Positions 1-64,000 of a DNA stretch of 64,000 bases are shown here, in pieces. Numbering within the stretch: position 1 is the stretch's first letter; the number at the start of each line of letters is the position of its first letter. The position numbers were made by a program, and so were the translations under genes. Origin of the DNA: Anaerolineaceae bacterium (GTDB taxonomy: Bacteria > Chloroflexota > Anaerolineae > Anaerolineales > Anaerolineaceae); assembly GCA_029265815.1 (NCBI GenBank), contig JAJUGU010000001.1, positions 124,001 to 188,000 on the forward strand. The letters are read 5' to 3'. The notes below the pieces were generated by a model. The model had not been told where the DNA came from, ran no database searches, and saw only the letters and a program-made list of their open reading frames with translations.

Positions 1-1
1 T

Positions 2-1801
2 ACTCTGGTAGATGGATTACTGCGACAGGCAAGGGTCTTCCGCGAGAATCAACAGGTAATGGAACGCGTAATGGATTCTAACGACCTGGAACGGGAACGT
101 GGAATCACGATTCTCTCTAAAAACACCGCAATTTTGCTTCCAGATAAAGATACTGGAAAAATGGTCAAGATTAATATCGTTGACACACCCGGGCATGCAG
201 ATTTTGGTGGTGAAGTAGAACGTGTCATGAACATGGTGGATGGAGTCTTGCTTCTGGTTGATGCTGCGGAAGGTCCGATGCCACAAACTCGTTTCGTCCT
301 CAAAAAAGCCCTTGAAATGGGTCATAGGGCAATTGTGGTCATTAATAAAATGGACCGAAAAGATGCTGATCCTGAACGGACATTAAACGCTACGTTTGAT
401 CTGTTCGTTGAACTAGGCGCAAATGATATTCAAGCGGATTTTCCAATTATTTACGCAAATGGAATTACCCAACAGGCAGGAAATACCCCTGAACTTGAAA
501 ATGACCTTCAACCATTGTTTCAAGCAATATTAAAAACAATTCCTGCGCCTGTTGTTGATATAGAAGCACCACTTCAGTTATTGGTCACTAATCTCGGTTA
601 TGATGATTACCGCGGCGTTACAGCAGTAGGAAGAATACATGCTGGGCAAATCAAAGCAGGCCAGCCCGTTGCCAGAATTATGAAAGATGGAAAGATAGTA
701 TCTGAACGCGCGCGTTATTTATATGTTTTCCAGGGATTGGAAAAAGTAGAAGTTGAATCTGCTGAAGCTGGTGAAATTGTCGCTATTGCCGGACTCGAGG
801 GTATCGAAATTGGCGAAACGATAGCGGATATAGAAAATCCAAAGGCATTGCCTGTCATCCATGTTGAAGAACCTACGGTGCGAATGACATTTGGGGTAAA
901 CACTTCTCCATTTACAGGAAGAGAAGGGAAGTGGAGTACCTCAAGAAAGTTGCGCGAACGATTATTTGATGAACTTAAGAATAATGTATCATTGCGTGTA
1001 GAAGAAACTGACAGCGCTGAAACTTTCATTGTAGCTGGCAGGGGAGAACTTCATCTGGCAATATTGATCGAAACCATGCGCCGCGAAGGATATGAATTCC
1101 AGGTTTCACGACCTGAGGCGATTTTCAAACAGGGGGATAATGGAGAAATATTGGAGCCATTCGAGGAATTACATATTGATACGAGTCCTGATTCGGTCGG
1201 TGCTGTGGTTGAAATGCTCGGGAATCGCAACGGCAGGATGATGGATATGCAGAACAATCCTGATAACACGGTACATTTGAAGTATATCGTACCAACGAGG
1301 GGATTACTGGGATTCCGCTACCAATTTTTGACTGCCACCCGTGGTACTGGCATTATGAATTCAATTTTTCATGGATATTTTCCCCTGTCTGGGCAAATTA
1401 ATGCTCGCGCAACGAGTTCGATTGTGGCCTGGGAGACCGGACAGACATCAACATATGGTTTAAAAAATGCTGAAGAACGTGGTGTTTTATTTGTGGGTCC
1501 CGGAGTTGATGTTTATGAGGGGATGGTTGTTGGTGAAACTCAGCGACCGGACGATATAACTGTAAATGTATGCAAGAAAAAACACCTCACCAATATGCGC
1601 TCATCGAATAAAGATATCGAAATCCGCTTGACCCCGCCTCAACAAATGAGCCTGGATCAAGCGATAGAATATTTAGCTGAAGATGAGTTGCTGGAAGTAA
1701 CCCCTCTCAACTTTAGAATCCGTAAGCGCATTCTTGATACCGAAGAACGTGGAAAACAATCAAAGAAAGCAAAAGAGCTTCTGATTGACACGGAGTTGTA
1801 A
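2..1801 (+). CDS. typA: Ribosome-associated GTPase TypA/BipA (5'-truncated by window edge)
   Basis: Translation GTPase of the TypA/BipA family, which binds the ribosome and supports 50S assembly and stress or cold adaptation. The frame is open to the first base of the window. The first visible residues ([10 protein letters not shown]) are the end of the P-loop, so only about 20-25 N-terminal residues are missing. Visible G-domain motifs are RERGITI (G2), DTPGHADF (G3) and NKMDR (G4). They are followed by the EF-G-like domains and the BipA C-terminal domain ending in a Lys/Arg-rich tail. An internal ATG at 59 is not the true start. The next gene downstream is another cold/stress gene, cspA, but that gene has its own promoter. 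Family assignment is secure. Confidence 0.97.
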
Positions 1802-1813
1802 TAATTTTGTATC

Positions 1814-1842
1814 TTGACTTCATATTAATTATGTGATAAATT
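1814..1842 (+). promoter_or_regulatory. Sigma-70 promoter for the cold-shock gene
   Basis: TTGACT at 1814-1819, a 17-nt spacer, then TAAATT at 1837-1842. The predicted transcription start near 1849 gives a leader of about 140 nt before the cspA ATG. Long leaders are typical of cold-shock protein mRNAs. Found by eye only. Confidence 0.55.
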
Positions 1843-1887
1843 ATACTTCGTAGGATGCGAAGTAGTTCTTGCTGGATGTAATAAACG

Positions 1888-1920
1888 ACAGCCAAAGCGA
1901 AAGCTCCAGGGCTGTTTTTA
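1888..1920 (+). promoter_or_regulatory. Leader hairpin with U-tract upstream of cspA
   Basis: ACAGCC (1888-1893) pairs with GGCTGT (1910-1915). Inside it is a second short stem AGC-GAAA-GCT with a GNRA-type tetraloop. The outer stem is followed directly by a run of T. It lies inside the predicted cspA leader, so it could be an attenuator, a thermo-responsive element, or the terminator of a short leader transcript. The structure is read directly from the sequence; the function is inference. Confidence 0.45.
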
Positions 1921-1990
1921 TTTGACTGCTCCGACAGAACGAAATTGATCCTAAAAATTGTTGTAGGTTTTTGCTATAGGAGGCAAAAAA

Positions 1991-2203
1991 ATGTCAGAAC
2001 GTATCGTCGGTACAGTCAAATGGTTCAACGGAACCAAAGGTTATGGTTTCATTTCCCGCGAAGGCGGAGAGGACGTTTTCGTCCACTTTTCCGCAATTCA
2101 GGGTGAAGGCTATCGTAACCTTGAAGAAGGCCAGAAGGTCGAGTTCGCTATTGAAAAAGGACCTAAAGGTCTGCAGGCAAGCAACGTTGTAGTAGTGGGA
2201 TAA
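1991..2203 (+). CDS. cspA: Cold-shock protein, CspA family
   Basis: Small single-stranded nucleic-acid binding protein of 70 residues, the normal length for the family, acting as an RNA chaperone in the cytoplasm. RNP1 (KGYGFISRE, about residues 16-24) and RNP2 (DVFVHFSAI, about 29-37) are both intact. The start is fixed by a perfect AGGAGG at 1978-1983, seven bases before the ATG. It is a monocistronic gene with its own promoter, a long structured leader and a strong terminator. Its codon use is more GC-rich and regular than its neighbours, as expected for a highly expressed gene. Confidence 0.98.
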
Positions 2204-2243
2204 TTTTTGTAATTTAAGTAACTCTATTTCGTAATGCCTAATC

Positions 2244-2273
2244 ATAAAGCCCGTCTATTAAGGCGGGCTTTAT
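2244..2273. terminator. Bidirectional intrinsic terminator between cspA and the recombinase
   Basis: A 10-bp GC-centred stem (2244-2253 with 2264-2273, ATAAAGCCCG/CGGGCTTTAT) flanked by A and T runs on both sides. It ends cspA on the plus strand and overlaps the last codons of the convergent recombinase on the minus strand. Confidence 0.9.
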
Positions 2274-3253
2274 TTATTCTCTTCAATTGCATTCCAGTAG
2301 CCTTTGTCCAATTCGTCATCAGAGAGATGTGCGTAGCGTTGCGTTACCGCAATATTGCGGTGTCTTGCTAACTCTTGGGCAAGCTTAAGATTACCTGAAG
2401 ATTTAAGCACTCGGGTCACAAAATAATGCCTGAATGAATGTGGTGTAATCGTTCCCACTGCATCAGGTCCAAGAAATTCACGTACACGGTCGGTGATAAT
2501 ATTTCTGCCTGTGGTAGTGGTCATTGGTTTTGTTTTGTTACCAGAACCACGATCATGCCGTGCAAAGATTGGCAGCGAGGCGAGCGGCTTTTTCGTATTC
2601 CCATCATTTTTGCTTCTTTCTCTGAGATAGTCCATCAGCGCATTTGTCGCGCGCGTTGAAAACCGTACAACATCCTGGCGATTGCCTTTTCCTATGATCA
2701 TGGCTTTGCCTTCATTCCAATCCAGATCACCGCGTCGAAGGCTGCACGCCTCGTGAACCCGTAGACCGGTATCAGCAAGCGTATAGAGAAAAGCCCGGTC
2801 TCGAAGGTTTACCAGACGGTCTGCTGGGTCATCGTATGGTTTGGTCAGCAAAACTTCAGCGTTCTCAAGGATTTGATCTATTTGAGATGCTGGAAATTGT
2901 GGCAGTCGTTGGCCTGGTTTACGTGCGCGCTGCTGGATCAGCAACCTTACACGGGGAAGATTAATATCAGAAATCTTTTCTGCAACCAGGAATTCAAAGA
3001 AACCAGTAACTGCTGTGAGATAAAGCCGTTCAGTGGTTGGAGCATGATTTTTGAGAGAATTGGTCATCAGTATGATTGAGTCTTCAGAGAATGATTTCAC
3101 TGAAGTGTTATCTGGATCAATTCTGTTAATTTGTAATGTTTCCAGAAAAAAATTCATAGCATTTTTGTAGGTGGATGCCGTGTGTGGACTTCGGGCAAGT
3201 TTTACGGAATTTAAATAAGAGTTTACAGCATCATGGATCGTAATTTCGGGCAT
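2270..3253 (-). CDS. Tyrosine recombinase (XerC/XerD-like)
   Basis: Site-specific DNA recombinase/integrase of 327 residues. It has an N-terminal SAM-like core-binding domain (about 5-95) and a C-terminal catalytic domain carrying the full set of active residues: Arg165 (TGLRVHEA), Lys189 (IGKGNRQ), His272-x-x-Arg275 (HSFRH), His298 (ARHRN) and nucleophile Tyr307 (RYAHL). The start is the ATG with GAGG five bases upstream. The length fits a chromosomal XerC/D dimer resolvase or a related integron/phage-type enzyme. It stands alone with no excisionase, repeats or cargo nearby, so a housekeeping Xer role is likelier than a mobile element, but this cannot be decided without the dif site. Confidence 0.9.
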   Translation of the reverse strand: MPEITIHDAVNSYLNSVKLARSPHTASTYKNAMNFFLETLQINRIDPDNTSVKSFSEDSIILMTNSLKNHAPTTERLYLTAVTGFFEFLVAEKISDINLPRVRLLIQQRARKPGQRLPQFPASQIDQILENAEVLLTKPYDDPADRLVNLRDRAFLYTLADTGLRVHEACSLRRGDLDWNEGKAMIIGKGNRQDVVRFSTRATNALMDYLRERSKNDGNTKKPLASLPIFARHDRGSGNKTKPMTTTTGRNIITDRVREFLGPDAVGTITPHSFRHYFVTRVLKSSGNLKLAQELARHRNIAVTQRYAHLSDDELDKGYWNAIEENK

Positions 3254-3554
3254 TTTGACCTCTGTTAATCAAACTTATTTATGTTTATGATAATAATACT
3301 TATCGAAACCATAAAAATATTTTACTCTACTCGCCCTTTCATTTCAATAGGATAATGAGTTTATTTATCTTTATCTGTGATCAGTATTATTTTGATCGTT
3401 TTGTAACAAAAATTTTAAGTAATTTCGTATAACAATTCCCCTTCTCCATTTAAATTAATTGCTAAACCTAAACCTATGCGAAATTTGTCATAATTGTCAT
3501 TGAAAATCTATTGTTTTAGTCTATTTTTGGTAAAACAAAAATCCATTACACTTA
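3254..3554. other. AT-rich intergenic region between divergent genes
   Basis: About 300 bases with no credible ORF or RNA gene, strongly AT-rich. It must hold the promoter of the minus-strand recombinase and that of the plus-strand larA-like gene. No box pair is convincing enough to place precisely, and no repeats or strong hairpins were seen. Confidence 0.5.
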
Positions 3555-4859
3555 TTGAAGATCAAGAATATGGATGAAAAAAATATGATAAATACGCACT
3601 CGTTGCCTTATGGAATATCAAGCATAAATTTTATAATTGAATCAAATAAACTGGTTGATTTGATACTTCCTAATAAGGTACAACCAACATCATCAGGCAG
3701 CGAATTGGTTAAGAATGCACTTGCCAATCCAGTTCATGGAGTAGATATTATTGATAACCTCCATGCTGGGTCAAAAATTGTTATTTCAGTCAACGATAAG
3801 ACCCGTCCGGTTCCAAATTCAGTTTTACTTACACCATTGTTAGAAATATTGTCAAATAAGGGTATTAGCCAGAAAGATATATGTATTTTGATCGCATCTG
3901 GAACACATATTCCTATGAAACCAGAAGAGTTTTGTATAATACTGGATCAAGATATTATTTCAAAATACTGTATCTTTGCCCATGATTGCGATGATACATC
4001 TAACTTACTTTTTCTTGGTGAAACCTCATCAGGCACACCTGTATATGTCAATAAAATATTCTTTGAAGCAGATCTGCGCATTGTTGTAGGAGATATTGAG
4101 CTCCATCATTTTGCGGGTTATTCAGGTGGGGTCAAATCAGCCTCGATCGGTTTATGTGGAAGAAAAACGATTAATACCAATCACTTGCTTTTGCTTGATC
4201 AAAGGTCAATTGTGGGTCGCTATGATGATAATCCACTCAGGATCGATATAGAAGAAATCGGACGTATGATCCATGTTGACCTGTCTCTCAATGCCATTCT
4301 CGATGAGCAAAAGAGAATTCTTGGCGTATTTTTTGGAAAGCCTGTTGATGTTATGCGTGAAGGCATCAAACTGGTAAACTCAATTAGCCAGATTCACATA
4401 AAAAATAAGTATGATTTAGTTATAGCCTCTGCTGGCGGGTACCCAAAGGATATTAATCTTTACCAGGCACAAAAAGCCATGACGCATGCTTCTCTTTTCT
4501 GTAAAGACGGCGGAACCATTTTATTAGCTGCAGAATGCCGGGAAGGTGTTGGTAGTGATGGGTATGTTAACTTCATGAAGGATGTCAAGACCATAGAAGA
4601 GATTAAAATGAAATTCAGCAGGCAGGGTTTCTCGGTTGGACCGCATAAAGCGTTCCAGATTGCGCGTATCATTGAGAAACATGATGTGTTGCTCCATTCG
4701 TCGATACCAGATAATCTAGTAAAGTCACTCCTCCTCTCCCCTTTTGAATTAGATAACACTAACCTTTCTAAATTAATAGAAAAATTTCCCAAAGAAAGAA
4801 GAATTGCGATCTTGCCTTATGCAACAGCATGCATTCCAACTTTTCAATTGGAGGATTAA
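3555..4859 (+). CDS. LarA-family nickel-pincer racemase/epimerase
   Basis: Homologue of nickel-dependent lactate racemase LarA (DUF2088 type), which interconverts 2-hydroxyacid enantiomers using the Ni-pincer nucleotide cofactor. Counting from the TTG start, His118 (SGTH), His184 (ELHHF), Lys194 (GGVKS) and His210 fall exactly ten residues after the key L. plantarum LarA residues His108, His174, Lys184 and His200, so the cofactor site looks intact. DKTRP (81-85) is also conserved. No larB, larC or larE lies nearby, so the cofactor would have to be made elsewhere, and the substrate could be a hydroxyacid other than lactate. The start is uncertain: TTG 3555 has no clear Shine-Dalgarno sequence and ATG 3570 is equally possible. 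Confidence 0.85.
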   Translation: MKIKNMDEKNMINTHSLPYGISSINFIIESNKLVDLILPNKVQPTSSGSELVKNALANPVHGVDIIDNLHAGSKIVISVNDKTRPVPNSVLLTPLLEILSNKGISQKDICILIASGTHIPMKPEEFCIILDQDIISKYCIFAHDCDDTSNLLFLGETSSGTPVYVNKIFFEADLRIVVGDIELHHFAGYSGGVKSASIGLCGRKTINTNHLLLLDQRSIVGRYDDNPLRIDIEEIGRMIHVDLSLNAILDEQKRILGVFFGKPVDVMREGIKLVNSISQIHIKNKYDLVIASAGGYPKDINLYQAQKAMTHASLFCKDGGTILLAAECREGVGSDGYVNFMKDVKTIEEIKMKFSRQGFSVGPHKAFQIARIIEKHDVLLHSSIPDNLVKSLLLSPFELDNTNLSKLIEKFPKERRIAILPYATACIPTFQLED

Positions 4860-4860
4860 G

Positions 4861-5634
4861 ATGCCTCAGCCAGTCATATACCAGCATCCCGAATTAGATG
4901 GATCCTCATTTTTTTGGCCAAAAGGTGATGTTGCTGTTCTCTGTCTGCACGGGTTTACAGCAACAACTGTTGATGTTAGACCGATCGCACAGTTCTTTAG
5001 CGAGAATGGTTTATCAACAGCGGGTCCCCTGCTTCCTGGGCATGGAACGACACCAGAGGATGCTAATCAAACGAATTGGATGGATTGGGTGAATTCTGCC
5101 GAAACGATGTATCAGAAACTAAAAAATGACCATCAATTGGTATTCGTTTTGGGGGAGTCTGTTGGTGGATTATTGGCGCTGCACCTTGCGGCAAAGTATC
5201 AGGACATTCCTGGAATTCTATTGTTTGCTCCTGCTTTAATCATTCCAAAAATCTGGCAGGCAGCTCTGGCATCACCTTTTATTAAAACATCTCCTAAGCG
5301 GTACCTTAAAAACAACATTGAAGATGATTTCCTACCCTGGCAAGGTTATAATGTCGTGCCAGTCAAGGCTGCGGCAAGTCTGGCAAAGTTCCAAAGGGTG
5401 GTCAGAAAAGAATTAATCAAAATAAACGTTCCTACGATCATTTTCCAAGGAAAAAAAGACACCACAATAGATCCGATGAGTTCAGTCATCATTTACGAAT
5501 CCATCAGTTCTGCTAAGAAGGAGTTGGTCTGGCTTCCACAAGCACACCACGTGATCTTACTGGATAAGCCGCTGAGAGATGTGGAAGCGATGAGTCTCGA
5601 TTTCATTCACAAAATTCTTGAAGGCATTGAATAA
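4861..5634 (+). CDS. Alpha/beta hydrolase, carboxylesterase/monoacylglycerol lipase type
   Basis: Serine esterase-like hydrolase of about 257 residues. The oxyanion region HGFT sits near residue 30. The nucleophile is in GESVGG. Acid Asp (GKKDTTID) and base His (QAHHVI) sit in the expected order towards the C-terminus. The overall pattern is that of Est30-type carboxylesterases that hydrolyse short or medium acyl esters. The ATG at 4861 is chosen because GGAGG at 4850-4854 is six bases upstream; a longer in-frame reading from 4804 runs back into the racemase gene. It starts one base after the racemase stop, so the two are almost certainly co-transcribed. The physiological substrate is unknown. 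Confidence 0.88.
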   Translation: MPQPVIYQHPELDGSSFFWPKGDVAVLCLHGFTATTVDVRPIAQFFSENGLSTAGPLLPGHGTTPEDANQTNWMDWVNSAETMYQKLKNDHQLVFVLGESVGGLLALHLAAKYQDIPGILLFAPALIIPKIWQAALASPFIKTSPKRYLKNNIEDDFLPWQGYNVVPVKAAASLAKFQRVVRKELIKINVPTIIFQGKKDTTIDPMSSVIIYESISSAKKELVWLPQAHHVILLDKPLRDVEAMSLDFIHKILEGIE

Positions 5635-5657
5635 CACTGGATGAAACGGGTTATAAT
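5627..5657 (+). promoter_or_regulatory. Probable promoter of the asp23-nusB unit
   Basis: A consensus TATAAT at 5652-5657 is preceded by TTGAAT at 5627-5632 with a 19-base spacer. It lies at the end of the esterase gene, and the predicted start falls about 35 bases before the asp23-like ATG. Confidence 0.45.
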
Positions 5658-5697
5658 AACTTACATCCATCTTCTATGAAATATGTGTGGAGAAAAA

Positions 5698-6045
5698 ATG
5701 GACAAAAATCAGAAACACTATGGAAAAACCACCATCGCACCAGATGTTCTTGTTTCGATTGCCCAACTTGCAACCCTCAGTGTTGAGGGTGTGAGTCACC
5801 TTACCCCAGGGCCGAGAGACGTCAATAATCTCTTTAAGAAAGGTGTATCTGAAGGAGTAGACATTTCGGTCGAGGATAATGTTGTATATGTTGACCTGTA
5901 TGTGGTTTTGAAGCGTGATTTTAATGTTCGTGAAGTAAGCCACAATATTCAACGCCAGGTCGCACGCGCAATTTCTGAAATGGTTGGAATGGAAATTGGG
6001 CGGATTAATATTCATGTCGAGGATATAAATTTCAAGGAAGATTGA
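5698..6045 (+). CDS. Asp23/Gls24 family envelope stress protein
   Basis: Small Asp23/Gls24 (DUF322) protein of 115 residues. Members in Gram-positive bacteria are abundant cytoplasmic proteins that associate with the membrane and with cell-envelope stress. The characteristic pattern is present: an N-terminal GKTTIAPDVL, LSVEGV, a central SVEDNVVYVDLYVVL strand pair and a terminal VNIHVEDI-like strand. The start is ATG 5698, with GGAG seven bases upstream; an ATG five codons earlier would have no ribosome site. Its placement just before nusB is a common arrangement in Firmicutes and Chloroflexota. Confidence 0.92.
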   Translation: MDKNQKHYGKTTIAPDVLVSIAQLATLSVEGVSHLTPGPRDVNNLFKKGVSEGVDISVEDNVVYVDLYVVLKRDFNVREVSHNIQRQVARAISEMVGMEIGRINIHVEDINFKED

Positions 6046-6048
6046 TCA

Positions 6049-6483
6049 TTGAAATCACGCACGAAAGCTCGCGGTATTGCCCTTCAAGTCCTGTATGAAT
6101 TTGACATGACTGGCCATCCATTGGGAGATTCTTTGGAAGCTCGATTCTCTGAAGACCCAATGGATGAACAGCTTGAGGAATTTGCCCGTCAAATTGTCAC
6201 AGGAGTGACTCCAATAGTTGATAAATTAGATAATGTCATAACCGCACATGCACCAGAATGGCCTTTAGATCAGGTTGCTGTTATCGATCGCAATATCTTA
6301 CGCATTGCCTTATGGGAATTTGCAGTGGAAAAATGCACGCCTGTTAAAGTTGCAATTAATGAAGCAATTGAGTTAGCAAAGGTTTATGGTTCTGATAGTT
6401 CTTCTCGTTTTGTTAATGGAGTCTTGGGAAGCCTCGTCACTCACATAACAGAAATTCAGAATAAACTCCAAAATACAGTTTAA
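6049..6483 (+). CDS. nusB: Transcription antitermination factor NusB
   Basis: All-helical RNA-binding protein of 144 residues that joins NusE/S10 at boxA during rRNA antitermination. The N-terminal arginine-rich helix ([17 protein letters not shown]) and the C-terminal signature ([25 protein letters not shown]) are intact. It starts with TTG at 6049, three bases after the asp23-like stop, with AAGGAAG about eight bases upstream. It is co-transcribed with asp23. Confidence 0.97.
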
Positions 6484-6530
6484 TCATTATACTTATCCTC
6501 GTCTGGGTGGAGAAAAGAAGGATCACATCC

Positions 6531-8957
6531 ATGAAATATACTCGCCTCTTTTCCTTATTAATCGCCATCATACTTGTTATAGTGCAATTATCTGCCTGTT
6601 CCATCCTGGATAAGGATGTAGTTGTTGATACGCAATATGAATATCCTAAGGCCGAAGTTGTGTTTGAAGTAACTCTGCCAGAACCACTGCCAGAAGGAAC
6701 AAAAATGGTTCTTGAGGTTCTAGACGATGTTACCGGGTTGTATTTCAATTCATCGCGCTTTGAAATGGCAGCCAAAGATGATCTCACTTACTTCATCCGT
6801 GTGCCGTTTGCTATATCTTCAGAAGTGAAATATCGCTATATTAAAGTCGGAACCAGCTCTGAATATGAATTCAACGCTGAAAATCAACAGGTCCGGTTTA
6901 GAATTCTCCGCGTTGACGGCCCACAAATTGTTCAAGATATCATTAGCACCTGGATTGGTCAGCCCTATGTCGGTGAACAAGGGCGAATTAGAGGGCAGGT
7001 AATCGACAAAACAAATAATGCGCCAATACCAAACCTGCTGGTGTGTGCCGGTGGGTTACAAACGATTACGTCTTCTGATGGAACTTTTTCACTTGACGGA
7101 TTGCGCCCGGGTGTTCATAATCTTGTTATTTACAGTATGGATGGCGCTTATGAGACCTTCCAACAAGGAGCTCTGATCGCGGATGGCGGGGTAACCCCGG
7201 TTCTCGTATATATTAATAAACGAGATACTACTGAGGTTACATTCACGGTAACCCTCCCTAATGATGTAGATCCGGAGCTGCCAGTCAGGTTTGTCAGTAA
7301 TTTATTAAATCTCGGCAATGCTTACGCTGACCTCTCTGCGGGATCTGCTGGGTCAGCAGAAAACTATCCTGAAATGAAAAAAGTTGCAGGCAATTCCTAT
7401 GCAATAAAACTAAACCTTCCGGTAGGCGCATTTATCCGATACAAGTATTCATTGGGGGATGGTTTTTGGAATGCTGAATTGAACAATGATGGCAAGTTTG
7501 TTGTTCGTGATCTAATTGTTCAAAAATCAAATCATAATGAAATCGACAAGGTGGCAACATTTACAGCGGCAGGGTTTGCGCCTGTCTCATTTTCAGTGCA
7601 GGTTCCAGCGTCAACACCATCTAAAGAACAGGTATCTCTTCAATTGAATCCGTTTAGTTGGATGGAACCTATACCAATGGTTTCGACAAACGGACAAGAG
7701 TGGAAGTTCACTCTGTATAACCCAATTCACCTTCTCGGTTTGATTAACTATCGGTTTTGTAGAAATACTAACTGTGAAATCGCAAGTGGAGCAATACCCG
7801 AAAATTCTTCCTTTAAGGGTTCTGCTGAACCTCAGACGATAGCGTCTGTGATTACTGCATGGAATAATCTGGATTCGCAAATTGAGCAGGCTACCCTTGT
7901 CACTGAAGGTGGCCCAAGCCAGCCCCGGACTGAATTCATGGCGGGGATTGAACTTGCTTCGTCATATTTACCATCGTGGGAGGCTTCAATTGATCAGGGG
8001 TTAGAAACCGCTTACAGCATGGGAGGAGATTGGGTTATTTTTACTCCAACATGGTCGGTCTCTGTTAATCCCCTTCCCCGCATCGAAGCAGTACCTGGTG
8101 TTGATTTCTTGTGGAATGAATTACAGGATATGAATAATCATATCCTGTTGAATAAACAGGCAACGATACTTTTTCCCAAGCTTAACTACACGCAATCTTA
8201 TGACGAGTTTTGGAATTCATCTACTAGGAGTTCAGCGTGGTGGAATGCGTGGTATGAGAATTATTCGCGTTTTATTCTATCTAACGCTGATCTGGCCAGT
8301 ATTCTGGGCATCCGATCAATGATCATCGGTGATCCTTCAGTTATTTCTAGCATGAAGGGGGGGATTTTACCAAACGGTGAACTATCTGATTCTCCAACTG
8401 ACGCAGATGTCAGGTGGAAGCAACTTGTTTCAGATTTACGTTCGCGCTTTAAAGGGAATCTAATTGGTATTGCAGTGATCGACTCTGATCGAGTATTTAT
8501 TCCAGAATGGCTGGATAGTGTTGATGCCATATATGTATTATTCTCCCCAGCCCTGGATGATTTAGAAAACTCAGATGTTATGCAACTTCGATCTCAATTT
8601 GATGCCTTGTTAAGTGAAAAAGTTAAACCCATTGCAGATCAATATGGAAAACCAATCTTATTGGGAATATCTTATCCTTCTAATTTGCTTGTATCTGACG
8701 GCTATACGCTATCGAGTCAAAATCGATTAACTCTACCCGCAGAGGTTACGGGTGTAGAAAATGATTTGCAAGTTCAATCAAAGATTTATAATGCAGCAAT
8801 TCTTAGTGCATCGTCTATAGATTGGATCAAGGGGTTCTTTTCACGAGGTTACTATCCATATGTCACCCTACAGGATGCCAGTTCATCGATTTATAAAAAG
8901 CCGGCGTCTGATATTCTTTGGTTCTGGTATCATTTTTTATTGAACAAATCTTCTTAA
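6531..8957 (+). CDS. Large lipoprotein with carbohydrate-type beta domains and a TIM-barrel-like C-terminus
   Basis: Predicted surface lipoprotein of about 808 residues. The signal peptide ends in the lipobox LSAC, cleaved before Cys at about residue 23. Three or four beta-rich modules follow, with repeated VTFTV/FEVTLP strands. One has a carboxypeptidase-regulatory-like signature (RGQVIDKTNNAPI, SSDGTFSLDGLRPG). The last 350 residues resemble a glycosidase TIM barrel (MGGDWVIFTPTW, repeated WWNAWYENY-type aromatic stretches), in the manner of GH113-like proteins. Catalytic residues cannot be assigned by eye. The start is ATG 6531, eight bases after AAGGA; an in-frame GTG at 6507 would spoil the signal peptide. 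A role in extracellular polysaccharide binding or hydrolysis is inferred. Confidence 0.7.
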   Translation: MKYTRLFSLLIAIILVIVQLSACSILDKDVVVDTQYEYPKAEVVFEVTLPEPLPEGTKMVLEVLDDVTGLYFNSSRFEMAAKDDLTYFIRVPFAISSEVKYRYIKVGTSSEYEFNAENQQVRFRILRVDGPQIVQDIISTWIGQPYVGEQGRIRGQVIDKTNNAPIPNLLVCAGGLQTITSSDGTFSLDGLRPGVHNLVIYSMDGAYETFQQGALIADGGVTPVLVYINKRDTTEVTFTVTLPNDVDPELPVRFVSNLLNLGNAYADLSAGSAGSAENYPEMKKVAGNSYAIKLNLPVGAFIRYKYSLGDGFWNAELNNDGKFVVRDLIVQKSNHNEIDKVATFTAAGFAPVSFSVQVPASTPSKEQVSLQLNPFSWMEPIPMVSTNGQEWKFTLYNPIHLLGLINYRFCRNTNCEIASGAIPENSSFKGSAEPQTIASVITAWNNLDSQIEQATLVTEGGPSQPRTEFMAGIELASSYLPSWEASIDQGLETAYSMGGDWVIFTPTWSVSVNPLPRIEAVPGVDFLWNELQDMNNHILLNKQATILFPKLNYTQSYDEFWNSSTRSSAWWNAWYENYSRFILSNADLASILGIRSMIIGDPSVISSMKGGILPNGELSDSPTDADVRWKQLVSDLRSRFKGNLIGIAVIDSDRVFIPEWLDSVDAIYVLFSPALDDLENSDVMQLRSQFDALLSEKVKPIADQYGKPILLGISYPSNLLVSDGYTLSSQNRLTLPAEVTGVENDLQVQSKIYNAAILSASSIDWIKGFFSRGYYPYVTLQDASSSIYKKPASDILWFWYHFLLNKSS

Positions 8958-8984
8958 TACACCATTTATTTAGGAGAGTATCTT

Positions 8985-10577
8985 TTGACACCATCGCATA
9001 TAGAGTTGGACTATTTAGGAATTCATCCCAAGAAGGAAGTGTCCTGGAATCAAACCAATGCCCCGCTTGTTGAACAGGCTGTAATAAACCACGAATGCAG
9101 TTTATCCCAGTCTGGAGCTGTAATAGTCGAAACCGGAGTTCATACTGGGCGATCTCCGAAAGACAAATTCATTGTCAACAATGGAATGCGCGATGATCTC
9201 GAGATAGCCTGGGGTGCAGTAAACAAAGCCATATCACCCGAACATTACGAGCGTCTGTATCGGAAAACCCTGGATCATCTCGAAAATCGCCCGCTCTATG
9301 TTCAAGATGTAAAGGTTGGTAACCACCCTGTTTATAAAAGAACCCTCCGTATCATTACTGAGAAAGCCTGGGCTGCCCTTTTTGCCCGAGATTTGCTCAT
9401 TCCTCATTCATTTGAACCAGGACAATTACCAGAATTTACTGTTTTGCACGCTCCAACACTGCAGGCAGATCCCCAAACAGATGGTACAGCATCAGGAACT
9501 TTCATAGTTTTGAATTTTGCCAAAAAAATCGTATTAATTGGGGGCACCTCGTATGCCGGTGAGATCAAAAAGTCGGTATTTTCTGTAATGAACCGCATTC
9601 TTCCATCTGAGAATGTTCTGCCGATGCATTGTTCTGCCAACACAGGTAAAGACAGAGGAGACACCGCGCTTTATTTTGGTTTATCTGGAACAGGTAAAAC
9701 TACCCTCTCTTCCAGCCCAGATCGAAATCTCATTGGGGATGATGAGCATGGATGGGGTGAAGACGGTGTGTTTAATTTTGAGGGAGGGTGCTACGCCAAA
9801 ACGATCAATTTAAAACAAGAATTAGAGCCGATGATCTGGGAAGCATCACAGCGTTTTGGTTCGGTCCTGGAAAACGTTGGCTTTGATGAATTTACTCGCA
9901 AAATAGATTTCGATGACGGATCAAAGACTGAAAACACTCGTGCCGCCTATCCACTTCAATATATAAAAGGACATGTTGAAAATGGACGTGGTAGTCATCC
10001 AGAAAATATCTTTTTCTTAAGCGCAGATGCTTTTGGAGTCTTACCACCAATCTCATTATTAACGAATGAACAATCCATTTATTATTTTCTTTTAGGTTAT
10101 ACGGCAAAACTTGCCGGAACCGAAAAAGGTCTGGGTAAAGACCCAGAAGCCACATTTTCCACCTGTTTTGGAGAGCCTTTCTTACCCCTGCTTCCCACAG
10201 TGTATGCTGACCTATTAATGAAGAAAATTTTGCATTACAAACCGCGTGTATGGTTAATCAATACAGGTTGGTCAGGTGGTCCTTATGGCATCGGGTCACG
10301 GATTAAGTTACCTTACTCACGCGCCATGATCAAGGCTGCCTTAAAAATGAATATTTCTGAAGCAGCATTTCACATAGATCCAACTTTTGGATTGAAAATC
10401 CCTGATCATATTGAGGGTGTTCCAGATCAGATTCTCGACCCGATCAACACGTGGAGTGATAAAAATAATTACCAATTGGTTGCAAAAACATTGATCCTAA
10501 AGATGCAAGAACGAATGAAAACTTTTTCTGAAACTCTAAGCCCCGAGATTTTAAAATGCGGTCCGAAAACCAATTAA
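8985..10577 (+). CDS. pckA: Phosphoenolpyruvate carboxykinase (ATP)
   Basis: ATP-type PEP carboxykinase of 530 residues, the normal length. It interconverts oxaloacetate plus ATP with PEP plus CO2 plus ADP at the junction of the TCA branch and gluconeogenesis. Visible signatures are the substrate-binding GRSPKDKF (about 47-54), the P-loop GLSGTGKT (about 231-238), the metal/kinase-2 motif GDDEHGWG, and NTGWSGGPYG near residue 425. TTG start at 8985 with AGGAGA seven bases upstream. A strong terminator follows, so it is probably transcribed alone or with the lipoprotein gene. Confidence 0.98.
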   Translation: MTPSHIELDYLGIHPKKEVSWNQTNAPLVEQAVINHECSLSQSGAVIVETGVHTGRSPKDKFIVNNGMRDDLEIAWGAVNKAISPEHYERLYRKTLDHLENRPLYVQDVKVGNHPVYKRTLRIITEKAWAALFARDLLIPHSFEPGQLPEFTVLHAPTLQADPQTDGTASGTFIVLNFAKKIVLIGGTSYAGEIKKSVFSVMNRILPSENVLPMHCSANTGKDRGDTALYFGLSGTGKTTLSSSPDRNLIGDDEHGWGEDGVFNFEGGCYAKTINLKQELEPMIWEASQRFGSVLENVGFDEFTRKIDFDDGSKTENTRAAYPLQYIKGHVENGRGSHPENIFFLSADAFGVLPPISLLTNEQSIYYFLLGYTAKLAGTEKGLGKDPEATFSTCFGEPFLPLLPTVYADLLMKKILHYKPRVWLINTGWSGGPYGIGSRIKLPYSRAMIKAALKMNISEAAFHIDPTFGLKIPDHIEGVPDQILDPINTWSDKNNYQLVAKTLILKMQERMKTFSETLSPEILKCGPKTN

Positions 10578-10588
10578 GGTTACGGATA

Positions 10589-10618
10589 AAAAATGGGTGG
10601 AATGATCCACCCATTTTT
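10589..10618. terminator. Bidirectional terminator after pckA
   Basis: Perfect 12-bp stem, AAAAATGGGTGG (10589-10600) with CCACCCATTTTT (10607-10618), loop AATGAT, with A/T runs on both sides. It serves pckA and the convergent prepilin peptidase gene. Confidence 0.92.
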
Positions 10619-11360
10619 AATTAAATCGAATATAAAAGGTGGCAATAGCTCCAAGAATTAAGAATGGAGCATAAGGAATGGCAGTGAAAGAACGATATCG
10701 TCTGGCAAGCGATGTGACCAGGATATAAAACAGAGAAAAGATCCCGCTGGCTAAAACACCAAGAATTATGGTTCCTACAATTGTGGGCCACCCCGTCAAC
10801 AATCCCAGGAATCCGCATACGTAAACATCTCCGAAGCCAAGAGCTACTTCCTCGATTTCTTCATGCCGCAATTTTCCCATAACACGATTGAAAAGGATTC
10901 CAAGGTAATAAAACGCCAGCATAATGATAAAACCTGCAACGCCGCCAATAATAGTTAGAGGTACTCCATGAAGAATAATCCCATAAATTAGAAATAGCAC
11001 GATCCCAGCAACACTTGTCTCAATGAGTACCGCCCGATGTTCGATATCGATTACCATGATTACACCCAAGAATAAGAGAATTGGGAGTGTTGACCAAAAG
11101 TCTAGTCTTGAAAAAGGGAAAAACTTCAAGAGTACGCACAACAACATACTGACAATCAATACAACAATCGTCCTGATGCTTGTCTTTTGATGGCAATTGG
11201 AGCACCTAAATGAGATTAAATAGTCTCTTGCTGTAAATAATTTTCCGCAGTTGGTACAAATTGGGATTGAAAGACGGCGTGTGATAGGCAACACATCAGC
11301 GAGATAGTTAATCAAGATACCGATGACAGCACCAGCGATGACGTTGATGATTAGAGACAT
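10617..11360 (-). CDS. Prepilin leader peptidase (A24 family, PilD-like)
   Basis: Integral membrane aspartic protease that cleaves type IV prepilin-like signal peptides and may N-methylate the new terminus. About 247 residues with roughly seven hydrophobic segments. The zinc-binding cytoplasmic loop CTNC...CSNC lies after the first helix. The two catalytic aspartates lie in MVIDIEHR (about residue 100) and in the family hallmark GFGD (about residue 180). The ATG at 11360 is chosen because GAGGGTGAT precedes it; an upstream extension of 15 residues lacks a ribosome site. No pilin genes lie in the window. Confidence 0.87.
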   Translation of the reverse strand: MSLIINVIAGAVIGILINYLADVLPITRRLSIPICTNCGKLFTARDYLISFRCSNCHQKTSIRTIVVLIVSMLLCVLLKFFPFSRLDFWSTLPILLFLGVIMVIDIEHRAVLIETSVAGIVLFLIYGIILHGVPLTIIGGVAGFIIMLAFYYLGILFNRVMGKLRHEEIEEVALGFGDVYVCGFLGLLTGWPTIVGTIILGVLASGIFSLFYILVTSLARRYRSFTAIPYAPFLILGAIATFYIRFN

Positions 11361-11423
11361 ATCACCCTCTAAATACTGTAAATGAGAATCAACAAATTGT
11401 TTCAAATAGTATAATCCATATCA

Positions 11424-13946
11424 ATGGCTGGCGATTCTTCAAACTTGCAAGGTGTGCTTGACTCTCTAAGGAACAATCCTGGTTTTAGAGAAAACGTTGT
11501 CTATTGGCAGAGCATTCCCCCTAAGAAACCAATAACGGCTCAATTTCCAACTAATATCCACCCAGATCTGATTCAAAGATTAAATGACCTTGGGATTTCC
11601 AGCCTCTATTCACATCAGGAAAAATCAATATCATTGCTCAAACTTGGCAGGAATATTGTCCTTTCAACAGGTACAGCGAGCGGCAAGAGTCTTTGTTACC
11701 AGATCCCATTAATTGATGCGATGATGGCCAATCACGAGACAACAGCCCTGCTGCTGTTTCCAACCAAAGCCTTAACAAATGATCAACTGGTAAACATCAA
11801 CCAAATAATCCCTGAGTCCGCAAAGACATGGATAAAACCTGCGGTCTATGATGGAGATACCTCCCAAAAAGACCGCCGGATGATTCGCGAGTTCTCAAAA
11901 GTAATTCTGACCAATCCTGATATGCTGAATGTTGGAATCCTGCCCAACCATACATTATGGGATAAATTTTTTAAAAATTTAAAATTTGTAGTGATTGATG
12001 AAATACATACCTATCGAGGTGTATTTGGATCACATGTTGCCAATGTGATCCGCCGGTTGCAGCGCGTATCTCATTTCTATGGTGTACATCCCCAATTTAT
12101 CATGACCTCTGCGACTATCCAGAATCCAAAAGAATTGGGAGAAAATTTAACTGGTCTTCCGGTAGAAATTATAAACCAGGATGGATCTCCTAAGGGGCAG
12201 AGCAACTTTCTGATCTACAATCCTCCACTCACTAACGCAGAGCTGGGGGTACGTGAAGGTTTGTTGATGACCTCAGAAAAAATTATGACTCTCCTGTTGT
12301 TTAAGAGAGTTCAAACACTGGTCTTTTGTCGTACCCGAAGGTTCGTTGAGATCTTATTGCGAGAGATCAGAAGCTTGGTTAATGTGCCAGCGAATATTGT
12401 GCGTGGATATCGAAGTGGGTATTTAAAAGCTGAACGCAGAGAGATCGAGCAAGGATTGAAATCTGGGGAGGTTCTCGCTGCAGTGGCAACGAACGCGCTT
12501 GAACTGGGTGTGGATATTGGTGGTGTCGATGCTGTGCTTCTTCCCGGGTATCCAGGTACTATTTCGTCGTTAATTCAACGAGCTGGACGGGCTGGAAGAA
12601 AAATTAACCCTTCTTTGGCAGTGTTTATTGCTTCAATGAATCCCCTTGATCAGTACCTTGCAATGAATCCTGAATATCTGCTATCACGAAATCCTGAAAA
12701 AGCCTTAATTAATCCTGACAATCCATTAATCCTTCTCGAACATCTTCAATGTGCAGCTGCGGAACTGCCAATTACGAAAAATGAAAGATTTGGGAATCTG
12801 GATCCTCATCTTTTGAATGAATATTTGGAGTATCTGGCTGAGGCTGGCATTCTACACAAAAAAATGGATCGGTTTTACTGGGTTTCTGATGATTATCCAT
12901 CGCAGCATGTTTCATTACGGAGCACTGCTTCGGAATCCATTCTGTTACAAAGCGATTTGGAAGGACAACCTCAGGTAATTGGGGAAGTTGATTATAACAG
13001 TGGATTATGGATGGTTCATCCAGGAGCAATCTATATCCATAGCGGTGAAACGTATCGTGTTGAAACCCTTGACCTGCGTAATAACATCGCAAAACTGGTA
13101 CCAAGCAATGATGATTATATAACTGAGCCTGTTTCATCTGTAGATATTGAAATTCTGAATGAAACTCAAACCAGTGACTTCAAATACTATGAATTGAAAC
13201 AGGGGGAAATCTATGTACGTTCTACAGTAAAAGGTTATAAGCGTATAAAATGGCAGACGAGAGAAGTAATGGATTATTCTGATCTACAATTACCTGAAAC
13301 AACACTCCGATCAGTTGGATATTGGATCGTATTGAAAGACGAATGTGTTCAAAGAATGAGGGAATCTGGTTTCTGGTTAAGTGACAAAAACGACTATGGA
13401 GCTGATTGGCCAAAAATTAGAAAAATTGTCAGGCAAAGAGATGGTTACTGTTGCCAGGTTTGCGGCGTTAAAGAGGGACTTGTAGAACATCATGTTCATC
13501 ATAAAGTCCCATTCAAACAATTTGAGTCAACAGAAAAAGCCAATGCACTGGGAAATCTGGTGACGCTGTGCCAAAATTGCCATAGAATCGTCGAAAGTCA
13601 GATCAGAGTCAGAAGTGCAATTGCTGGACTGAAATATATTTTAGAGAACCTTTCACCTCTTCTGGTCATGTGTGATATTAATGACCTGGGAGGAATTGTT
13701 GATCCTGCTGCAAAGTTTGCAGAAAATCAACCTGTAATTCTTTTCTACGATGCTGTGCCTGCCGGCATTGGCTTATCAGAAGAACTCTTCAAGCAGTTTA
13801 ATCCTCTTTTAAACAAAGCCCGAGATCTGGTTATAAATTGTTCGTGCCATGACGGATGTCCTTCTTGCGTGGGGCCAACCCTAGAAAACGCTGTTGGAGG
13901 GAAACAGGAAACCGCTTTTTTGATCGATATTCTACTTAATGGATGA
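11424..13946 (+). CDS. MrfA/YprA-like DEAD/DEAH helicase with an inserted HNH domain
   Basis: Superfamily 2 DNA helicase of 840 residues, like B. subtilis MrfA (mitomycin repair factor) and eukaryotic Hrq1. Motif I is STGTASGKSL (about 78), motif II is DEIH (about 192), motif III is TSATI, and motif VI is QRAGRAGR. The C-terminal MZB-type zinc site (CSCHDGCPSC, about 806-815) is present. Unusually, a complete HNH-type module (CQVCG, HHVHHKVPF, NLVTLCQNCH; about residues 665-722) sits between the helicase core and the zinc site. It is followed four bases later by the MrfB-like exonuclease, which supports a nucleotide-excision-like repair role independent of UvrABC. Whether the HNH site cuts DNA or is only structural is unknown. 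Confidence 0.85.
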   Translation: MAGDSSNLQGVLDSLRNNPGFRENVVYWQSIPPKKPITAQFPTNIHPDLIQRLNDLGISSLYSHQEKSISLLKLGRNIVLSTGTASGKSLCYQIPLIDAMMANHETTALLLFPTKALTNDQLVNINQIIPESAKTWIKPAVYDGDTSQKDRRMIREFSKVILTNPDMLNVGILPNHTLWDKFFKNLKFVVIDEIHTYRGVFGSHVANVIRRLQRVSHFYGVHPQFIMTSATIQNPKELGENLTGLPVEIINQDGSPKGQSNFLIYNPPLTNAELGVREGLLMTSEKIMTLLLFKRVQTLVFCRTRRFVEILLREIRSLVNVPANIVRGYRSGYLKAERREIEQGLKSGEVLAAVATNALELGVDIGGVDAVLLPGYPGTISSLIQRAGRAGRKINPSLAVFIASMNPLDQYLAMNPEYLLSRNPEKALINPDNPLILLEHLQCAAAELPITKNERFGNLDPHLLNEYLEYLAEAGILHKKMDRFYWVSDDYPSQHVSLRSTASESILLQSDLEGQPQVIGEVDYNSGLWMVHPGAIYIHSGETYRVETLDLRNNIAKLVPSNDDYITEPVSSVDIEILNETQTSDFKYYELKQGEIYVRSTVKGYKRIKWQTREVMDYSDLQLPETTLRSVGYWIVLKDECVQRMRESGFWLSDKNDYGADWPKIRKIVRQRDGYCCQVCGVKEGLVEHHVHHKVPFKQFESTEKANALGNLVTLCQNCHRIVESQIRVRSAIAGLKYILENLSPLLVMCDINDLGGIVDPAAKFAENQPVILFYDAVPAGIGLSEELFKQFNPLLNKARDLVINCSCHDGCPSCVGPTLENAVGGKQETAFLIDILLNG

Positions 13947-13949
13947 AAT

Positions 13950-15173
13950 ATGGAGTCATTAAGTGATCGACTAAAATCACTGGGGTTTAAGACTGCCTCA
14001 ACAGTTCAACCTCCGCAGAAAAGTGGTCTCAAATCTCTTGAAGAGATCATTTCAGCAGATGTCGTTACCAACTCTCTGGGATCCTTTCTGGTGCGAAATG
14101 AGCTCTTCCCGTATGGATACCAGCATGGTAATGTGGTATTTTCTGACTCATTCCTTTCAGAAAAGATCCATCAGGCGGCTAAACTTCAACGATCAGGAGT
14201 TCCATTAAATTCACTCTTATTCCTGGATACTGAGACTTCAGGATTATCCGGTGGCAGCGGCTCATTTGCATTTCTGATTGGTATTGGGTCATTTTCTGAT
14301 CATGGTTTTAACCTCCAACAATTAGTAATAAGAGATCCTGCTGAAGAAGGATCAATGCTGTTGCATTTCATAAATACTGTACTCTCTGATTCTGTATTTG
14401 TTACGTTCAATGGCAAGTCTTTCGATATTCCATTGCTACAAAATAGATTGGTTGTGAATCGACTTCCAGGCAATGTTAGAAACAATTCTCATATTGACGT
14501 TCTTCATCTTTCACGCAAGTTATGGCGCGGTCACCTGCCATCCTGTTCATTGAAAGAATTGGAAGTGGAAATTCTCAGAACAGAACGCTCGGAGGAAGAG
14601 GTACCGGGTTGGATGATACCTGAGATTTACTTTGACTACTTGCGCACTGGAGATACAGAGAAATTGAGTAATGTGGTCTATCACAACGCGCAAGATGTGG
14701 TATCACTTGCCGCTCTTTTCATTCATATTTCCAACCTGCTTGAAAAAAACTCTGATTTGGATGAATTTAAAGTTAACGATCTTCTCAGTGTGGGTAAAAT
14801 ATTTCTTGATTTAAAATCTGTCGATATTGCAGAAAAAGTATTTCTAAAGTGCCTCGAACATTCATTATCAGATGAAGAGAAAATTACTGCCAATAATCAA
14901 CTGGCTCGAATATTCAAGAATAATCATGAACCACAGCATGCAGTACAATACTTAATTGATGCTGCAAACGCTGGTAGTTATGAAGCCTGTATCGAATTGG
15001 CTATGTACTATGAACATCAACTAAAAGATATTTTTTCAGCCATATCTTGGACTGAAAAAGCACGGTCAATTATTGAAAACATAACTCCAGGATATAGAAT
15101 GCAGAAAGTATGCGCTGAATTAGAGAAACGGCGAAACCGATTAAAGCGGAAAGAGAGTGAAAAAAATGTTTGA
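13950..15173 (+). CDS. MrfB/YprB-like DEDD exonuclease with TPR-like tail
   Basis: RNase H-like 3'-5' exonuclease of 407 residues, homologous to B. subtilis MrfB (YprB), the nuclease partner of the MrfA helicase. The acidic site is intact: Asp93 and Glu95 (DTETSGL), Asp159 (FNGKSFD), and His245/Asp249 (HNAQD). After about residue 270 the protein becomes a run of TPR-like helices (LLSVGKIFLDLKS, ANNQLARIFKNN, ACIELAMYYEHQ), as in its relatives. The gene starts four bases after the helicase stop and overlaps the next gene by eight bases. The pair probably acts on crosslinked or mitomycin-damaged DNA, by analogy with Bacillus. Confidence 0.85.
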   Translation: MESLSDRLKSLGFKTASTVQPPQKSGLKSLEEIISADVVTNSLGSFLVRNELFPYGYQHGNVVFSDSFLSEKIHQAAKLQRSGVPLNSLLFLDTETSGLSGGSGSFAFLIGIGSFSDHGFNLQQLVIRDPAEEGSMLLHFINTVLSDSVFVTFNGKSFDIPLLQNRLVVNRLPGNVRNNSHIDVLHLSRKLWRGHLPSCSLKELEVEILRTERSEEEVPGWMIPEIYFDYLRTGDTEKLSNVVYHNAQDVVSLAALFIHISNLLEKNSDLDEFKVNDLLSVGKIFLDLKSVDIAEKVFLKCLEHSLSDEEKITANNQLARIFKNNHEPQHAVQYLIDAANAGSYEACIELAMYYEHQLKDIFSAISWTEKARSIIENITPGYRMQKVCAELEKRRNRLKRKESEKNV

Positions 15174-15435
15174 TCTATTCAATCGTCAACGAAGAGAGGA
15201 AGTTGTGTATGTCGCAAACGGTATGCTGGAGGCTGAATCCGTGAAGATCTTATTAGAATCGTTTGGTATTTCGGCATACACCAATCAAGAATCTGCGGGG
15301 ATTGCATACGGTTTGACGGTTGGACCGCTGGGTGAAGTTGAGGTATGTGTACCTAAAGATAAAATCCAAGAAGCCAAAGCCATCATTGAAGATATGAAGT
15401 CAGGTAAGCTCGAACTACCCGATGAAGAAGAATGA
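15166..15435 (+). CDS. DUF2007-type small protein
   Basis: Protein of about 89 residues of the DUF2007 (putative signal-transducing, PII-like fold) family. The typical reading is present: YVANGMLEAESVKILLESFGI, then a variable segment, then VEVCVPKDKIQEAKAII. The ATG at 15166 is preferred because AGAGAG lies about nine bases upstream; GTG 15157 is an alternative. It overlaps the exonuclease stop by eight bases, so it is translationally coupled to mrfAB. Biochemical role unknown. Confidence 0.85.
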   Translation: MFDLFNRQRREEVVYVANGMLEAESVKILLESFGISAYTNQESAGIAYGLTVGPLGEVEVCVPKDKIQEAKAIIEDMKSGKLELPDEEE

Positions 15436-15461
15436 GTTACTAGTGGGTCTTCATAAATAAG

Positions 15462-15500
15462 AACGGGGCGAGTTGTTTTTAAAACTCGCCCCGTTTTTTT
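15462..15500. terminator. Strong bidirectional terminator
   Basis: A 13-bp stem AACGGGGCGAGTT (15462-15474) with its complement at 15483-15495, followed by T runs. It ends the mrfAB-DUF2007 unit on the plus strand and the 13-gene molybdenum/F420 operon on the minus strand. Confidence 0.95.
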
Positions 15501-15513
15501 GAATTTTTTAGCC

Positions 15514-17721
15514 TTATCTTTGTTGACGCTTTAGAGCAGTATACACCTTCTCAGAAGTAAGCGGAAAATCGTTGAACCAGATGCCAGTAGCGTCATGAAC
15601 TGCAGCTGTGACCGCTGGAGCAAAAGGAAGATATGGCATTTCACCCATCCCTTTGATCCCCCAGGGTCCTATTTTGTCAGAATATTCCAGAATGACTGTC
15701 TCAACTTGATCAGGTATGTCTAGAACTGTCGGGATCAGATAGGTGGAAAGTCTGTCTGTTAAAACAAAGCCATCTTTTTGAATGAAATTTTCGGTAATTG
15801 CATAACCAGAAGCCTGAACAATAGCTCCTTCCACCTGGCCTTCGATGAGTTGCGGATTAACCGCTCTTCCTACATCATCCGCGCACACCACGCGGGTGAT
15901 CTTTACCTTGCCTGTTTCAGTATCCACCTCGCATTCCACCGACTGCGCAACGTAACCATAGGCAAAATTCGGTCGACAATAACCCGTCTCAGGGTCAAAC
16001 GGAGATGTTTTTGGAGGCCAGTATTGAAATTCGGCAACAGCAGGTCGTTCCTCGTTCTTCCATTTCTCAAGGGCCAGCTGAGCCGCACCTTTAATGGCGT
16101 TTCCTGCCATAAAAGTCATTCGTGAAGCGCTGACACTGCCCGAGTTTTTTGTAAATGCGGTATCTGAAAGTTTCAATTCAACCATATCGAGAGGTACGCC
16201 AACCGCTTCAGCAGCCATCTGTTTGAAAACGGTATGTGCTCCCTGCCCTACTTCTGCACCAGCGTGACGCAGAATCACTTTCTCAATTTCTGCCTCTCCA
16301 TGTAATTCGATAATTGCCCAGCTATTTTCAGGTGCCCCAAAAGAAAATCCGATATTTTTAAACGAACAGGCAAAACCAATGCCGCGCTTGATCGAGGATT
16401 CCTGTGGGAGTTCCGGTTTTTTGTAACCTTTATATGAGCGCCAACCGCTGTGTAAAGCACATTCCTCCACTACCTTATCGATGGAAATTCCCTCCGGGAG
16501 TGGGGTTCCGACTGACAACGGCTCGCCTTCTTTAAGCAGGTTTTTTAACCGAAATTCAACAGGATCAATTTCCAATTTTTCTGCCACTTTGTTGATCTGA
16601 GATTCTGCAACAAATGCCCCCTGAGGTCCTCCAAATCCTCTAAAAGCGCCACCGGGAATGTTGTTGGTATAGACCGCTTTTGCATCAATGGAAACATTTG
16701 GAATGTTGTATGGGCCAGTGCACATCAAGACTGCATTTCCCAGCACTTTTGGAGATGTGTAAACGTAGGCGCCGCCATCAGCAACAATATCAACCTCTGC
16801 TGCTGTGAGAATCCCATCCTTCGTTGCTGCCCACCTGGTTTTAAAATAATAGGCGTGCCTTTTGTGATGACCTATTATGGATTCTTCTCTAGACCAGACG
16901 ATCTTTACTGGCCGCAGGATGCCCTTTTCTTTGAGTTTTAATGCTGCCAATCCAAGAATGATCTGTACTGACATATCTTCCCGACCACCAAAAGCCCCCC
17001 CGATAGCAGGATAGATCACTCTTACCTGTTCTTTATCCAGATTCAAGGAATGAGCGATCTGTTCTTGGTCCTCATGGATCCACTGACCGCCAACAATTAC
17101 GGTAACATGTCCTTCGTCATCGATATATCCAATGCCTGCTTCGGGTTGCAGGTAGGCATGTTCTTGAACGGGTGTCGCGTATTCGCTTTCGATGACTACA
17201 TCCGCTTCAGAAAATGCCTTATTGATATCACCTTTACGGATCCGATATTTTGTAAAAATGTTGGATTCTCTCTCAGGGTGAACAAGTAGAGCATCCTCAT
17301 GCATGGCTGAAAATGGATCGGAAATGACAGGCAAATCTTCATAATTAACGGTAATCAAATTACGGGCTTGTGTGGCAGCTTCTTCGGTTTCTGCAATAAC
17401 CAAAGCAACCTGGTCTCCAATGAATCTAACTCGATCAGCAAATTCTTTATTTGACCCCGGGCCACATAGAACGGGTTGATCGGGAACACCAAGACCATAT
17501 TCGTTATTTGGCACATCAGCGGCGGTTAAGACCATGACAACACCGGGTGTCGAATATGCTTTAGAAACATCAATTGAATGTATTACTGCATGAGGTCTAT
17601 TGGCAAATAGAACCTTCATGTAAAGCTGATTCGGAAATGAAAAATCACCAGGATACAAAGCCTGACCTGTAACTTTTGATAAAGCGTCAACCCGATGGAT
17701 ATTTTTGCCTAAATTTGTCAT
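15514..17721 (-). CDS. Molybdenum hydroxylase large (molybdopterin-binding) subunit
   Basis: Xanthine dehydrogenase-family catalytic subunit of about 735 residues. The molybdopterin cytosine dinucleotide motifs GGAFGGRED (about 245) and AFRGFGGPQGA (about 365) are present. Near the C-terminus GIKGMGEMPYLP holds the Glu that acts as general base in the family. It lacks the CODH-type active-site Cys loop, so it is an aromatic-heterocycle or aldehyde hydroxylase and not CO dehydrogenase. The ATG at 17721 matches the family N-terminus (NIHRVDALSKVTG); a TTG ten codons earlier overlaps the upstream gene. Last gene of the operon. Its FAD and Fe-S partner is the fused protein two genes upstream. Substrate not determinable; a purine is plausible. 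Confidence 0.9.
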   Translation of the reverse strand: MTNLGKNIHRVDALSKVTGQALYPGDFSFPNQLYMKVLFANRPHAVIHSIDVSKAYSTPGVVMVLTAADVPNNEYGLGVPDQPVLCGPGSNKEFADRVRFIGDQVALVIAETEEAATQARNLITVNYEDLPVISDPFSAMHEDALLVHPERESNIFTKYRIRKGDINKAFSEADVVIESEYATPVQEHAYLQPEAGIGYIDDEGHVTVIVGGQWIHEDQEQIAHSLNLDKEQVRVIYPAIGGAFGGREDMSVQIILGLAALKLKEKGILRPVKIVWSREESIIGHHKRHAYYFKTRWAATKDGILTAAEVDIVADGGAYVYTSPKVLGNAVLMCTGPYNIPNVSIDAKAVYTNNIPGGAFRGFGGPQGAFVAESQINKVAEKLEIDPVEFRLKNLLKEGEPLSVGTPLPEGISIDKVVEECALHSGWRSYKGYKKPELPQESSIKRGIGFACSFKNIGFSFGAPENSWAIIELHGEAEIEKVILRHAGAEVGQGAHTVFKQMAAEAVGVPLDMVELKLSDTAFTKNSGSVSASRMTFMAGNAIKGAAQLALEKWKNEERPAVAEFQYWPPKTSPFDPETGYCRPNFAYGYVAQSVECEVDTETGKVKITRVVCADDVGRAVNPQLIEGQVEGAIVQASGYAITENFIQKDGFVLTDRLSTYLIPTVLDIPDQVETVILEYSDKIGPWGIKGMGEMPYLPFAPAVTAAVHDATGIWFNDFPLTSEKVYTALKRQQR

Positions 17722-17740
17722 ATTGATTACCCTGGTTACC

Positions 17741-18106
17741 TCAGCGCCCAATTTTCTTTACTTTTTCTGGGGGAATATCGTGGGGCCCATATCTTGATGG
17801 ACCAAAAAGGCGATTCAAGATAAAAGTCACGAGTGCCAGCACGGCACCAATCACTAAAACGAGGATTCCCGCATATAAAATTTTTACAACAATGAAAGAG
17901 TCTTTAAATTGAGAAAAGACAAGATCCTGAGGAATCACCAACCAGGAAATACCCTGTCGGTTATTCACCAACGAATTAGAAACAAGGTAAGAAAGCAACG
18001 GAATAAAGATGACCAAAATGCAACCTATTCCCCTCCAAATCGGATGTAAGGGAAGTTTTGTTGGCTTAGGCGGAGTCTCAGTGCGGTATATTTTATGTTT
18101 TGACAT
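17741..18106 (-). CDS. Small two-helix membrane protein of unknown function
   Basis: A 121-residue protein not recognised from any characterised family. It has a basic N-terminus rich in Pro and Lys, a hydrophobic helix at about 28-47, a short outside loop, a second helix at about 75-97, and a charged tail. It sits between the FAD/Fe-S and Mo subunit genes of a hydroxylase, with gaps of 2 and 19 bases, so it is part of the operon. It could anchor the hydroxylase to the membrane or to an electron acceptor; that is inference from position only. Confidence 0.7.
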   Translation of the reverse strand: MSKHKIYRTETPPKPTKLPLHPIWRGIGCILVIFIPLLSYLVSNSLVNNRQGISWLVIPQDLVFSQFKDSFIVVKILYAGILVLVIGAVLALVTFILNRLFGPSRYGPHDIPPEKVKKIGR

Positions 18107-18108
18107 GT

Positions 18109-19524
18109 TTACCTCTTATCTTCAAGCGCGGCTTTCTCGATTGCCTTCACGATCTTGTAATAACCCGTACAGCGGCACAGGTTGCCTGTGATGGCTTCTT
18201 TTATTTCATTTTCGCCTGGTTTGGGATGCTCCTCTAGTAATTTAACAGCTGACATGATGAATCCTGGCGTACAATACCCACATTGAACCGCTCCCTCTTC
18301 AATAAATGCTTTTTGAACAGGATGCAATGTGATGCCATCAGAAATGCCCTCGATGGTCATGACCTTTGCATGATGTGCTCTCGGAGCTGGAACCAGGCAG
18401 GACATCACTGCTTTCCCATCCAGATACATGGTACAGGCACCACATTCACCCTCATCACACCCTTCCTTAGACCCGACTAAACCTGCATTTTCGCGTATCA
18501 GGTGCAATAATGTCTTTTGATGAGCTCCGAAAAAAATATAAGATTTTCCATTAATATTGGTTTCAATAGGATGGTTTTCATCGATCAATATCGATTCGTG
18601 GATTTCAACAATATCTTTTGGCCCGCATTTTCCGTCTAATGTAATTGGATTTTCTGGCATAGAGCGCTGTCCTAGAATACTCTTATGGATATTTTCAAAG
18701 CATCGTTTGACCAGCAGACTCGACATTTCTTCGCGATAGTATGCAGATGATCGTATGTCAGATATCGGAGAAATACCATCCAAAAGACTTGAAAAATCAA
18801 TCAAGGAAAGGTCAGATATCTTTTTTCCGATGACTGCTTTCTCGATATTCATAATCCTGACGATTGTGGGTGCTACGGCTCCAAGCGCAACAGACGCAGA
18901 TTCTATCACCTCGCCATTCAGAGTAACAAGAACCGCAGCATTAACCACCGATATAGCTTGTGCATTACGAAGAGCGAATTTATAGAAGGATGATTTCGCA
19001 TTTTTCTGAGTTTTAATGATTATTTCCTTCAGTATTTCGTTCTTTTGCAGGAGTGTTTTTCTAACTCCGGTATAAAAATCGGCTACTTTTATTTTTCTTT
19101 CACCAACAGGTGAGATTAAAACAAGATCGGCATCGAGTGCAACCAAAGGTGTAATGGTGTCATTTGCCGGTGAGGCGGTTAACAGATTCCCTGCGATTGT
19201 TGCGCGGTTGCGGATTTGTGGAGATCCAACCTGATAACAGGCTTCAGCCAGACAGCCAGCATACTGCTGAATGATCGCAGAACTGGATGCCTGGTTATGG
19301 GTGACCAGAGCTCCAATGTGAATGGAATCATTTTCAGAATAAATTTCATCCAAACCAGAAATACGCGAGATGTCTATTAGGGTATTTATCTCGGTGTGCC
19401 CACCGCGTTCAATTTCTAATATCAGATCAGTGCCGCCTGCGATGATCTTGGACTGATCCTTATATTTTGCCAGGAGACTGGCTGCTTCTTGTAGGTTGGA
19501 GGCGATAAAGTATTGATTCCACAT
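18109..19524 (-). CDS. Fused FAD-binding and 2Fe-2S subunit of a molybdenum hydroxylase
   Basis: Electron-transfer subunit of about 471 residues that joins two normally separate proteins. Residues 1-285 are the FAD domain ([30 protein letters not shown]). Residues 310-470 are the small iron-sulphur subunit, with cluster ligands C-x4-C-x2-C ([10 protein letters not shown]) and the second cluster QCGYCTPG...NLCRCTGYY. The ATG at 19524 fits the family N-terminus (MWNQYFIAS); a GTG three codons earlier is possible. It partners with the Mo subunit encoded downstream, passing electrons from the Mo site through two 2Fe-2S clusters to FAD. The order FAD-then-FeS is the reverse of eukaryotic xanthine dehydrogenase. 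Confidence 0.9.
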
Positions 19525-19550
19525 AATCTGCACCCGTCGTTTAACAAATT

Positions 19551-20333
19551 TTATTGATTATTATTGTGAGTGGTGTTGGTCAGCATAATGATCTCAGACA
19601 AAATGCTAACGGCGATCTCCTGCGGGGTTTCAGCATGAATATCTAAACCTATTGGCGAACGAACTCGTGAAAATTGCTCAGGGTCGACTCCTCTTTCGAT
19701 CAGCCCTTTTTTTGTTGCTTCCCATCGCCTTCTCGAACCGATAACGCCGATGTAAGGTGCAGTCGTTGCCAGGATAGAAGGAAGTCCCTCAATGTCAACA
19801 TCAGCGTTCTGAGTGCTGAGGACGAAGCAGGTTCGATGATTCACACTGATTTTCGCCGGGAGATCTGCCATTTTGCAACAGAAATAGGCATCAGCCCCCG
19901 GGATCTTATTGGGGTCACAGAAAACTTCCCTCTCATCGCTTAGAATGACTCGGTAGCCCAGCCAATGTGCCAGAGAAACAACTTTTTGCCCAATATGGCC
20001 GCCACCCACAACCACCAGTGTTATCTTGGGTTGAATAGGGTCAATAAATACTTCAACACTCCCGCTTGTGATTTTCTCGTCTGATTCATTATTAACCACA
20101 TACTCAAACGGGATTAATCGAGTTATTCCATCCTCAAGACTCTGGAGAGCATGATTAATGATGACCTGTTCGAGTTCACCACCACCAATCGTACCTGAGA
20201 TATGTCCGTCTGGAAAAACCAGCATTTTACTACCAGCATGTCGGGGTGTTGATCCGCTTGCTGAGACGATACTGCAAAGGGCAACCGATATGCCATTTCT
20301 CTCACACTCAGCAATCTCTTGAATGATCGACAT
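19551..20333 (-). CDS. XdhC/CoxI-family molybdenum cofactor maturation factor
   Basis: Accessory protein of 260 residues that binds and delivers the sulphurated molybdenum cofactor to xanthine dehydrogenase-type apoenzymes. The N-terminal XdhC/CoxI domain contains ASGSTPRHAGSKMLV and GTIGGGELE. The C-terminal Rossmann-like domain has VVVGGGHIGQKV and ends in the IGVIGSRRR...SPIGLDIHAETPQEIA signature. Its ATG directly follows the pyrophosphatase TAA with no gap. It presumably serves both hydroxylases of the operon. Confidence 0.92.
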   Translation of the reverse strand: MSIIQEIAECERNGISVALCSIVSASGSTPRHAGSKMLVFPDGHISGTIGGGELEQVIINHALQSLEDGITRLIPFEYVVNNESDEKITSGSVEVFIDPIQPKITLVVVGGGHIGQKVVSLAHWLGYRVILSDEREVFCDPNKIPGADAYFCCKMADLPAKISVNHRTCFVLSTQNADVDIEGLPSILATTAPYIGVIGSRRRWEATKKGLIERGVDPEQFSRVRSPIGLDIHAETPQEIAVSILSEIIMLTNTTHNNNQ

Positions 20334-21683
20334 TTAGTCCTCGAGAAGACCCAGCACGACAGGCAAGAGCTGTTTCTTTCTGGAAACCACTCCTTCTGCA
20401 AGGAGTGTGTTATCTGGCTGTGGAATATAAGGAAGATCTTCCAACTCGGCGGGTGGATTTGAAATTAAAATCCGACTCGATCCGCGGACTACATCGGTCA
20501 CCATTAACATTGTGAAGGAATAGTTCTTTGATTTTCTGAGGTTATCAAGCGCAACCATTAGAGAATCTGCCAGCTTAGATACTTCATGTAGATCGCTGAC
20601 TTCTGTCTGGGCAATGGCAAAATCTTTTCCACCAGCTGAGTAGACCTTCATATCGCTTGCGACAACTTCTTGTGGCGAGCGGTTACCTAATCCAGCACTG
20701 GCTTTGAGAATACTTTCACCGTAAGAACGGATCGTGTCTTTTTCAAGCGGGCTACCTGGAATAAATGCCCACCGGGCAAGACGTTCAGCTGCACTTTTAT
20801 CTCTAAAAGTGGTAGTTGGCGACGTGAGGATTAAAGTATCAGATAATAATCCTGCCAACATCATTCCGGCGAGGTTCGGTGGAGCACTTAATCCTGATTC
20901 TTCAATTCGTTCTGATACCAACGTGCTGGTGCTGCCAACAATATCAACAGTCATACGAATTGGTAAATGCGTCGATGGGTTTCCTAGCCTGTGGTGGTCA
21001 AGAATTTCAACCAATTGCGCTTCTTCTAATGATGCGACAGCCTGGGCTGGCTCATTGTGGTCTACCAGAATGATCTTCAACCGGGGAGGATTCAACAGGT
21101 CTCGTTGCCGACATATCCCAACATACCGTCCAAATTCATCTACCACCCAGACCTCATCACCTTCCTCTCGCAAAATGCGATTGATAACGTCACGGATTTT
21201 GGTATTAACGTTATATTTTGAAACCTCTGTGTCGGCTGCTTCTTTACATGGCAGTTCAAGGATCTTATTTAAGTGAACATCCTGAGATTTAAGATTGGTG
21301 CCGACTAATTTGCCCATGTAATTAAAAAGGCTTCGGCCTGTGATCAAACCATAAGGTGTGCCATCTTCGTTGATAACGGGGGCGATTCCACCTGTACGGT
21401 TTGCCAGCGTCCATGCTACACGCAGCGGTACCCCCGGAGTGTTGGTATCGAGTCGTCTGACAACCGAGGAAAATCGAGGTGAAGCGTCGGTAATTAACAC
21501 CGGGGCTTCTAGACCAAGAAATTTTAACACCCAGGATGTTTGTTGGTTGACCGCTCCAGCACGAGCAGCGATGGTTTCAATCCCATCTCTTTCTTGCAGA
21601 AGCCAAGCATATCCCATGGCTGCAGCGATTGAATCTGTATCTGGATTAACGTGACCGATTACGTAAGTTGGAGAATTAGTCAT
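20334..21683 (-). CDS. Family II (Mn-dependent) inorganic pyrophosphatase with CBS insert
   Basis: Soluble DHH-type pyrophosphatase of 449 residues, PPi to 2 Pi. The N-terminal catalytic motifs GHVNPDTDSIAAA, DHNE and DHHRLG and the C-terminal DHHA2 region are typical. About 140 residues between them carry two CBS-like units (around 65-125 and 160-210), which in CBS-PPases bind adenine nucleotides and regulate activity. No DRTGG domain is apparent. It is embedded in the Mo/F420 operon (11-base gap upstream, none downstream). A role in removing PPi from the CofC reaction is a reasonable inference. Confidence 0.9.
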   Translation of the reverse strand: MTNSPTYVIGHVNPDTDSIAAAMGYAWLLQERDGIETIAARAGAVNQQTSWVLKFLGLEAPVLITDASPRFSSVVRRLDTNTPGVPLRVAWTLANRTGGIAPVINEDGTPYGLITGRSLFNYMGKLVGTNLKSQDVHLNKILELPCKEAADTEVSKYNVNTKIRDVINRILREEGDEVWVVDEFGRYVGICRQRDLLNPPRLKIILVDHNEPAQAVASLEEAQLVEILDHHRLGNPSTHLPIRMTVDIVGSTSTLVSERIEESGLSAPPNLAGMMLAGLLSDTLILTSPTTTFRDKSAAERLARWAFIPGSPLEKDTIRSYGESILKASAGLGNRSPQEVVASDMKVYSAGGKDFAIAQTEVSDLHEVSKLADSLMVALDNLRKSKNYSFTMLMVTDVVRGSSRILISNPPAELEDLPYIPQPDNTLLAEGVVSRKKQLLPVVLGLLED

Positions 21684-21694
21684 ATTATTTCATC

Positions 21695-24589
21695 TCACTC
21701 AATATTATTTAAAGCTCTCCAAATACGTTCCGGTGTTGCCGGATTTTGGTAGAGTTGTGCGCCACAGGCATCAGCGATGGCATTTGCCACAGCTGGAGCT
21801 ACGCCATCCATCGGTATCTCTGCGACTGCTTTGATTCCGAAGGGATGTGAGGGTTCGAACGCCTCGACAAAAATTGTTTCGAGTTGTGGAACCTCATCAG
21901 ACCTGAAGATGTGATAATCTTTAAGATCTTTCTCCCTTGCCTCACCTTTATTGTTGTATTTCATCTCTTCACAAACAGCATAACCCAATGCCTGGATCAT
22001 GCCGCCCTCGATCTGCCCAGAAGCTGTTAATGGGTTCACTACCACACCAGCATCAACAGCCATGACGAGCTTATCTACTATGAGTTTTCCTGTCTCTATA
22101 TCGAGGGTGATTTCTGCAAATTGGGCTGCAAAAGGTGGTGGAGAAGCCGGCGACATGAAAGAGCCGATGCCCATGATTTGTTCTTGATCGCGGTGATGTA
22201 GGGTAGAGAGGGCAACTTCTTGCAAAGTGACACTTCTTCCATCTTTGGCGTATGCTTTACTATGTTTCAGGGTTATTTCTTCTGGGGTGACCGCAAACTT
22301 TTCAGTAGAAAGCATTTCTGCTGCCCTGATTTTGATTCGGTCGGCGGCCATTTTTGCGGCTTTAGTCACTGCCCCACCTGAGATGTAGGTAGTACTCGAA
22401 GCGTATGCACCTTTGTCAAATGGTGTAAAGTCAGTGTCAGAAGAATAAACGATGATATCTTCAAGCGGAACACCGAGAATCTCGGCAGCCATTTGACCAA
22501 GAACTGTATCTGAACCTGTACCGAGGTCGGTGGCTCCGATCAGCAAGTTGAAAGAACCATCATCATTCAATTTGATACTTGCTCCCCCCATGTCAAGGTA
22601 AGGAATAGCTGTACCTTGCATAACCAGGGCAACACCAATACCCTTTCGCAAGTGAGGTTTTCCTGGAATTGTATGCCAGGTTGGATTGCCAAACTTTTGA
22701 TCCCAATTAATCGCCTTGCGTCCATGTTCCACGCATTTTTCCAGTTCGATCAAGTGCACAGTTTCAGGCCGTGGTTCGCGTCCTTCACTCCATGCGGTAC
22801 TGAATGGATGCAATTCACCGGGGCGTAAAGCATTTTTTAACCTGAATTCGATTGGATCCAGGTTAAGTTTTTTGGCAATAATTTCCATCTGACGTTCGAC
22901 AGCCCAATAGCCCTGAGGAACCCCGTAACCGCGATATGCCCCGGCAGGAGGATGGTTAGTATATACAATATCAGCGTAAAATCGGATATTAGGCGATTTT
23001 CGATATTTACCGTCACCAACATACAGAGCCATTGCTTTGTGACCAGTGTTGCCGGTCACTGTTAATGCATGGCAGCCATACGCACCAGTATCAGTTAGAG
23101 CTTTCATCTCGTTGGCAGTGATCGTTCCATCTTTCTTGACACCCGTTTTCATCCAAATTTTCATTGGATGCCTTGATCGTGCGGCGATGAACTCTTCTTC
23201 ACGCGTGTATTCATAGCGCACAGGTTTGCCTGTGGCTATTGTCAGATGTGCAACGACATCTTCTATCAATACTTCCTGTTTTCCGCCAAACCCACCACCG
23301 ATTCGTGGTTTGATCACCCGAATGCGTTTCACTGGTAATCCGAGTACCGGGGCGAGAATTCTGCGGGCGTGAAATGGAACCTGGGTGCTGGTACGAATGA
23401 CCATACGATCGTTTTCATCCCAGTAGCTCAATGCCACATGTGGCTCGATATGGCATTGTTGCACCTTTGGTACTTCAAAGACATTTTCAAAGATTTCATC
23501 GGCTTCCTGGAAGCCCTTATCCACATCACCGATGTCAATGCGGATCGCAGCGGCCAGATTCTTTTTTGGATCAGAATCGCCAAAATTCATATATTCAGGT
23601 TCGTCGTGCAGGATCGGTGCTCCAGGTTGCATGGCTTTTTCTGAATCAAAAAGTGTAGGAAGTTCTTCGTATTCAACTTTGATCAATTTCAATGCCTGTT
23701 CAGCAATTTCTTCAGTGTCTGCAGCGACGAAAGCAACCCGGTCGCCAACGAACCTAACTTTCTGATCAAGAGAGAACATGTCTAGAGGACCAGGAATGGG
23801 GTCTGATTGTCCGGCTGAAGAATATGCCACGCGCGGCAGGTCTTTATAAGTTAATACAGCTCTTACGCCTGGAAGGTTCTTTGCCGCTTCAACGTCTATA
23901 TTCTTGATCAATCCATGCGCTATCGGGCTGTGAAGCACCTTTGCATAGAGCATTTCTCGCATTTCAAAATCATCAGTAAAGGCAGCTTTTCCCTGAACAA
24001 GTTTAAAAGCGTCAACTTTTGGGTCCTCTTTGCCAATCCTTTCAAACGACTTACCCTCGATACTGGAAAAGATTGCTGGTTTGTAGCAAATGTCCTTTAC
24101 GCCTGATGCGGCTTCAATTGCCTGAACAGGTTTTAGGTATCCAGTGCACCGGCATAAGACACCAGAAATAGAATCTCTGATCTGTTCTTCAGAGGGCCTT
24201 TTTTCTTTATCGAGCAGTGATTTGGCTGCTAGAATCATCGCTGGAGTACAGTAACCGCATTGGATGGCGCCAGAGTTAATAAATTCTTTCTGTAAATTAG
24301 AAATTCCACGTGTCTTTTTCCATCCTTGTTCTGGATGTTCGCCAATACCTTCGATGGTTTCGATGGAATGTCCCTCGGCCATTGCTGCGAGAATAGAACA
24401 GGAATTAACTGGCTTGCCATCCATTAATACCGTACAGGCTCCACACTCACCGGATTTACAGCCGCCAAATTTCGTTCCAAAAAAGCCATTGCTTCGTAGA
24501 ACTTTTAGAAGGCTGTCACCTGGAGCAACTTCGTAACTAGACTTTATGTGATTTATTTCAAGATTTATGATCATATCTATATCATCCAA
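21695..24589 (-). CDS. Fused 2Fe-2S and molybdenum subunit hydroxylase (XdhD-like)
   Basis: Hydroxylase of 964 residues. Residues 1-160 are the two-cluster iron-sulphur module (GCKSGECGAC; QCGYCTP; LCRCTGY). Residues 180-960 are the molybdopterin-binding catalytic part (GGGFGGKQE; AYRGYGVPQG; terminal KAVAEIPMDGVAP with the expected catalytic Glu). The same Fe-S-to-Mo fusion occurs in E. coli XdhD, part of the selenium-linked ssnA-ygfM-xdhD cluster, and ssnA and FAD-subunit genes are present here too. Start ATG 24589; an ATG five codons later is equally possible. FAD comes from the separate protein encoded just upstream. Probably a purine or related N-heterocycle hydroxylase. Confidence 0.9.
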   Translation of the reverse strand: MDDIDMIINLEINHIKSSYEVAPGDSLLKVLRSNGFFGTKFGGCKSGECGACTVLMDGKPVNSCSILAAMAEGHSIETIEGIGEHPEQGWKKTRGISNLQKEFINSGAIQCGYCTPAMILAAKSLLDKEKRPSEEQIRDSISGVLCRCTGYLKPVQAIEAASGVKDICYKPAIFSSIEGKSFERIGKEDPKVDAFKLVQGKAAFTDDFEMREMLYAKVLHSPIAHGLIKNIDVEAAKNLPGVRAVLTYKDLPRVAYSSAGQSDPIPGPLDMFSLDQKVRFVGDRVAFVAADTEEIAEQALKLIKVEYEELPTLFDSEKAMQPGAPILHDEPEYMNFGDSDPKKNLAAAIRIDIGDVDKGFQEADEIFENVFEVPKVQQCHIEPHVALSYWDENDRMVIRTSTQVPFHARRILAPVLGLPVKRIRVIKPRIGGGFGGKQEVLIEDVVAHLTIATGKPVRYEYTREEEFIAARSRHPMKIWMKTGVKKDGTITANEMKALTDTGAYGCHALTVTGNTGHKAMALYVGDGKYRKSPNIRFYADIVYTNHPPAGAYRGYGVPQGYWAVERQMEIIAKKLNLDPIEFRLKNALRPGELHPFSTAWSEGREPRPETVHLIELEKCVEHGRKAINWDQKFGNPTWHTIPGKPHLRKGIGVALVMQGTAIPYLDMGGASIKLNDDGSFNLLIGATDLGTGSDTVLGQMAAEILGVPLEDIIVYSSDTDFTPFDKGAYASSTTYISGGAVTKAAKMAADRIKIRAAEMLSTEKFAVTPEEITLKHSKAYAKDGRSVTLQEVALSTLHHRDQEQIMGIGSFMSPASPPPFAAQFAEITLDIETGKLIVDKLVMAVDAGVVVNPLTASGQIEGGMIQALGYAVCEEMKYNNKGEAREKDLKDYHIFRSDEVPQLETIFVEAFEPSHPFGIKAVAEIPMDGVAPAVANAIADACGAQLYQNPATPERIWRALNNIE

Positions 24590-24594
24590 ATAGA

Positions 24595-25338
24595 CTACTC
24601 GAACTCATTCTTAATTCTGCTAACGATCTTTTTGCCTGCAGCGATGCGATACTCTGCAGAAGCCCATTCGTCTGAAGCTGCAAGGAGGGAATTCTCAATC
24701 GCAAGTTCAAGATTGTCATTAATGTTCCCATCCATGACAAGTGTTGGAAGATCGCCAAAACCACCAGCCGTGATTCGAAGCCGGTTAGATGACCATTTGA
24801 CAGCGGCTATGCAAAGAATTGGAATGTCATAAGGACTTCTGCCAATCGATTCAAACCGAATTTTTACAGTTTTTTCAAAAACAAAATCAGTGATGAGAAT
24901 CCCTTTTTTCCAATAATTTTTTTGCGCCAGATATTCACCTAAAGGAATCTCAACATTTCCTGGCTGCCATTTCATGATAGGGTTTATTGCCAGTAAAAGG
25001 GTTAATAAAGCTGATCTTCCACCAGAGGCACAGACCAGACCCGCAATAGTTATCTGTTCACGTTGATTCCTGGACGCTTCAATTTTTATCGCTTCTTTTA
25101 TGTCCTTAGATTGATCGAAATATATAAGCATTGATTCGAGGGTGGTGGTCGAACCAATTCGAATTATCTCATTTTCTTCTTGGATGGAATTCAAAGAAAG
25201 GTTTTGCAGGTCCACAACTGATACATCCCGTTTTATCTGAGATAAAGAAGTGCCACCTCCAATCGGGATGTTGGTTTTATATTCCAGCAGTTTTAGTGCC
25301 TCATCGATAGATTTAGGTCGATAGTAAGCTTTGATCAT
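24595..25338 (-). CDS. FAD-binding subunit of molybdenum hydroxylase (YgfM/CoxM-like)
   Basis: Stand-alone FAD subunit of 247 residues. The flavin-binding PIGGGTSLSQ (about 26-35) and the second loop ITIAGLVCASGGRS are present, followed by the CO_deh_flav_C-like region. It is somewhat short and its loops diverge from xanthine dehydrogenase (no TxxGN). It is five bases upstream of the fused Fe-S/Mo gene, its obvious partner. AAGG sits seven bases before the ATG. It corresponds in position to ygfM of E. coli. Confidence 0.88.
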   Translation of the reverse strand: MIKAYYRPKSIDEALKLLEYKTNIPIGGGTSLSQIKRDVSVVDLQNLSLNSIQEENEIIRIGSTTTLESMLIYFDQSKDIKEAIKIEASRNQREQITIAGLVCASGGRSALLTLLLAINPIMKWQPGNVEIPLGEYLAQKNYWKKGILITDFVFEKTVKIRFESIGRSPYDIPILCIAAVKWSSNRLRITAGGFGDLPTLVMDGNINDNLELAIENSLLAASDEWASAEYRIAAGKKIVSRIKNEFE

Positions 25339-25374
25339 TTCATTACCTTTCGAACGTTCATAATAAACGGCTAT

Positions 25375-26373
25375 TTACCGTTGAGCAAATGTATCGATCA
25401 ATAACTTGACATCGCCACCAACGGGGTAAAGAATGGGACAAGTACAACCATTATTACAATATTCAGCTACTTTTGCTTTAGCTTCAGAAGGAGTGCCAGA
25501 TGCTGTGATTCGCATTATAAGTTCTTCAGGAACAAGGTGTTTAGCTTGAGCAATTTGCTCATGTGTCGCTGGCCATCCAAGAATGGATTGAATCTTGGAA
25601 ACTATATCTTGTGATACTCCGGATGCTTTTGCGATATGCGGTTGTTGGGCTAAATACTGGGTTAAAAGCTCGCGGGTGGTGTCAATCGCCTTATCATGAT
25701 CTTCATCTACAGAGCATACAATCAACTGTGGGCGGTCAATGTCATCTAATGTCTTACCTGCTTTTTTGGCACCGTTTAATAATAGTTCCATGGCCTTATG
25801 ATTGTATTCAGGAGGTACACAATAATTTAGTACAACGCCTTCTGCAATCTCTCCCGTCATTTCCATCATATTATCGCCAGTTGCGCCGATGTAGATCGGA
25901 ACATTTCTGGGTTCTTTTCTGCCGTGTACCACGTCTAATTCGATCCCATTAACGTGAATGAATTCACCGTCAAATGTCACCCTCTCCATATTCAGTAAAC
26001 GTTTCATTACCATAATGGTTTCTTTCATCGCGGTTAATGGCTTTTTTCGGTCAATTCCCACATTGCGTGCCAGTGGATCCCACCATGCACCAATGCCACA
26101 AATAATTCGGTCAGGTGCGAGGTCATCGAGAGTGAGAAAAGTTGACGCTAAAAGTCCAATGTTTCGTGTCCAATTGTTGATCACACCTGATCCGATCTTG
26201 AGAGTGTTGGTGACTGCAGCGTAAGCTGCCATGGGAACAATCGCATCGCGAACCAGCCGGCTTTCGGCCTGCCATACAGCTTCAAAACCACGTTTTTCAG
26301 CATATTTTACATAATCAAGTCCGTCACGCAGATCGTGAGCATCTTGCAGATATAATGCCATGCGCTGTGTCAT
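25375..26373 (-). CDS. LLM-class F420-dependent oxidoreductase (Mer-like)
   Basis: Luciferase-like TIM-barrel protein of 332 residues, of the group that includes methylene-tetrahydromethanopterin reductase and other F420H2-dependent enzymes. The flavin/F420-face pattern is visible: [57 protein letters not shown]. The start is the ATG with GGAG upstream. It lies directly after cofC in a run of F420 genes, which favours F420 over FMN as cofactor. The substrate could be a folate-type C1 carrier, or an intermediate in the pathway fed by the hydroxylases; the sequence does not decide. Confidence 0.85.
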
Positions 26374-26386
26374 CTTTTGACTCCTT

Positions 26387-26995
26387 TTATTTTCTTGTTT
26401 CGTTAAGGGTTTTCAGTAATTCAAGATCTTCCGGTATATCAAGATCCAATCCTAATGAAGGATTATCGATAATTTCAACTCGGGCGTGGACCTTTTCAGC
26501 AAGTTCAAGATGCCGGTTAAAAGAGCCAGGTCCATAACTAAATTGGATCAATCCCGCAGGGTTGATGTACAAAGCATTTGTACCATCCCGTCTGCGGTCT
26601 GGGGCGATAATAATTTCAGGTGGTTTACCAGCAAGAGAAAGGATGAATTCAATATCCGCTTTCTTTAGTAATGGAAGGTCAGCTGGAATGACCATGATTT
26701 CGTTGGCCATATAAGTCTTGGCGACCAATGCTGCCCTGCGCAGCGCAGTATTTAATTCTGGGCTTCCGTTTTCTAGAACAGTACGAGCACCGTAATCCCT
26801 TGCGATTGTTAATGCGGCCGGATCCCTGCTGACTACAAGGATGGTATCGATGGCATCCACCGAGGAAAGGGTTTTCAAAGAATTGATCAATAGACTTTGA
26901 TTCAATGCAGTGCGTTCATCTTGGGATAATACAGATGAAAGCCTTGATTTTCCTCTTCTGAGCGGTTTTACCGGAACGATCGCCCAAAGTGTCAT
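26387..26995 (-). CDS. cofC: 2-phospho-L-lactate (or PEP) guanylyltransferase
   Basis: CofC/FbiD nucleotidyltransferase of 202 residues. It activates phospholactate or phosphoenolpyruvate with GTP, releasing PPi, as the first committed step of coenzyme F420 side-chain assembly. Signatures are [15 protein letters not shown] (residues 5-19), PADLPLL (about 102) and [12 protein letters not shown] (about 130). Its ATG overlaps the cofD stop (ATGA), indicating translational coupling. Whether the donor is lactate- or PEP-derived cannot be told from the sequence. Confidence 0.93.
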
Positions 26996-27939
26996 GCCTC
27001 ATTTCCTTTTGCTAATGTACTACCAAATTTGATCACTTGTTTTGCCAACCTGATTTGTGAATCAAGATCACTCATCAATGTATCAGTGGCCATTGAAATT
27101 ATACCCCACTGATCAATCAGATGAACCTCAGTCTCATCTGCTCTATCCAGAATGAACCCTTGAATGAGTCCGCGATAGAATTTTGCTACGTTGTAACTTG
27201 AGGAAGCCATTCCTAATTCTTCGAACATTTTTGCTGCTGGGCCTTTTACGGCTTTTCCACCAATAATAGGGCTCACTGCAATTATGGTTTTGTCATTCAG
27301 AATTCTTTTTATTCCGGGAATGGATATTATAGGGTAAATGCTAACAAATGGATTTGATGGACAAATTATAACCAGGTCACAAGATTGCAACTCAGCTTCT
27401 ACTTCAGTTGAAATCCTGGCTGTTTGGATGCCATCCAATTCAATAGAAGTCAATCGAGGTTGAAACTTGTGCTTAACAAAATATTCTTGAAATGCCAGTT
27501 TTCCCAATTCTCGCGTATTGATCATCGTCCTGACGATCGAATCAGTCATTGGTAATATGGTTTGAGAAATGTGAAAGTTTTTTGAAAAATAACGGGTGAT
27601 CTCAGTGAGCGAATATCCTTCTTCTATTAACCGTGACCGCTCCATATGTAAAGCCAAATCTTTGTCACCCAGATGGAACCAAGAAGGATATCCCCAGGTT
27701 TCACGTTCTTCATTGACTTTCCACGTTTCATCTTTACGACCCCACCCGGTGATTGGGTTGTTGAGGCCGGCTAAGGTATAGGTTATGGTATCGATATCTG
27801 GGCAGATATAGAGGCCTGAGTAGCGAAAATCATCTCCGGTATTAACGATGACAGATAAATTGTCAAAAGGTAATATTCTGGACAGACCATTTACCAGTTT
27901 GGCACCACCCACTCCACCTGCTAACGCGACAACTTTCAT
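26992..27939 (-). CDS. cofD: 2-phospho-L-lactate transferase (F420 biosynthesis)
   Basis: CofD/FbiA of about 315 residues, which transfers the phospholactyl or phosphoenolpyruvyl group to Fo to give F420-0 or dehydro-F420-0. VALAGGVGGAKLVNGL at the very N-terminus, VNTGDDFRYSGLYICPDIDT, and the later CPSNPFVSI...SPIIGGKAVKGPA are family hallmarks. The ATG at 27939 is chosen because AGGAAG lies about seven bases upstream and the family begins exactly there; the frame stays open 37 codons further back without support. Confidence 0.95.
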   Translation of the reverse strand: MKVVALAGGVGGAKLVNGLSRILPFDNLSVIVNTGDDFRYSGLYICPDIDTITYTLAGLNNPITGWGRKDETWKVNEERETWGYPSWFHLGDKDLALHMERSRLIEEGYSLTEITRYFSKNFHISQTILPMTDSIVRTMINTRELGKLAFQEYFVKHKFQPRLTSIELDGIQTARISTEVEAELQSCDLVIICPSNPFVSIYPIISIPGIKRILNDKTIIAVSPIIGGKAVKGPAAKMFEELGMASSSYNVAKFYRGLIQGFILDRADETEVHLIDQWGIISMATDTLMSDLDSQIRLAKQVIKFGSTLAKGNEA

Positions 27940-27959
27940 AAATATCTTCCTGAAAAACT

Positions 27960-28736
27960 TTATCTGAAAAGATCCAATTCTTTTTTTCGGATTAATTCGC
28001 TCAGGGAAGATTCTCTCAACGGATATGGGAATCCCCTGACAAGGATACAAGGCAGTGATTCATTAGCCTGTCCCATCAACAAAGAGGCGCCTGCTGCCAA
28101 TTCATCCGCCGCACCAACCAGTGTGGCTCTCAATTTATAACCAAAAAGATCACTCTGCCCGCGTAGATCTACTAAACCGGGTAAACCAGATATACCGATG
28201 GCAGTTCCAACTGTTCCATTGCGCCAGGCACGGCCATGAGAATCAATGATCAAAACTCCGGTCTTAATATTGAATAATTTTTCTAATTTATCTCGAATGC
28301 GTTTTGCTGAATAATCTGGGTCTTCTGGCAGTAACAAGACAAATTGCTCAGCATCAGGGCCGTCTATTGAATTAGAGTGATCAATTCCTGCATTGGCGCA
28401 AACAAAGCCATTTTTATGTTCAACGATGATCAAACCCTTGCGAATTCTCAATATCTGTTTACTTTCCTGCAAGATCAATTCAACCAATCTTGGATCCTTC
28501 AGTGTTTTTCTTGCAATTTTCTTTGCCTTATTTCCTGGCGATACGCAACGAAGATCAACTAGCCGGCCTTCTGCCTTTGAGACAATTTTCTGAGCAAGCA
28601 CAAAAAGATCACCATCTTCTACTTGAATCTGTTGATCTTGACATTTGGAGTAAATGATTTGTGCCAGATCATCACCAGATTTGATGATCGGAATTTGATT
28701 GATGGCAGTAAATGTTAATTGATGTAATTTATTCAA
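27960..28736 (-). CDS. cofE: F420-0:gamma-L-glutamate ligase
   Basis: CofE of about 258 residues, the GTP-dependent ligase that adds gamma-linked glutamates to F420-0. Signatures are IPIIKSGDDLA near the N-terminus, LAQKIVSKAEG (about 45-55), CANAGIDHSNS (about 110), IDSHGRAWRNGTVGTAIG (about 165) and the ADELAAGASLLMGQ stretch. The TTG at 28736 is preferred because the family starts close to this point; another TTG at 28769 would add 11 residues and overlap the upstream gene by 41 bases. There is no C-terminal FbiB-like nitroreductase domain, so this is the short archaeal-type enzyme. Confidence 0.93.
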   Translation of the reverse strand: MNKLHQLTFTAINQIPIIKSGDDLAQIIYSKCQDQQIQVEDGDLFVLAQKIVSKAEGRLVDLRCVSPGNKAKKIARKTLKDPRLVELILQESKQILRIRKGLIIVEHKNGFVCANAGIDHSNSIDGPDAEQFVLLLPEDPDYSAKRIRDKLEKLFNIKTGVLIIDSHGRAWRNGTVGTAIGISGLPGLVDLRGQSDLFGYKLRATLVGAADELAAGASLLMGQANESLPCILVRGFPYPLRESSLSELIRKKELDLFR

Positions 28737-29406
28737 CTTTTCTTTCTCTTGGTACACCTGTAATGACAATCCCGGCTTCTTTACTGCCGTAAGTTTTGTT
28801 GATATGAATGAGTAACGAAGTTAATCCTTCAACTACCATCGAATTTTCTAGAACACCCGCATCCCAACCGGTCATGCCAGCATCTTCAACAAGCTGCAAG
28901 ACAATTCCTCTTGCTTCTTTTGTCGTACCACAGACCAACACGTCACACTCAATATCCCCATTCCTTAGCAAGCGCTCGTAAGAAATATTCTGAAAAGCGC
29001 AAACAACTCGAGTTTCAGGCCCTAAGATTTCTTGGGCTTCTTTGCAAGCACTTCCAGCTTCTGGCATTTGCACTGTGGAAAATTTTGGCGGGACAATCGG
29101 CACGGTAACATCGATAAAAATTTTTCCTCTCACGACGTCTTTTAAGTTTTCAAGCATAGACACGTGAGCCGAAAAAGGCACAGTCAATGTGACAATTTCG
29201 CACCAATCCGCTGCCTGCAGGTTTTCTAAGCCAACAACAGCAGGCTTCTTTCCTCCAAGCAATTGATTTACTTCGTCGGCTACTAGTTGTGCTTTTTCAA
29301 TTTGGCGGGATCCGATCACTACCTCATGCCCGGCCATTGCCCATCGGTATGCCAATCCTTTGCCTTCTTTGCCTGTTCCACCAATAATGGCGATTCGATA
29401 ACTCAT
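28729..29406 (-). CDS. fno: NADPH:F420 oxidoreductase (Fno-like)
   Basis: Reductase of about 225 residues that moves hydride between NADP(H) and F420. It has an N-terminal Rossmann motif (IIGGTGKEGKGLAYRWA), then VIGSRQ for the NADP phosphate, a VTLTVPF strand, and the C-terminal AGVLENSMVVEGLTSLLIHIN region. The ATG at 29406 has GAGGA five bases upstream; an ATG six codons earlier overlaps the ssnA stop and lacks a ribosome site. It links the operon's F420 pool to NADP(H). Confidence 0.92.
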   Translation of the reverse strand: MSYRIAIIGGTGKEGKGLAYRWAMAGHEVVIGSRQIEKAQLVADEVNQLLGGKKPAVVGLENLQAADWCEIVTLTVPFSAHVSMLENLKDVVRGKIFIDVTVPIVPPKFSTVQMPEAGSACKEAQEILGPETRVVCAFQNISYERLLRNGDIECDVLVCGTTKEARGIVLQLVEDAGMTGWDAGVLENSMVVEGLTSLLIHINKTYGSKEAGIVITGVPRERKVE

Positions 29407-29423
29407 CCTGGTCCTCTTTTTCA

Positions 29424-30761
29424 TTAGAATTGTTTTGAATATCTACTCCAGACCTCTTTGGAAAGGCGCGCAGCTTCCGTAGAGATCTTTACTTCATCCA
29501 GCAATAAATGCCTGTCTTTCATAAGAACCTTACCGTTTACCATAGTCATAGTTACCATCGAATCCCTGAAGCCAAATAAGATGTGCCACGGGAGATTGCC
29601 TTCAGTTAATTCTGTGATTGGTTGATAATCCACAAGAATTAAATCTGCTTTGGCTCCTGGTGTGACAACTCCGATATTTGCCTTGAAAAAATGGGTTGCC
29701 ATGCGGGCATTATTGTATATACCCATCTGGATCACTTTGTCACCTGGCATTGATCGAGGGTCTCGTTTCCATAACTTATGGGCAAGATAACAGGTTCGCC
29801 ACTCATCCCACATGGTAAAAGAGAACCCATCATTCCCGATACAAACAGGAATTCCGAGTCGCAAGTAGCCCTCTACGTCACCCATTCCTACCGCGTTATT
29901 CATATTTGATCGAGGTTGATGTGTAAGCCAGGTTTTCGTTTCGGAAATGATTTGAGCTTCTTTTGGATCGAGATGGACTCCATGAACAAAGATGGAATGA
30001 TTTCCAGTGATTCCATATTGATGCAGTCGATCAACTACACGCAATTGTGATTTTTTTAAACTGTCAAATTCATCAGATTGGTGCTCAGCTACGTGAACGT
30101 GAAACCCCGTGCCAGATGGAATACTTTTAGATGATTTTTCCAATGTCTGAGCAGACAGGGTCAAGCTGGCATGCAGACCGAAACTGGCAGTTACCAGTGA
30201 TCCGTCTGGTTGATTGGCTAATTTTGTTATCATACGTTTGTTTTCGGCAATTCCCTCGTCGGCTTTTTCTAGACCTCCTCGATCTGTAACCTCGTAACAG
30301 ATGTTTCCTCTAATTCCTGTATCGAATAAGGCTTTTTCGATAATATCGAGAGACCCGGTAATATATTGGGGTGAGGCATGGTGATCAAAAACAGTAGTTG
30401 TTCCGTGTTTAATGGCATCAATCAGGAGGACCATTGCTGAATAATAGATATCTTCTTTGGTTAATGATTGGTCAAGTGGCCACCAGAGTTGTTTCAAAAT
30501 GGCAGGGAAATCAGCTGGAGCATCTCCATGAAGTGCCATCCCTCTTGAGAATGCCCCATAAAAATGAGTGTGTGCGCAAACTAAGCCTGGCATTAATATT
30601 TGACCATGTGCATCAAGACGGTCTTCAGCAGGGTATTTTTGGATCAGTTCTCGCTCAGGACTGACTTCTGAGATGAGATCATTTTCTACCCGAACCGACC
30701 AACCGGATAAAACTCGATTTGGATTTTCCCAGGTTATGATTCGACAATTGGTAATTAACAT
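29424..30761 (-). CDS. ssnA: SsnA-type amidohydrolase
   Basis: Metal-dependent amidohydrolase/deaminase of 445 residues (TIM barrel). Metal ligands are visible in CAHTHFYGAFSRG (about 64-76), in HVHVAEHQ (about 215) with HGVHLD following, and in CIGNDGFSF (about 305). It resembles SsnA, an uncharacterised protein encoded beside xdhD and ygfM in E. coli and in selenium-dependent molybdenum hydroxylase clusters. It is the first gene of the operon, with GGGAG six bases before the ATG. Likely reaction: hydrolytic deamination or ring opening of a purine or pyrimidine-type compound; substrate unknown. Confidence 0.87.
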   Translation of the reverse strand: MLITNCRIITWENPNRVLSGWSVRVENDLISEVSPERELIQKYPAEDRLDAHGQILMPGLVCAHTHFYGAFSRGMALHGDAPADFPAILKQLWWPLDQSLTKEDIYYSAMVLLIDAIKHGTTTVFDHHASPQYITGSLDIIEKALFDTGIRGNICYEVTDRGGLEKADEGIAENKRMITKLANQPDGSLVTASFGLHASLTLSAQTLEKSSKSIPSGTGFHVHVAEHQSDEFDSLKKSQLRVVDRLHQYGITGNHSIFVHGVHLDPKEAQIISETKTWLTHQPRSNMNNAVGMGDVEGYLRLGIPVCIGNDGFSFTMWDEWRTCYLAHKLWKRDPRSMPGDKVIQMGIYNNARMATHFFKANIGVVTPGAKADLILVDYQPITELTEGNLPWHILFGFRDSMVTMTMVNGKVLMKDRHLLLDEVKISTEAARLSKEVWSRYSKQF

Positions 30762-30787
30762 TCCCGCTCCCTAATTCATTTGAAAAT

Positions 30788-30796
30788 ATTTTAGCA
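30788..30796 (-). promoter_or_regulatory. Possible extended -10 promoter of the Mo/F420 operon
   Basis: On the minus strand, TGC followed by TAAAAT (30793-30788) forms an extended -10 element about 27 bases upstream of the ssnA ATG. No good -35 box was found. It is the only promoter-like element before the operon. Confidence 0.35.
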
Positions 30797-30870
30797 TAAA
30801 CACTGGCTCATATTTTTGTTGCGGGTATAAAATGATACAATTACCCAAACTAAACAATGGAGAACCTGAG

Positions 30871-32244
30871 ATGATGCAAACTGCAGCTCTTTCTTACTTT
30901 GAATCTCACGAACGTGATTTTGTGTCTCAATTAATCGAATTTGTGAAAATTCCTTCCGTATCTACTGATCCCCTCCGCAAAGATGATGTATTACATGCCG
31001 CTCAACACCTCGCTCAGAAATTAACTTCAATTGGCATAGAGAACGTTCAGGTATTTCCTACAGCCAGACACCCGATTGTTTATGGTGAACACATGCACGC
31101 TGGTGCAGAACAGCCAACGATACTCATATATGGGCATTATGACGTACAACCGGAAGATCCTGTGGAATTATGGAATACTCCAGCATTCGAACCCACTATT
31201 AAAGATAATAAATTAATTGCCCGTGGTGCTTCAGACATGAAGGGTCAAATATTTGCCAGTATCGCTGCGGTTGAATCGATCATGAAAACAGCCCCATTCC
31301 CGGTAAATATCAAATTCATACTGGAAGGCGAAGAAGAGATCGGGTCAATAAATTTCAAAAAGTTCCTTGAAGATCATAAAAGCTTGTTGAAATCGGATAT
31401 CGCGCTAAATCCAGATGCAGGAATGATCGATAAAGATACCCCAACCATTGTATATGGGCTTCGAGGGCTGTCTTACTTTGAAATTCGTGTTTATGGTCCT
31501 GAACGCGATTTACACTCGGGAACATATGGTGGCGTGATCCATAATCCGGCACAGGTACTTTGTGATCTAATCAGTAAAATGCATGATGAAAATGGCAGAA
31601 TTACCCTTCCTGGTTTTTATGATAGAGTAAAACCACTTTCAGACAAAGAGAGAAGAGAATTGGCCCGACATCATCAAAATGAAGAATATTACTGTGAACA
31701 AACGGGCGTAAGTAAATTGTGGGGTGAGAAAGGTTATACTCCGGTTGAACTAACCGGTGCCCGGCCTACTCTTGAGGTCAATGGTTTTCTTTCAGGTTTT
31801 ACAGGTGAAGGTTCGAAGACAATCATTCCTTCCAAGGCTATGGCAAAGATATCCACGAGATTAGTACCAGACCAGAAACCGGAAGAGGTGCGCGATCAAC
31901 TTGAAGCCTTTCTTAAAGCTAATGCCCCTTCAACAGTGCGTTGGGAATTAGATCTCATCAGCCATGGTTCACCCAGTATTTCAGATATTAATTTGCCTGA
32001 AACGAAGGCTTTGGTTAAAGCCCTGAAAGAAGTATGGGGTGTTGAACCCATTTACAAACGCGAAGGCGGAAGTATTTCTGTTGTGGCAGATATGCAGGAA
32101 GTACTGGGGATTGATTCTGTGCTGACTGGATTTGGCCTGCCTGACGATAGAATTCATTCACCAAATGAAAAACTTGATTTGCCCACCTGGCATAAAGGTG
32201 TTCAATCTCTGATTCATTTCTTCTATAACGCAAAAAGGGATTAA
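30871..32244 (+). CDS. M20-family dipeptidase/metallopeptidase
   Basis: Zinc peptidase of about 457 residues, of the M20 family (PepV/CNDP-like dipeptidases). Metal and catalytic motifs are present: YGHYDVQP (about 87), ARGASDMKGQ (about 120), the general base in EGEEEIGS (about 154), NPDAG, LHSGTYGG and the last His ligand in RIHSPNE (about 432). ATG 30871 is preferred, with GGAG eight bases upstream; an in-frame ATG at 30832 lies where the promoter probably is. It cleaves dipeptides in the cytoplasm. First gene of a plus-strand run. Confidence 0.92.
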   Translation: MMQTAALSYFESHERDFVSQLIEFVKIPSVSTDPLRKDDVLHAAQHLAQKLTSIGIENVQVFPTARHPIVYGEHMHAGAEQPTILIYGHYDVQPEDPVELWNTPAFEPTIKDNKLIARGASDMKGQIFASIAAVESIMKTAPFPVNIKFILEGEEEIGSINFKKFLEDHKSLLKSDIALNPDAGMIDKDTPTIVYGLRGLSYFEIRVYGPERDLHSGTYGGVIHNPAQVLCDLISKMHDENGRITLPGFYDRVKPLSDKERRELARHHQNEEYYCEQTGVSKLWGEKGYTPVELTGARPTLEVNGFLSGFTGEGSKTIIPSKAMAKISTRLVPDQKPEEVRDQLEAFLKANAPSTVRWELDLISHGSPSISDINLPETKALVKALKEVWGVEPIYKREGGSISVVADMQEVLGIDSVLTGFGLPDDRIHSPNEKLDLPTWHKGVQSLIHFFYNAKRD

Positions 32245-32246
32245 CC

Positions 32247-33152
32247 TTGGAGAATCAAAACGATAAATCATTAAAGCTTCCAGCTTATGGTGGACAGGCT
32301 TTGATCGAAGGAGTATTGATGCGGGGCTCAAAGTACCTCGCAGCTGCAATGCGCGCTCCCTCTGGAGAGATCATCGTACAGACGGAAAAACTAGGGGGAT
32401 TGTATGCCTCGAAAATGGTGAAAGTACCTTTTTTAAGAGGATTGGTTATTCTTTGGGATGCACTCGGATTAGGCACCAAATATCTGACAATTTCAGCAAA
32501 TCTACAAACTGGCGAAGATGAAAAAATTGAGGGACCAGGTTTATTCATTTCCTTATTCATCTCGTTTGCCATTGCAATTGCGCTCTTTTTCTTAGCGCCT
32601 GCCGGTATGGCAGCCTTACTGGAAAAGTGGTTTAACCTGACAGCATTTACAGGGAACTTGATTGAGGGATTGGTCAGATTGGTACTGGTCATTGGATATA
32701 TCTGGGCTGTTGGAAAAATGCCAGAAATTAAACGTGTATTTTCATACCACGGTGCTGAGCACAAAACGATCAATGCATTCGAATCATCCGTTGATCTTGT
32801 TCCAGATACTGTGAAAGCATTTTCGCTTTATCACCCAAGGTGTGGTACTGGATTTGTTGTCATTCTGGTGATCTTTTCGGTCATCATCTTCTCACTCCTG
32901 GGGCCGTTATCCATATGGATGAGGTTATTAACCAGATTTATATTGATTCCGGTCTTGGTTATGGTTGCTTATGAATATATGAAGTTTGCAGCAAATCACA
33001 TGAGTCACCCGGTTTTTAAGTATCTTTCTATTATTAATATGAAAACTCAAAAACTGACAACCAACGAACCTACACCAGATATGCTTGAAGTGGCAATTTG
33101 CGCATTCAATAAAATGCTGGTTCTGGAACAAAATAGAGAGAATGAAGGATAA
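32247..33152 (+). CDS. DUF1385 membrane protein
   Basis: Integral membrane protein of 301 residues of the widely conserved but uncharacterised DUF1385 family. Conserved features are YGGQALIEGVLMRG near the N-terminus, SYHGAEHKTINAFE in the middle and HPRCGTGF before the last helices. About four or five hydrophobic segments. It starts with TTG two bases after the M20 peptidase stop, with AAGGG a few bases upstream. The conserved His/Cys residues suggest a metal or redox site; function unknown. Confidence 0.87.
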   Translation: MENQNDKSLKLPAYGGQALIEGVLMRGSKYLAAAMRAPSGEIIVQTEKLGGLYASKMVKVPFLRGLVILWDALGLGTKYLTISANLQTGEDEKIEGPGLFISLFISFAIAIALFFLAPAGMAALLEKWFNLTAFTGNLIEGLVRLVLVIGYIWAVGKMPEIKRVFSYHGAEHKTINAFESSVDLVPDTVKAFSLYHPRCGTGFVVILVIFSVIIFSLLGPLSIWMRLLTRFILIPVLVMVAYEYMKFAANHMSHPVFKYLSIINMKTQKLTTNEPTPDMLEVAICAFNKMLVLEQNRENEG

Positions 33153-33531
33153 GTGGCTATTCTTTCTATTCGGTTTGCTGTCTGGAATCCTGATTTCGGG
33201 AATTCTAATTTTGACAGTGCATCATATTCAAAAGACCAGCCGGCTGGCAGCAATGAATTTCACAGACAACAGCGAATTTGTTTACACGCCGGTAAACGAA
33301 TTTACCCAGTTGGAAGTGAATTCTGAGGAAAATGTAGGTAAAATTGATCTGAATAGTGCCACTCTAGAAGACTTGATGACCCTGCCGAATATTGGAGAGA
33401 CAAAAGCAAAAGCGATAATTGCTTTTCGAGAAACCTATGGTAATTTCGAAAATATCAACGAATTATTATATATATCCGGAATAGGGCCAGAAATTTATAA
33501 AGGATTAGAAGATTTGGTTTACGTTCAATAA
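33142..33531 (+). CDS. ComEA-like helix-hairpin-helix DNA-binding protein
   Basis: Short protein of about 129 residues with a single N-terminal membrane helix (about 5-27) and a C-terminal ComEA-type double helix-hairpin-helix: KIDLNSATLEDLMTLPNIGETKAKAII and the second hairpin ISGIGPEIYKGL. ComEA binds incoming DNA outside the membrane during natural transformation. The ATG at 33142 overlaps the DUF1385 stop by 11 bases; an earlier in-frame start would lie deep inside that gene. No comEC lies in the window, so a competence role is plausible but not shown. Confidence 0.87.
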   Translation: MKDKWLFFLFGLLSGILISGILILTVHHIQKTSRLAAMNFTDNSEFVYTPVNEFTQLEVNSEENVGKIDLNSATLEDLMTLPNIGETKAKAIIAFRETYGNFENINELLYISGIGPEIYKGLEDLVYVQ

Positions 33532-33547
33532 ATGGATTGAGGTTGAT

Positions 33548-33991
33548 ATGACTATTCGTGAAGAATTGGAAAAAATGCTTTATGAATCCATGCGTAATAA
33601 AGATGAAATCACTAAAAATACTGTCCGCATGGTATTAGCATCAATAAAAATGGCAGAAATTGATGCACAAAAAACATTGGACGAACAGGGTATTGTGTCT
33701 GTTTTACAAAAGGAAGTAAAGATCCGTAAAGAGACGATAGCTGAGCTTAAGGATTCCGATCGCAGAGATCTGATAAAAAAAGCTGAAGATGAATTAATAA
33801 TTCTTGAAAAGCTGCTTCCTGCACAAATGTCTGATGACGAAATTAGAAATCTTGCGAAAAAAGTAATCGCAGAAATTTCAGCATCTTCTCCGGGCGATAT
33901 GGGTAAAGTGATGAAGCATTTACTCCCCCTTATTAAGGGACAGGCTGCTCCTGATCGGGTTAGTTCCATCGTTCGGCAACTACTATCATAA
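33548..33991 (+). CDS. yqeY: GatB/YqeY domain protein
   Basis: Stand-alone YqeY of 147 residues, a helical protein homologous to the tail of the GatB amidotransferase subunit and thought to bind tRNA or tRNA-like substrates. Typical sequence: an early MRNKDEITKNTVRMVLASIK, a central ELKDSDRRDLIKKAEDELIILEKLLP and the C-terminal GDMGKVMKHLLPLIKGQAAP. The GatB/YqeY family itself is clear; the cellular role is not established. Confidence 0.92.
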   Translation: MTIREELEKMLYESMRNKDEITKNTVRMVLASIKMAEIDAQKTLDEQGIVSVLQKEVKIRKETIAELKDSDRRDLIKKAEDELIILEKLLPAQMSDDEIRNLAKKVIAEISASSPGDMGKVMKHLLPLIKGQAAPDRVSSIVRQLLS

Positions 33992-33995
33992 AGAC

Positions 33996-36104
33996 GTGGC
34001 AAATTATTTTAACCGCGCTTTCGAAGGAAAAAGCTCCCGACGAATTTATCGAGGAGTTCTACTTGTAATTACAGTGATATTAATATTTGGCGCATTACTT
34101 CTTCCGATTGCGTTACGCCCAAATGCATTACCTATCGCGGTTGGTGATGTCGCAACAAGGGATATCGTTGCGCCCTACAGTGATACCTATGTCAGTGAGG
34201 TTTTGACTGAAAAAGCTAAAGAAGAAGCAGTCGCAAATGTTGCTCCTCGTTATTTACCGTCGGATCCATCCATAAATAGAGCACAATTAGATATTCTACA
34301 GAAGAGCCTGAATTTCATTACTTCCGTTAGAAATGATGCACTTGCAGACAAAGTTCAACAGATAAAAGATCTTACTTCAATAACCTTCATCCCATTATCA
34401 GATGATGAGGCTAGTGAAATTCTACTGTTACAAGAAGGCCAATGGAATACACTACAAGAAGAGTGTAAGAGTGTGCTTGAACAAACAATGCGTAAAACCA
34501 TTCGTGAGACGCAAATATTAGATAGTGTGAATAATATTCCAAGTCTCATTAATTATTCACTCCCCTCTGATCAAGCAAAACTTGTTGAAGCGTTAGTGTC
34601 TCCTCTGATCGTAGCTAACAGTCTTTATTCAGAATCAGAAACAGCCAAAGCAAAGGAAGAAGCAGCCAGTCTTGTTGAAGGGGTAACGAAGACTTACGCA
34701 GAAAACCAGGCAATCATTCTCAGGGGTCAAATCATTTCACCTGAACAATGGGAAGCCTTAAATCATTTTGATTTAATTCGGCCAAATCAAGGATTTCAAG
34801 AGACTCTGGCAACAATAGCGATCACACTAACGCTTACCGGTTTTATTATCTTGTATTATCAAAGCCGAAAAAAATCCTCATCTATTACAGATTTACGAAA
34901 TTTGACTGTTATTGCAATTGGTTTTTTGGTATTTCTTTATGCTGCAAAGGTAATTATCCCCAATCGGACGATAATGCCTTATTTCTTCCCACTCTCTGCG
35001 TATGCACTGATTCTCACAACATTGTTCAATTTTGAAATCAGCCTCGTTTTTTCTCTTGTTCTTAGTATTTTAGTTACACATGGAGTTTCTAATTCTGTAG
35101 AGCTAACCATTTTTTACATTGTAACAAGTATGTTAAGTGCTTTGGCGCTGGGAAAAGGGAAAAAATTTGCGCATTTTCTTTGGGCTGGTGTAGTAGTTGC
35201 TATTTCAGGAATTTTTGTCATTTCTGCATACCGGTTGTTGGATATGACCACCGATCTAATCGGGATATTAACCTTGTTTGGAGCCACAGTGTTGAATGGG
35301 TTTGCTTCGGCGAGTCTGGCATTGTTGCTACAGACAATACTAGCCCAATTCTTAGGTTTGCCCACACCAATGCTCTTGATTGAGTTATCAAGGTCAGATC
35401 ACCCTTTATTAAAGCAAATCTTGCAACAAGCACCAGGGTCATACCAGCATTCGCTGATGGTGGCGAATTTGGCTGAACAGGCCGCTGATGCAATAGGGGC
35501 AGATGCTCTACTAGTCAGAGTTGGGGCTATGTATCATGATGCAGGCAAATCAACCAATCCATATTTCTTTATTGAAAATCAGGTTCCAGGAAATATTGAT
35601 ACACATGACGATATGGATCCCATCATTGCAGCACAGACGATCATTAAACATGTTCAGGATGGCCTTGACCTGGCAGATAAATACAGATTGCCTCCCCGAT
35701 TGAAGGATTTTATTCGTGAACATCATGGCAGCCAAATCACTCGCTATCAATACAATCGCGCAGTTGAACAACAAGGAAAAGATGCTAGTAAGGTAGACCT
35801 TGAATTATTCCGCTACCCGGGTCCAAAACCACAAACAAAGGAAACGGGAATATTGATGCTTGCTGATGGATGCGAAGCACGCGCTAAATCAGATTTACCG
35901 AAAAATGAAGAACAATTACGCGCATTGATCAAGAAAGTATTTGATTATGTAGTTGGTGAAGGGTTGCTGGAAAACACCAATTTATCACTTCGCGACCTTA
36001 AGAAAATTCAAGAATCGTTCTACAATACACTGTCAACGACTTATCACGCTCGTATCCAATACCCCGAAACAAAAAACACTTCAACGGAAACTTCATCTTC
36101 ATAG
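33996..36104 (+). CDS. 7TM-HD phosphohydrolase (PgpH/YqfF-like)
   Basis: Membrane-bound HD-domain phosphohydrolase of 702 residues. It begins with one helix (about 19-40), then an extracellular 7TMR-HDED domain (about 50-265), then seven hydrophobic helices (about 275-460), and a cytoplasmic HD domain with YQHS, the HD pair in MYHDAGK (about 511) and REHHGSQ. Relatives such as Listeria PgpH hydrolyse cyclic di-AMP. It starts with GTG four bases after the yqeY stop. The order yqfF-ybeY-dgkA that follows matches the Firmicutes arrangement, which strengthens the identification. Confidence 0.92.
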   Translation: MANYFNRAFEGKSSRRIYRGVLLVITVILIFGALLLPIALRPNALPIAVGDVATRDIVAPYSDTYVSEVLTEKAKEEAVANVAPRYLPSDPSINRAQLDILQKSLNFITSVRNDALADKVQQIKDLTSITFIPLSDDEASEILLLQEGQWNTLQEECKSVLEQTMRKTIRETQILDSVNNIPSLINYSLPSDQAKLVEALVSPLIVANSLYSESETAKAKEEAASLVEGVTKTYAENQAIILRGQIISPEQWEALNHFDLIRPNQGFQETLATIAITLTLTGFIILYYQSRKKSSSITDLRNLTVIAIGFLVFLYAAKVIIPNRTIMPYFFPLSAYALILTTLFNFEISLVFSLVLSILVTHGVSNSVELTIFYIVTSMLSALALGKGKKFAHFLWAGVVVAISGIFVISAYRLLDMTTDLIGILTLFGATVLNGFASASLALLLQTILAQFLGLPTPMLLIELSRSDHPLLKQILQQAPGSYQHSLMVANLAEQAADAIGADALLVRVGAMYHDAGKSTNPYFFIENQVPGNIDTHDDMDPIIAAQTIIKHVQDGLDLADKYRLPPRLKDFIREHHGSQITRYQYNRAVEQQGKDASKVDLELFRYPGPKPQTKETGILMLADGCEARAKSDLPKNEEQLRALIKKVFDYVVGEGLLENTNLSLRDLKKIQESFYNTLSTTYHARIQYPETKNTSTETSSS

Positions 36105-36122
36105 AGGATGAGAAGAGGAAAA

Positions 36123-36599
36123 GTGATCGAAGTACAGGTTCTTGTGAATGATTGTGATCGCAAAGCAATATCCATGATAAAAACAGCTGCCAAAAAGGCA
36201 CTGGAAATCGTTAGCAAGGGCAAGAAGTATGCACTTACGATTTCTATTGGAAGCGATGAATTTGTTCATGAACTGAACAAGACTTATCGTAACATTGATC
36301 GACCAACAGATGTGCTCTCTTTTTTTGAGGAGTATATTATTCCTGGTACGTCAACAGTTTATCTGGGGGATATCGCAATTTCGTATCCAACAGCCAAGAT
36401 TCAGGCGGAGCAAGCTGGGCACCCGGTCATAAACGAACTATCCTTACTGGCGATCCATGGTGTTTTGCATTTGTTGGGTTTTGACCACCAGGATGACGAC
36501 CAAAAAATGCAGATGTGGGCATTGCAGCATCAGATTCTGGAAGAAATAGGAATAAAAATGGCTCACTTTTCTGGAGACGGGCAAATTGAAAAAGAATGA
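36123..36599 (+). CDS. ybeY: Endoribonuclease YbeY
   Basis: Zinc-dependent single-strand endoribonuclease needed for 16S rRNA 3'-end maturation and ribosome quality control. About 158 residues. The metal motif H-x3-H-x5-H is intact (HGVLHLLGFDH), with the RPTDVLSF loop before it. The GTG at 36123 is chosen because AGAGG precedes it and the family begins with this residue pattern; an ATG five codons earlier abuts the upstream stop with no ribosome site. The C-terminus overlaps dgkA by 14 bases. Confidence 0.93.
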   Translation: MIEVQVLVNDCDRKAISMIKTAAKKALEIVSKGKKYALTISIGSDEFVHELNKTYRNIDRPTDVLSFFEEYIIPGTSTVYLGDIAISYPTAKIQAEQAGHPVINELSLLAIHGVLHLLGFDHQDDDQKMQMWALQHQILEEIGIKMAHFSGDGQIEKE

Positions 36600-36969
36600 A
36601 AATTTTCACGCCTCTCTTGGTAATGCAGTCGCTGGATTATCATTCATGTTCAAGACTCAGAGGAATTTTAAAATTCACCTGGCAGCAACAGTAATTGTAA
36701 TTATTACGGGAATTTGGCTTGGATGTTCTCTATTGGAATGGGTCTTGATTGTATTTGCCATTGGGCTTGTCTGGGTAACTGAGGCATTTAATACAGCATT
36801 GGAGTGTTTTTTTGATCTGATCGAACCTCAAGAAAATCGTGTGGTTAAAGCCGGAAAAGATACCGCTGCGGCTGCTGTGTTAATTGCGTCAATTATGAGC
36901 GCTATTATTGGAATATTTGTCTATGGTCCGCTTTTATTGAAGAAAATTTCTGAATTGTTTTCAAGTTAA
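36586..36969 (+). CDS. dgkA: Undecaprenol/diacylglycerol kinase (DgkA family)
   Basis: Small membrane kinase of 127 residues with three hydrophobic helices. It shows the family core: NFKIHLAA, then EAFNTALECFFDLI and KDTAAAAVL, which form the ATP/metal site. In Gram-positive organisms this protein phosphorylates undecaprenol for cell-wall lipid carrier recycling. TTG start at 36586 with GGAG about nine bases upstream, inside the end of ybeY. Last gene of its operon. Confidence 0.92.
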   Translation: MKKNENFHASLGNAVAGLSFMFKTQRNFKIHLAATVIVIITGIWLGCSLLEWVLIVFAIGLVWVTEAFNTALECFFDLIEPQENRVVKAGKDTAAAAVLIASIMSAIIGIFVYGPLLLKKISELFSS

Positions 36970-36981
36970 TGACAAATCAAA

Positions 36982-37635
36982 TTATAGGTAATCCTTAAGG
37001 TTATGTTCAACAGCGTAGGCAGCTGCTTCTGCCCTATTGCTTACACCTAATTTAGATAAGATACTGCTGACATAATTCCTTACGGTTCCCTCGCCCAGGA
37101 ACAATGATTTCGCAATCTCCCGATTTGTTCTTCCTTCAGAGACAAGTAAAAGAACATGTTTTTCCTGCTGCGATAGTGAAGCAAATGCTGAGGCTTCCTC
37201 TTCTCGCACTGCCCTTCTAACTTCTTGAAACACCCGTTGTGTAACCGCTGGATCAAGGAGCGCTTCACCGCGACCAACAGCTTCGATAGCTGAAATCAGC
37301 CCTTCAGCACTGATTTGTTTAAGCACATAACCAGAAGCTCCAGACCTGATCGCAGAGAAGAGCATTTCATCTTCGGCATAAGAAGTAAGCATGATTACTT
37401 TAATTTCCGGGTAATTGGTCGTAATCGCTTCACAGGCTTCAATACCTGAAGTGCCTGGAAGGCGGATATCCATCAATACGACATCAGGCAGAAACCTTTC
37501 CACTTGTTCCATCGCTTCTTTGGCGTTTGCAGCTTCTGCAATAACTTCAAAATGCGGGTGTTGATCTAATAAAGCTTTAAGTCCAAGGCGAACCACTTCA
37601 TGATCATCAACAATTAGAATGCGTTGCTTTGGCAT
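36982..37635 (-). CDS. NarL/LuxR-family response regulator
   Basis: Two-component response regulator of 217 residues. The receiver domain (1-120) has IVDDHE, the phosphorylatable Asp in [10 protein letters not shown] (about residue 56), the Thr/Ser in MLTSYA, and the Lys in YVLKQ. The C-terminal LuxR-type helix-turn-helix (about 150-210) reads [22 protein letters not shown]...[14 protein letters not shown]. It most resembles the DesR/LiaR group. No sensor kinase is encoded next to it, so the input signal and regulon are unknown. Confidence 0.92.
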
Positions 37636-37689
37636 GCGCCTCTCCTTGTTACATGTGCAATCTATAGATGATTATACTCTGCTTGATCA

Positions 37690-38460
37690 TTAATCGATAA
37701 AAAGTGATACCGGGCAATGATCGGAGCCCATAATCTCATGATGGATTACAACATCACGTACACGTGGCATTAATTGATCAGATACCAGAAAATAATCTAA
37801 TCGCCAGCCGATGTTCCTAGCTCTGGCGGTAAAGCGGTAAGTCCACCAGGTATATTCGATTTTATCCGGGTATAGCTCACGATACGCATCCTTAAAACCA
37901 TTTGCGAGATACTTATCGATCCATACTCGTTCTTCTGGTAAAAAACCCGATACTTTGCTGTTCTCTTTTGGATTGGCAAGATCAATTTCATTATGAGCCG
38001 TATTAAAGTCGCCAGTGATGATGATATTGGCACCGTTTGCATGAAGTTGGTTGCAATTTTCTAACAATTGGCGATAAAAATCGAGCTTAAAATCCACCCG
38101 GTCCATACCACGCTGCCCGTTTGGAAAGTATATATTGTAAAGGATTAAATCACCAATCATTATCCGGATTGTTCGACCTTCGCTGTCAGCCTCTGGTTTT
38201 CCAATAGCGAGTTCGATTTCACCAGACAAATTCAAACCCTCTCGGATATATGTGGCAACCCCACTATATCCTGGCCGTTCGGCTGCATTCCAAATTACCT
38301 TATAACCCTCTATTTGTTCTTCACCAGGGCTAAGTTGGTTAATGCGGGCTTTTGTTTCTTGCAAACAAAGTATGTCAGGGTTAAGTAAGCGAATACTTTC
38401 TTTGAATTCTTTCTTTAGAACCGCACGGTAACCATTGACATTCCAGGTAGTGATCTTCAT
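37690..38460 (-). CDS. xthA: Exodeoxyribonuclease III (AP endonuclease)
   Basis: Base-excision repair nuclease of 256 residues that cuts 5' to abasic sites and removes 3' blocks. Motifs in order: TTWNVNGYRA (residues 4-13), CLQETK with the metal-binding Glu (about 37), FNGQRG-like IYFPNGQRG, ITGDFNTAHNEID (about 147-159) and the terminal catalytic GSDHCPV (about 245-251). Normal length. Stands between a response regulator on the same strand and a divergent DUF192 gene. Confidence 0.96.
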   Translation of the reverse strand: MKITTWNVNGYRAVLKKEFKESIRLLNPDILCLQETKARINQLSPGEEQIEGYKVIWNAAERPGYSGVATYIREGLNLSGEIELAIGKPEADSEGRTIRIMIGDLILYNIYFPNGQRGMDRVDFKLDFYRQLLENCNQLHANGANIIITGDFNTAHNEIDLANPKENSKVSGFLPEERVWIDKYLANGFKDAYRELYPDKIEYTWWTYRFTARARNIGWRLDYFLVSDQLMPRVRDVVIHHEIMGSDHCPVSLFID

Positions 38461-38469
38461 TGTTTTCCC

Positions 38470-38499
38470 TTGTGGTAAACTATGTAGAACGAGTATTAA
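38470..38499 (+). promoter_or_regulatory. Possible promoter of the DUF192 gene
   Basis: TTGTGG (38470-38475), an 18-base spacer and TATTAA (38494-38499). If real, transcription starts near 38506, which would favour the ATG at 38518 over 38503 for the DUF192 protein. Confidence 0.3.
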
Positions 38500-38502
38500 A
38501 TA

Positions 38503-38886
38503 ATGATAACGTATCCTATGAAAATAGTCAAAATAGTCAACGCAAATTCTCCCACAATTTCAGTTCATGCAAAGTATTGCGATTCGTTTTTTGATAAATT
38601 GATGGGATTAATGTTCAAGAAATCCATTGATCCTGGCTTTGGTATCATAATGGCTGAAGCACTAGAATCAAGGATGAACACATCAATTCATATGTTATTT
38701 ATGAATTTTAATATTACAGTCTTATGGCTTGATAAGAACTTTATTATTGTCGATAAGGTTGTTGCTCGCCGGTGGAAACTCGCGTATTTTCCTGCCAAAC
38801 CAGCCCAATACACAATAGAATTGCATGAAAACCGGTATGATGATTTCACACTCGGAGACAAACTATTATTGGAAAATGTTGAATAA
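38503..38886 (+). CDS. DUF192 family protein
   Basis: Small protein of 122-127 residues with the DUF192 pattern: FFDKLMGLMFKKS, GIIMAEALESRMNTSIHMLFM, WLDKNFIIVDK, AKPAQYTIEL and a final hydrophilic strand. The fold is known but no activity has been established. Start ambiguous: ATG 38503 as listed, or ATG 38518; neither has a good ribosome site. The 3' end overlaps the next gene by 11 bases. Confidence 0.85.
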   Translation: MITYPMKIVKIVNANSPTISVHAKYCDSFFDKLMGLMFKKSIDPGFGIIMAEALESRMNTSIHMLFMNFNITVLWLDKNFIIVDKVVARRWKLAYFPAKPAQYTIELHENRYDDFTLGDKLLLENVE

Positions 38887-40285
38887 AATATTAATCCCGC
38901 TCTTAATTCTGACGCTACTTATTTGGGTTGCTCCTGTGAATGCTCAATCTCAGGTTGATTACCCAATTTACATTATTCAGCCTGGCGATACACTTGGATA
39001 CATCGCTCAACTTTTTGATACGACTGCAGAAGAGATTATCAGAATTAATTCCATCAGCAATCCCGATCTCATTTCACCCGGTCAACAATTGCTTATCCCA
39101 GGATTAGAAGGTATCCATGGCACATTAAGCATTTTGACAACAAAACTGGGTGAACACCTGTCTGATCTTGAAGTGGAATATGGACTAGATATAGATCAGA
39201 TCGTGAAAATTAATAAAATTACTTCACCAACACAAATCTATACCGGCTCAGAAGTCATCGTTGCAACTATTGATGAAAATACCGTCCTAGTTCCAATCGA
39301 TATCATTACAAACAGTAGAACAGCTCTAGAGGCGTCAGTGTTGGCAAACAGAAATCCTCAAACGCTGTTATTGTTAAATCGGAAATCAAGATTTATGGAT
39401 TTTTTTCCAAACACAGCGGTTTTTGATAGGCAAAGCGATTCAAAGGAACAGGTGAGCTTGTTTGCTCCCATGTTTGAGAGTGTAGAAATTAACCCTCTTC
39501 CTCTTGTGCAAGGTAATACGGTTACCATTAAAGTGAGATCAAATAACCCTGTTCAGCTTTCCGGCACTTTAAACGGCATGCCGTTACATTTCCAAAGTGA
39601 AGAAAACGGGGTTTACTACGCTTTACAAGGAATTTATGCCCTGGCAGAACCTGGATTGACAGATTTCACATTATCTGGGGTAATTTCTGACGGTAGCAGT
39701 TTTACTTTTTCGCAAAAGATTTTATTAAATCCCGGAACCTTTGATGAAGATCCACCTTTGACTGTAGATCCTGCCACGATTGATCCAGCAATTACTGAGC
39801 CTGAGAATGAATTGGTAAAATCGTTGATTTCTATTGTTACCCCCACTCGGTATTGGAAAGGGATATTTCAAAGTCCTGCTGTATATCAGTATTACAACTC
39901 ACTTTTTGGAACACGCCGGACGTACAACGGTAATCCTGAGGTTACATTCCATGGTGGAATAGATTTTGGAGGTGGAATTACTCTTCCAATTTACGCACCT
40001 GCTGATGGTCAGGTTGTTTTTGCTGATGAGCTTACTGTACGCGGAAATACTGTCTTTATTGATCATGGATGGGGTGTTTACAGTGGCTTCTTTCATCAAA
40101 ATAGTCTAAAAGTAAAAGCCGGGGATTTCGTTACCCAGGGTCAAGTCATTGGTGAGGTTGGAAATACAGGCCGTGTGAACGGTGCCGGTGATTACTACGG
40201 CGCTGGTGCACATCTGCATTGGGAAGTATGGGTTAATGGAGTTCAAGTTGATCCATTGGATTGGCTTAGTAACGAATATCCATGA
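38876..40285 (+). CDS. Secreted LysM/M23 peptidoglycan endopeptidase
   Basis: Cell-wall hydrolase of about 469 residues. A signal peptide (first 23-25 residues, ending VNAQS) is followed by two LysM peptidoglycan-binding repeats (YIIQPGDTLGYIA...; the second around residue 80). A beta-rich middle part comes next, then a C-terminal M23 LytM-type peptidase with the zinc ligands HGGIDFGG and HLHWE. ATG 38876 gives a clean signal peptide; a longer in-frame reading from 38825 does not. Overlaps the DUF192 stop. Likely acts in wall remodelling or cell separation. Confidence 0.9.
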   Translation: MLNKILIPLLILTLLIWVAPVNAQSQVDYPIYIIQPGDTLGYIAQLFDTTAEEIIRINSISNPDLISPGQQLLIPGLEGIHGTLSILTTKLGEHLSDLEVEYGLDIDQIVKINKITSPTQIYTGSEVIVATIDENTVLVPIDIITNSRTALEASVLANRNPQTLLLLNRKSRFMDFFPNTAVFDRQSDSKEQVSLFAPMFESVEINPLPLVQGNTVTIKVRSNNPVQLSGTLNGMPLHFQSEENGVYYALQGIYALAEPGLTDFTLSGVISDGSSFTFSQKILLNPGTFDEDPPLTVDPATIDPAITEPENELVKSLISIVTPTRYWKGIFQSPAVYQYYNSLFGTRRTYNGNPEVTFHGGIDFGGGITLPIYAPADGQVVFADELTVRGNTVFIDHGWGVYSGFFHQNSLKVKAGDFVTQGQVIGEVGNTGRVNGAGDYYGAGAHLHWEVWVNGVQVDPLDWLSNEYP

Positions 40286-40356
40286 CGGTAAAATTGTGTG
40301 GATAAACTAAGGTATAATTGATCGGCTACATAATTAACTGGGAATGGTAATCGTTT

Positions 40357-41913
40357 ATGGCAATAGACAATAATTTTTGGTTAACTTATTCCTTTTCAGA
40401 GAAAGATTTAGATTCTATCTACAATTTTCTTCTGGAAACCGAACAACCGTTAGATAAGTTTGCCATTACAAAATTTGTGGTAGAGCGTGTCATCCAAGAA
40501 CAAAAAGAATTACAAAAGTCAAAGAAGTTATCGGGGGGACAACAATATATTCCCAGTAAACAATATAAAGCTGGTGATAGACTGCTATTCCCTCAACTGG
40601 AATGGAAGAGTGGGAAGGTCGTTTCAGTGCGGTCTGGAAATAACCCCGAATTTCCTGATCTAGAAGTAATTGATGTTCATATGGCGACAAATGAAACGCT
40701 TTCTTTTGCAGCAAACCTTTCCAGCCATAAGCTCAACGCTCCGATTGTCGAAACTGAAGACCCCCTTTTGGATGTTGATGTTGTAATATCTAAATTTGGT
40801 TCAGTTCTATCCGAAAAAGTTTCTACAATTTTGTCGCAAAGCAAGGATCTGGTTTGTATTGCCAGGCAATATTTCCCAAGAGCGCTGGTCGTTGATATTG
40901 GAATCGGCCACTTAAATCTATGTGAAGCGGTACTTGAAATGGCTCAAGGTGGTCCTCTCTCTACTGCAGAACTGATTGACCAAATAGAGTTACCAACAGA
41001 TGTTAATGCTCATTTAACTGAATTTTCATTAAACCTCGCATTACAAGAAGATGGACGCTTTGATGAAGTTGGGCCGGCAGGCGTTACATTATGGTTTTTG
41101 AAACGTCTAGAACCCGTTGAAGTACAGGCTCCACCCGTTACGTTGAAGTATTCCGGTGAAATTGAGGATTTATCAGAACTTGGAATTAATCGGGACCTTG
41201 TGACAATTGGTGTGTGTGATGAATTAGAACCATCCATCGAATGTGAACCTTCTGATTCGATATCGATCAGTCTCTCATACCCACATTGGCGGGCCGGAAC
41301 TTTACCCCTCACAAACCAATTACGAGGTTTATTTCCCACCGCCTATGAAACGCCGCGAGTGAAATTTGTTTTCAAAGATGGAAATTCAGGAGAAATTTTT
41401 CCTGGTTGGGTGGTTAGACCCTCAAAATATATTTATGGTTTACGTAATTGGTACGAACAAATGGGCACCATTCCCGGCAGCATTATAACCATTGCTAAAA
41501 GTAATACACCAGGAGAAGTGATTGTTCAAACTACACGCAATAAGAATTCTAAAGACTGGATTAGAACCGTATTAATTGGCGCAGATGGTGGAATCGTTTT
41601 TGCTCTTTTAAAGCAGGTAATCTCCTGTACATTTGATGATCGCATGGCAATCATGGTTACCGACATCGATGCCTTAGATGCGATCTGGTCAAACACTTCA
41701 AAACAGCGGCAACCTGTAGAAAAAGTAATCCTTACGATGATGCGAGAATTGGGAAAATTAAATCCACAGGGTCAAATTCACGCTCAGGAACTTTATGCAG
41801 CTGTTAACGTAATCAAGCGCACTCCCCCAAGTGTGATATTAAAAACCCTTTACACTCAACCCTGGGCTAAACATCTCGGGGATCTCTATTTTAGGCTTGA
41901 TGAAAGTAACTAA
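40357..41913 (+). CDS. Unrecognised 518-residue protein, possibly nucleic-acid binding
   Basis: I do not recognise this family. The N-terminus (about 10-50) is helical and charged (EKDLDSIYNFLLE, ITKFVVERVIQE). A small beta module follows around a KAGDRLLFPQLEW strand. Near residue 200-220 (GGPLSTAELIDQIELP) and again near the C-terminus (PQGQIHAQELYAAVNVIKRT) there are helix-turn-helix-like segments resembling the HARE-type winged helix. There is no signal peptide, membrane helix or ATPase motif. A consensus TATAAT lies 39 bases before the ATG. It is three bases upstream of a 142-residue gene that also ends in a winged-helix-like stretch; the pair is probably one functional unit. Confidence 0.75.
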   Translation: MAIDNNFWLTYSFSEKDLDSIYNFLLETEQPLDKFAITKFVVERVIQEQKELQKSKKLSGGQQYIPSKQYKAGDRLLFPQLEWKSGKVVSVRSGNNPEFPDLEVIDVHMATNETLSFAANLSSHKLNAPIVETEDPLLDVDVVISKFGSVLSEKVSTILSQSKDLVCIARQYFPRALVVDIGIGHLNLCEAVLEMAQGGPLSTAELIDQIELPTDVNAHLTEFSLNLALQEDGRFDEVGPAGVTLWFLKRLEPVEVQAPPVTLKYSGEIEDLSELGINRDLVTIGVCDELEPSIECEPSDSISISLSYPHWRAGTLPLTNQLRGLFPTAYETPRVKFVFKDGNSGEIFPGWVVRPSKYIYGLRNWYEQMGTIPGSIITIAKSNTPGEVIVQTTRNKNSKDWIRTVLIGADGGIVFALLKQVISCTFDDRMAIMVTDIDALDAIWSNTSKQRQPVEKVILTMMRELGKLNPQGQIHAQELYAAVNVIKRTPPSVILKTLYTQPWAKHLGDLYFRLDESN

Positions 41914-41915
41914 AG

Positions 41916-42344
41916 ATGACAAGTAATCCTTTTAGCTTGGTAAAACCAACTAAATCAACACCTTTTCATATTGATTTTGAGTGGTGGAAAGACCACGATA
42001 ATAATTGGCGTGTATTTCTCTTTAGCTGCTTGTGTTCCGAACATCAGATTTCTTTTTCTAACCAGCCTAATAATGCACTGATTGATTGGATTGACCCTGA
42101 AACTGCAGAAATTCGACAGGTAGATGGATTACAATCGACCTTAATGAACCACTGTGCGAAACAAGAAAACTTTGTTACTGAGAACACGGCCATGGTAGAT
42201 GCAATATTTCGAATCTTTCTGGCAAATGGGAACAGTCCACTTAACGCAGAAGAATTATCTGATAAAATTGGTAAACCTGCTGAGACAATCCTACGGACTT
42301 TGTCAGGATTAACTGTCTATCGCGGTATTCGTCCTTGTATCTAG
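41916..42344 (+). CDS. Unrecognised 142-residue protein with winged-helix-like C-terminus
   Basis: Not recognised. The first 60 residues are rich in aromatic residues (FEWWKDHDNNWRVFLF) with an isolated CLC pair. The last 55 read like a small winged helix (DAIFRIFLANGNSPLNAEELSDKIGKP). It starts three bases after the upstream unknown protein and ends 10 bases before a tRNA gene, so it closes that operon. Confidence 0.7.
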   Translation: MTSNPFSLVKPTKSTPFHIDFEWWKDHDNNWRVFLFSCLCSEHQISFSNQPNNALIDWIDPETAEIRQVDGLQSTLMNHCAKQENFVTENTAMVDAIFRIFLANGNSPLNAEELSDKIGKPAETILRTLSGLTVYRGIRPCI

Positions 42345-42354
42345 AAGAAAATTT

Positions 42355-42427
42355 GCCCCCGTAGCGCAACGGACAGAGCACCAGCCTTCTAAGCTGTTGG
42401 TTGTGGGTTCGAATCCCACCGGGGGCG
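42355..42427 (+). tRNA. tRNA-Arg (anticodon TCT)
   Basis: Complete cloverleaf. The acceptor stem is GCCCCCG (42355-42361) with CGGGGGC (42420-42426). The anticodon loop CTTCTAA has TCT at 42388-42390. The T-arm is GTGGG-TTCGAAT-CCCAC. The D-stem has one G-A mismatch and the anticodon stem one C-U mismatch at its outer pair. The 3' CCA is not encoded. It decodes AGA/AGG. Confidence 0.96.
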
Positions 42428-42528
42428 CTAGTCGTTTAATTAGTAAGTCGCAATTTTTTCCCTTAAGATTACAAGATTATAAAATGATACAATGATTAAA
42501 TGAATTTTATTTATTATAGGAAGAAGTA

Positions 42529-44289
42529 ATGAGGCCTTTAAAGCAACCAAGCAAAAAACAATGGTACACAATGGATATTCATATCCATACACCATTATCT
42601 ATAGATTATCAGCAACCAGAAATCACGTTTCTAGAAATCCTCAAGAAAGCGGAATCAAGAAACCTCGATATAATTTCATTCACAGATCACAATACAATAG
42701 CCGGTTATAGAACTTTACGAGAGGAGGTGGAAAAACTCGAATTACTGGAAAAACTCAACAGATTGCTTCCAGATGAAAACAGGCAATTACAGGAATATCG
42801 TACATTGCTTAAAAAAATTCTTGTATTACCCGGATTTGAATTTACTGCTACTTTTGGGTTCCATATTATAGGTCTTTTCTCCCCTTCGAAAAGTGTTCGT
42901 GAAATTGAGCATGTCCTCCTCGATCTGGGAATCCCTCCATCAAATTTAGATGAGGGCAATCCTGCCATTGGCGCCTCAGTGGATGTGATCACTGCATATC
43001 GAGTCATTAACGAAGCTGGTGGAATCGTAATCGCTGCTCACGCCAATTCCAGCAATGGGGTTGCCATGCGTGGATTGAATTTTGGCGGCCAAACAAGGAT
43101 TGCATATACTCAGGATCGAAATTTACATGCTTTGGAAGTCACTGACCTTGATCAGAAAGGTCCTCGAACAACAGCTGCATTTTTTAATGGAACAAAACCA
43201 GAATATCCACGAAGGATGCATTGTATACAGGGGTCAGATGCACACCGGTTAAACACTGATACCGTCAGAAAAAAGAATCCAGGGATTGGTGACAGGGCAA
43301 CCGATGTTTTGCTCAGTGATCTAAGTTTTGAATCGCTCTTAGAATTATTTAAATCAAACGATTTTTCACGTACCCGCCCACACAGGCAATCGCTTGAACC
43401 AGTTTACGATTATATTCAAGCAGCGCGAGAAGAAGGTCCGAACATCATACAGGATTTTCATGAAAATATTAATGTCAGAGGAGGCAATTTATATGCAACT
43501 TTGGCAGATATATGCGCCTTTTCAAATACAAACGGAGGCACTTTGTATATTGGGTTTTCCTCCAATCTTCAACAACCAGTAGTTGGAATCTCCAATCCCG
43601 ATCAAGCAATCTCGCAATTGGAAAAGGAGATACAAAATCGGATTAGTCCCCCATTGCATCTAAGTTTAGATATTCAGAAATATAAAAATAAACCGGTTCT
43701 AAGGATTTTAATCCCACGCGGAGAAGAGCCTCCGTATGCTTTAGATGAAAATAAGATCTTCATCAGGGACGAAGATGAGACAAACCTTGCGGTCAGAGAC
43801 GAGATCGTTACCCTTGTGTTGAGAGGAAAAGAACACGCGATGCTCACCGCATCAACTCAGGAAACACCGGTCATTACCACTACTACTCCAATAGAGACTG
43901 AGCTGGAATTAAAACAAGATGAGGACACAGATATTCCACGCACAGGCGTAGAAGTAATCGCGCCAGTCATTCGCGGCGGCAAGTATTTTTTCACGATGCG
44001 AGATTTACGTAATGGTAACCTCGTCAAAAACGTTACACAGGCATCTGCTCGCCGCTTATGGCATTATGCTATCATGCGCTATAACGAGATTATTTCCTCG
44101 ATTGAAACTACTGATATCCAATGGAATGGTAATTACGGCTTAATTCGGCAATATTCACATGGTAAAAATCAACTTTTCGATTTTGTTTTGAAAACTGAAT
44201 CAGGCTATCGCCTTTTCTTTGGGGTTACTGCAGATGGGATCCATGGCTCTTGGAAATATTTCCTGAAAGAAGAGGAACAAAGTGGCTAA
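42529..44289 (+). CDS. PHP phosphoesterase fused to an AlbA_2 (Schlafen-type) domain
   Basis: Fusion of 586 residues. Residues about 12-260 are a PHP metal-dependent phosphoesterase: DIHIHTPLS, FTDHNTIAGY, PGFEFTA, AAHANSS and QGSDAH carry the expected ligands. Residues about 300-425 are an AlbA_2/Schlafen-like nucleic-acid-binding module (TLADICAFSNTNGGTLYIGF, a typical signature, followed by KPVLRILIPRGEEPPYA). Residues about 460-586 form an extra unassigned domain with several Trp/Tyr-rich strands. The combination suggests a nucleic-acid-directed phosphoesterase. It is encoded 100 bases after tRNA-Arg and overlaps the mog gene by eight bases. Confidence 0.82.
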   Translation: MRPLKQPSKKQWYTMDIHIHTPLSIDYQQPEITFLEILKKAESRNLDIISFTDHNTIAGYRTLREEVEKLELLEKLNRLLPDENRQLQEYRTLLKKILVLPGFEFTATFGFHIIGLFSPSKSVREIEHVLLDLGIPPSNLDEGNPAIGASVDVITAYRVINEAGGIVIAAHANSSNGVAMRGLNFGGQTRIAYTQDRNLHALEVTDLDQKGPRTTAAFFNGTKPEYPRRMHCIQGSDAHRLNTDTVRKKNPGIGDRATDVLLSDLSFESLLELFKSNDFSRTRPHRQSLEPVYDYIQAAREEGPNIIQDFHENINVRGGNLYATLADICAFSNTNGGTLYIGFSSNLQQPVVGISNPDQAISQLEKEIQNRISPPLHLSLDIQKYKNKPVLRILIPRGEEPPYALDENKIFIRDEDETNLAVRDEIVTLVLRGKEHAMLTASTQETPVITTTTPIETELELKQDEDTDIPRTGVEVIAPVIRGGKYFFTMRDLRNGNLVKNVTQASARRLWHYAIMRYNEIISSIETTDIQWNGNYGLIRQYSHGKNQLFDFVLKTESGYRLFFGVTADGIHGSWKYFLKEEEQSG

Positions 44290-44770
44290 TATTCGGGTTG
44301 CGGTCATTACAGTATCAGACAGATCATTTCATAATGAAAGAGCTGATTTATCAGGCCCTGCTCTCATCACAGAAGCGAAATCACTTGGGTGGAGTGTGAA
44401 TTATTCTACTATCGTGAGTGATGATCCTGCTCAAATTGAAGAAATCTTGCATCAAACCATTTCTCGACCAGACATTGATTTGATCTTAACAACAGGTGGT
44501 ACTGGGATATCTCCAAGAGATAATACTCCAGAAGTAACCCTCAAGGTCATTGAAAAACCTCTACCCGGGATCGTCGAGCGTATGCGGTTCATCGGTAGTC
44601 AGAGAACGCCAAATGCAGTGCTTTCTCGTGCAGTTGCAGGTACAGCACGGAATAAACTGATTATCAATCTGCCTGGTAGTCCAGCCGGGGCGGTTGACTC
44701 TTTGAATGCTATTGCTGATGTGATTCCTCACGCGATTGGAATGCTTAATAATTTGGATTTGCATCAGTAA
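44282..44770 (+). CDS. mog: Molybdopterin adenylyltransferase (Mog/MoaB-like)
   Basis: Molybdenum cofactor enzyme of 162 residues that adenylates molybdopterin before metal insertion. The MoCF-binding signatures are clear: VITVSDRS at the N-terminus, LTTGGTGISPRDNTPE (about 64-79), AGTARNKLIINLPGSPAGA (about 118-136). GTG start overlapping the PHP-AlbA_2 stop. It complements the molybdenum hydroxylases encoded 15 kb upstream. Confidence 0.93.
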   Translation: MANIRVAVITVSDRSFHNERADLSGPALITEAKSLGWSVNYSTIVSDDPAQIEEILHQTISRPDIDLILTTGGTGISPRDNTPEVTLKVIEKPLPGIVERMRFIGSQRTPNAVLSRAVAGTARNKLIINLPGSPAGAVDSLNAIADVIPHAIGMLNNLDLHQ

Positions 44771-44804
44771 ATATTTCCCGTGTCTTTTTGTTAAATAAAC
44801 TCAT

Positions 44805-44837
44805 AATCACTGATTGGGGGAGTGATTGTTTTGTTTT
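44805..44837 (+). terminator. Probable terminator after mog
   Basis: AATCACT (44805-44811) pairs with AGTGATT (44821-44827), followed by GTTTTGTTTT. The stem is short and the loop G-rich, so it is weaker than the other terminators in the window. Its T-rich tail overlaps the -35 box of the next promoter. Confidence 0.6.
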
Positions 44838-44859
44838 GATGTAGGGATAAAGATATAAT
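44831..44859 (+). promoter_or_regulatory. Promoter for the zinc-ribbon/NACHT unit
   Basis: TTGTTT (44831-44836), a 17-base spacer and consensus TATAAT (44854-44859), with the predicted start about 22 bases before the ATG and AGGA at 44877-44880. Confidence 0.6.
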
Positions 44860-44887
44860 TAACTAAATTTCAAATCAGGAAAATCCT

Positions 44888-45592
44888 ATGGCCAATCCGA
44901 TTTTTCATCTCTACCAGCTTCAGAAATTGGATTCACGCTTGGATTTTATCCATGATCGTATTTTCCGGATAAACTCCATTCTTGGCAGTGATGCAAGGAT
45001 CAGACAAGCGGAGGAGATCCTAGCCGAAAAGAAGAAAATCCATCATGAGCTTCAAATAAAACTTCGTGAAATTGAAGAGATCATAAAAGAAAAACGTGTG
45101 AAAATTGAGCAATCTGAAGCTTCATTGTACGGAGGGGGAATTAAAAATCCTAAAGAATTACAGGATGTACAAAAAGAAATTGAGTCCATCAAATCTAATA
45201 TTCTTAGAATTGAAGATTCACAATTAGAAATCATGTTAGATTTAGAGATAGCAGAAAAGAATGTATTCTCTGCAGAAGAAGAATTGAAATCAGTCACCTC
45301 TTGTGTTTTTCAGGAACATTCTCAATTACTCGCAGAAAAAGATGCGTTGGAAAAAGATATGCATAAGTTAACACAAGAAAAAAACGCAACTGCCGGGCAA
45401 ATTAAACCAGAGGACTTACAACTATACGAAAACTTAAGAAAAAAGAATAAAGGAATTGCGGTCTCAATTATTGACGACAATTGTTGCTCTGCTTGCGGTG
45501 TTTCTCTTACCCCTGCTGAATGCCAGGCAGCAAAATCACCGGCATCGTTAAAATTTTGTTCCTCATGTGGACGATTACTCTATGCAGGATAA
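44888..45592 (+). CDS. Coiled-coil protein with C4 zinc ribbon (COG1579, CT398-like)
   Basis: Protein of 234 residues: a long antiparallel coiled coil (about 5-185) with the family hinge SLYGGGIKNPKELQDVQKE near residue 78, then a C-terminal C4 zinc ribbon (CSACG...FCSSCG). This is the pattern of COG1579 (DUF164) proteins such as Chlamydia CT398, which interact with sigma-54 or with type III/flagellar parts in some bacteria; its function here is unknown. Start ATG with AGGA seven bases upstream. It is followed three bases after its stop by the NACHT-like gene. Confidence 0.88.
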   Translation: MANPIFHLYQLQKLDSRLDFIHDRIFRINSILGSDARIRQAEEILAEKKKIHHELQIKLREIEEIIKEKRVKIEQSEASLYGGGIKNPKELQDVQKEIESIKSNILRIEDSQLEIMLDLEIAEKNVFSAEEELKSVTSCVFQEHSQLLAEKDALEKDMHKLTQEKNATAGQIKPEDLQLYENLRKKNKGIAVSIIDDNCCSACGVSLTPAECQAAKSPASLKFCSSCGRLLYAG

Positions 45593-45595
45593 TAC

Positions 45596-48037
45596 ATGAC
45601 TCTTCCTCCAATCGATCTCTTTTCATTTTTTTTCGGATTTGTCTTAGGGCTTATCGTTGTAATTATTGTTTCTCGAATCAAGAAACTTCAGCCGCAATTA
45701 AAAGCAGCTCGTGAAAATAAGAAGCAAAAAATTCAGGTAAGCGGTATTAATGAATGTGAACGCTTATATAAAAAATATATGTTGAGCAAATGCCAGCATT
45801 CGCATTTGGCTTCGGCATTATTTTCGTTAGATAATATTTACGTTGACTTAAAATTAATCGGTCGCCCTTTTTACTCCAATCCTGAGTATTACCTTGAAAA
45901 TGAGCCATTAGTTTTTCAACACTTTCCAATTGCATTTGGAGATCCTGAAGGATATGCTGACCTTCCAGTTCCATTGTTGACACTGGAACAGGCACTTGAA
46001 GGTGGTAGAAATCTGGTCATCATGAATGAAATTGGAAGCGGAAAAACGACATTACTGGCAGAATTTGCTTCTCGTATCCTTGAAGGAAAACTTGACTCTC
46101 AAAAATATTCATCCTCACTTCCACTATTCATAAACATCAATGAAATAAAATATCTAAATCTTGATGCTTTACAATTCATTGACGAACTCGTTGCTGTGCT
46201 ACACCAGAACTTTACGAATTTGGAAGTGGCGAATCTCAAAAAGTTAATATTGAATGCCTTAGACCAATCTGCGTTGATCTTACTTCTTGATGGGTTTGAC
46301 GAATTACCCTTCGAAAAATTTCAAGAAGCAGTCAGACTCACAGGATCGATTATCTCGAAGTATCCACAGATAAAAATCATTATAGCGTCAGGGCCTGACT
46401 ATGCGGACGGATTATTTAAATTAGGGTTTGCTCCCCTCTCAATTCAATTTCCAGGTTCGACACAGAAAGCTGAGTTGATTCAATCCTGGGTTGATGCATG
46501 GAATCACATTAAGTCAACAAAAGGTCCCAACGCGCAGTCCTATTTAATCAATACTCTCTGGTTGCTTCAAGATTCGCAATCTCAATCAATGATCGAGTTA
46601 ACACAAGCGATTTGGTCAAATCTCGCTCTGGATCATATTCCTGAGCACCAAAATTATACATTTGATTATATTCAAAGGTTAATTGACGAAATCGTCTCTT
46701 TCGATACATTGGTCAACGCCGCCGAAAAAATTGCTCTATCAGATTACCGAATGATTCCTTATAACGAAATGGTCAATCTCGTAAAAAAAGACCTTATTAC
46801 TTCTCAGTTCTTAAGAGAGGCGCGAAATAGAGTTCAAGGAGAGATTTCACGAAATGAGCAGAGCATTCAAAAGGAATTTATCAGTGTTGAAGAGGTGATC
46901 GATTTTTTAGTCGAAATTAACCTCCTGGCAAGAAGGCAACAAGATAATCTTACTTTTGCAAATCCAGCAATACTGGGTTATCTGTTAGCGCAATCAAAAA
47001 TATATTCCCTTCGAAATGATTGGAAATTCTTGCTTCGTTCACCATTAGATCTGATCGTTCTTTATAACTCGCAGCATCAGAATGATTTCTTGCCTGAATG
47101 GATTGCTGATAATGATCCTTTATTATTTAGAAACTTGATGCTTTCCGGAAGGCAGATGAAAAAATGCAAACATGATCGTTTCTTTTACTCGTCGCTTGCC
47201 CGGAGATTGTTACCTGTAATTTTAGATGAATCTATACCCGTGTCTATTCGATTAAAAATTTTTCCATTGTTCGATATCGAGTCGCAGGGTTATTCGCAGC
47301 TTCTTGAGCGGTTAATGAATCACTCCTCTCGAAACATACGACAATTGGTTGCTCTAAATCTTGGCAGACATAAAAGTATAAATAATGTTAAGCTGCTAAA
47401 GTCATTACTTGAAGATCCTGAAATGAATGTGAGAATGGCAGCCTGCCTTTCTCTGTATAGAATTTTTAATGATGAATGTATTGATTTACTTGCGAATATA
47501 TTATTGACCGGAAAAGATAATTTATGTATTTTTGTGGCAGAACTAATGGCCTTTAAGCCAGGTCAAGGATATGCAATTCTGAAAGAATTGTTAGAGACAG
47601 AGAATATCATTAGCAAGAAAGCTGCAATTAGCGGGTTGCGATTGATAAATGAAAAATGGGCTGATGATCTATTGCAGCGTGTAAGCACAACTGATGAACA
47701 GTGGTTTGTGCGTGATGCTGCTGCACACGCCCTTGAGTCCAAGTGGAATCTTAACCTCTATATTCCGTCAAAAAGACATGATCCATCAGAATTATCCTGG
47801 TTGATAAAATTTGCAAGCCAGGAAGGCCATAGTGTTCCTGCGGGAATTTATCCTTATGCTTTGCTTTACCGGATCATCGATTCGGGGACAATTGAGGAAC
47901 GTTTGGTATCCATGGCATATCTTTATGATAAACCAGATGAACAAACCTTACCAAAATTAAAAGAGTTGATGGAATCGGATAACCCACTGCGTGAAGAATC
48001 AACTCAGTTATTTATTCAGTTAAATCAGATAAAGTAA
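45596..48037 (+). CDS. Membrane-anchored NACHT-like STAND ATPase with HEAT repeats
   Basis: Protein of 813 residues with one N-terminal membrane helix (about 8-27), a basic linker, then a NACHT/STAND-type NTPase. The P-loop is NEIGSGKTT (about 143-151) and Walker B is LLLDGFDELPF (about 229-239). A helical middle region is followed by tandem HEAT/armadillo repeats from about 570 to 730 (RQLVALNLGRHK, RMAACLSLYRIF, VRDAAAHALESKW). NLR-like regulators and some phage-defence proteins share this plan, but the membrane anchor and the absence of an effector domain argue for a signalling or scaffold role. It lies three bases after the zinc-ribbon gene. Substrate or trigger unknown. Confidence 0.8.
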   Translation: MTLPPIDLFSFFFGFVLGLIVVIIVSRIKKLQPQLKAARENKKQKIQVSGINECERLYKKYMLSKCQHSHLASALFSLDNIYVDLKLIGRPFYSNPEYYLENEPLVFQHFPIAFGDPEGYADLPVPLLTLEQALEGGRNLVIMNEIGSGKTTLLAEFASRILEGKLDSQKYSSSLPLFININEIKYLNLDALQFIDELVAVLHQNFTNLEVANLKKLILNALDQSALILLLDGFDELPFEKFQEAVRLTGSIISKYPQIKIIIASGPDYADGLFKLGFAPLSIQFPGSTQKAELIQSWVDAWNHIKSTKGPNAQSYLINTLWLLQDSQSQSMIELTQAIWSNLALDHIPEHQNYTFDYIQRLIDEIVSFDTLVNAAEKIALSDYRMIPYNEMVNLVKKDLITSQFLREARNRVQGEISRNEQSIQKEFISVEEVIDFLVEINLLARRQQDNLTFANPAILGYLLAQSKIYSLRNDWKFLLRSPLDLIVLYNSQHQNDFLPEWIADNDPLLFRNLMLSGRQMKKCKHDRFFYSSLARRLLPVILDESIPVSIRLKIFPLFDIESQGYSQLLERLMNHSSRNIRQLVALNLGRHKSINNVKLLKSLLEDPEMNVRMAACLSLYRIFNDECIDLLANILLTGKDNLCIFVAELMAFKPGQGYAILKELLETENIISKKAAISGLRLINEKWADDLLQRVSTTDEQWFVRDAAAHALESKWNLNLYIPSKRHDPSELSWLIKFASQEGHSVPAGIYPYALLYRIIDSGTIEERLVSMAYLYDKPDEQTLPKLKELMESDNPLREESTQLFIQLNQIK

Positions 48038-48048
48038 TATTTATAAAA

Positions 48049-48366
48049 CTAATGCGAAATATTTTGCATGATCCGATTATGAACTTCGTCAGAGTCCAGG
48101 TTCATGATCGTGATCAATTTATTTCGACCAGTCTGGCCAGCAAAAATATCAATTGATGATGCTGGTACCTGCAAAATTTTAGATAGAAACTCGATCAATG
48201 CTTGATTTGCTTTCCCATCTACTGGCGGCGCAGTCAATCTGATTTTTATCGTTCCGTCTTCCAGGATTTCAGATATTTCGTTTTTAGACATTCTCGGTGT
48301 GATACGAACTGAAATAGCAGCACCAAGTTTGCCATTATGAAGATGGAAGGCTCTTTGCTTTTCCAT
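48049..48366 (-). CDS. yggU: DUF167 (YggU) family protein
   Basis: Small protein of 105 residues with the DUF167 core: SVRITPRMSKNEI, IKIRLTAPPVDGKANQALIEFLSKIL and DIFAGQTGRNKLI. Function unknown. It closes a minus-strand run pgeF-yggS-yggT-yggU, an arrangement widely seen near ftsZ or in envelope-related clusters. Confidence 0.92.
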   Translation of the reverse strand: MEKQRAFHLHNGKLGAAISVRITPRMSKNEISEILEDGTIKIRLTAPPVDGKANQALIEFLSKILQVPASSIDIFAGQTGRNKLITIMNLDSDEVHNRIMQNISH

Positions 48367-48370
48367 TTAT

Positions 48371-48619
48371 TTATATTATCCTGATGATCACTGCTTCAAT
48401 TATCTCAATGAGAATTAAAAGCACTACAGGACTGAAATCAAAATTCCCGACCGGAGGTACATACCTTTGAATTGGGCGTAGCATAGGTTGAACCAGGCGA
48501 TCCAATGTGTAACGGATCTGGTTATCGGGAGGGAGAAAGAATGACAAAAACACATCAGCGATAATGACTATCGATAACAATTGAAATACAAATTGAATTG
48601 CTGTCTGTATGGAATTCAT
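48371..48619 (-). CDS. yggT: YggT family membrane protein
   Basis: Protein of 82 residues with two membrane helices (about 6-28 and 60-80) separated by the family loop DRLVQPMLRPIQRYVPPVGNFDFSP. YggT proteins have been linked to membrane organisation and osmotic tolerance. Located four bases upstream of yggU. Confidence 0.9.
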   Translation of the reverse strand: MNSIQTAIQFVFQLLSIVIIADVFLSFFLPPDNQIRYTLDRLVQPMLRPIQRYVPPVGNFDFSPVVLLILIEIIEAVIIRII

Positions 48620-48643
48620 TTGAAAATTATACCTTTAATTTAA

Positions 48644-49358
48644 TTATTTATTCCTTGGACCCATTATAGCTTCACCAACTCGAACATAGGTAGCGCCTTC
48701 TTCTATTGCCACCTCAAAATCGCTGCTGGTTCCCATAGATAATTCATTAAAACCGGTTATTGTTAATTTTTGATTAATGTATGATAATAATTCTCTACAT
48801 CTTCGAAAATATAAACGATTGGATTCACCCTGATTGGTATATGGGGGCATAGTCATTAATCCCACAGGTATTAACCATTGTAAATCGAAAATATTTGAGA
48901 CAAATTTGACAACTTCATCCCATTGATTCTCAAGAGAAGCCTCAATTCCATACTTAGAACTTTCACCTGCAATATTGACCTCCACAAAAACAGGCATTTT
49001 TTTCCCACAGTTTTCACAGGCTGTATTTAACTTTATGGCTGTATCAAAACTGTCTAATGAATGAACCATTGAATAATATTCGACTACTAATTTAATTTTT
49101 CGACTTTGAATATGTCCAATCATATGCCAGTGTGGCGAAAAAGAATGGTCAATCTCAGCAATTTTTTGTTCAAGCTCTTCAGGATAGTTTTCTCCAAGAT
49201 GAACAGCGCCTGCTCGTAATACTTCGTTAATCTTCCACGCAGGTTGTTTTTTTGTTACAACAATTAATTTAATATCATCTGTTTTTTTTTCTGGCTTTCA
49301 AGCAGGCGTATTGGATTCGTTCCTGAATATGATCGTAATTCGAAGAAATTTCTGACAA
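48644..49358 (-). pseudogene. yggS: PLP homeostasis protein YggS, reading frame broken at a poly-A tract
   Basis: PLP-binding protein of the YggS/YlmE/PROSC family, split by a frameshift. It starts at TTG 49358 (GGAG seven bases upstream, three bases after the pgeF stop). It reads SEISSNYDHIQERIQYACLK, then meets nine A on the minus strand (plus-strand T run 49282-49290). In the current frame it stops two codons later. With eight A it continues as TDDIKLIVVTKKQPAWKINE and joins smoothly to HWHMIGHIQSRK and the C-terminal SMGTSSDFEVAIEEGATYVRVG. The repaired protein would be about 237 residues, a normal family length. The Lys of VVTKKQ is the PLP-binding residue. Either a sequencing error, transcript slippage or a true mutation. 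Confidence 0.9.
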
Positions 49359-49361
49359 GGT

Positions 49362-50147
49362 TTACTCCTTAAGTGCGATCACTGCTCCAAAACGCCCTGT
49401 TTTTCCATTTTCAGCTCTGTGACTATACCATTCTGTCAAGTTGCAAGCAGTGCAAATATTGGAATAGTGAATTTTCGTAACCCCGGATTTTTCGAGTAAA
49501 TATCCATTCGCCTGCCACAAATTAAAGAAAAGAGAACCATTTGCATGTTGAAAAAACGACTCTCTCTCTTTGCCAAATGCTTCTTCCGCTGCCAGAAAAA
49601 CATTTTCTCCAACAGCATAATGGTCTGGTCCAATAGAAGGACCGATTCCGGCCACAAGATCGGCTGGATTAACCCGATATCTGCGTTCAATTTCAGTGAC
49701 TGCCTGACGGACAATATTTTTTACAGTACCCTGCCAACCAGCATGAACGATTCCAATGACATGTCTAGATTCGTCGTATAGAATGATAGGTACACAATCT
49801 GCGAATCGCATAAGTAGTGTGATCTGAGGTCTATCGGTAAAAATCGCATCAGCTTTTTGATGCGGCTCAGCAAAATTTCGGCTTACATCTGTACAGAGAA
49901 CATTTGTGCTGTGTATTTGCCAGACATCAAAAAGTGATTTTTCAGGTCTTGCGATGGATTCAAAAATCCGCTTACGATTTTCAATCACATTTTCGCGTGA
50001 ATCTCCTACTGTGGTAGCAAGATTTAATGAATTCCATGGTTCTGGGCTCACGCCACCACATCGAGTGAAGAAACCGTGAATTGTTCCCTCGAAGTCATTC
50101 TCTGCAAACTTATAATATGACAAGCCGTTGTTTGAAATTCGGATCAT
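49362..50147 (-). CDS. pgeF: Multicopper-type laccase-domain protein PgeF (YfiH)
   Basis: Protein of 261 residues of the PgeF/YfiH family, which includes peptidoglycan editing factors and purine nucleoside phosphorylase-like enzymes. Zinc-site motifs are visible: FFTRCGGVS (about 27), DVWQIHSTNV (about 74-83), FADCVPIIL and the central HAGWQGT (about 135), then GIGPSIG. Its ATG overlaps the upstream DUF2085 stop (ATGA). Followed immediately by yggS, as in many bacteria. Confidence 0.92.
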   Translation of the reverse strand: MIRISNNGLSYYKFAENDFEGTIHGFFTRCGGVSPEPWNSLNLATTVGDSRENVIENRKRIFESIARPEKSLFDVWQIHSTNVLCTDVSRNFAEPHQKADAIFTDRPQITLLMRFADCVPIILYDESRHVIGIVHAGWQGTVKNIVRQAVTEIERRYRVNPADLVAGIGPSIGPDHYAVGENVFLAAEEAFGKERESFFQHANGSLFFNLWQANGYLLEKSGVTKIHYSNICTACNLTEWYSHRAENGKTGRFGAVIALKE

Positions 50148-51136
50148 TTGATTACCATGGAAGATAATTTTTTGATGATGGCCAGTTTTCTCTCCAGATT
50201 AAATCGTGTAACGCTCATAGTTTCTTCCATCAAAGGATAAATATACCAGGCTGTTCCTGCCCCAAACAGAGTGCCGGTGATTAATCGAAGGAGTGGAGTA
50301 CTTTCGCGAATGGGCAACCAAGATGGCCAGCCCTGAGCTAACCCTGGTAATTGAGAACCGCCATCAATGGCAATGGGCAATAAAGCAAAAACCATCCAGA
50401 AGTACCAGGGAAGCCCCTTCATTTTTTTCCCAGTCATCTGAAAAACGATCCCAAACAAAGCTAGTGATAAGTAGATCGCAACATCCCGCTGACAAATCGC
50501 TACTTTATAACCAAGTTCAGCATTTCCGATAAATGATCGTGAAAAACTCATATCAGTGGCAGATCTACCAGTTACTTCTTCATAAGTGCGCAATCCGTGA
50601 ATTCCTGCAAGTTCACGGGGGTAGACAAATTGATCGCCACCAATAAAAAAAGATCGATAGGCTAGTTGATGGCAAAGAATTGAATATACTTTGTAAATTC
50701 CTGCTGCAACCTTGCTATTTCCACTCAATTGAAAGATCGGAGCGAGGGATGCCACTCCGACGAAAGCAATTAGAAAGATCGAAATCAGCCAAACATAACT
50801 ATGTGACAACCAGAGAGAAAATGATTCTAACCGAGTGAACTCTATTGCACTCGATTGATGGGATTTTTCATCATCCGGCGATTTTTGAGAGTCTATACTT
50901 TGTGTTGCTTTGATAGCAATTTCGATCTCTTTAATTTCAAAAGGATAATAAAGGATATATGGTCCAACCATAACCACTGGCGTTTTGGCAGCGAATCTTT
51001 CTTCCAGAGGACGATTTCCATCAATACAGATATCAACAACAGGAAAATCATATTCTCCACATAGATTTTGAATCTGAGTGAAGATTTCAGGAGCATCATT
51101 TTTATTTTTTGAGTAGTAATAGGTTAGCGTTCGCAC
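50144..51136 (-). CDS. DUF2085 membrane protein with N-terminal thioredoxin-like domain
   Basis: Protein of 330 residues. The first 75 residues look like a glutaredoxin/thioredoxin-fold domain (TYYYSKNKNDAPE, VVDICIDGNR, cis-Pro in AKTPVVMVG), but the usual CxxC is replaced by NDAP, so it is probably not redox active. After a polar linker comes a DUF2085 membrane part with four to five helices and its conserved CHQLAYRS and ICQRDVAIY motifs. GTG start with AAGGA upstream. The fusion is unusual; function unknown. Confidence 0.78.
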   Translation of the reverse strand: MRTLTYYYSKNKNDAPEIFTQIQNLCGEYDFPVVDICIDGNRPLEERFAAKTPVVMVGPYILYYPFEIKEIEIAIKATQSIDSQKSPDDEKSHQSSAIEFTRLESFSLWLSHSYVWLISIFLIAFVGVASLAPIFQLSGNSKVAAGIYKVYSILCHQLAYRSFFIGGDQFVYPRELAGIHGLRTYEEVTGRSATDMSFSRSFIGNAELGYKVAICQRDVAIYLSLALFGIVFQMTGKKMKGLPWYFWMVFALLPIAIDGGSQLPGLAQGWPSWLPIRESTPLLRLITGTLFGAGTAWYIYPLMEETMSVTRFNLERKLAIIKKLSSMVIK

Positions 51137-51163
51137 GAATGTTCCTTGGTGAAAAAAGTGTAC

Positions 51164-52279
51164 TCAATTTCCGCTGCTAACTGGGGGATCCGAATCATAA
51201 ACTCTAACATTCGTACCATTGTATCCTTGAGTCTCGATCTTTCCGGGGTCATATGGGGCCTCTGGCAAGGTCCATCGGAACACAAATTTTGCTACCTCAG
51301 GTGAGGCATTGACGCAGCCGTGTGATTTTACCCGGCCGAATTCGTTATGAAAGTGAGTAGAATGGATGGCTACGCCACCAGTGGCAAAGATCGAAGTCCA
51401 GGCAACAGCAAATTCTTCATATCCAGATGCTTTACTGGCATCACCACCAGCCATGTGTAAGGAGATATATTTGATGTTGATGGCATGGTATTCGCCCGGG
51501 GGAGTTAAGTATTTATCAGTAAGATTTCCTTGAAAATCGTGTTTATCACCAGTGGAAACCCTGGTGAATAGGATTTCCTGCCCGTTTTCAAAGCAGGACA
51601 TAGTCTGATGATCAACATCCACAACAATATATTTATTTTCAATTTCTGGATGAATGGGAGAAATATCTTCTGGAGTGATGGGTTTGAACGCTCTTGCATC
51701 TGCCCAGAATTTATCTCCATAAGATCCATGTCTTTCAATAACGTGGTAAAGGATCTCTCCGTTATCTGATTGTCGAATCTCATCAACCCATATCACTTGT
51801 GAATAATAGAAACGAGGATATAGTGTTTCTTGAAGCAATGGTGAATATCTGGTGTCTCCATCAATAGTTAGGTCTGCATATGGCACTGTTACTTCTGCCC
51901 ACATTCCTGGTGTGCTGCCATAAGTAGGCAGAATATCTAAAGGAGTATTTGGAAGGTTTTGGACAGGTTGAAAACTGATTGCAGGAACATATCCTTCAGT
52001 GGTCTCAAACCAAATACACTGTCTCGTCCAAAAATTATAAGGTTGACCAATTACTTCTCGTAAAATGGGAAGAACATGATCCTGGTAAACAGTATTAACC
52101 GTTTTGCTCTCTGGATCTGGTCTGGATTTAATTTCAACCGTATAAAATGCCCTTCCCAAACGGTGTGAGTTTGGAAATTCCGGCAAGTAGGCTTGAGCAT
52201 TTTCGATCCTTGGGATTGCCAATGCCCCAAGTCCGGCAATGCTTAATTTCATGAAGTCTCTTCTGGAAAATTTTTTCAT
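51164..52279 (-). CDS. Exported L,D-transpeptidase (YkuD family)
   Basis: Cell-wall crosslinking enzyme of 371 residues. The N-terminus carries a twin-arginine-type signal (SRRDFMKL, then a hydrophobic stretch ending around residue 30). The YkuD catalytic domain occupies about 215-355, starting at YIVVDVDHQTMSCFENG and containing HSTHF and the active-site SHGCVNAS with the nucleophilic Cys (about 332). It forms 3-3 peptidoglycan links or attaches proteins to the wall. The middle 180 residues are not assigned. Confidence 0.9.
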   Translation of the reverse strand: MKKFSRRDFMKLSIAGLGALAIPRIENAQAYLPEFPNSHRLGRAFYTVEIKSRPDPESKTVNTVYQDHVLPILREVIGQPYNFWTRQCIWFETTEGYVPAISFQPVQNLPNTPLDILPTYGSTPGMWAEVTVPYADLTIDGDTRYSPLLQETLYPRFYYSQVIWVDEIRQSDNGEILYHVIERHGSYGDKFWADARAFKPITPEDISPIHPEIENKYIVVDVDHQTMSCFENGQEILFTRVSTGDKHDFQGNLTDKYLTPPGEYHAINIKYISLHMAGGDASKASGYEEFAVAWTSIFATGGVAIHSTHFHNEFGRVKSHGCVNASPEVAKFVFRWTLPEAPYDPGKIETQGYNGTNVRVYDSDPPVSSGN

Positions 52280-52302
52280 AATATGCTGATAGGTTTTTGA
52301 AT

Positions 52303-53826
52303 CTATAGTTTTCGATCTTTTATCATTTGATTGATTTTTTGAATTTCTGGTCCCCAGAGAGCATCCTTGGAGTGATAAGGAACAACCTCGCGAATCTTTT
52401 GATATGCTATGCTAGTTCCGCTGCCTAATTTTACCTGAGTATTTTTCATTCTCAAATCAATTGCATGTGAGGCGGTATACAACTCGATAGCCAGAATTTG
52501 TCTAACATTTTCGGCAATTTGTCGGGCATGACGTGCTGCGGTTGTCGAATTGGCATTATGATCTTCCTGGTTAGCTGAGGTAGGCAGCGAGCGGATGGAA
52601 TCTGGTGTTGCTAATGTTTGGTTTTCAAGCACCAGAGAAGCGGCTGTATATTGCGGGATCATTAATCCTGAATTCAAACCTGCATTCTGGTTCTGATCGA
52701 CTAGCATAGGAGGTAATCCATTACTGAGACATTCATCAGAGAGGCGAAACGTACGCCGTTCTGAGATTGCGCCTAATTCACAGAGAGCGATACCCAATAA
52801 ATCCATGACAATTCCAACAGGTTCTCCATGGAAATTTCCACCGGAGAGTGCGGTACCGGGTTCAAAAATCAATGGATTATCGGTGACCGCATTGATCTCT
52901 TTTTCAATCACCTGCCGGACGTAATCGATGGAGTCTCGTATTGCACCTTGAACCTGTGGTGCACATCTCAGAGAATACGCATCCTGAACTTTGCCAGAAG
53001 AATCGATCAGGTTACTGCCCTCTAATAGTGACCGGATGTTTCTGGCAGTGGTAATTTGTCCTTTATGAAGTCTTAGTTGATGAATTCGGTCATCAAAAGC
53101 AGCTGAGCAGGCACAAAGGGCTTCCATGGATAATGCAGCTGAGATTTCGGCCACGCGAAGTAAATATTCAGCGTCAGCCACTGTTAATGCTCCTAAAGCA
53201 GCTGAGAAGGTTGCGCCATTATTTAATGCGAGCCCTTCTTTTGGTCCAAGGATAATCCGATCAATTTTTGCCAATTCCATGGCTTTCTTGCCTGATAAAA
53301 TTGCGCCGTTAAAATCGGCCAGTCCAGATTCTTCCTCCCGATCATCATCATCGCGGGTTAAAACAAGGGCAAGGTGAGAAAGCAAGCAAAGATCACCCGA
53401 GGAGCCAAGCGAGCCCTGCCTGGGTATGATAGGCGTTACTCTCTTATTGAGCATCTCGACCAACCCAATGATCAATTCTTTACTTACACCAGAGAATCCT
53501 TTGGATAGCGTATTGGCTCTCACAAGGATTGCTGCACGTACAATATCTGAATCCAGTGGATCGCCGCTGGCTACCGCATGACTGATGATTAAATTTCGGT
53601 TCAGTTGTCTAATCTGATTCTCTGGAATCGTCTTGTCTGCGAAAATTCCATATCCGGTATTGATTCCATACACAGGTCTTGATTTTTCAAGGATGAGTTG
53701 GATTTGCTCACGAGAGTGATTGATCGCATCAAGGCTATCTTTACTGATTTCCACTTTATGGTATTCACGGGCTACTCGAACAAGATCTTCCAGATTTAGC
53801 TGAGAATGTTTGTCGATGATTATCAT
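52303..53826 (-). CDS. hutH: Aromatic amino-acid ammonia-lyase (HutH-like), MIO triad Ser-Ser-Gly
   Basis: MIO-type ammonia-lyase of 507 residues, histidine ammonia-lyase being the best-known member (histidine to urocanate plus NH3). Key positions match P. putida HutH numbering exactly: Tyr53 (VYGINTGYG), His83 (SHA) and triad 142-144. The triad here is Ser-Ser-Gly instead of Ala-Ser-Gly (GSLGSSGDL). Ser143, which supplies the methylidene, is kept, so cofactor formation may still occur. SLPTSANQEDHNANS also differs from the QEDHVSM of typical HutH, so the substrate could be another aromatic amino acid. No hutU, hutI or hutG is nearby. Confidence 0.85.
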   Translation of the reverse strand: MIIIDKHSQLNLEDLVRVAREYHKVEISKDSLDAINHSREQIQLILEKSRPVYGINTGYGIFADKTIPENQIRQLNRNLIISHAVASGDPLDSDIVRAAILVRANTLSKGFSGVSKELIIGLVEMLNKRVTPIIPRQGSLGSSGDLCLLSHLALVLTRDDDDREEESGLADFNGAILSGKKAMELAKIDRIILGPKEGLALNNGATFSAALGALTVADAEYLLRVAEISAALSMEALCACSAAFDDRIHQLRLHKGQITTARNIRSLLEGSNLIDSSGKVQDAYSLRCAPQVQGAIRDSIDYVRQVIEKEINAVTDNPLIFEPGTALSGGNFHGEPVGIVMDLLGIALCELGAISERRTFRLSDECLSNGLPPMLVDQNQNAGLNSGLMIPQYTAASLVLENQTLATPDSIRSLPTSANQEDHNANSTTAARHARQIAENVRQILAIELYTASHAIDLRMKNTQVKLGSGTSIAYQKIREVVPYHSKDALWGPEIQKINQMIKDRKL

Positions 53827-53836
53827 TCCATGTCCT

Positions 53837-54541
53837 TTAGAGAAGTATCAAAGATAAGATCAGAGAGACTGCTGGGACCGAGATGTTATCATATTCAGAG
53901 TGCGTCAATGATTCTACAATTGTTCCAACCAACGAGATTGAAATAATTGGCACAAAGTACTTGCTCAAAGGTGGTTCAACGAATCCAAACGAGATGAATG
54001 GAAGGATCATTAATGTTGATAAAGCAAATCCACTCAAAAACATGGCTAGCGACCCCAAAATTGTTTTTTGCTTATTCCAGGGGATTTGCTTATGGCCAAA
54101 CCTGCTCCCGATCAAATCAGCCATTCCATCACCACCACAAAGAATCATTAAGGGAATGATGGAGTAAGGTGATTTCCAGAAAAATATCGTCAAAAGTACA
54201 AAAATGACTCCATAGAACAATGGACCTTTTAGTAGCTCACTTTTAGAACCTTTGCGTGCCATCGCTTTTACCGAGGAACCATCATTCAAAAATCCTAATC
54301 CTACCAAGGTTAATTGAAGAACAATAAGAAGTGGAACCAACGCGGCAAGAAATTTTGAAAGTATATGATCTGGAAAAAGCAGCCAGCACAATAAAAATAC
54401 CGGACCAGTGCCAATGTGAACTATTTTTCGAGAAGTTGAGCTGCTGATGAGGTTTTGGTTTGCTATCAGATTATTAACCCTCATCCAAATCATACAGGTC
54501 ATCAATGTAATGATTGCTGCAATCCATGGATTATGAATCAT
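53837..54541 (-). CDS. Polyprenol/phytol kinase-like membrane protein
   Basis: Integral membrane protein of 234 residues with about seven hydrophobic segments. It has the CTP-dependent kinase pattern of the dolichol/phytol kinase and CDP-diglyceride synthetase group: STSRKIVHIGTGP near residue 35, GGDGMADLIGSRFG (about 136) and KTILGSLAMFLSG (about 157). It probably phosphorylates an isoprenoid alcohol or diacylglycerol-type lipid. It lies five bases after smpB. Confidence 0.78.
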   Translation of the reverse strand: MIHNPWIAAIITLMTCMIWMRVNNLIANQNLISSSTSRKIVHIGTGPVFLLCWLLFPDHILSKFLAALVPLLIVLQLTLVGLGFLNDGSSVKAMARKGSKSELLKGPLFYGVIFVLLTIFFWKSPYSIIPLMILCGGDGMADLIGSRFGHKQIPWNKQKTILGSLAMFLSGFALSTLMILPFISFGFVEPPLSKYFVPIISISLVGTIVESLTHSEYDNISVPAVSLILSLILL

Positions 54542-54546
54542 GAAAA

Positions 54547-54999
54547 TTATTCCCGTCTATGCATAGCGCGGTCCATATCACGCTTCATGTCTTTATCTGC
54601 TATGTCTTGCCTTTTGTCGTAGAGTTTCTTCCCTTTTGCTATGGCAATTTCCAGCTTGGCTCGTCCTTCTTTTAGGTACATTTTTACAGGTATGATCGTT
54701 ACCCCCTTTTGTTTGACGCTCATACCGAGGTCGCGAATTTCTTTCTTATGTAAAAGTAAACGTCTTGGGCGCTTTGGATCATGATTGGCATAACTGGCCG
54801 CATCGTAGGAAGCAATATGAGCGTTAACAAGCCAGGCTTGAGAACCTTCAATTTGAATATATGATTCTTGTAGACTAACCTGTCCAGCACGGATAGATTT
54901 TATTTCGCTCCCTTTCAAAGAAATTCCTGCTTCGAAAGAATCGAGAATAAAGTATTCAAATAAAGCCTTGCGATTTTTTGTAACTGTTTTGATTTCCAT
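54547..54999 (-). CDS. smpB: SsrA-binding protein SmpB
   Basis: Trans-translation factor of 150 residues that escorts tmRNA to stalled ribosomes. Family sequence is obvious: KNRKALFEYFILDSFEAGI, LKGSEIKSIRAG, DPKRPRRLLLHKKEI and the basic C-terminal tail KGKKLYDKRQDI. No ssrA gene was found in the window. Confidence 0.97.
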   Translation of the reverse strand: MEIKTVTKNRKALFEYFILDSFEAGISLKGSEIKSIRAGQVSLQESYIQIEGSQAWLVNAHIASYDAASYANHDPKRPRRLLLHKKEIRDLGMSVKQKGVTIIPVKMYLKEGRAKLEIAIAKGKKLYDKRQDIADKDMKRDMDRAMHRRE

Positions 55000-55031
55000 A
55001 ATAAAGATTAACTATACGCAATATAGAATAT

Positions 55032-55655
55032 TTATCTTACCTGAAAATATGAAAATAAAGCGATAAGAATACCAGCACCTGCTAGGATAATGATTATTAA
55101 TCCGATTGGAATTCCGCCCAAGGTTTGTCCGGTTGAGTTATCAAAAGTCGGAATTGTTAAAGGTGCTGGTTCTGTGAATGTTGGCAGCCTGGTAGCAATG
55201 GGTGTCGTAATAAACTGAGCTGCCATAGTAGGATTGATGGTTACCGTCACTATAGGTTCAGGCAACGGAGGGCTTTCAATAACAGCCAATTCACCCGGGC
55301 TAACATTCATATAGAGAGCCCACACCCAGCCAATTCCTCCTGGAACACCTGGATATTCAACAACAAGCCAATCACCTCCTGCAGACTTTCCGACCACAGG
55401 TACTTCTGCTCCAAGCAAGATAACACCAATCTGAGGATACAATACACTAGGACCTGATCTGACTTTTACACGATCCTCTGTTAAGCCTATTCGAATAGTA
55501 GCTGTAGGACCCTTAGGAGTGCCGGTAACAGTTGGTATCGAACCAGTTGGCTGTTGAGCACTGACAGTGTCAAATGTTGTGAGTGCATATGATGACAGCA
55601 CCAGCAATAAGGCAATAATCAATAAACTAAACCATCGAATATTACGGAAAAGCAT
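55032..55655 (-). CDS. Secreted SH3-domain protein with C-terminal membrane helix
   Basis: Protein of about 207 residues. A signal peptide covers about 1-33 (ending VSAQQ). It is followed by a Pro/Thr linker, one bacterial SH3 domain (about 50-115: DRVKVRSGPSVLYPQIGVI, GDWLVVEYPG, GWVWALYMNV), a second low-complexity linker, and a C-terminal membrane helix (about 180-202). It probably binds the cell wall while anchored in the membrane. The ATG at 55655 is chosen for GGAG five bases upstream. Transcribed away from the zinc-ribbon gene at 55702. Confidence 0.82.
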   Translation of the reverse strand: MLFRNIRWFSLLIIALLLVLSSYALTTFDTVSAQQPTGSIPTVTGTPKGPTATIRIGLTEDRVKVRSGPSVLYPQIGVILLGAEVPVVGKSAGGDWLVVEYPGVPGGIGWVWALYMNVSPGELAVIESPPLPEPIVTVTINPTMAAQFITTPIATRLPTFTEPAPLTIPTFDNSTGQTLGGIPIGLIIIILAGAGILIALFSYFQVR

Positions 55656-55701
55656 TTCGACTCCATATATAATTTGTAACAAATGTGATTATAATTCATT
55701 T

Positions 55702-56286
55702 ATGCCACAACGAATTTATCACGGTAATCTGCGCAATACGGATCTGGCCGAAGCGATAAAGGGGTATTTTAGCCGGGGAAATTTACGAGTTCAACAATAT
55801 GGTAATGGTGATACCATAACCGTACAAATTGCGACTTCGCCCTATGCGATGTCAGGTGGAACCACAGCCTTGAGTGTACTTCTCCAAAATGTGGAAGATG
55901 GTGTAGCAGTTGAAATCAGTAAGCAAGCCTGGCTTGGTATCGCAGCTAGTCTTGGTGTGACTACGATCGCCGCTCTTCGAAATCCGTTAACGCTCATCAA
56001 TCGTCTTGATGATATTGCTCAGGATATCGAGTATGTTCAATTAGTAGATACTGTATGGAAAGTAATAGACGCTACAGCAAAATCGTTGGGGTCTGGTTTT
56101 GAGTTGTCGGAACGTTTGGCTCGATACATTTGTGATTACTGTAATACCCCTAACCCACCTGGAGAATCAAGCTGCATCGCTTGTGGCGCGCCTCTGGGTA
56201 ACATACAACCTCGAACATGTAAAAATTGTGGCTATGTCACATTCAAGAACGAGTCTAAATGCATCAATTGTGGTCATTCATTATGA
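55702..56286 (+). CDS. Double zinc-ribbon protein, probably from a leaderless mRNA
   Basis: Protein of 194 residues. The N-terminal 110 residues form an unassigned alpha/beta domain (QRIYHGNLRNTDLAEAIKGYF, DTITVQIATSP). The C-terminal 50 hold two zinc ribbons with four CxxC knuckles (CDYC, CIAC, CKNC, CINC). ATG 55702 has no Shine-Dalgarno sequence; instead a consensus TATAAT at 55690-55695 would start transcription at or next to the ATG. It is 12 bases upstream of degV. Function unknown. Confidence 0.8.
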   Translation: MPQRIYHGNLRNTDLAEAIKGYFSRGNLRVQQYGNGDTITVQIATSPYAMSGGTTALSVLLQNVEDGVAVEISKQAWLGIAASLGVTTIAALRNPLTLINRLDDIAQDIEYVQLVDTVWKVIDATAKSLGSGFELSERLARYICDYCNTPNPPGESSCIACGAPLGNIQPRTCKNCGYVTFKNESKCINCGHSL

Positions 56287-56298
56287 GGAGAAAATACC

Positions 56299-57138
56299 GT
56301 GATTAAAATAATTGCTGATACTACTTCAACGATTTCACCGGCAGATGCGCAACGATTAGGAATATACTATTTACCACAAATCATAATATTTGGTGATAAA
56401 TCATACCGTGATGATACTGAAATAACCACTGAAGAATTCCTTGCCAAATTAGCAGCTTCTCCCAGCTTACCCAAAACAGCTGCACCTCCTCCTGCTTTAT
56501 ATACCCCAATATTTGAGGAAATATCTAAGAATAAGGATATTGGAATTGTCATTTGCCCATCATCTAAAGTTAGTGGCACTTTTCGTAGCGCTGCGGTAGC
56601 GGCGCAGGATTTTCCTGATGCAGATATTCGGATTGTAGATACCCAAGTTATTGGTCCAGCTTTGGGCACTCTGGTATTGAAAGCTCTTGAATGGGCTAAA
56701 CAAGGAGAAAAGCCTGAGGTAATTGTTGACCGAATCGTCGAAATGGGTAAAAAAGTAAAGATTTATTTTTATGTGGATACTCTAGAATACCTTCACAAAG
56801 GTGGACGCATTGGCACAGCAACAGCCTTAGTTGGGAGTTTATTGCAAGTTAAACCAATTCTTTTATTCAAAGACGGTCAGGTCAATCAATTTGAAACTCA
56901 AAGAACCAAGAAAAAAGCTTTAGCCAGGATCATTGATCTGGTGCAAGCTGAATGCCCTCCAACGCCTGAATCTTATCTGGCGATTCTAGAAGCTGACGCG
57001 ATGGATGATGCACTTGAGTTGAAAAACAAATTTTCTGGGTTGCTAAATATTCAAGACATTCAAATTGCTGATTTGCCCCCAGCGATTATCGTTCATGCAG
57101 GTCCTGGCGTTCTGGCGGCAAGTTTCTTCCAAAAATAG
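56299..57138 (+). CDS. degV: DegV-family fatty acid-binding protein
   Basis: Fatty acid-binding protein of 279 residues (FakB-like) that presents fatty acids to a FakA kinase. Family pattern: IIADTTSTISPADAQRLGI, LPKTAAPPPALY, PSSKVSGTFRSA (with the Ser that contacts the carboxylate), VDTLEYLHKGGRIG and the terminal HAGPGVLAASF. GTG start with GAGGAG upstream, 12 bases after the zinc-ribbon gene. No fakA lies in the window. Confidence 0.93.
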   Translation: MIKIIADTTSTISPADAQRLGIYYLPQIIIFGDKSYRDDTEITTEEFLAKLAASPSLPKTAAPPPALYTPIFEEISKNKDIGIVICPSSKVSGTFRSAAVAAQDFPDADIRIVDTQVIGPALGTLVLKALEWAKQGEKPEVIVDRIVEMGKKVKIYFYVDTLEYLHKGGRIGTATALVGSLLQVKPILLFKDGQVNQFETQRTKKKALARIIDLVQAECPPTPESYLAILEADAMDDALELKNKFSGLLNIQDIQIADLPPAIIVHAGPGVLAASFFQK

Positions 57139-57154
57139 CATGGAAATTTGATAT

Positions 57155-57190
57155 AAAAAAGGAATCCATCGATTGATGGATTCCTTTTTT
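57155..57190. terminator. Bidirectional terminator between degV and hppA
   Basis: A 16-bp perfect stem, AAAAAAGGAATCCATC (57155-57170) with its complement at 57175-57190, four-base loop, A and T runs at both ends. Serves both convergent genes. Confidence 0.93.
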
Positions 57191-57202
57191 ATTGTGTGAT
57201 TA

Positions 57203-59524
57203 CTATTCGATATGAGCGGGTTTCTTGCTAACAGATAACGCCCAGATAACGCCCGCAAACAGTACAGCGACTACGATCCAGCCAACAACTCCAAGTTCTT
57301 GATATTTAACGATTACAGGAGCTGCGAGGAGACTGATCATGTTGACAACTTTGATCATCGGGTTCAAAGCCGGACCTGCAGTGTCTTTCAGAGGATCACC
57401 AACGGTATCGCCTACCACACCAGCTTTGTGCCTGTCAGAACCCTTCCCGGTATTTTCAACTAAATCTCTCGGTTCATCCTCAATAGTTTTCTTTGCATTA
57501 TCCCATGCCCCGCCAGCGTTGGACATGAACACAGCTAACATTTGACCACTGAGGATTACACCAGCGAGGAAGCCTCCTAAGGCTTCAACCTGGAGGACAA
57601 GCCCAACAATTACTGGCAAGAGTACAGAGATAGCAGCTAACGGAATCAATTCTTTTTGAGCAGAAACGGTAGAAATTCCAACAACCTGTGCATAATCGGG
57701 TTGCTTGGTTCCTTCCATAATGCCAGGTAATTTGAATTGGCGTCGGACTTCTTCAACGATTTTACCTGCAGCTCTGGTTACTGCACGAATGGAAAGTGAA
57801 CTGAACAACCATGGGAGTGCACCGCCCAATAAGAAACCAACAAAAACTTTGGTGTCAGAGACTCGGATCGAAGAGAGAATATCGATATCCCAACCATAAT
57901 TGGTAACCAGGTCAGTCTGAACACGGCTTACATCGGTAATGAATGACGAGAAAAGGCAGACAGCCGCGATCACAGCAGAAGCAATTGCAACACCTTTCGT
58001 AATGGCTTTTGTGGTATTTCCAACTGCATCCAGATCAGCCATGATCTGGCGCGCTTTCTTGGTTTCTTCGTCAGTCTGGTCATGCCAAGACATCTCTGCA
58101 ATACCATTGGCATTGTCAGAAATTGGACCGTAGGAATCCATCGCGACATTATTACCAGTGTGGCTTAACATACCGATACCAATCATGGCAACGCCGTAAA
58201 GCACATACAATGTATCAAACCCGCTGTAGAGCGCTGTAGCTATGATGAAACTGATTGCAATGACAACGAGTGCCCAAACACTGGATTCCATTCCAAGTGA
58301 AAGACCAGAGAGGATGGTTGTGGCTGGACCAAATTTCGTCGATTCGACGATCTCTTTAACTGGGGCAGATTTTGTCGATGTAAAGAATGAGGTCAGAGGA
58401 TTAAAGGCAACTGCCAGACCAACACCAATTGTGGTCAGCATTGCCAGTCTCCAATCATGAGCATAAAAAATGGCCACGATGAACGACCATAAAACCGTGT
58501 TCACGCTTGATACTTCGTAAGAACGGAACATCGCTTCTTCTGCATCATGTGCACGCAGGAATTTAATCGGGAATTTTTCCCATATGGGGACTGTAAATGT
58601 GCCCATAATGGAACTGAGGACGCCAATTCCACGAATGATCAGCGGATAAACAATCCATTTCATTCCAGTGGTAGGATCTTTACTCCACAATGCAATACCA
58701 AGAATTAATGCCGAGACAATAGTAACTTCATAACTCTCAAAGATGTCTGCTGCCATACCAGCGCAGTCACCCACATTGTCTCCTACGAGATCGGCAACAA
58801 CAGCAGCGTTTCTGGGATCATCTTCAGGAATATCTTTTTCTACCTTGCCAACCAGATCAGCACCTACATCTGCAGCTTTGGTGTAGATACCACCACCGAT
58901 ACGCATGAACAAAGCCAAAAGGGTACCGCCAAAACCAAAACCAAGTAGCGTATCTGGTGATGCTTTACCAAAGATAATAAAGATCAAAGTACCACCTAGA
59001 AGTCCAAGACCATCTGTCAACATACCGGTAATTGTTCCTGCATAGTATGCGATCGTCAAAGACTCGTTAAAACTACGACGAGCAGCTGAAGCAGAGCGTA
59101 CACTGGCTTGAATTGCCATTCTCATTCCTAGCTGTCCGACGATCAAAGAAAAGGCAGCGCCCATTACGAAAGCGAGGGCTCTACCAATGGACATAATTAA
59201 CTGAGTATTATATTTTTCTGGTGGGAATTCAATCAATGCTTCTTGACTGATTGGAACAATATAAACAGATAGAAATAATGCGACAAAAAGGATACCAATT
59301 GCAGGTAAGATTGATTTCAATTGTCGCGCAAGGTACGAGTTCGCACCAACGCGGATTGCGTTCCAAACCTCCTGCATTTTTTGAGTTCCTGTATCTTTTT
59401 TCAATACGGTTCCTCTCAACAACCATGCATACAACAAGCTGATAAATGCAATAACTAGAACAGCAATAATGGCGATCTGTTCAAAGTTATTTAGCCCATG
59501 ACGGGCTAACCCAAGAATATCCAT
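57203..59524 (-). CDS. hppA: Membrane H+-translocating pyrophosphatase, K+-independent type
   Basis: Membrane pump of 773 residues with about 16 hydrophobic segments that uses PPi hydrolysis to export protons. Catalytic loops are intact: DVGADLVGKVE (about 221), DNVGDCAGMAAD, and C-terminal GGAWDNAKKTIE and GDTVGDPLKDTAGPALN. The residue after GNTT is Lys (GNTTKAITKG, about residue 505), which marks the potassium-independent, H+-pumping branch in this family; potassium-dependent forms have Ala. ATG preceded by GGAGGAG. Complements the soluble CBS-PPase in the Mo/F420 operon. Confidence 0.95.
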   Translation of the reverse strand: MDILGLARHGLNNFEQIAIIAVLVIAFISLLYAWLLRGTVLKKDTGTQKMQEVWNAIRVGANSYLARQLKSILPAIGILFVALFLSVYIVPISQEALIEFPPEKYNTQLIMSIGRALAFVMGAAFSLIVGQLGMRMAIQASVRSASAARRSFNESLTIAYYAGTITGMLTDGLGLLGGTLIFIIFGKASPDTLLGFGFGGTLLALFMRIGGGIYTKAADVGADLVGKVEKDIPEDDPRNAAVVADLVGDNVGDCAGMAADIFESYEVTIVSALILGIALWSKDPTTGMKWIVYPLIIRGIGVLSSIMGTFTVPIWEKFPIKFLRAHDAEEAMFRSYEVSSVNTVLWSFIVAIFYAHDWRLAMLTTIGVGLAVAFNPLTSFFTSTKSAPVKEIVESTKFGPATTILSGLSLGMESSVWALVVIAISFIIATALYSGFDTLYVLYGVAMIGIGMLSHTGNNVAMDSYGPISDNANGIAEMSWHDQTDEETKKARQIMADLDAVGNTTKAITKGVAIASAVIAAVCLFSSFITDVSRVQTDLVTNYGWDIDILSSIRVSDTKVFVGFLLGGALPWLFSSLSIRAVTRAAGKIVEEVRRQFKLPGIMEGTKQPDYAQVVGISTVSAQKELIPLAAISVLLPVIVGLVLQVEALGGFLAGVILSGQMLAVFMSNAGGAWDNAKKTIEDEPRDLVENTGKGSDRHKAGVVGDTVGDPLKDTAGPALNPMIKVVNMISLLAAPVIVKYQELGVVGWIVVAVLFAGVIWALSVSKKPAHIE

Positions 59525-59611
59525 ATCTCCTCCAATTAGATTGTTATAAATATTTCAACTTAGGGTTATATTCAATTTAATAAATCATACTTCTGGCTTT
59601 GCAAAAAAGCT

Positions 59612-59639
59612 ATTATATCTTTTATTTACTTTAATGCAA
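59612..59639 (-). promoter_or_regulatory. Promoter of hppA
   Basis: On the minus strand, TTGCAT (59639-59634), a 16-base spacer and consensus TATAAT (59617-59612), giving a leader of about 80 bases before the hppA ATG. Confidence 0.6.
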
Positions 59640-59670
59640 GCCGTAATATTGTTTTTATGTCAAATATCTA

Positions 59671-59699
59671 TTGACTTTATGATAATTATTTTGTATAGT
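59671..59699 (+). promoter_or_regulatory. Strong promoter P1 upstream of rpoD
   Basis: TTGACT (59671-59676), a 17-base spacer and TATAGT (59694-59699), close to consensus. The predicted start near 59706 lies only 24 bases before a terminator hairpin. Confidence 0.7.
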
Positions 59700-59705
59700 T
59701 TGTAT

Positions 59706-59754
59706 CTGCTCAGGATCAGCAAATCTTTGCGGAAGAGTCCTTCCGTTTTTTTTT
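59706..59754 (+). ncRNA. Predicted short transcript ending in an intrinsic terminator
   Basis: Between promoter P1 and rpoD, the segment 59706-59754 contains a small TGCT/AGCA hairpin. It then has a textbook terminator: CGGAAG (59730-59735), loop AGTC, CTTCCG (59740-59745) and nine T. The product would be about 48 nt. It has no ORF. It may be a small RNA, or an attenuator controlling read-through into rpoD. Function is not known. Confidence 0.55.
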
Positions 59755-59781
59755 GCCTGCACATATCTCGATAATATGCTA

Positions 59782-59810
59782 TTGAAATTCTAATAAAACA
59801 ACTGTATTCT
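59782..59810 (+). promoter_or_regulatory. Promoter P2 of rpoD
   Basis: TTGAAA (59782-59787), a 17-base spacer and TATTCT (59805-59810), downstream of the P1 terminator. It places the start about 45 bases before the rpoD ATG, so rpoD does not depend on P1. Confidence 0.55.
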
Positions 59811-59861
59811 TTTATGACAAAACAATTTCAATGTAGTCAATAGATAAGGTAATGTGTCTGA

Positions 59862-61070
59862 ATGGATAAACCGATTATTAGTTTGCTCGATGATGATGAG
59901 GAAGAATTTCCAGCGATCGCCAGGTTAATTGAACTTGGACGACAAAAGTCGTATGTTACGATCGATGATATTCTTCAATTCTTTCCAGAAGCAGAACAAG
60001 ATGTTGAACAGCTTGAGGAAACTTTTGCTGCTTTGATGAGTGCTGGTATTCCTTATATTGAAGATGAAGTTATTCATGAGGAGCCCAGCGATGAAGATTT
60101 GATTGTTGAAGAGGAAGTCACTGAAGCAAAAGCAACTACCAGTGATGATCTTGAAAATATTGACACTGATGATACCATCGGTCTATACCTTAAAGAAGTT
60201 AGCCGTGTTCCTCTACTCAATGCCGAAGAAGAAGTTGAACTGGCTCAACGGATTGAGCGCGGGCGTATGGCCCGGGAGGAACTCGCCCGTGGAAACGTCA
60301 ATAGCCGGCGTCGAATGGAATTGCGAAAGTTAATTGAAGATGGCTGGGCAGCACGCGAACACCTAATTACCGCAAATTCTCGCCTTGTAATCAGTGTAGC
60401 CAAGAAATATATGGGGCGAGGTGTACCATTTCTTGATCTGATCCAGGAAGGTAACATTGGGCTTATACGTGCGACAAAGAAATTTGATTACCGGCGTGGA
60501 CATAAATTCAGCACCTATGCCACCTGGTGGATCAGACAGGCAGTCACCCGTGCTATTGCAGACCAGGGTCGAACAATTCGCGTCCCAGTACATATGGGTG
60601 ATCAAATCAATAAACTTCTGCGAATTCAACATCAATTAACACAGCGATTAGGACGTGAACCTTCTGTGGATGAATTGGCGATCGCGCTTGATGTGCCACC
60701 AAAAAAAGTTGAAAACATGATCCAGGTAGCAAGACGCCCGCTCTCACTGGAGACACCTACTGACGATGAAGAAGATTCAGTTCTGGGAGACTTCATTGAG
60801 GATGACGAAGCGCCCCCCCCTGATGATTCTGCAACATATAACCTCCTGAAAGAACATTTGGAAGATGTGTTGAATGGTTTACCACCACGCGAAGTTAGAA
60901 TTCTTCAATTACGGTATGGCTTGTTGGACGGACAGGCATATACTCTAGAAGAAGTTGGAAGAAAAATGGGGGTCACACGTGAGAGGGTGCGGCAAATCGA
61001 GGCTCAGGCACTCAGCCGACTTAGGCATCCATCAATACGACGTAAACTTCGCGATTATCTCGGAGAATAA
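59862..61070 (+). CDS. rpoD: Primary RNA polymerase sigma factor (sigma-70)
   Basis: Housekeeping-type sigma factor of 402 residues. It has a short acidic region 1 ([20 protein letters not shown]), region 1.2 ([16 protein letters not shown]), a complete region 2 with the -10 recognition helix ([31 protein letters not shown]), region 3, and region 4 with the -35 helix-turn-helix ([23 protein letters not shown]). The full domain set makes it a primary or group 2 factor. Other Chloroflexota often have more than one such protein, so it may not be the only one. Confidence 0.95.
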
Positions 61071-61105
61071 AAAATCAACGGCATACTATCATGCCGTTGA
61101 TTTTT
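61070..61105 (+). terminator. Terminator after rpoD
   Basis: A 15-bp stem, AAAAATCAACGGCAT (61070-61084) with its complement at 61091-61105, loop ACTATC, then T-rich sequence. Strong intrinsic terminator overlapping the last base of the rpoD stop codon. Confidence 0.93.
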
Positions 61106-61162
61106 TACATCTAATGTATAATATTTTTGTTATCAGTCTCCTACTACCCGGAGGAATATGCT

Positions 61163-64000
61163 ATGGTAATGATTTCACTTCGCGATTACTACCGTGAAAT
61201 CGAGTCTTTGATCGAAGCGTCTCAAAACGATGAGGCGATTTTCCATTGCATGGTTATTTTACAGACTTTTCCGAAATCAATAGAAACTTATCGAAACCTT
61301 GGTAAAGCTCTTCTTGAAAGCAAAAGGTATTCAGAAGCTGCAGAAGTATTTTCTAAAATATTGACAGTTATTCCCGATGATTTCATCACGCATGTTGGAT
61401 TAAGTGTCATTAAAGAAGAAGAACGTGATTTGGATGCTGCCATTTGGCATATGGAACAGGCATTTGAATTGCAGCCTTCTAACCTTGCCTTACAGGAAGA
61501 GTTGCGTCGTCTGTTTGGTAGACGCGACGGGGTTCCGCCAACAAAGATTCGATTGACTCGGGGTGCTTTAGTGAAAATGTATGCCCGTGGTGAATTACAC
61601 CAACAGGCAATCGCTGAACTTAAATCAGTTCTGAAGGATGAGCCTTCACGAGTTGACTACCAGGCATTATTGGCAAAAATGTATATGGTATCAAGTGCAC
61701 ATACAGATGCAGTAGAATTAGCCTCCTCGATTATTAGCAATTTCCCATATTGTTTCGAAGCTAACCGAATATTAGATGAACTTTTAGAAAACACTGATTC
61801 ATTTAATGGGGTCAATATTTATCGTAAACGCCTTGTTGAATTGGATCCATATTATCAGTACGTAGATGCGCTAACCCCAAATGTTGCTGATGTTCCTGCT
61901 GAAAAGGTGATGCTTGAGAAAAAGATCTTTTCTGCATCTGTTGATACTGAATCCAGAGTTTCTGATTGGGCTAAACAGATTGATATTAATTGGAAACCAA
62001 AAGATGTATTCATAGAGACTGAAACAGTAGATCTTCTTGACCAGGTTGAAGCCTTTAATGGTGAAGCAAAAGAACCTGTTGTTGAACAACCAGTTAGCCC
62101 ATTTATCGGTGAGGTCATACCTGAGTTAAATAATCAGATACTTAATGGTCTAGAAGAACCAGAAGCACTACCAGATTGGATTGCAAATGCAGGATGGACT
62201 CGGTCAACAGAATCATCAAATGCTGAAATTGAAAAAAATATTTCACTTCCTTTCGAAGAAGAAGATAACCAACCGAACGAACCGGCCGTTCCATCACAGG
62301 AACTACCTGAGTGGTTGAGAGCTCTGGGTTCAACACCCGATCGTGAAGAGAATAATTGTATAGAAAACGATATTTCTTCTGGTACGATAGAAGAACCATC
62401 AAAAAAATTGCCCACTGAACAGAAATCAACGGAAGCAGAGTCAGAAGAATTACCTGAATGGCTAAGTGCCATTCTTCCAGAAGATAAATCAGAGGAACCT
62501 GATCAAGAAAATAATTCTGAAAAAGAATCTTTTTCTGAGGAATTACCCGATTGGCTTAAATCACTTAAACCAGCAGAAGAAACTGAACATTTGGAAGATT
62601 TTAAAGATGAAATATCAGAAAAATTCTCAAGCAATCAAGATGATTTATCTCATTCAGAAGAATTACCAGACTGGTTAAGAGCGCTATCAGATGAAGATCA
62701 ACTCACCTCTTTAAATGGTATCAATCAAGATAGATCGAAAAATCTATCAGAATCAAACACTGAAGATGACCAGAAGCCCCTTTCTTCTGAAGAAATGAAG
62801 GAATCCCTCGAAAATTGGATCGAAGAAACAAGAGCGGAAACAGAATCAGAAGAAAGAGAAGAGAAGGTCAAAGAATCAGAAGTTCGGCCTTCAGACTGGT
62901 TAAATCAGTTTATTGAGTCAAACGGTTCAGGAAAAAATGGATCCTCAAATGAAAATCTTCCAGATTGGTTAAAAGAGTTTGAATCTGAAGATAAAGGTAA
63001 GACTGAAGGAAAATCTGAACAACCTGACTGGTTATCTTCGCTTAAAGACAACGAAATTGAACCAGAAGATATTACGATAGAAAAAGTCCCCGATTTTTCA
63101 GAAACACCTCTTGAACCAGATATTGCACATAACATTGATGAGATTCTTAATGATCTAAACAATCAACCGAAAAACGTTGAGGAAGAAAAGAACGCTTTTC
63201 CACCTGAAGTACTTTCGCATGCCGCTCCTGAAATTCAAGGGCAAGCTGAACAAATGACAACTATGGAGGAAGCGTTAGAATCGAAGCCATCAATTCCATC
63301 GTGGGTAAAAAACATTCTTAGCGCTTCAACTTCCAAAGACAGTGAAGCCGCCCCAACTTATACACAAAGTGTTGAGGATGAATTTTCAACTCCCATACCT
63401 GATTTGGCTATTGATACTACCAGCGGCATGAAAGAAAAAGAAGAAGAAATCATCGAACCATTGATTACTGATCTTCCAAATGCCACAGAGCATACGGGAG
63501 CGATTTCTGGAAATTCAAAGGATGAATTATTATCATGGCTCAGAGAAGTTGCTCCTTCTGATGAGGTATTGCCTGACGAGATCATTGAACCAGAGTCTAT
63601 AGAAAAAGAAATCGCAGAAAAGCAGCCTTCTGAAATACCATTCGTTGAAGATTTAGTGAGAGGTGGTCTATCATCTGAGATTGAACATGAGGATATTGTC
63701 GAAGCGTCTTCTGATGAAACAATAGAAACAGATTTCTCTGACCGATTATCAGAATTATTACAGCAACCTATTGATGAAAATATTTCGCTGGAAGAAATAG
63801 AGGAATCAACATCTCTTCCTACTGGAGAAGCGAACATTGAGAAAAATGTTGAACAGATTATCTCTGAATTAGCGATTGAAGCAGAAAAGTCAGAAATCCC
63901 TCTTGATCATAATCTTCACTCAACTGAGCAACCTGCCATAGAACAAGACCCCTTGCGTAGAATTGAGTCTGAAGTCGAGTCAGGTAATTTTATTTCATTA
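61163..64000 (+). CDS. TPR protein with long acidic LPxWL-repeat tail (3'-open at window end)
   Basis: Reading frame of at least 946 codons with no stop before the window edge. ATG 61163 has GGAGGA seven bases upstream. Residues 1-230 are tetratricopeptide repeats (SIETYRNLGKALLESKRYSEAAEVF, AAIWHMEQAFELQPSN, ELHQQAIAELKSVLKDEP). From about 310 on the chain is very rich in Glu, Asp, Ser and Pro with little hydrophobic content, apart from about ten regularly spaced short motifs of the form (E)LP(D/E)WL+xL, e.g. around 62170, 62305, 62450, 62545, 62665, 62890, 62955, 63020, 63295 and 63530. No signal peptide. Probably a cytoplasmic scaffold whose motifs bind a repeated partner. Confidence 0.88.
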   Translation, partial: MVMISLRDYYREIESLIEASQNDEAIFHCMVILQTFPKSIETYRNLGKALLESKRYSEAAEVFSKILTVIPDDFITHVGLSVIKEEERDLDAAIWHMEQAFELQPSNLALQEELRRLFGRRDGVPPTKIRLTRGALVKMYARGELHQQAIAELKSVLKDEPSRVDYQALLAKMYMVSSAHTDAVELASSIISNFPYCFEANRILDELLENTDSFNGVNIYRKRLVELDPYYQYVDALTPNVADVPAEKVMLEKKIFSASVDTESRVSDWAKQIDINWKPKDVFIETETVDLLDQVEAFNGEAKEPVVEQPVSPFIGEVIPELNNQILNGLEEPEALPDWIANAGWTRSTESSNAEIEKNISLPFEEEDNQPNEPAVPSQELPEWLRALGSTPDREENNCIENDISSGTIEEPSKKLPTEQKSTEAESEELPEWLSAILPEDKSEEPDQENNSEKESFSEELPDWLKSLKPAEETEHLEDFKDEISEKFSSNQDDLSHSEELPDWLRALSDEDQLTSLNGINQDRSKNLSESNTEDDQKPLSSEEMKESLENWIEETRAETESEEREEKVKESEVRPSDWLNQFIESNGSGKNGSSNENLPDWLKEFESEDKGKTEGKSEQPDWLSSLKDNEIEPEDITIEKVPDFSETPLEPDIAHNIDEILNDLNNQPKNVEEEKNAFPPEVLSHAAPEIQGQAEQMTTMEEALESKPSIPSWVKNILSASTSKDSEAAPTYTQSVEDEFSTPIPDLAIDTTSGMKEKEEEIIEPLITDLPNATEHTGAISGNSKDELLSWLREVAPSDEVLPDEIIEPESIEKEIAEKQPSEIPFVEDLVRGGLSSEIEHEDIVEASSDETIETDFSDRLSELLQQPIDENISLEEIEESTSLPTGEANIEKNVEQIISELAIEAEKSEIPLDHNLHSTEQPAIEQDPLRRIESEVESGNFISL

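Follow-up and report, generated by a model that had tools for sequence, protein, structure and literature searches.

On balance, two adjacent genes in the window (the whole 64,000-nucleotide stretch of DNA that was analysed) probably make up a single operon that encodes a housekeeping DNA-binding complex, which would act as a global regulator or chromosome-structuring factor. As a pair, they belong to the core genes of an entire bacterial class, the Anaerolineae, and have neither a family model nor a known function. The larger protein is predicted to carry, between two winged helices, a B3-type pseudobarrel, which is known from regulators of plant genes and from restriction enzymes. If this reading of the fold is true, the protein would be a B3-type DNA reader that belongs to the normal chromosome, not to a restriction enzyme, and has relatives inside methyltransferase enzymes. 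The pair would then provide a testable way into gene regulation in the Anaerolineae, for which, to our knowledge, little genetics exists, and into the history of bacterial B3 domains, as well as an entry to a modular DNA-reading unit of restriction-modification (RM) enzymes that is missed by Pfam.

The domains themselves are of known kinds; as far as was searched, what is new is their arrangement, their chromosomal place and the link to RM enzymes. No description of the pair was found in the titles and abstracts searched, a body with most subscription journals outside its reach, and the arrangement, the stable chromosomal place and the RM link were likewise absent from them. As far as the literature searches reached, the use of a B3 domain in a core chromosomal complex is not described in bacteria, where such domains are described in restriction enzymes.

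The gene pair and its upstream element

Both open reading frames proposed by a sequence-only reading of positions 40357-42344 exist at those coordinates (Table 1). The gap between them is two bases, the TAA of the large gene ending at 41913 and the ATG of the small gene starting at 41916, and not three as had been stated. The source genome comprises 2.58 Mb in 26 contigs and contains the pair once. The earlier statement that neither protein belongs to a known family was borne out, as searches against Pfam-A, NCBIfam and PADLOC gave no credible match for either protein, and Pfam-A and NCBIfam gave none for their homologues. Matches of the large protein to C5orf34_C (0.13) and intimin (0.057) were dismissed as chance matches covering fragments only, and searches of PDB sequences with the large protein and with profiles of both proteins reached a best E of 0.15. 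A metabolic enzyme was thus rejected. By eye, neither a signal peptide nor an enzyme motif was seen in either protein, in agreement with the sequence-only reading, and neither protein contains a methyltransferase or nuclease domain. A degenerate RNase II was also rejected: the wH_RNase_II model matched 4 of 36 large-protein homologues (best E 0.024), and the RNase domain was absent from the seven longer homologues of other classes that were scanned.

Table 1. Features of the gene pair in the window (positions are those of the window; residues are those of the respective protein)
Feature	Position	Strand	Basis or description
Conserved element TRRGGTATAATW around GTATAAT (40312-40318)	40308..40319	+	Conservation upstream of the large gene
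Large gene	40357..41913	+	ORF, 518 aa; predicted multi-domain DNA-binding protein
Large protein, N-terminal helices (residues 7-59) and beta region (75-119)	40375..40713	+	AlphaFold2 secondary structure
Large protein, predicted internal winged helix, residues 140-252 (fold match 180-252)	40774..41112	+	Structure comparison, Z up to 8.0
Large protein, predicted B3-type DNA-binding pseudobarrel, residues 298-396	41248..41544	+	21 best structure rows
Large protein, predicted C-terminal winged helix, residues 437-518	41665..41910	+	Matches over 450-518 to IdeR and Zur, Z 7.0-7.1
Small gene	41916..42344	+	ORF, 142 aa; predicted winged-helix partner protein
Small protein, likely metal site C40, H43, C80 (H79 variable)	42033..42155	+	Cys/His conservation in homologues
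Small protein, predicted C-terminal winged helix, residues 88-142	42177..42341	+	Best Z 4.0, to a Z-DNA-binding domain (weak)

The three flanking window genes that were scanned encode M23/LysM, SLFN_AlbA_2 and NACHT-HEAT proteins, placing the pair outside any RM cluster there. Directly 3' of the small gene lies a tRNA-Arg gene (anticodon TCT, 42355-42428), followed at 42529-44289 by the gene for a 586-aa protein with an SLFN_AlbA_2 domain and, by eye, a PHP-like N-terminus. The 813-aa protein encoded at 45596-48037 combines a NACHT NTPase domain with HEAT repeats and is possibly a signalling or defence-type NTPase. In the class, Hsp20 and Lon genes are often found 3' of the pair (families confirmed in locus L020).

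A scan of GTDB contigs returned 51 loci with a relative of the large protein, with 36-58% identity over the best segment. Their titles name Chloroflexi/Chloroflexota, Anaerolineae or its members, and it is from these record titles that the class name used here is taken. The small protein, recognised by eye in the translations, was encoded directly downstream in all 45 of these loci that were examined, which indicates more than a chance pair of reading frames. Of the 150 class genomes searched, 139 were matched by the large-protein profile (including G265, matched only via an enzyme-fused relative) and 140 had a match to the small protein, each gene being mostly single-copy. Both genes were present in 137 genomes, neither in eight and one alone in five, corresponding to a Fisher p of 1.4e-9 for co-occurrence with kinship ignored; in each of the five single-gene genomes, the contig end was too near for the partner to fit. 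The genes were adjacent and on the same strand, with the small gene downstream, in 129 of the 137 two-gene genomes. Two others (G204 and G289) were scored apart only through a shortened profile match, their reading frames (loci L109 and L110) lying 7 and 13 bases from the small gene, and the remainder consisted of one genome with a 709-base gap and five with matches on different contigs. Six of the eight genomes without either gene were all the sampled members of families f77, f100 and f104, possibly lineage losses or early branches, and the other two belong to families otherwise carrying the pair. Ten class genomes have the small gene together with a large-gene match that is limited to the N-terminal half; reading frames stopping after this half were read in four loci (L080, L081, L111, L112). 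This pattern suggests that the partner surface lies in the N-terminal half.

The region upstream of the large gene is also conserved. All 45 loci, among them the window, have GTATAAT on the coding strand in the 200 nt before the start of the gene. It lies 42-139 nt from the start in 44 loci and 45 nt in the window, and the base four before it was T in all except one. First-order shuffles of 44 upstream regions contained the motif in a mean of 0.8 and at most 5 of 44, and it occurred in 8 of 325 control regions upstream of genes from 23 neighbouring families, a lenient control in that many of these genes lie inside operons and four of the eight positives came from one family. The window as a whole showed no enrichment (10 copies against 8.05 expected). 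Of 63 more distant loci, 43 have TATAAT and 25 have GTATAAT. A -35 box showed no conservation in the 45 loci, and a gapped palindrome was common to at most three of the 45 upstream regions (shuffles at most two). The simplest reading of GTATAAT is a perfect -10 hexamer, the alternative being an operator.

Predicted folds of the two proteins

AlphaFold2 modelled the large protein with a mean pLDDT of 86.5. In the structure comparison, the coverage of which excludes residues 1-130, the 21 top rows all fell in the centre of the protein (residues 297-301 to 393-428), with Z values of 8.1-11.3 and rmsd values of 2.3-3.0. All 21 chains are taken to be B3 domains, including some whose titles do not say B3. 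The best row was the plant protein VAL1 (Z 11.3, rmsd 2.8, 97 aligned residues), which was accompanied by ARF5, FUS3, ARF1, LEC2 and NGA1 and by two bacterial restriction proteins, LlaJI.R1 (N-terminal domain, Z 10.1) and BfiI (Z 8.1); over residues 298-396, the likeness to B3 pseudobarrels, R.NgoAVII included, extended to up to 98 aligned residues. Foldseek likewise placed VAL1 first (probability 1.00, E 0.015), with nothing below 0.001. On the predicted model, the structure rows thus place residues 298-396 in the seven-stranded B3-type pseudobarrel fold, a known DNA-binding fold, between two winged helices. None of the sequence methods recognised the domain: with E up to 1, the Pfam B3 model PF02362 had no hit in the genome of the window, and it matched 0 of 21 module members. 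Within the alignment of the large-protein profile (A1), H310, R312, W351 and R354 are invariant.

The winged helices follow after the B3 rows, from Z 8.0 downward, over residues 180-252 and 450-518. AlphaFold2 and the structure comparison support both winged helices that had been suspected in the large protein, the internal one at 182-252 and the C-terminal one at about 437/450-518. The Z values of the internal domain were tied among many winged helices and, since values under 8 may reflect a common arrangement only, these matches single out no relative. Compared with PDB sequences, the internal winged helix gave chance matches only (best E 1). The central B3-type pseudobarrel had been missed by the sequence-only reading, as had the likely metal site and the methyltransferase fusions described below.

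The small protein was modelled with a mean pLDDT of 87.5. The C-terminal winged helix that had been suggested for it can be placed at about residues 88-142, although its structural match is weak. HTH_20 matched 12 of 44 small-protein homologues (best E 0.0014), which are weak HTH-family matches, and Foldseek returned a best E above 2 (nothing below 2.3). Positions 40, 43 and 80 were C, C/H and C together in 126 of 144 distinct homologues (kinship ignored), and all ligands were absent in 12, namely from families f3, f5, f7, f84, f106 and f108 and from locus L017. The remaining homologues comprised one with a masked base at 43, one without 40 and 43 and with a gap at 80, one mixed case keeping only C80, and three partial ones. 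Position 79 was H or C in most homologues, not all. Such joint keeping and joint absence is the pattern that a metal site would give, and a metal site at 40/43/80, perhaps of zinc type, is likely, judging from the residue conservation.

Fusions to restriction-modification enzymes and the probable role of the pair

Remote relatives of the large protein form the N-terminal part of enzymes of the Eco57I type (type IIG) and of HsdM-like N6 methyltransferases, unlike the large protein of the window, which has no methyltransferase part. In locus L093 (873 aa), an A1 match from 55 to 515 is combined with an N6_Mtase domain at 646-766, and in L095 (2054 aa) a match from 16 to 484 is combined with Eco57I and TaqI_C domains. 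The protein of L094 (1122 aa) has a match from 54 to 397 and no Pfam domain, and the next gene matches type II methyltransferases; by eye, its C-terminal part (L094:763-4131) resembles a LAGLIDADG-type endonuclease, on which Pfam is silent. Compared with the module of L093, those of L094 and L095 show 64% and 72% identity, and the rest of the proteins differs. A profile built from these three modules (A3) matched 27 of 396 class genomes (E up to 1e-10), mostly in reading frames about as long as the chromosomal gene (about 520-590 aa), and module frames over 700 aa were found in 8 of the 396 (G211, G250, G265, G359, G436, G461, G487, G493).

Several of the long enzyme fusions carry the N-terminal half of the module only, and fusions to type IIG-like enzymes most often involve its N-terminal helices and beta region. 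Of three proteins from loci L173 and L174, one scored above the Eco57I cut-off and two fell narrowly short of it; L175 and L176 appear similar by eye. Loci L174, L175 and L176 contain tandem pairs of long Eco57I-like genes, each beginning with part of the module and separated by a gene of about 320-330 aa with a weak match to the large-protein profile. In L177, the N-terminal half of the module is a separate 236-aa gene beside an AAA protein (L177:251-3760) that by eye is McrB-like with an inserted B3-like stretch. Locus L096 holds two overlapping open reading frames (L096:3145-4454), of which one has a match to the large protein's B3 region, adjoining RecQ-like helicase and methylase-like genes (both by eye). 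No small-protein homologue was found in loci L093-L096 and L173-L177.

Among known systems, the B3 domains of R.CglI and R.NgoAVII bind cognate DNA (PMC4267653). From this function and the predicted fold we infer that the large protein binds DNA. R.NgoAVII/CglI and BfiI are bacterial B3-like DNA readers (PMC4267653), and the window module shares their RM association through the fusions; they differ in that they carry a PLD nuclease domain and sit in RM gene clusters, whereas the window pair does neither. Compared with known B3 proteins in general, the domain of the window is missed by the Pfam B3 model, lies between winged helices in a nuclease-free chromosomal protein, and has a small winged-helix partner. 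Complex formation with this partner is suggested by the pairing and by the ten genomes that keep the small gene beside an N-terminal half. In the mechanism proposed, the large subunit would hold double-stranded DNA, probably at specific sites, by its B3-type pseudobarrel, and its flanking winged helices would add DNA or protein contacts. The small subunit, as a metal-stabilised winged-helix protein, would bind the N-terminal half of the large one and add a contact surface. The complex may work as a global regulator or chromosome-structuring factor driven by a strong, conserved promoter, and the module would double as a DNA-reading front end in some RM enzymes of these bacteria. Several observations run counter to parts of this mechanism. 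The B3 half is missing in the ten genomes with N-terminal halves, so B3 binding is not needed in all. Furthermore, the B3 domain has no sequence support and a Foldseek E of 0.015, the small-protein Z is 4.0, unpaired homologues occur elsewhere, the search for shared upstream palindromes brought out no binding site, and eight class genomes have neither gene.

The large protein could instead be a domesticated RM component, derived from the DNA-reading module of an enzyme and now a solitary reader of host DNA modification or a defence or anti-restriction factor. The fusions to an N6 methyltransferase (L093) and to an Eco57I/TaqI-type enzyme (L095), the module frames over 700 aa in the class and the proposal that HARE-HTH winged helices discriminate DNA modifications in such systems (PMC10853773) all speak for it. 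We nevertheless regard this origin as rather unlikely, as nuclease and methyltransferase domains are both lacking from the chromosomal pair, which is also far commoner (139 of 150 genomes) than the fusions (8 of 396). Nor does a mobile origin find support: the pair had no match in the plasmids and phages scanned and, in the viral contigs scanned, 42 and 26 stretches fitted the pattern and none was confirmed.

Another suggestion is an RNA-polymerase-associated, delta-like factor, whose internal winged helix would bind the polymerase and whose acidic tail, present in relatives from other classes, would compete with nucleic acid. Delta subunits do appear among the rows over residues 180-334 (8x6g Z 7.5, 9a6y Z 7.4, 6zfb Z 7.1), and residues 180-252 share the winged-helix fold of HARE-HTH and delta. 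These Z values, however, tie with those of unrelated winged helices, to which the domain fits equally well, the large protein of the window has no acidic tail, and the HARE-HTH model (PF05066), with E up to 1, found nothing in the genome of the window and matched 1 of 21 homologous module domains (E 0.039), which makes such a factor improbable. Least probable, and by our estimate highly unlikely, is an RNA-binding or translation-related factor with winged helices contacting RNA. It would fit the SelB winged helices among the weak Foldseek rows, the few RNase II winged-helix matches (4 of 36 homologues, best E 0.024) and the presence of yebC near small-protein homologues of other classes, but the best-supported domain is the B3-type pseudobarrel and the fused enzymes act on DNA.

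Returning to a housekeeping DNA-binding complex, a further and doubtful extension is that a plant-like B3 domain gives the class a core complex for reading its chromosomal DNA, and that RM enzymes of these bacteria, through their copies of the module, read the same DNA feature as this complex or dock at its sites. The complex would then be a genome-wide landmark system linking regulation with self/non-self marking.

Homologues outside the class

The pair had been proposed to be a lineage-specific transcription or chromosome factor. Class-wide conservation, strict pairing and the predicted winged helices agree with this proposal, but neither family is confined to the class. When 201 genomes of the phylum were searched, the protein query found matches in 46, of which 25 belong to the class and 21 do not. 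The A1 profile matched 36 (the same 25 and 11 others), nine of the 11 being among the 21. The genomes listed include no unmatched class member, in a list that leaves out 135 unmatched genomes. The small-protein profile matched 50 of the 201, again 25 of the class and 25 others. None of these 25 non-class genomes is among those carrying distant large-protein homologues, so that, within the reach of these searches, neither gene is accompanied by the other outside the class.

The distant large-protein homologues, of which 11 loci were read, are 539-707 aa long and have a different N-terminus, and several of those from other classes have an acidic tail at the end. They can be aligned with the large protein of the window over the internal winged helix, the B3 region and the C-terminal winged helix; L109 and L110, which belong to the class, appear to stand in between. 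In the representative distant locus L088, the following genes encode a HEAT-repeat protein, a PIG-L-type deacetylase, a FemAB protein and a Mur ligase, and clusters of this type recur among the distant large-gene loci.

Small-protein homologues of other classes lie near yebC in four of the seven loci whose neighbours were scanned (L099, L103, L104 and L105, all without the large gene). In L104 ruvA is also nearby, and in L105 both ruvA and ruvC.

Follow-up and report, generated by a model that had tools for sequence, protein, structure and literature searches.

A gene at positions 61163-64000 (forward strand) of the window, the 64,000-nucleotide stretch of Anaerolineaceae DNA analysed here, encodes a protein in which two TPR modules are joined by a long acidic linker that carries an array of short PxWL motifs. 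The same motif recurs on an unrelated zinc-ribbon membrane protein. The motif is under selection rather than a product of composition, and we favour a role in multivalent docking.

Gene context and domain organization

The open reading frame is genuine: a GGAGGA ribosome-binding site is located just 5' of the ATG at 61163, and this start lines up with the starts of the orthologues (41 sequences aligned over the first domain). The first 946 residues lie inside the window. That the gene continues beyond it, as supposed from the window sequence, was confirmed by extension to the stop: the complete protein has 1010 residues, with the last codon running to G000:C3:188192 and the stop to G000:C3:188195, and ndk begins 4 bases further on. 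On the other side, rpoD (59862-61070, forward strand) is the upstream neighbour kept in the same family. Just 3' of rpoD, a strong hairpin of 17 bp with a T run (61068-61107, forward strand; z-score -9.9) is probably the rpoD terminator; the array gene is therefore probably transcribed apart from rpoD. The sequence-only reading had placed the gene after rpoD, which holds for its own family; rpoD is upstream in 38 of 77 loci, whereas ndk, the more widely conserved neighbour, is directly downstream in 66 of the 69 testable loci.

A Pfam search (TPR_19, 57.8 bits against a cut-off of 25) placed TPR repeats both at the N-terminus and at residues 965-1006. The profile score above gathering and the helix pairs predicted at both protein ends place the array protein in the TPR superfamily, and comparing its TPR part by fold and by sequence returned generic TPR proteins. 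As had been read, a TPR domain (residues 1-262; 61163-61948, forward strand) precedes the acidic region. This region, earlier taken for a tail, proves to be a linker (residues 263-938; 61949-63976, forward strand) with a net charge of -127 over its 676 residues, and the protein closes beyond the window with a second folded TPR module. Inspected by eye, the sequence has the order TPR, acidic linker, TPR, with no long hydrophobic stretch.

An AlphaFold2 model of residues 1-520 exceeds a pLDDT of 90 over most of its first 250 residues and mostly stays below 50 beyond them, in line with the disorder previously supposed for the acidic region. Within the linker, short helices with local pLDDT peaks are predicted at the motifs (residues 338-342, 383-387 and 503-506). 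The model of the full-length orthologue L140 displays two folded ends with the same pattern of disorder and helices in between. This predicted pattern fits short helices that would fold upon binding.

The motif array and its conservation

The strict motif was defined as [LIVMF]PxW[LIVMF] and counted as [LIVMF]P[DESNTAGQ]W[LIVMF]. The linker contains seven strict copies, whereas shuffling the same 655 residues 20,000 times at constant composition produced 0.027 on average and never more than 3. All motifs are on the forward strand. The first two occupy fixed positions: LPDWI at W339 (context ALPDWI, 62168-62182), which is followed by a nearly invariant AGW, and LPEWL at W384 (ELPEWL, 62303-62317). 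These are followed by LPEWL at W433 (ELPEWL, 62450-62464), LPDWL at W464 (ELPDWL, 62543-62557), W504 (ELPDWL, 62663-62677) and W602 (NLPDWL, 62957-62971), and IPSWV at W714 (SIPSWV, 63293-63307). Relaxed forms are LENWI at W552 (SLENWI, 62807-62821), PSDWL at W579 (RPSDWL, 62888-62902), QPDWL at W623 (EQPDWL, 63020-63034) and LLSWL at W792 (ELLSWL, 63527-63541). With these included, the linker carries about 10-11 W elements spaced by about 21-91 residues, which agrees with the "about ten periodic LPxWL motifs" first described. The array consensus consists of PxW[LM], then K/R and then A/L-rich positions, and SEELPDWLKSLK is an example of a motif-type peptide of the array.

A search of 60 relatives gave matches in 51 of 61 genomes, and 41 extracted proteins contain 329 motifs where 1.9 are expected; 457 of their 730 linker tryptophans stand in a PxW context. 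A collection scan with an alignment query found 370 relatives, of which 80 loci were kept, including those of Anaerolinea thermolimosa, Bellilinea caldifistulae and Levilinea saccharolytica. According to the sequence-only reading, poor conservation among orthologues would have pointed to a composition-driven coincidence. The opposite was found, with the array kept across Anaerolineales (559 motifs in the 80 loci against 3.4 expected). The layout of N-terminal TPR, linker and the same C-terminal TPR module is retained in 65 complete orthologues. The conserved positions of the linker are mostly motif residues or their company (W269, W294, I/L336-P337-x-W339, A343-G344-W345, P382-x-W384, and P-x-W at 462-464 and 502-504), with P337, P382 and W384 of the fixed-position motifs conserved at about 97-100%. 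In several lineages the arrays have grown as near-identical tandem units. The linker of many orthologues also contains a second W element, distinct from PxWL, with the consensus AxAWLESLAAxxGAxxExLxTxP (A3 consensus).

A second carrier of the motif

Pattern scans of the own genome and six relatives revealed motifs in an acidic context in one other protein only, a zinc-ribbon membrane protein. It comprises a zinc ribbon (CPxC...CxxC), a long acidic disordered region, a hydrophobic segment, a conserved domain and a second hydrophobic segment, the two segments being read as transmembrane by eye. By the positive-inside rule, the side that bears the array is probably cytosolic. The conserved domain has no Pfam match, and neither the protein nor its C-terminal domain has a relative among solved structures. 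Thirty members total 149 motifs, where 2.3 would be expected, and some forms are tied to a position, such as PDWLxRIRxR following the zinc ribbon and PxWLxAMRPV ahead of the membrane domain. Other PDWL matches in the own genome fall in open reading frames that lack an acidic array, among them two paralogues that resemble HAD hydrolases by eye.

The zinc-ribbon gene belongs to an operon that encodes DUF6754, a membrane protein, the zinc-ribbon protein, a further membrane protein and a MutL-family protein (L013:1004-6998, on G000:C16, in the own genome), often with a PIG-L-like gene upstream. The operon recurs across the phylum, being kept at each of the 16 loci examined at order or family level and at most of the distant ones. 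A literature search on DUF6754 returned no paper that mentions it.

Across 21 Anaerolineales genomes, the number of motifs in the TPR protein correlates with that in the zinc-ribbon protein (Spearman 0.68), as does motif density (0.64, P = 0.002). The values were 0.57 for number and 0.64 for density when the own genus was thinned to one genome, which is the sole adjustment for phylogeny. No convincing residue-level covariation emerged when motif variants were compared between the two families.

Loss and replacement of the array

Nine MAGs (G004, G006, G008, G010-G014 and G033), of which eight belong to the own genus, jointly lack the TPR gene, ndk and a close rpoD, and most of them show only a sigma factor of about 55% identity. 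Gaps in the MAGs could explain single joint absences, less easily all nine. The zinc-ribbon proteins read in these genomes mostly retain their motifs. In G024 (L350, C4 about 213000), the array protein follows rpoD and has lost the N-terminal TPR, keeping two motifs and the C-terminal TPR. The TPR proteins of G030 and G031 have no strict motif, and their zinc-ribbon proteins (truncated in G030, detected by profile search in G031) carry one PxWL copy each; G073 and G185 have neither array. From these cases it follows that neither protein needs the other to keep its motif, and that the N-terminal TPR is probably not the sole reader.

Among 301 Chloroflexota genomes, the TPR domain was found in 120 (E below 1e-20) and the zinc-ribbon domain in 70 (E below 1e-6). 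Searched at this depth, the motif array first noticed in the window holds within Anaerolineales and is replaced in the TPR protein of some families. In several families outside Anaerolineae (L405, L406, L408, L409, L412 and L417), the TPR linker has 6-30 copies of FSLxDLGLSxxEI in place of PxWL, and in these families the zinc-ribbon protein retains PxWL, with up to 63 PxW copies. Expansion is extreme in the zinc-ribbon proteins of L453 and L456, where short, nearly identical tandem units provide 62-63 PxW copies. The TPR linker of one f38 genome comprises 11 EEPDWMKQI-like units; in a profile search of the 301 genomes, those with a zinc-ribbon match included no f38 genome. Strict co-evolution of the two arrays was rejected, because the zinc-ribbon motif is unchanged where that of the TPR protein switches. 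The design of the scaffold is thus conserved, and the motif that it displays is replaceable.

Proposed multivalent docking and its alternatives

Of the "multivalent docking array" that the sequence-only reading had proposed, the selected array in a disordered chain is upheld by conservation, predicted disorder and the second carrier; docking itself is what we infer. In the explanation that we favour, at roughly even chances, a foldable W/L helix docks in many copies on a shared reader and so connects a TPR scaffold in the cytosol with a membrane complex. In its favour are the motif excess, the concentration of conserved linker positions at the motifs, the retained architecture with ndk alongside, the helices modelled at motifs, the second carrier with its conserved operon, and the correlation of copy number and density between the two families. 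The folded ends, namely the N-terminal TPR superhelix and the C-terminal TPR module, would hold or pair proteins, while the acidic disordered linker would display about ten copies of an amphipathic helix of the form [DE]-[LIV]-P-[DE]-W-[LM]-x-x-[LA]. Each helix would fold as its W and L faces dock in a groove of the partner, and many weak copies would provide avidity and gather several partner molecules. The same motif is found on the unrelated zinc-ribbon membrane protein, and a shared reader is therefore most likely; this putative reader would bind both proteins and recruit the TPR scaffold to the membrane complex specified by the operon of DUF6754 and MutL. Some observations speak against shared docking: FSLxDLGL linkers in TPR proteins occur beside PxWL zinc-ribbon proteins, so that the two are not always motif-matched; the PDWMKQI array of the TPR protein is found in an f38 genome, and no f38 genome is among those with a zinc-ribbon match; and the copy-number correlation is adjusted for phylogeny by the thinning of one genus only. 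It is also conceivable, though we put it forward tentatively, that PxWL, in up to dozens of copies on two unrelated conserved proteins, a novel reader domain and motif classes swapped between families constitute a docking code dedicated to Chloroflexota.

Alternatively, the W/L motifs might act as homotypic stickers that bind one another weakly, with both array proteins condensing without a dedicated reader. The sticker-and-spacer pattern in an acidic disordered chain, the very elastic copy number (0 to 63), the replacement of the motif class by another hydrophobic repeat and the survival of either array where the other protein is missing are all consistent with such behaviour. We nevertheless consider it rather improbable, as the strict P-x-W-L order, with P and W at fixed places, is more specific than stickers require, and the net charge of the linker works against self-association.

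TPR grooves bind short peptides, and the N-terminal TPR groove could read the motifs of its own linker, in cis or between chains, together with those of the zinc-ribbon protein. The fold matches of the TPR part include PEX5 TPR structures, and the motifs near the TPR domain are modelled at a pLDDT of about 70. Such self-reading is unlikely, however, given that G024 retains motifs in both proteins without an N-terminal TPR, that genomes of the own genus without the TPR gene still carry the zinc-ribbon motifs, and that the families with FSLxDLGL linkers retain the TPR domain with no PxWL in cis.

Membrane association, with W and L of the motif helices entering the inner membrane, has little likelihood. 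It would fit the membrane location of one carrier, the amphipathic W-containing helices implied by the motif consensus and the example of some PEX5 helices, which do insert into the membrane (PMC8086558), but the helices modelled at the motifs of the window protein are very short (4-5 residues) and strongly acidic, which is unfavourable on anionic membranes. Repeat slippage in a low-complexity linker, devoid of motif-specific function, would account for those arrays made of near-identical tandem copies and is very improbable, as the flanks vary while P-x-W-L stays in the window protein and many relatives, P337, P382 and W384 are nearly invariant, and the motif recurs independently in the zinc-ribbon family.

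Relation to known systems

In PEX5, the membrane protein PEX14 reads WxxxF/Y helices located in a disordered region (PMC8086558). The array protein resembles PEX5 as a TPR protein with repeated short W-containing amphipathic helices in a disordered region. It differs in being bacterial and in carrying PxWL between two TPR modules, whereas WxxxF/Y is found in the N-terminal region of PEX5 and the TPR reads PTS1. The consensus of the array protein does not fit WxxxF/Y, as it has no aromatic residue at W+4. HubP and FimV combine a long acidic cytoplasmic region, little conserved and with repeats in HubP, with a C-terminal TPR domain (PMC12918733). The array protein likewise has a long acidic region, little conserved in sequence, and a C-terminal TPR, to which it adds an N-terminal TPR domain and the W motifs. 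The FimV model gave no match to the whole array protein (NCBIfam) or to three C-terminal modules at E values up to 1, and searches of Pfam and NCBIfam found no LysM match. Generic TPR scaffolds such as MamA share the TPR fold, and MamA matches are weak; NF040959 (NCBIfam) scores 48 bits, well below its cut-off of 200 bits. MamA is not known to have a long linker or motif array. By sequence, the array protein falls in neither the PEX5 nor the HubP/FimV family; it would work in a similar way, and PEX5-PEX14 and HubP/FimV may be regarded as its nearest working analogues.

A search of the open literature returned no description of this motif array, and LPDWL only in unrelated peptides. Large arrays of short linear motifs with dedicated reader domains are familiar from eukaryotes and rarely described in bacteria. 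Here, selection retains one motif in two unrelated proteins throughout a phylum that has been little studied, and the gain, loss and replacement of motif arrays are visible across hundreds of genomes. If the reader is found, it would open a new scaffold or membrane-organizing system, together with a natural experiment in the evolution of motif arrays.
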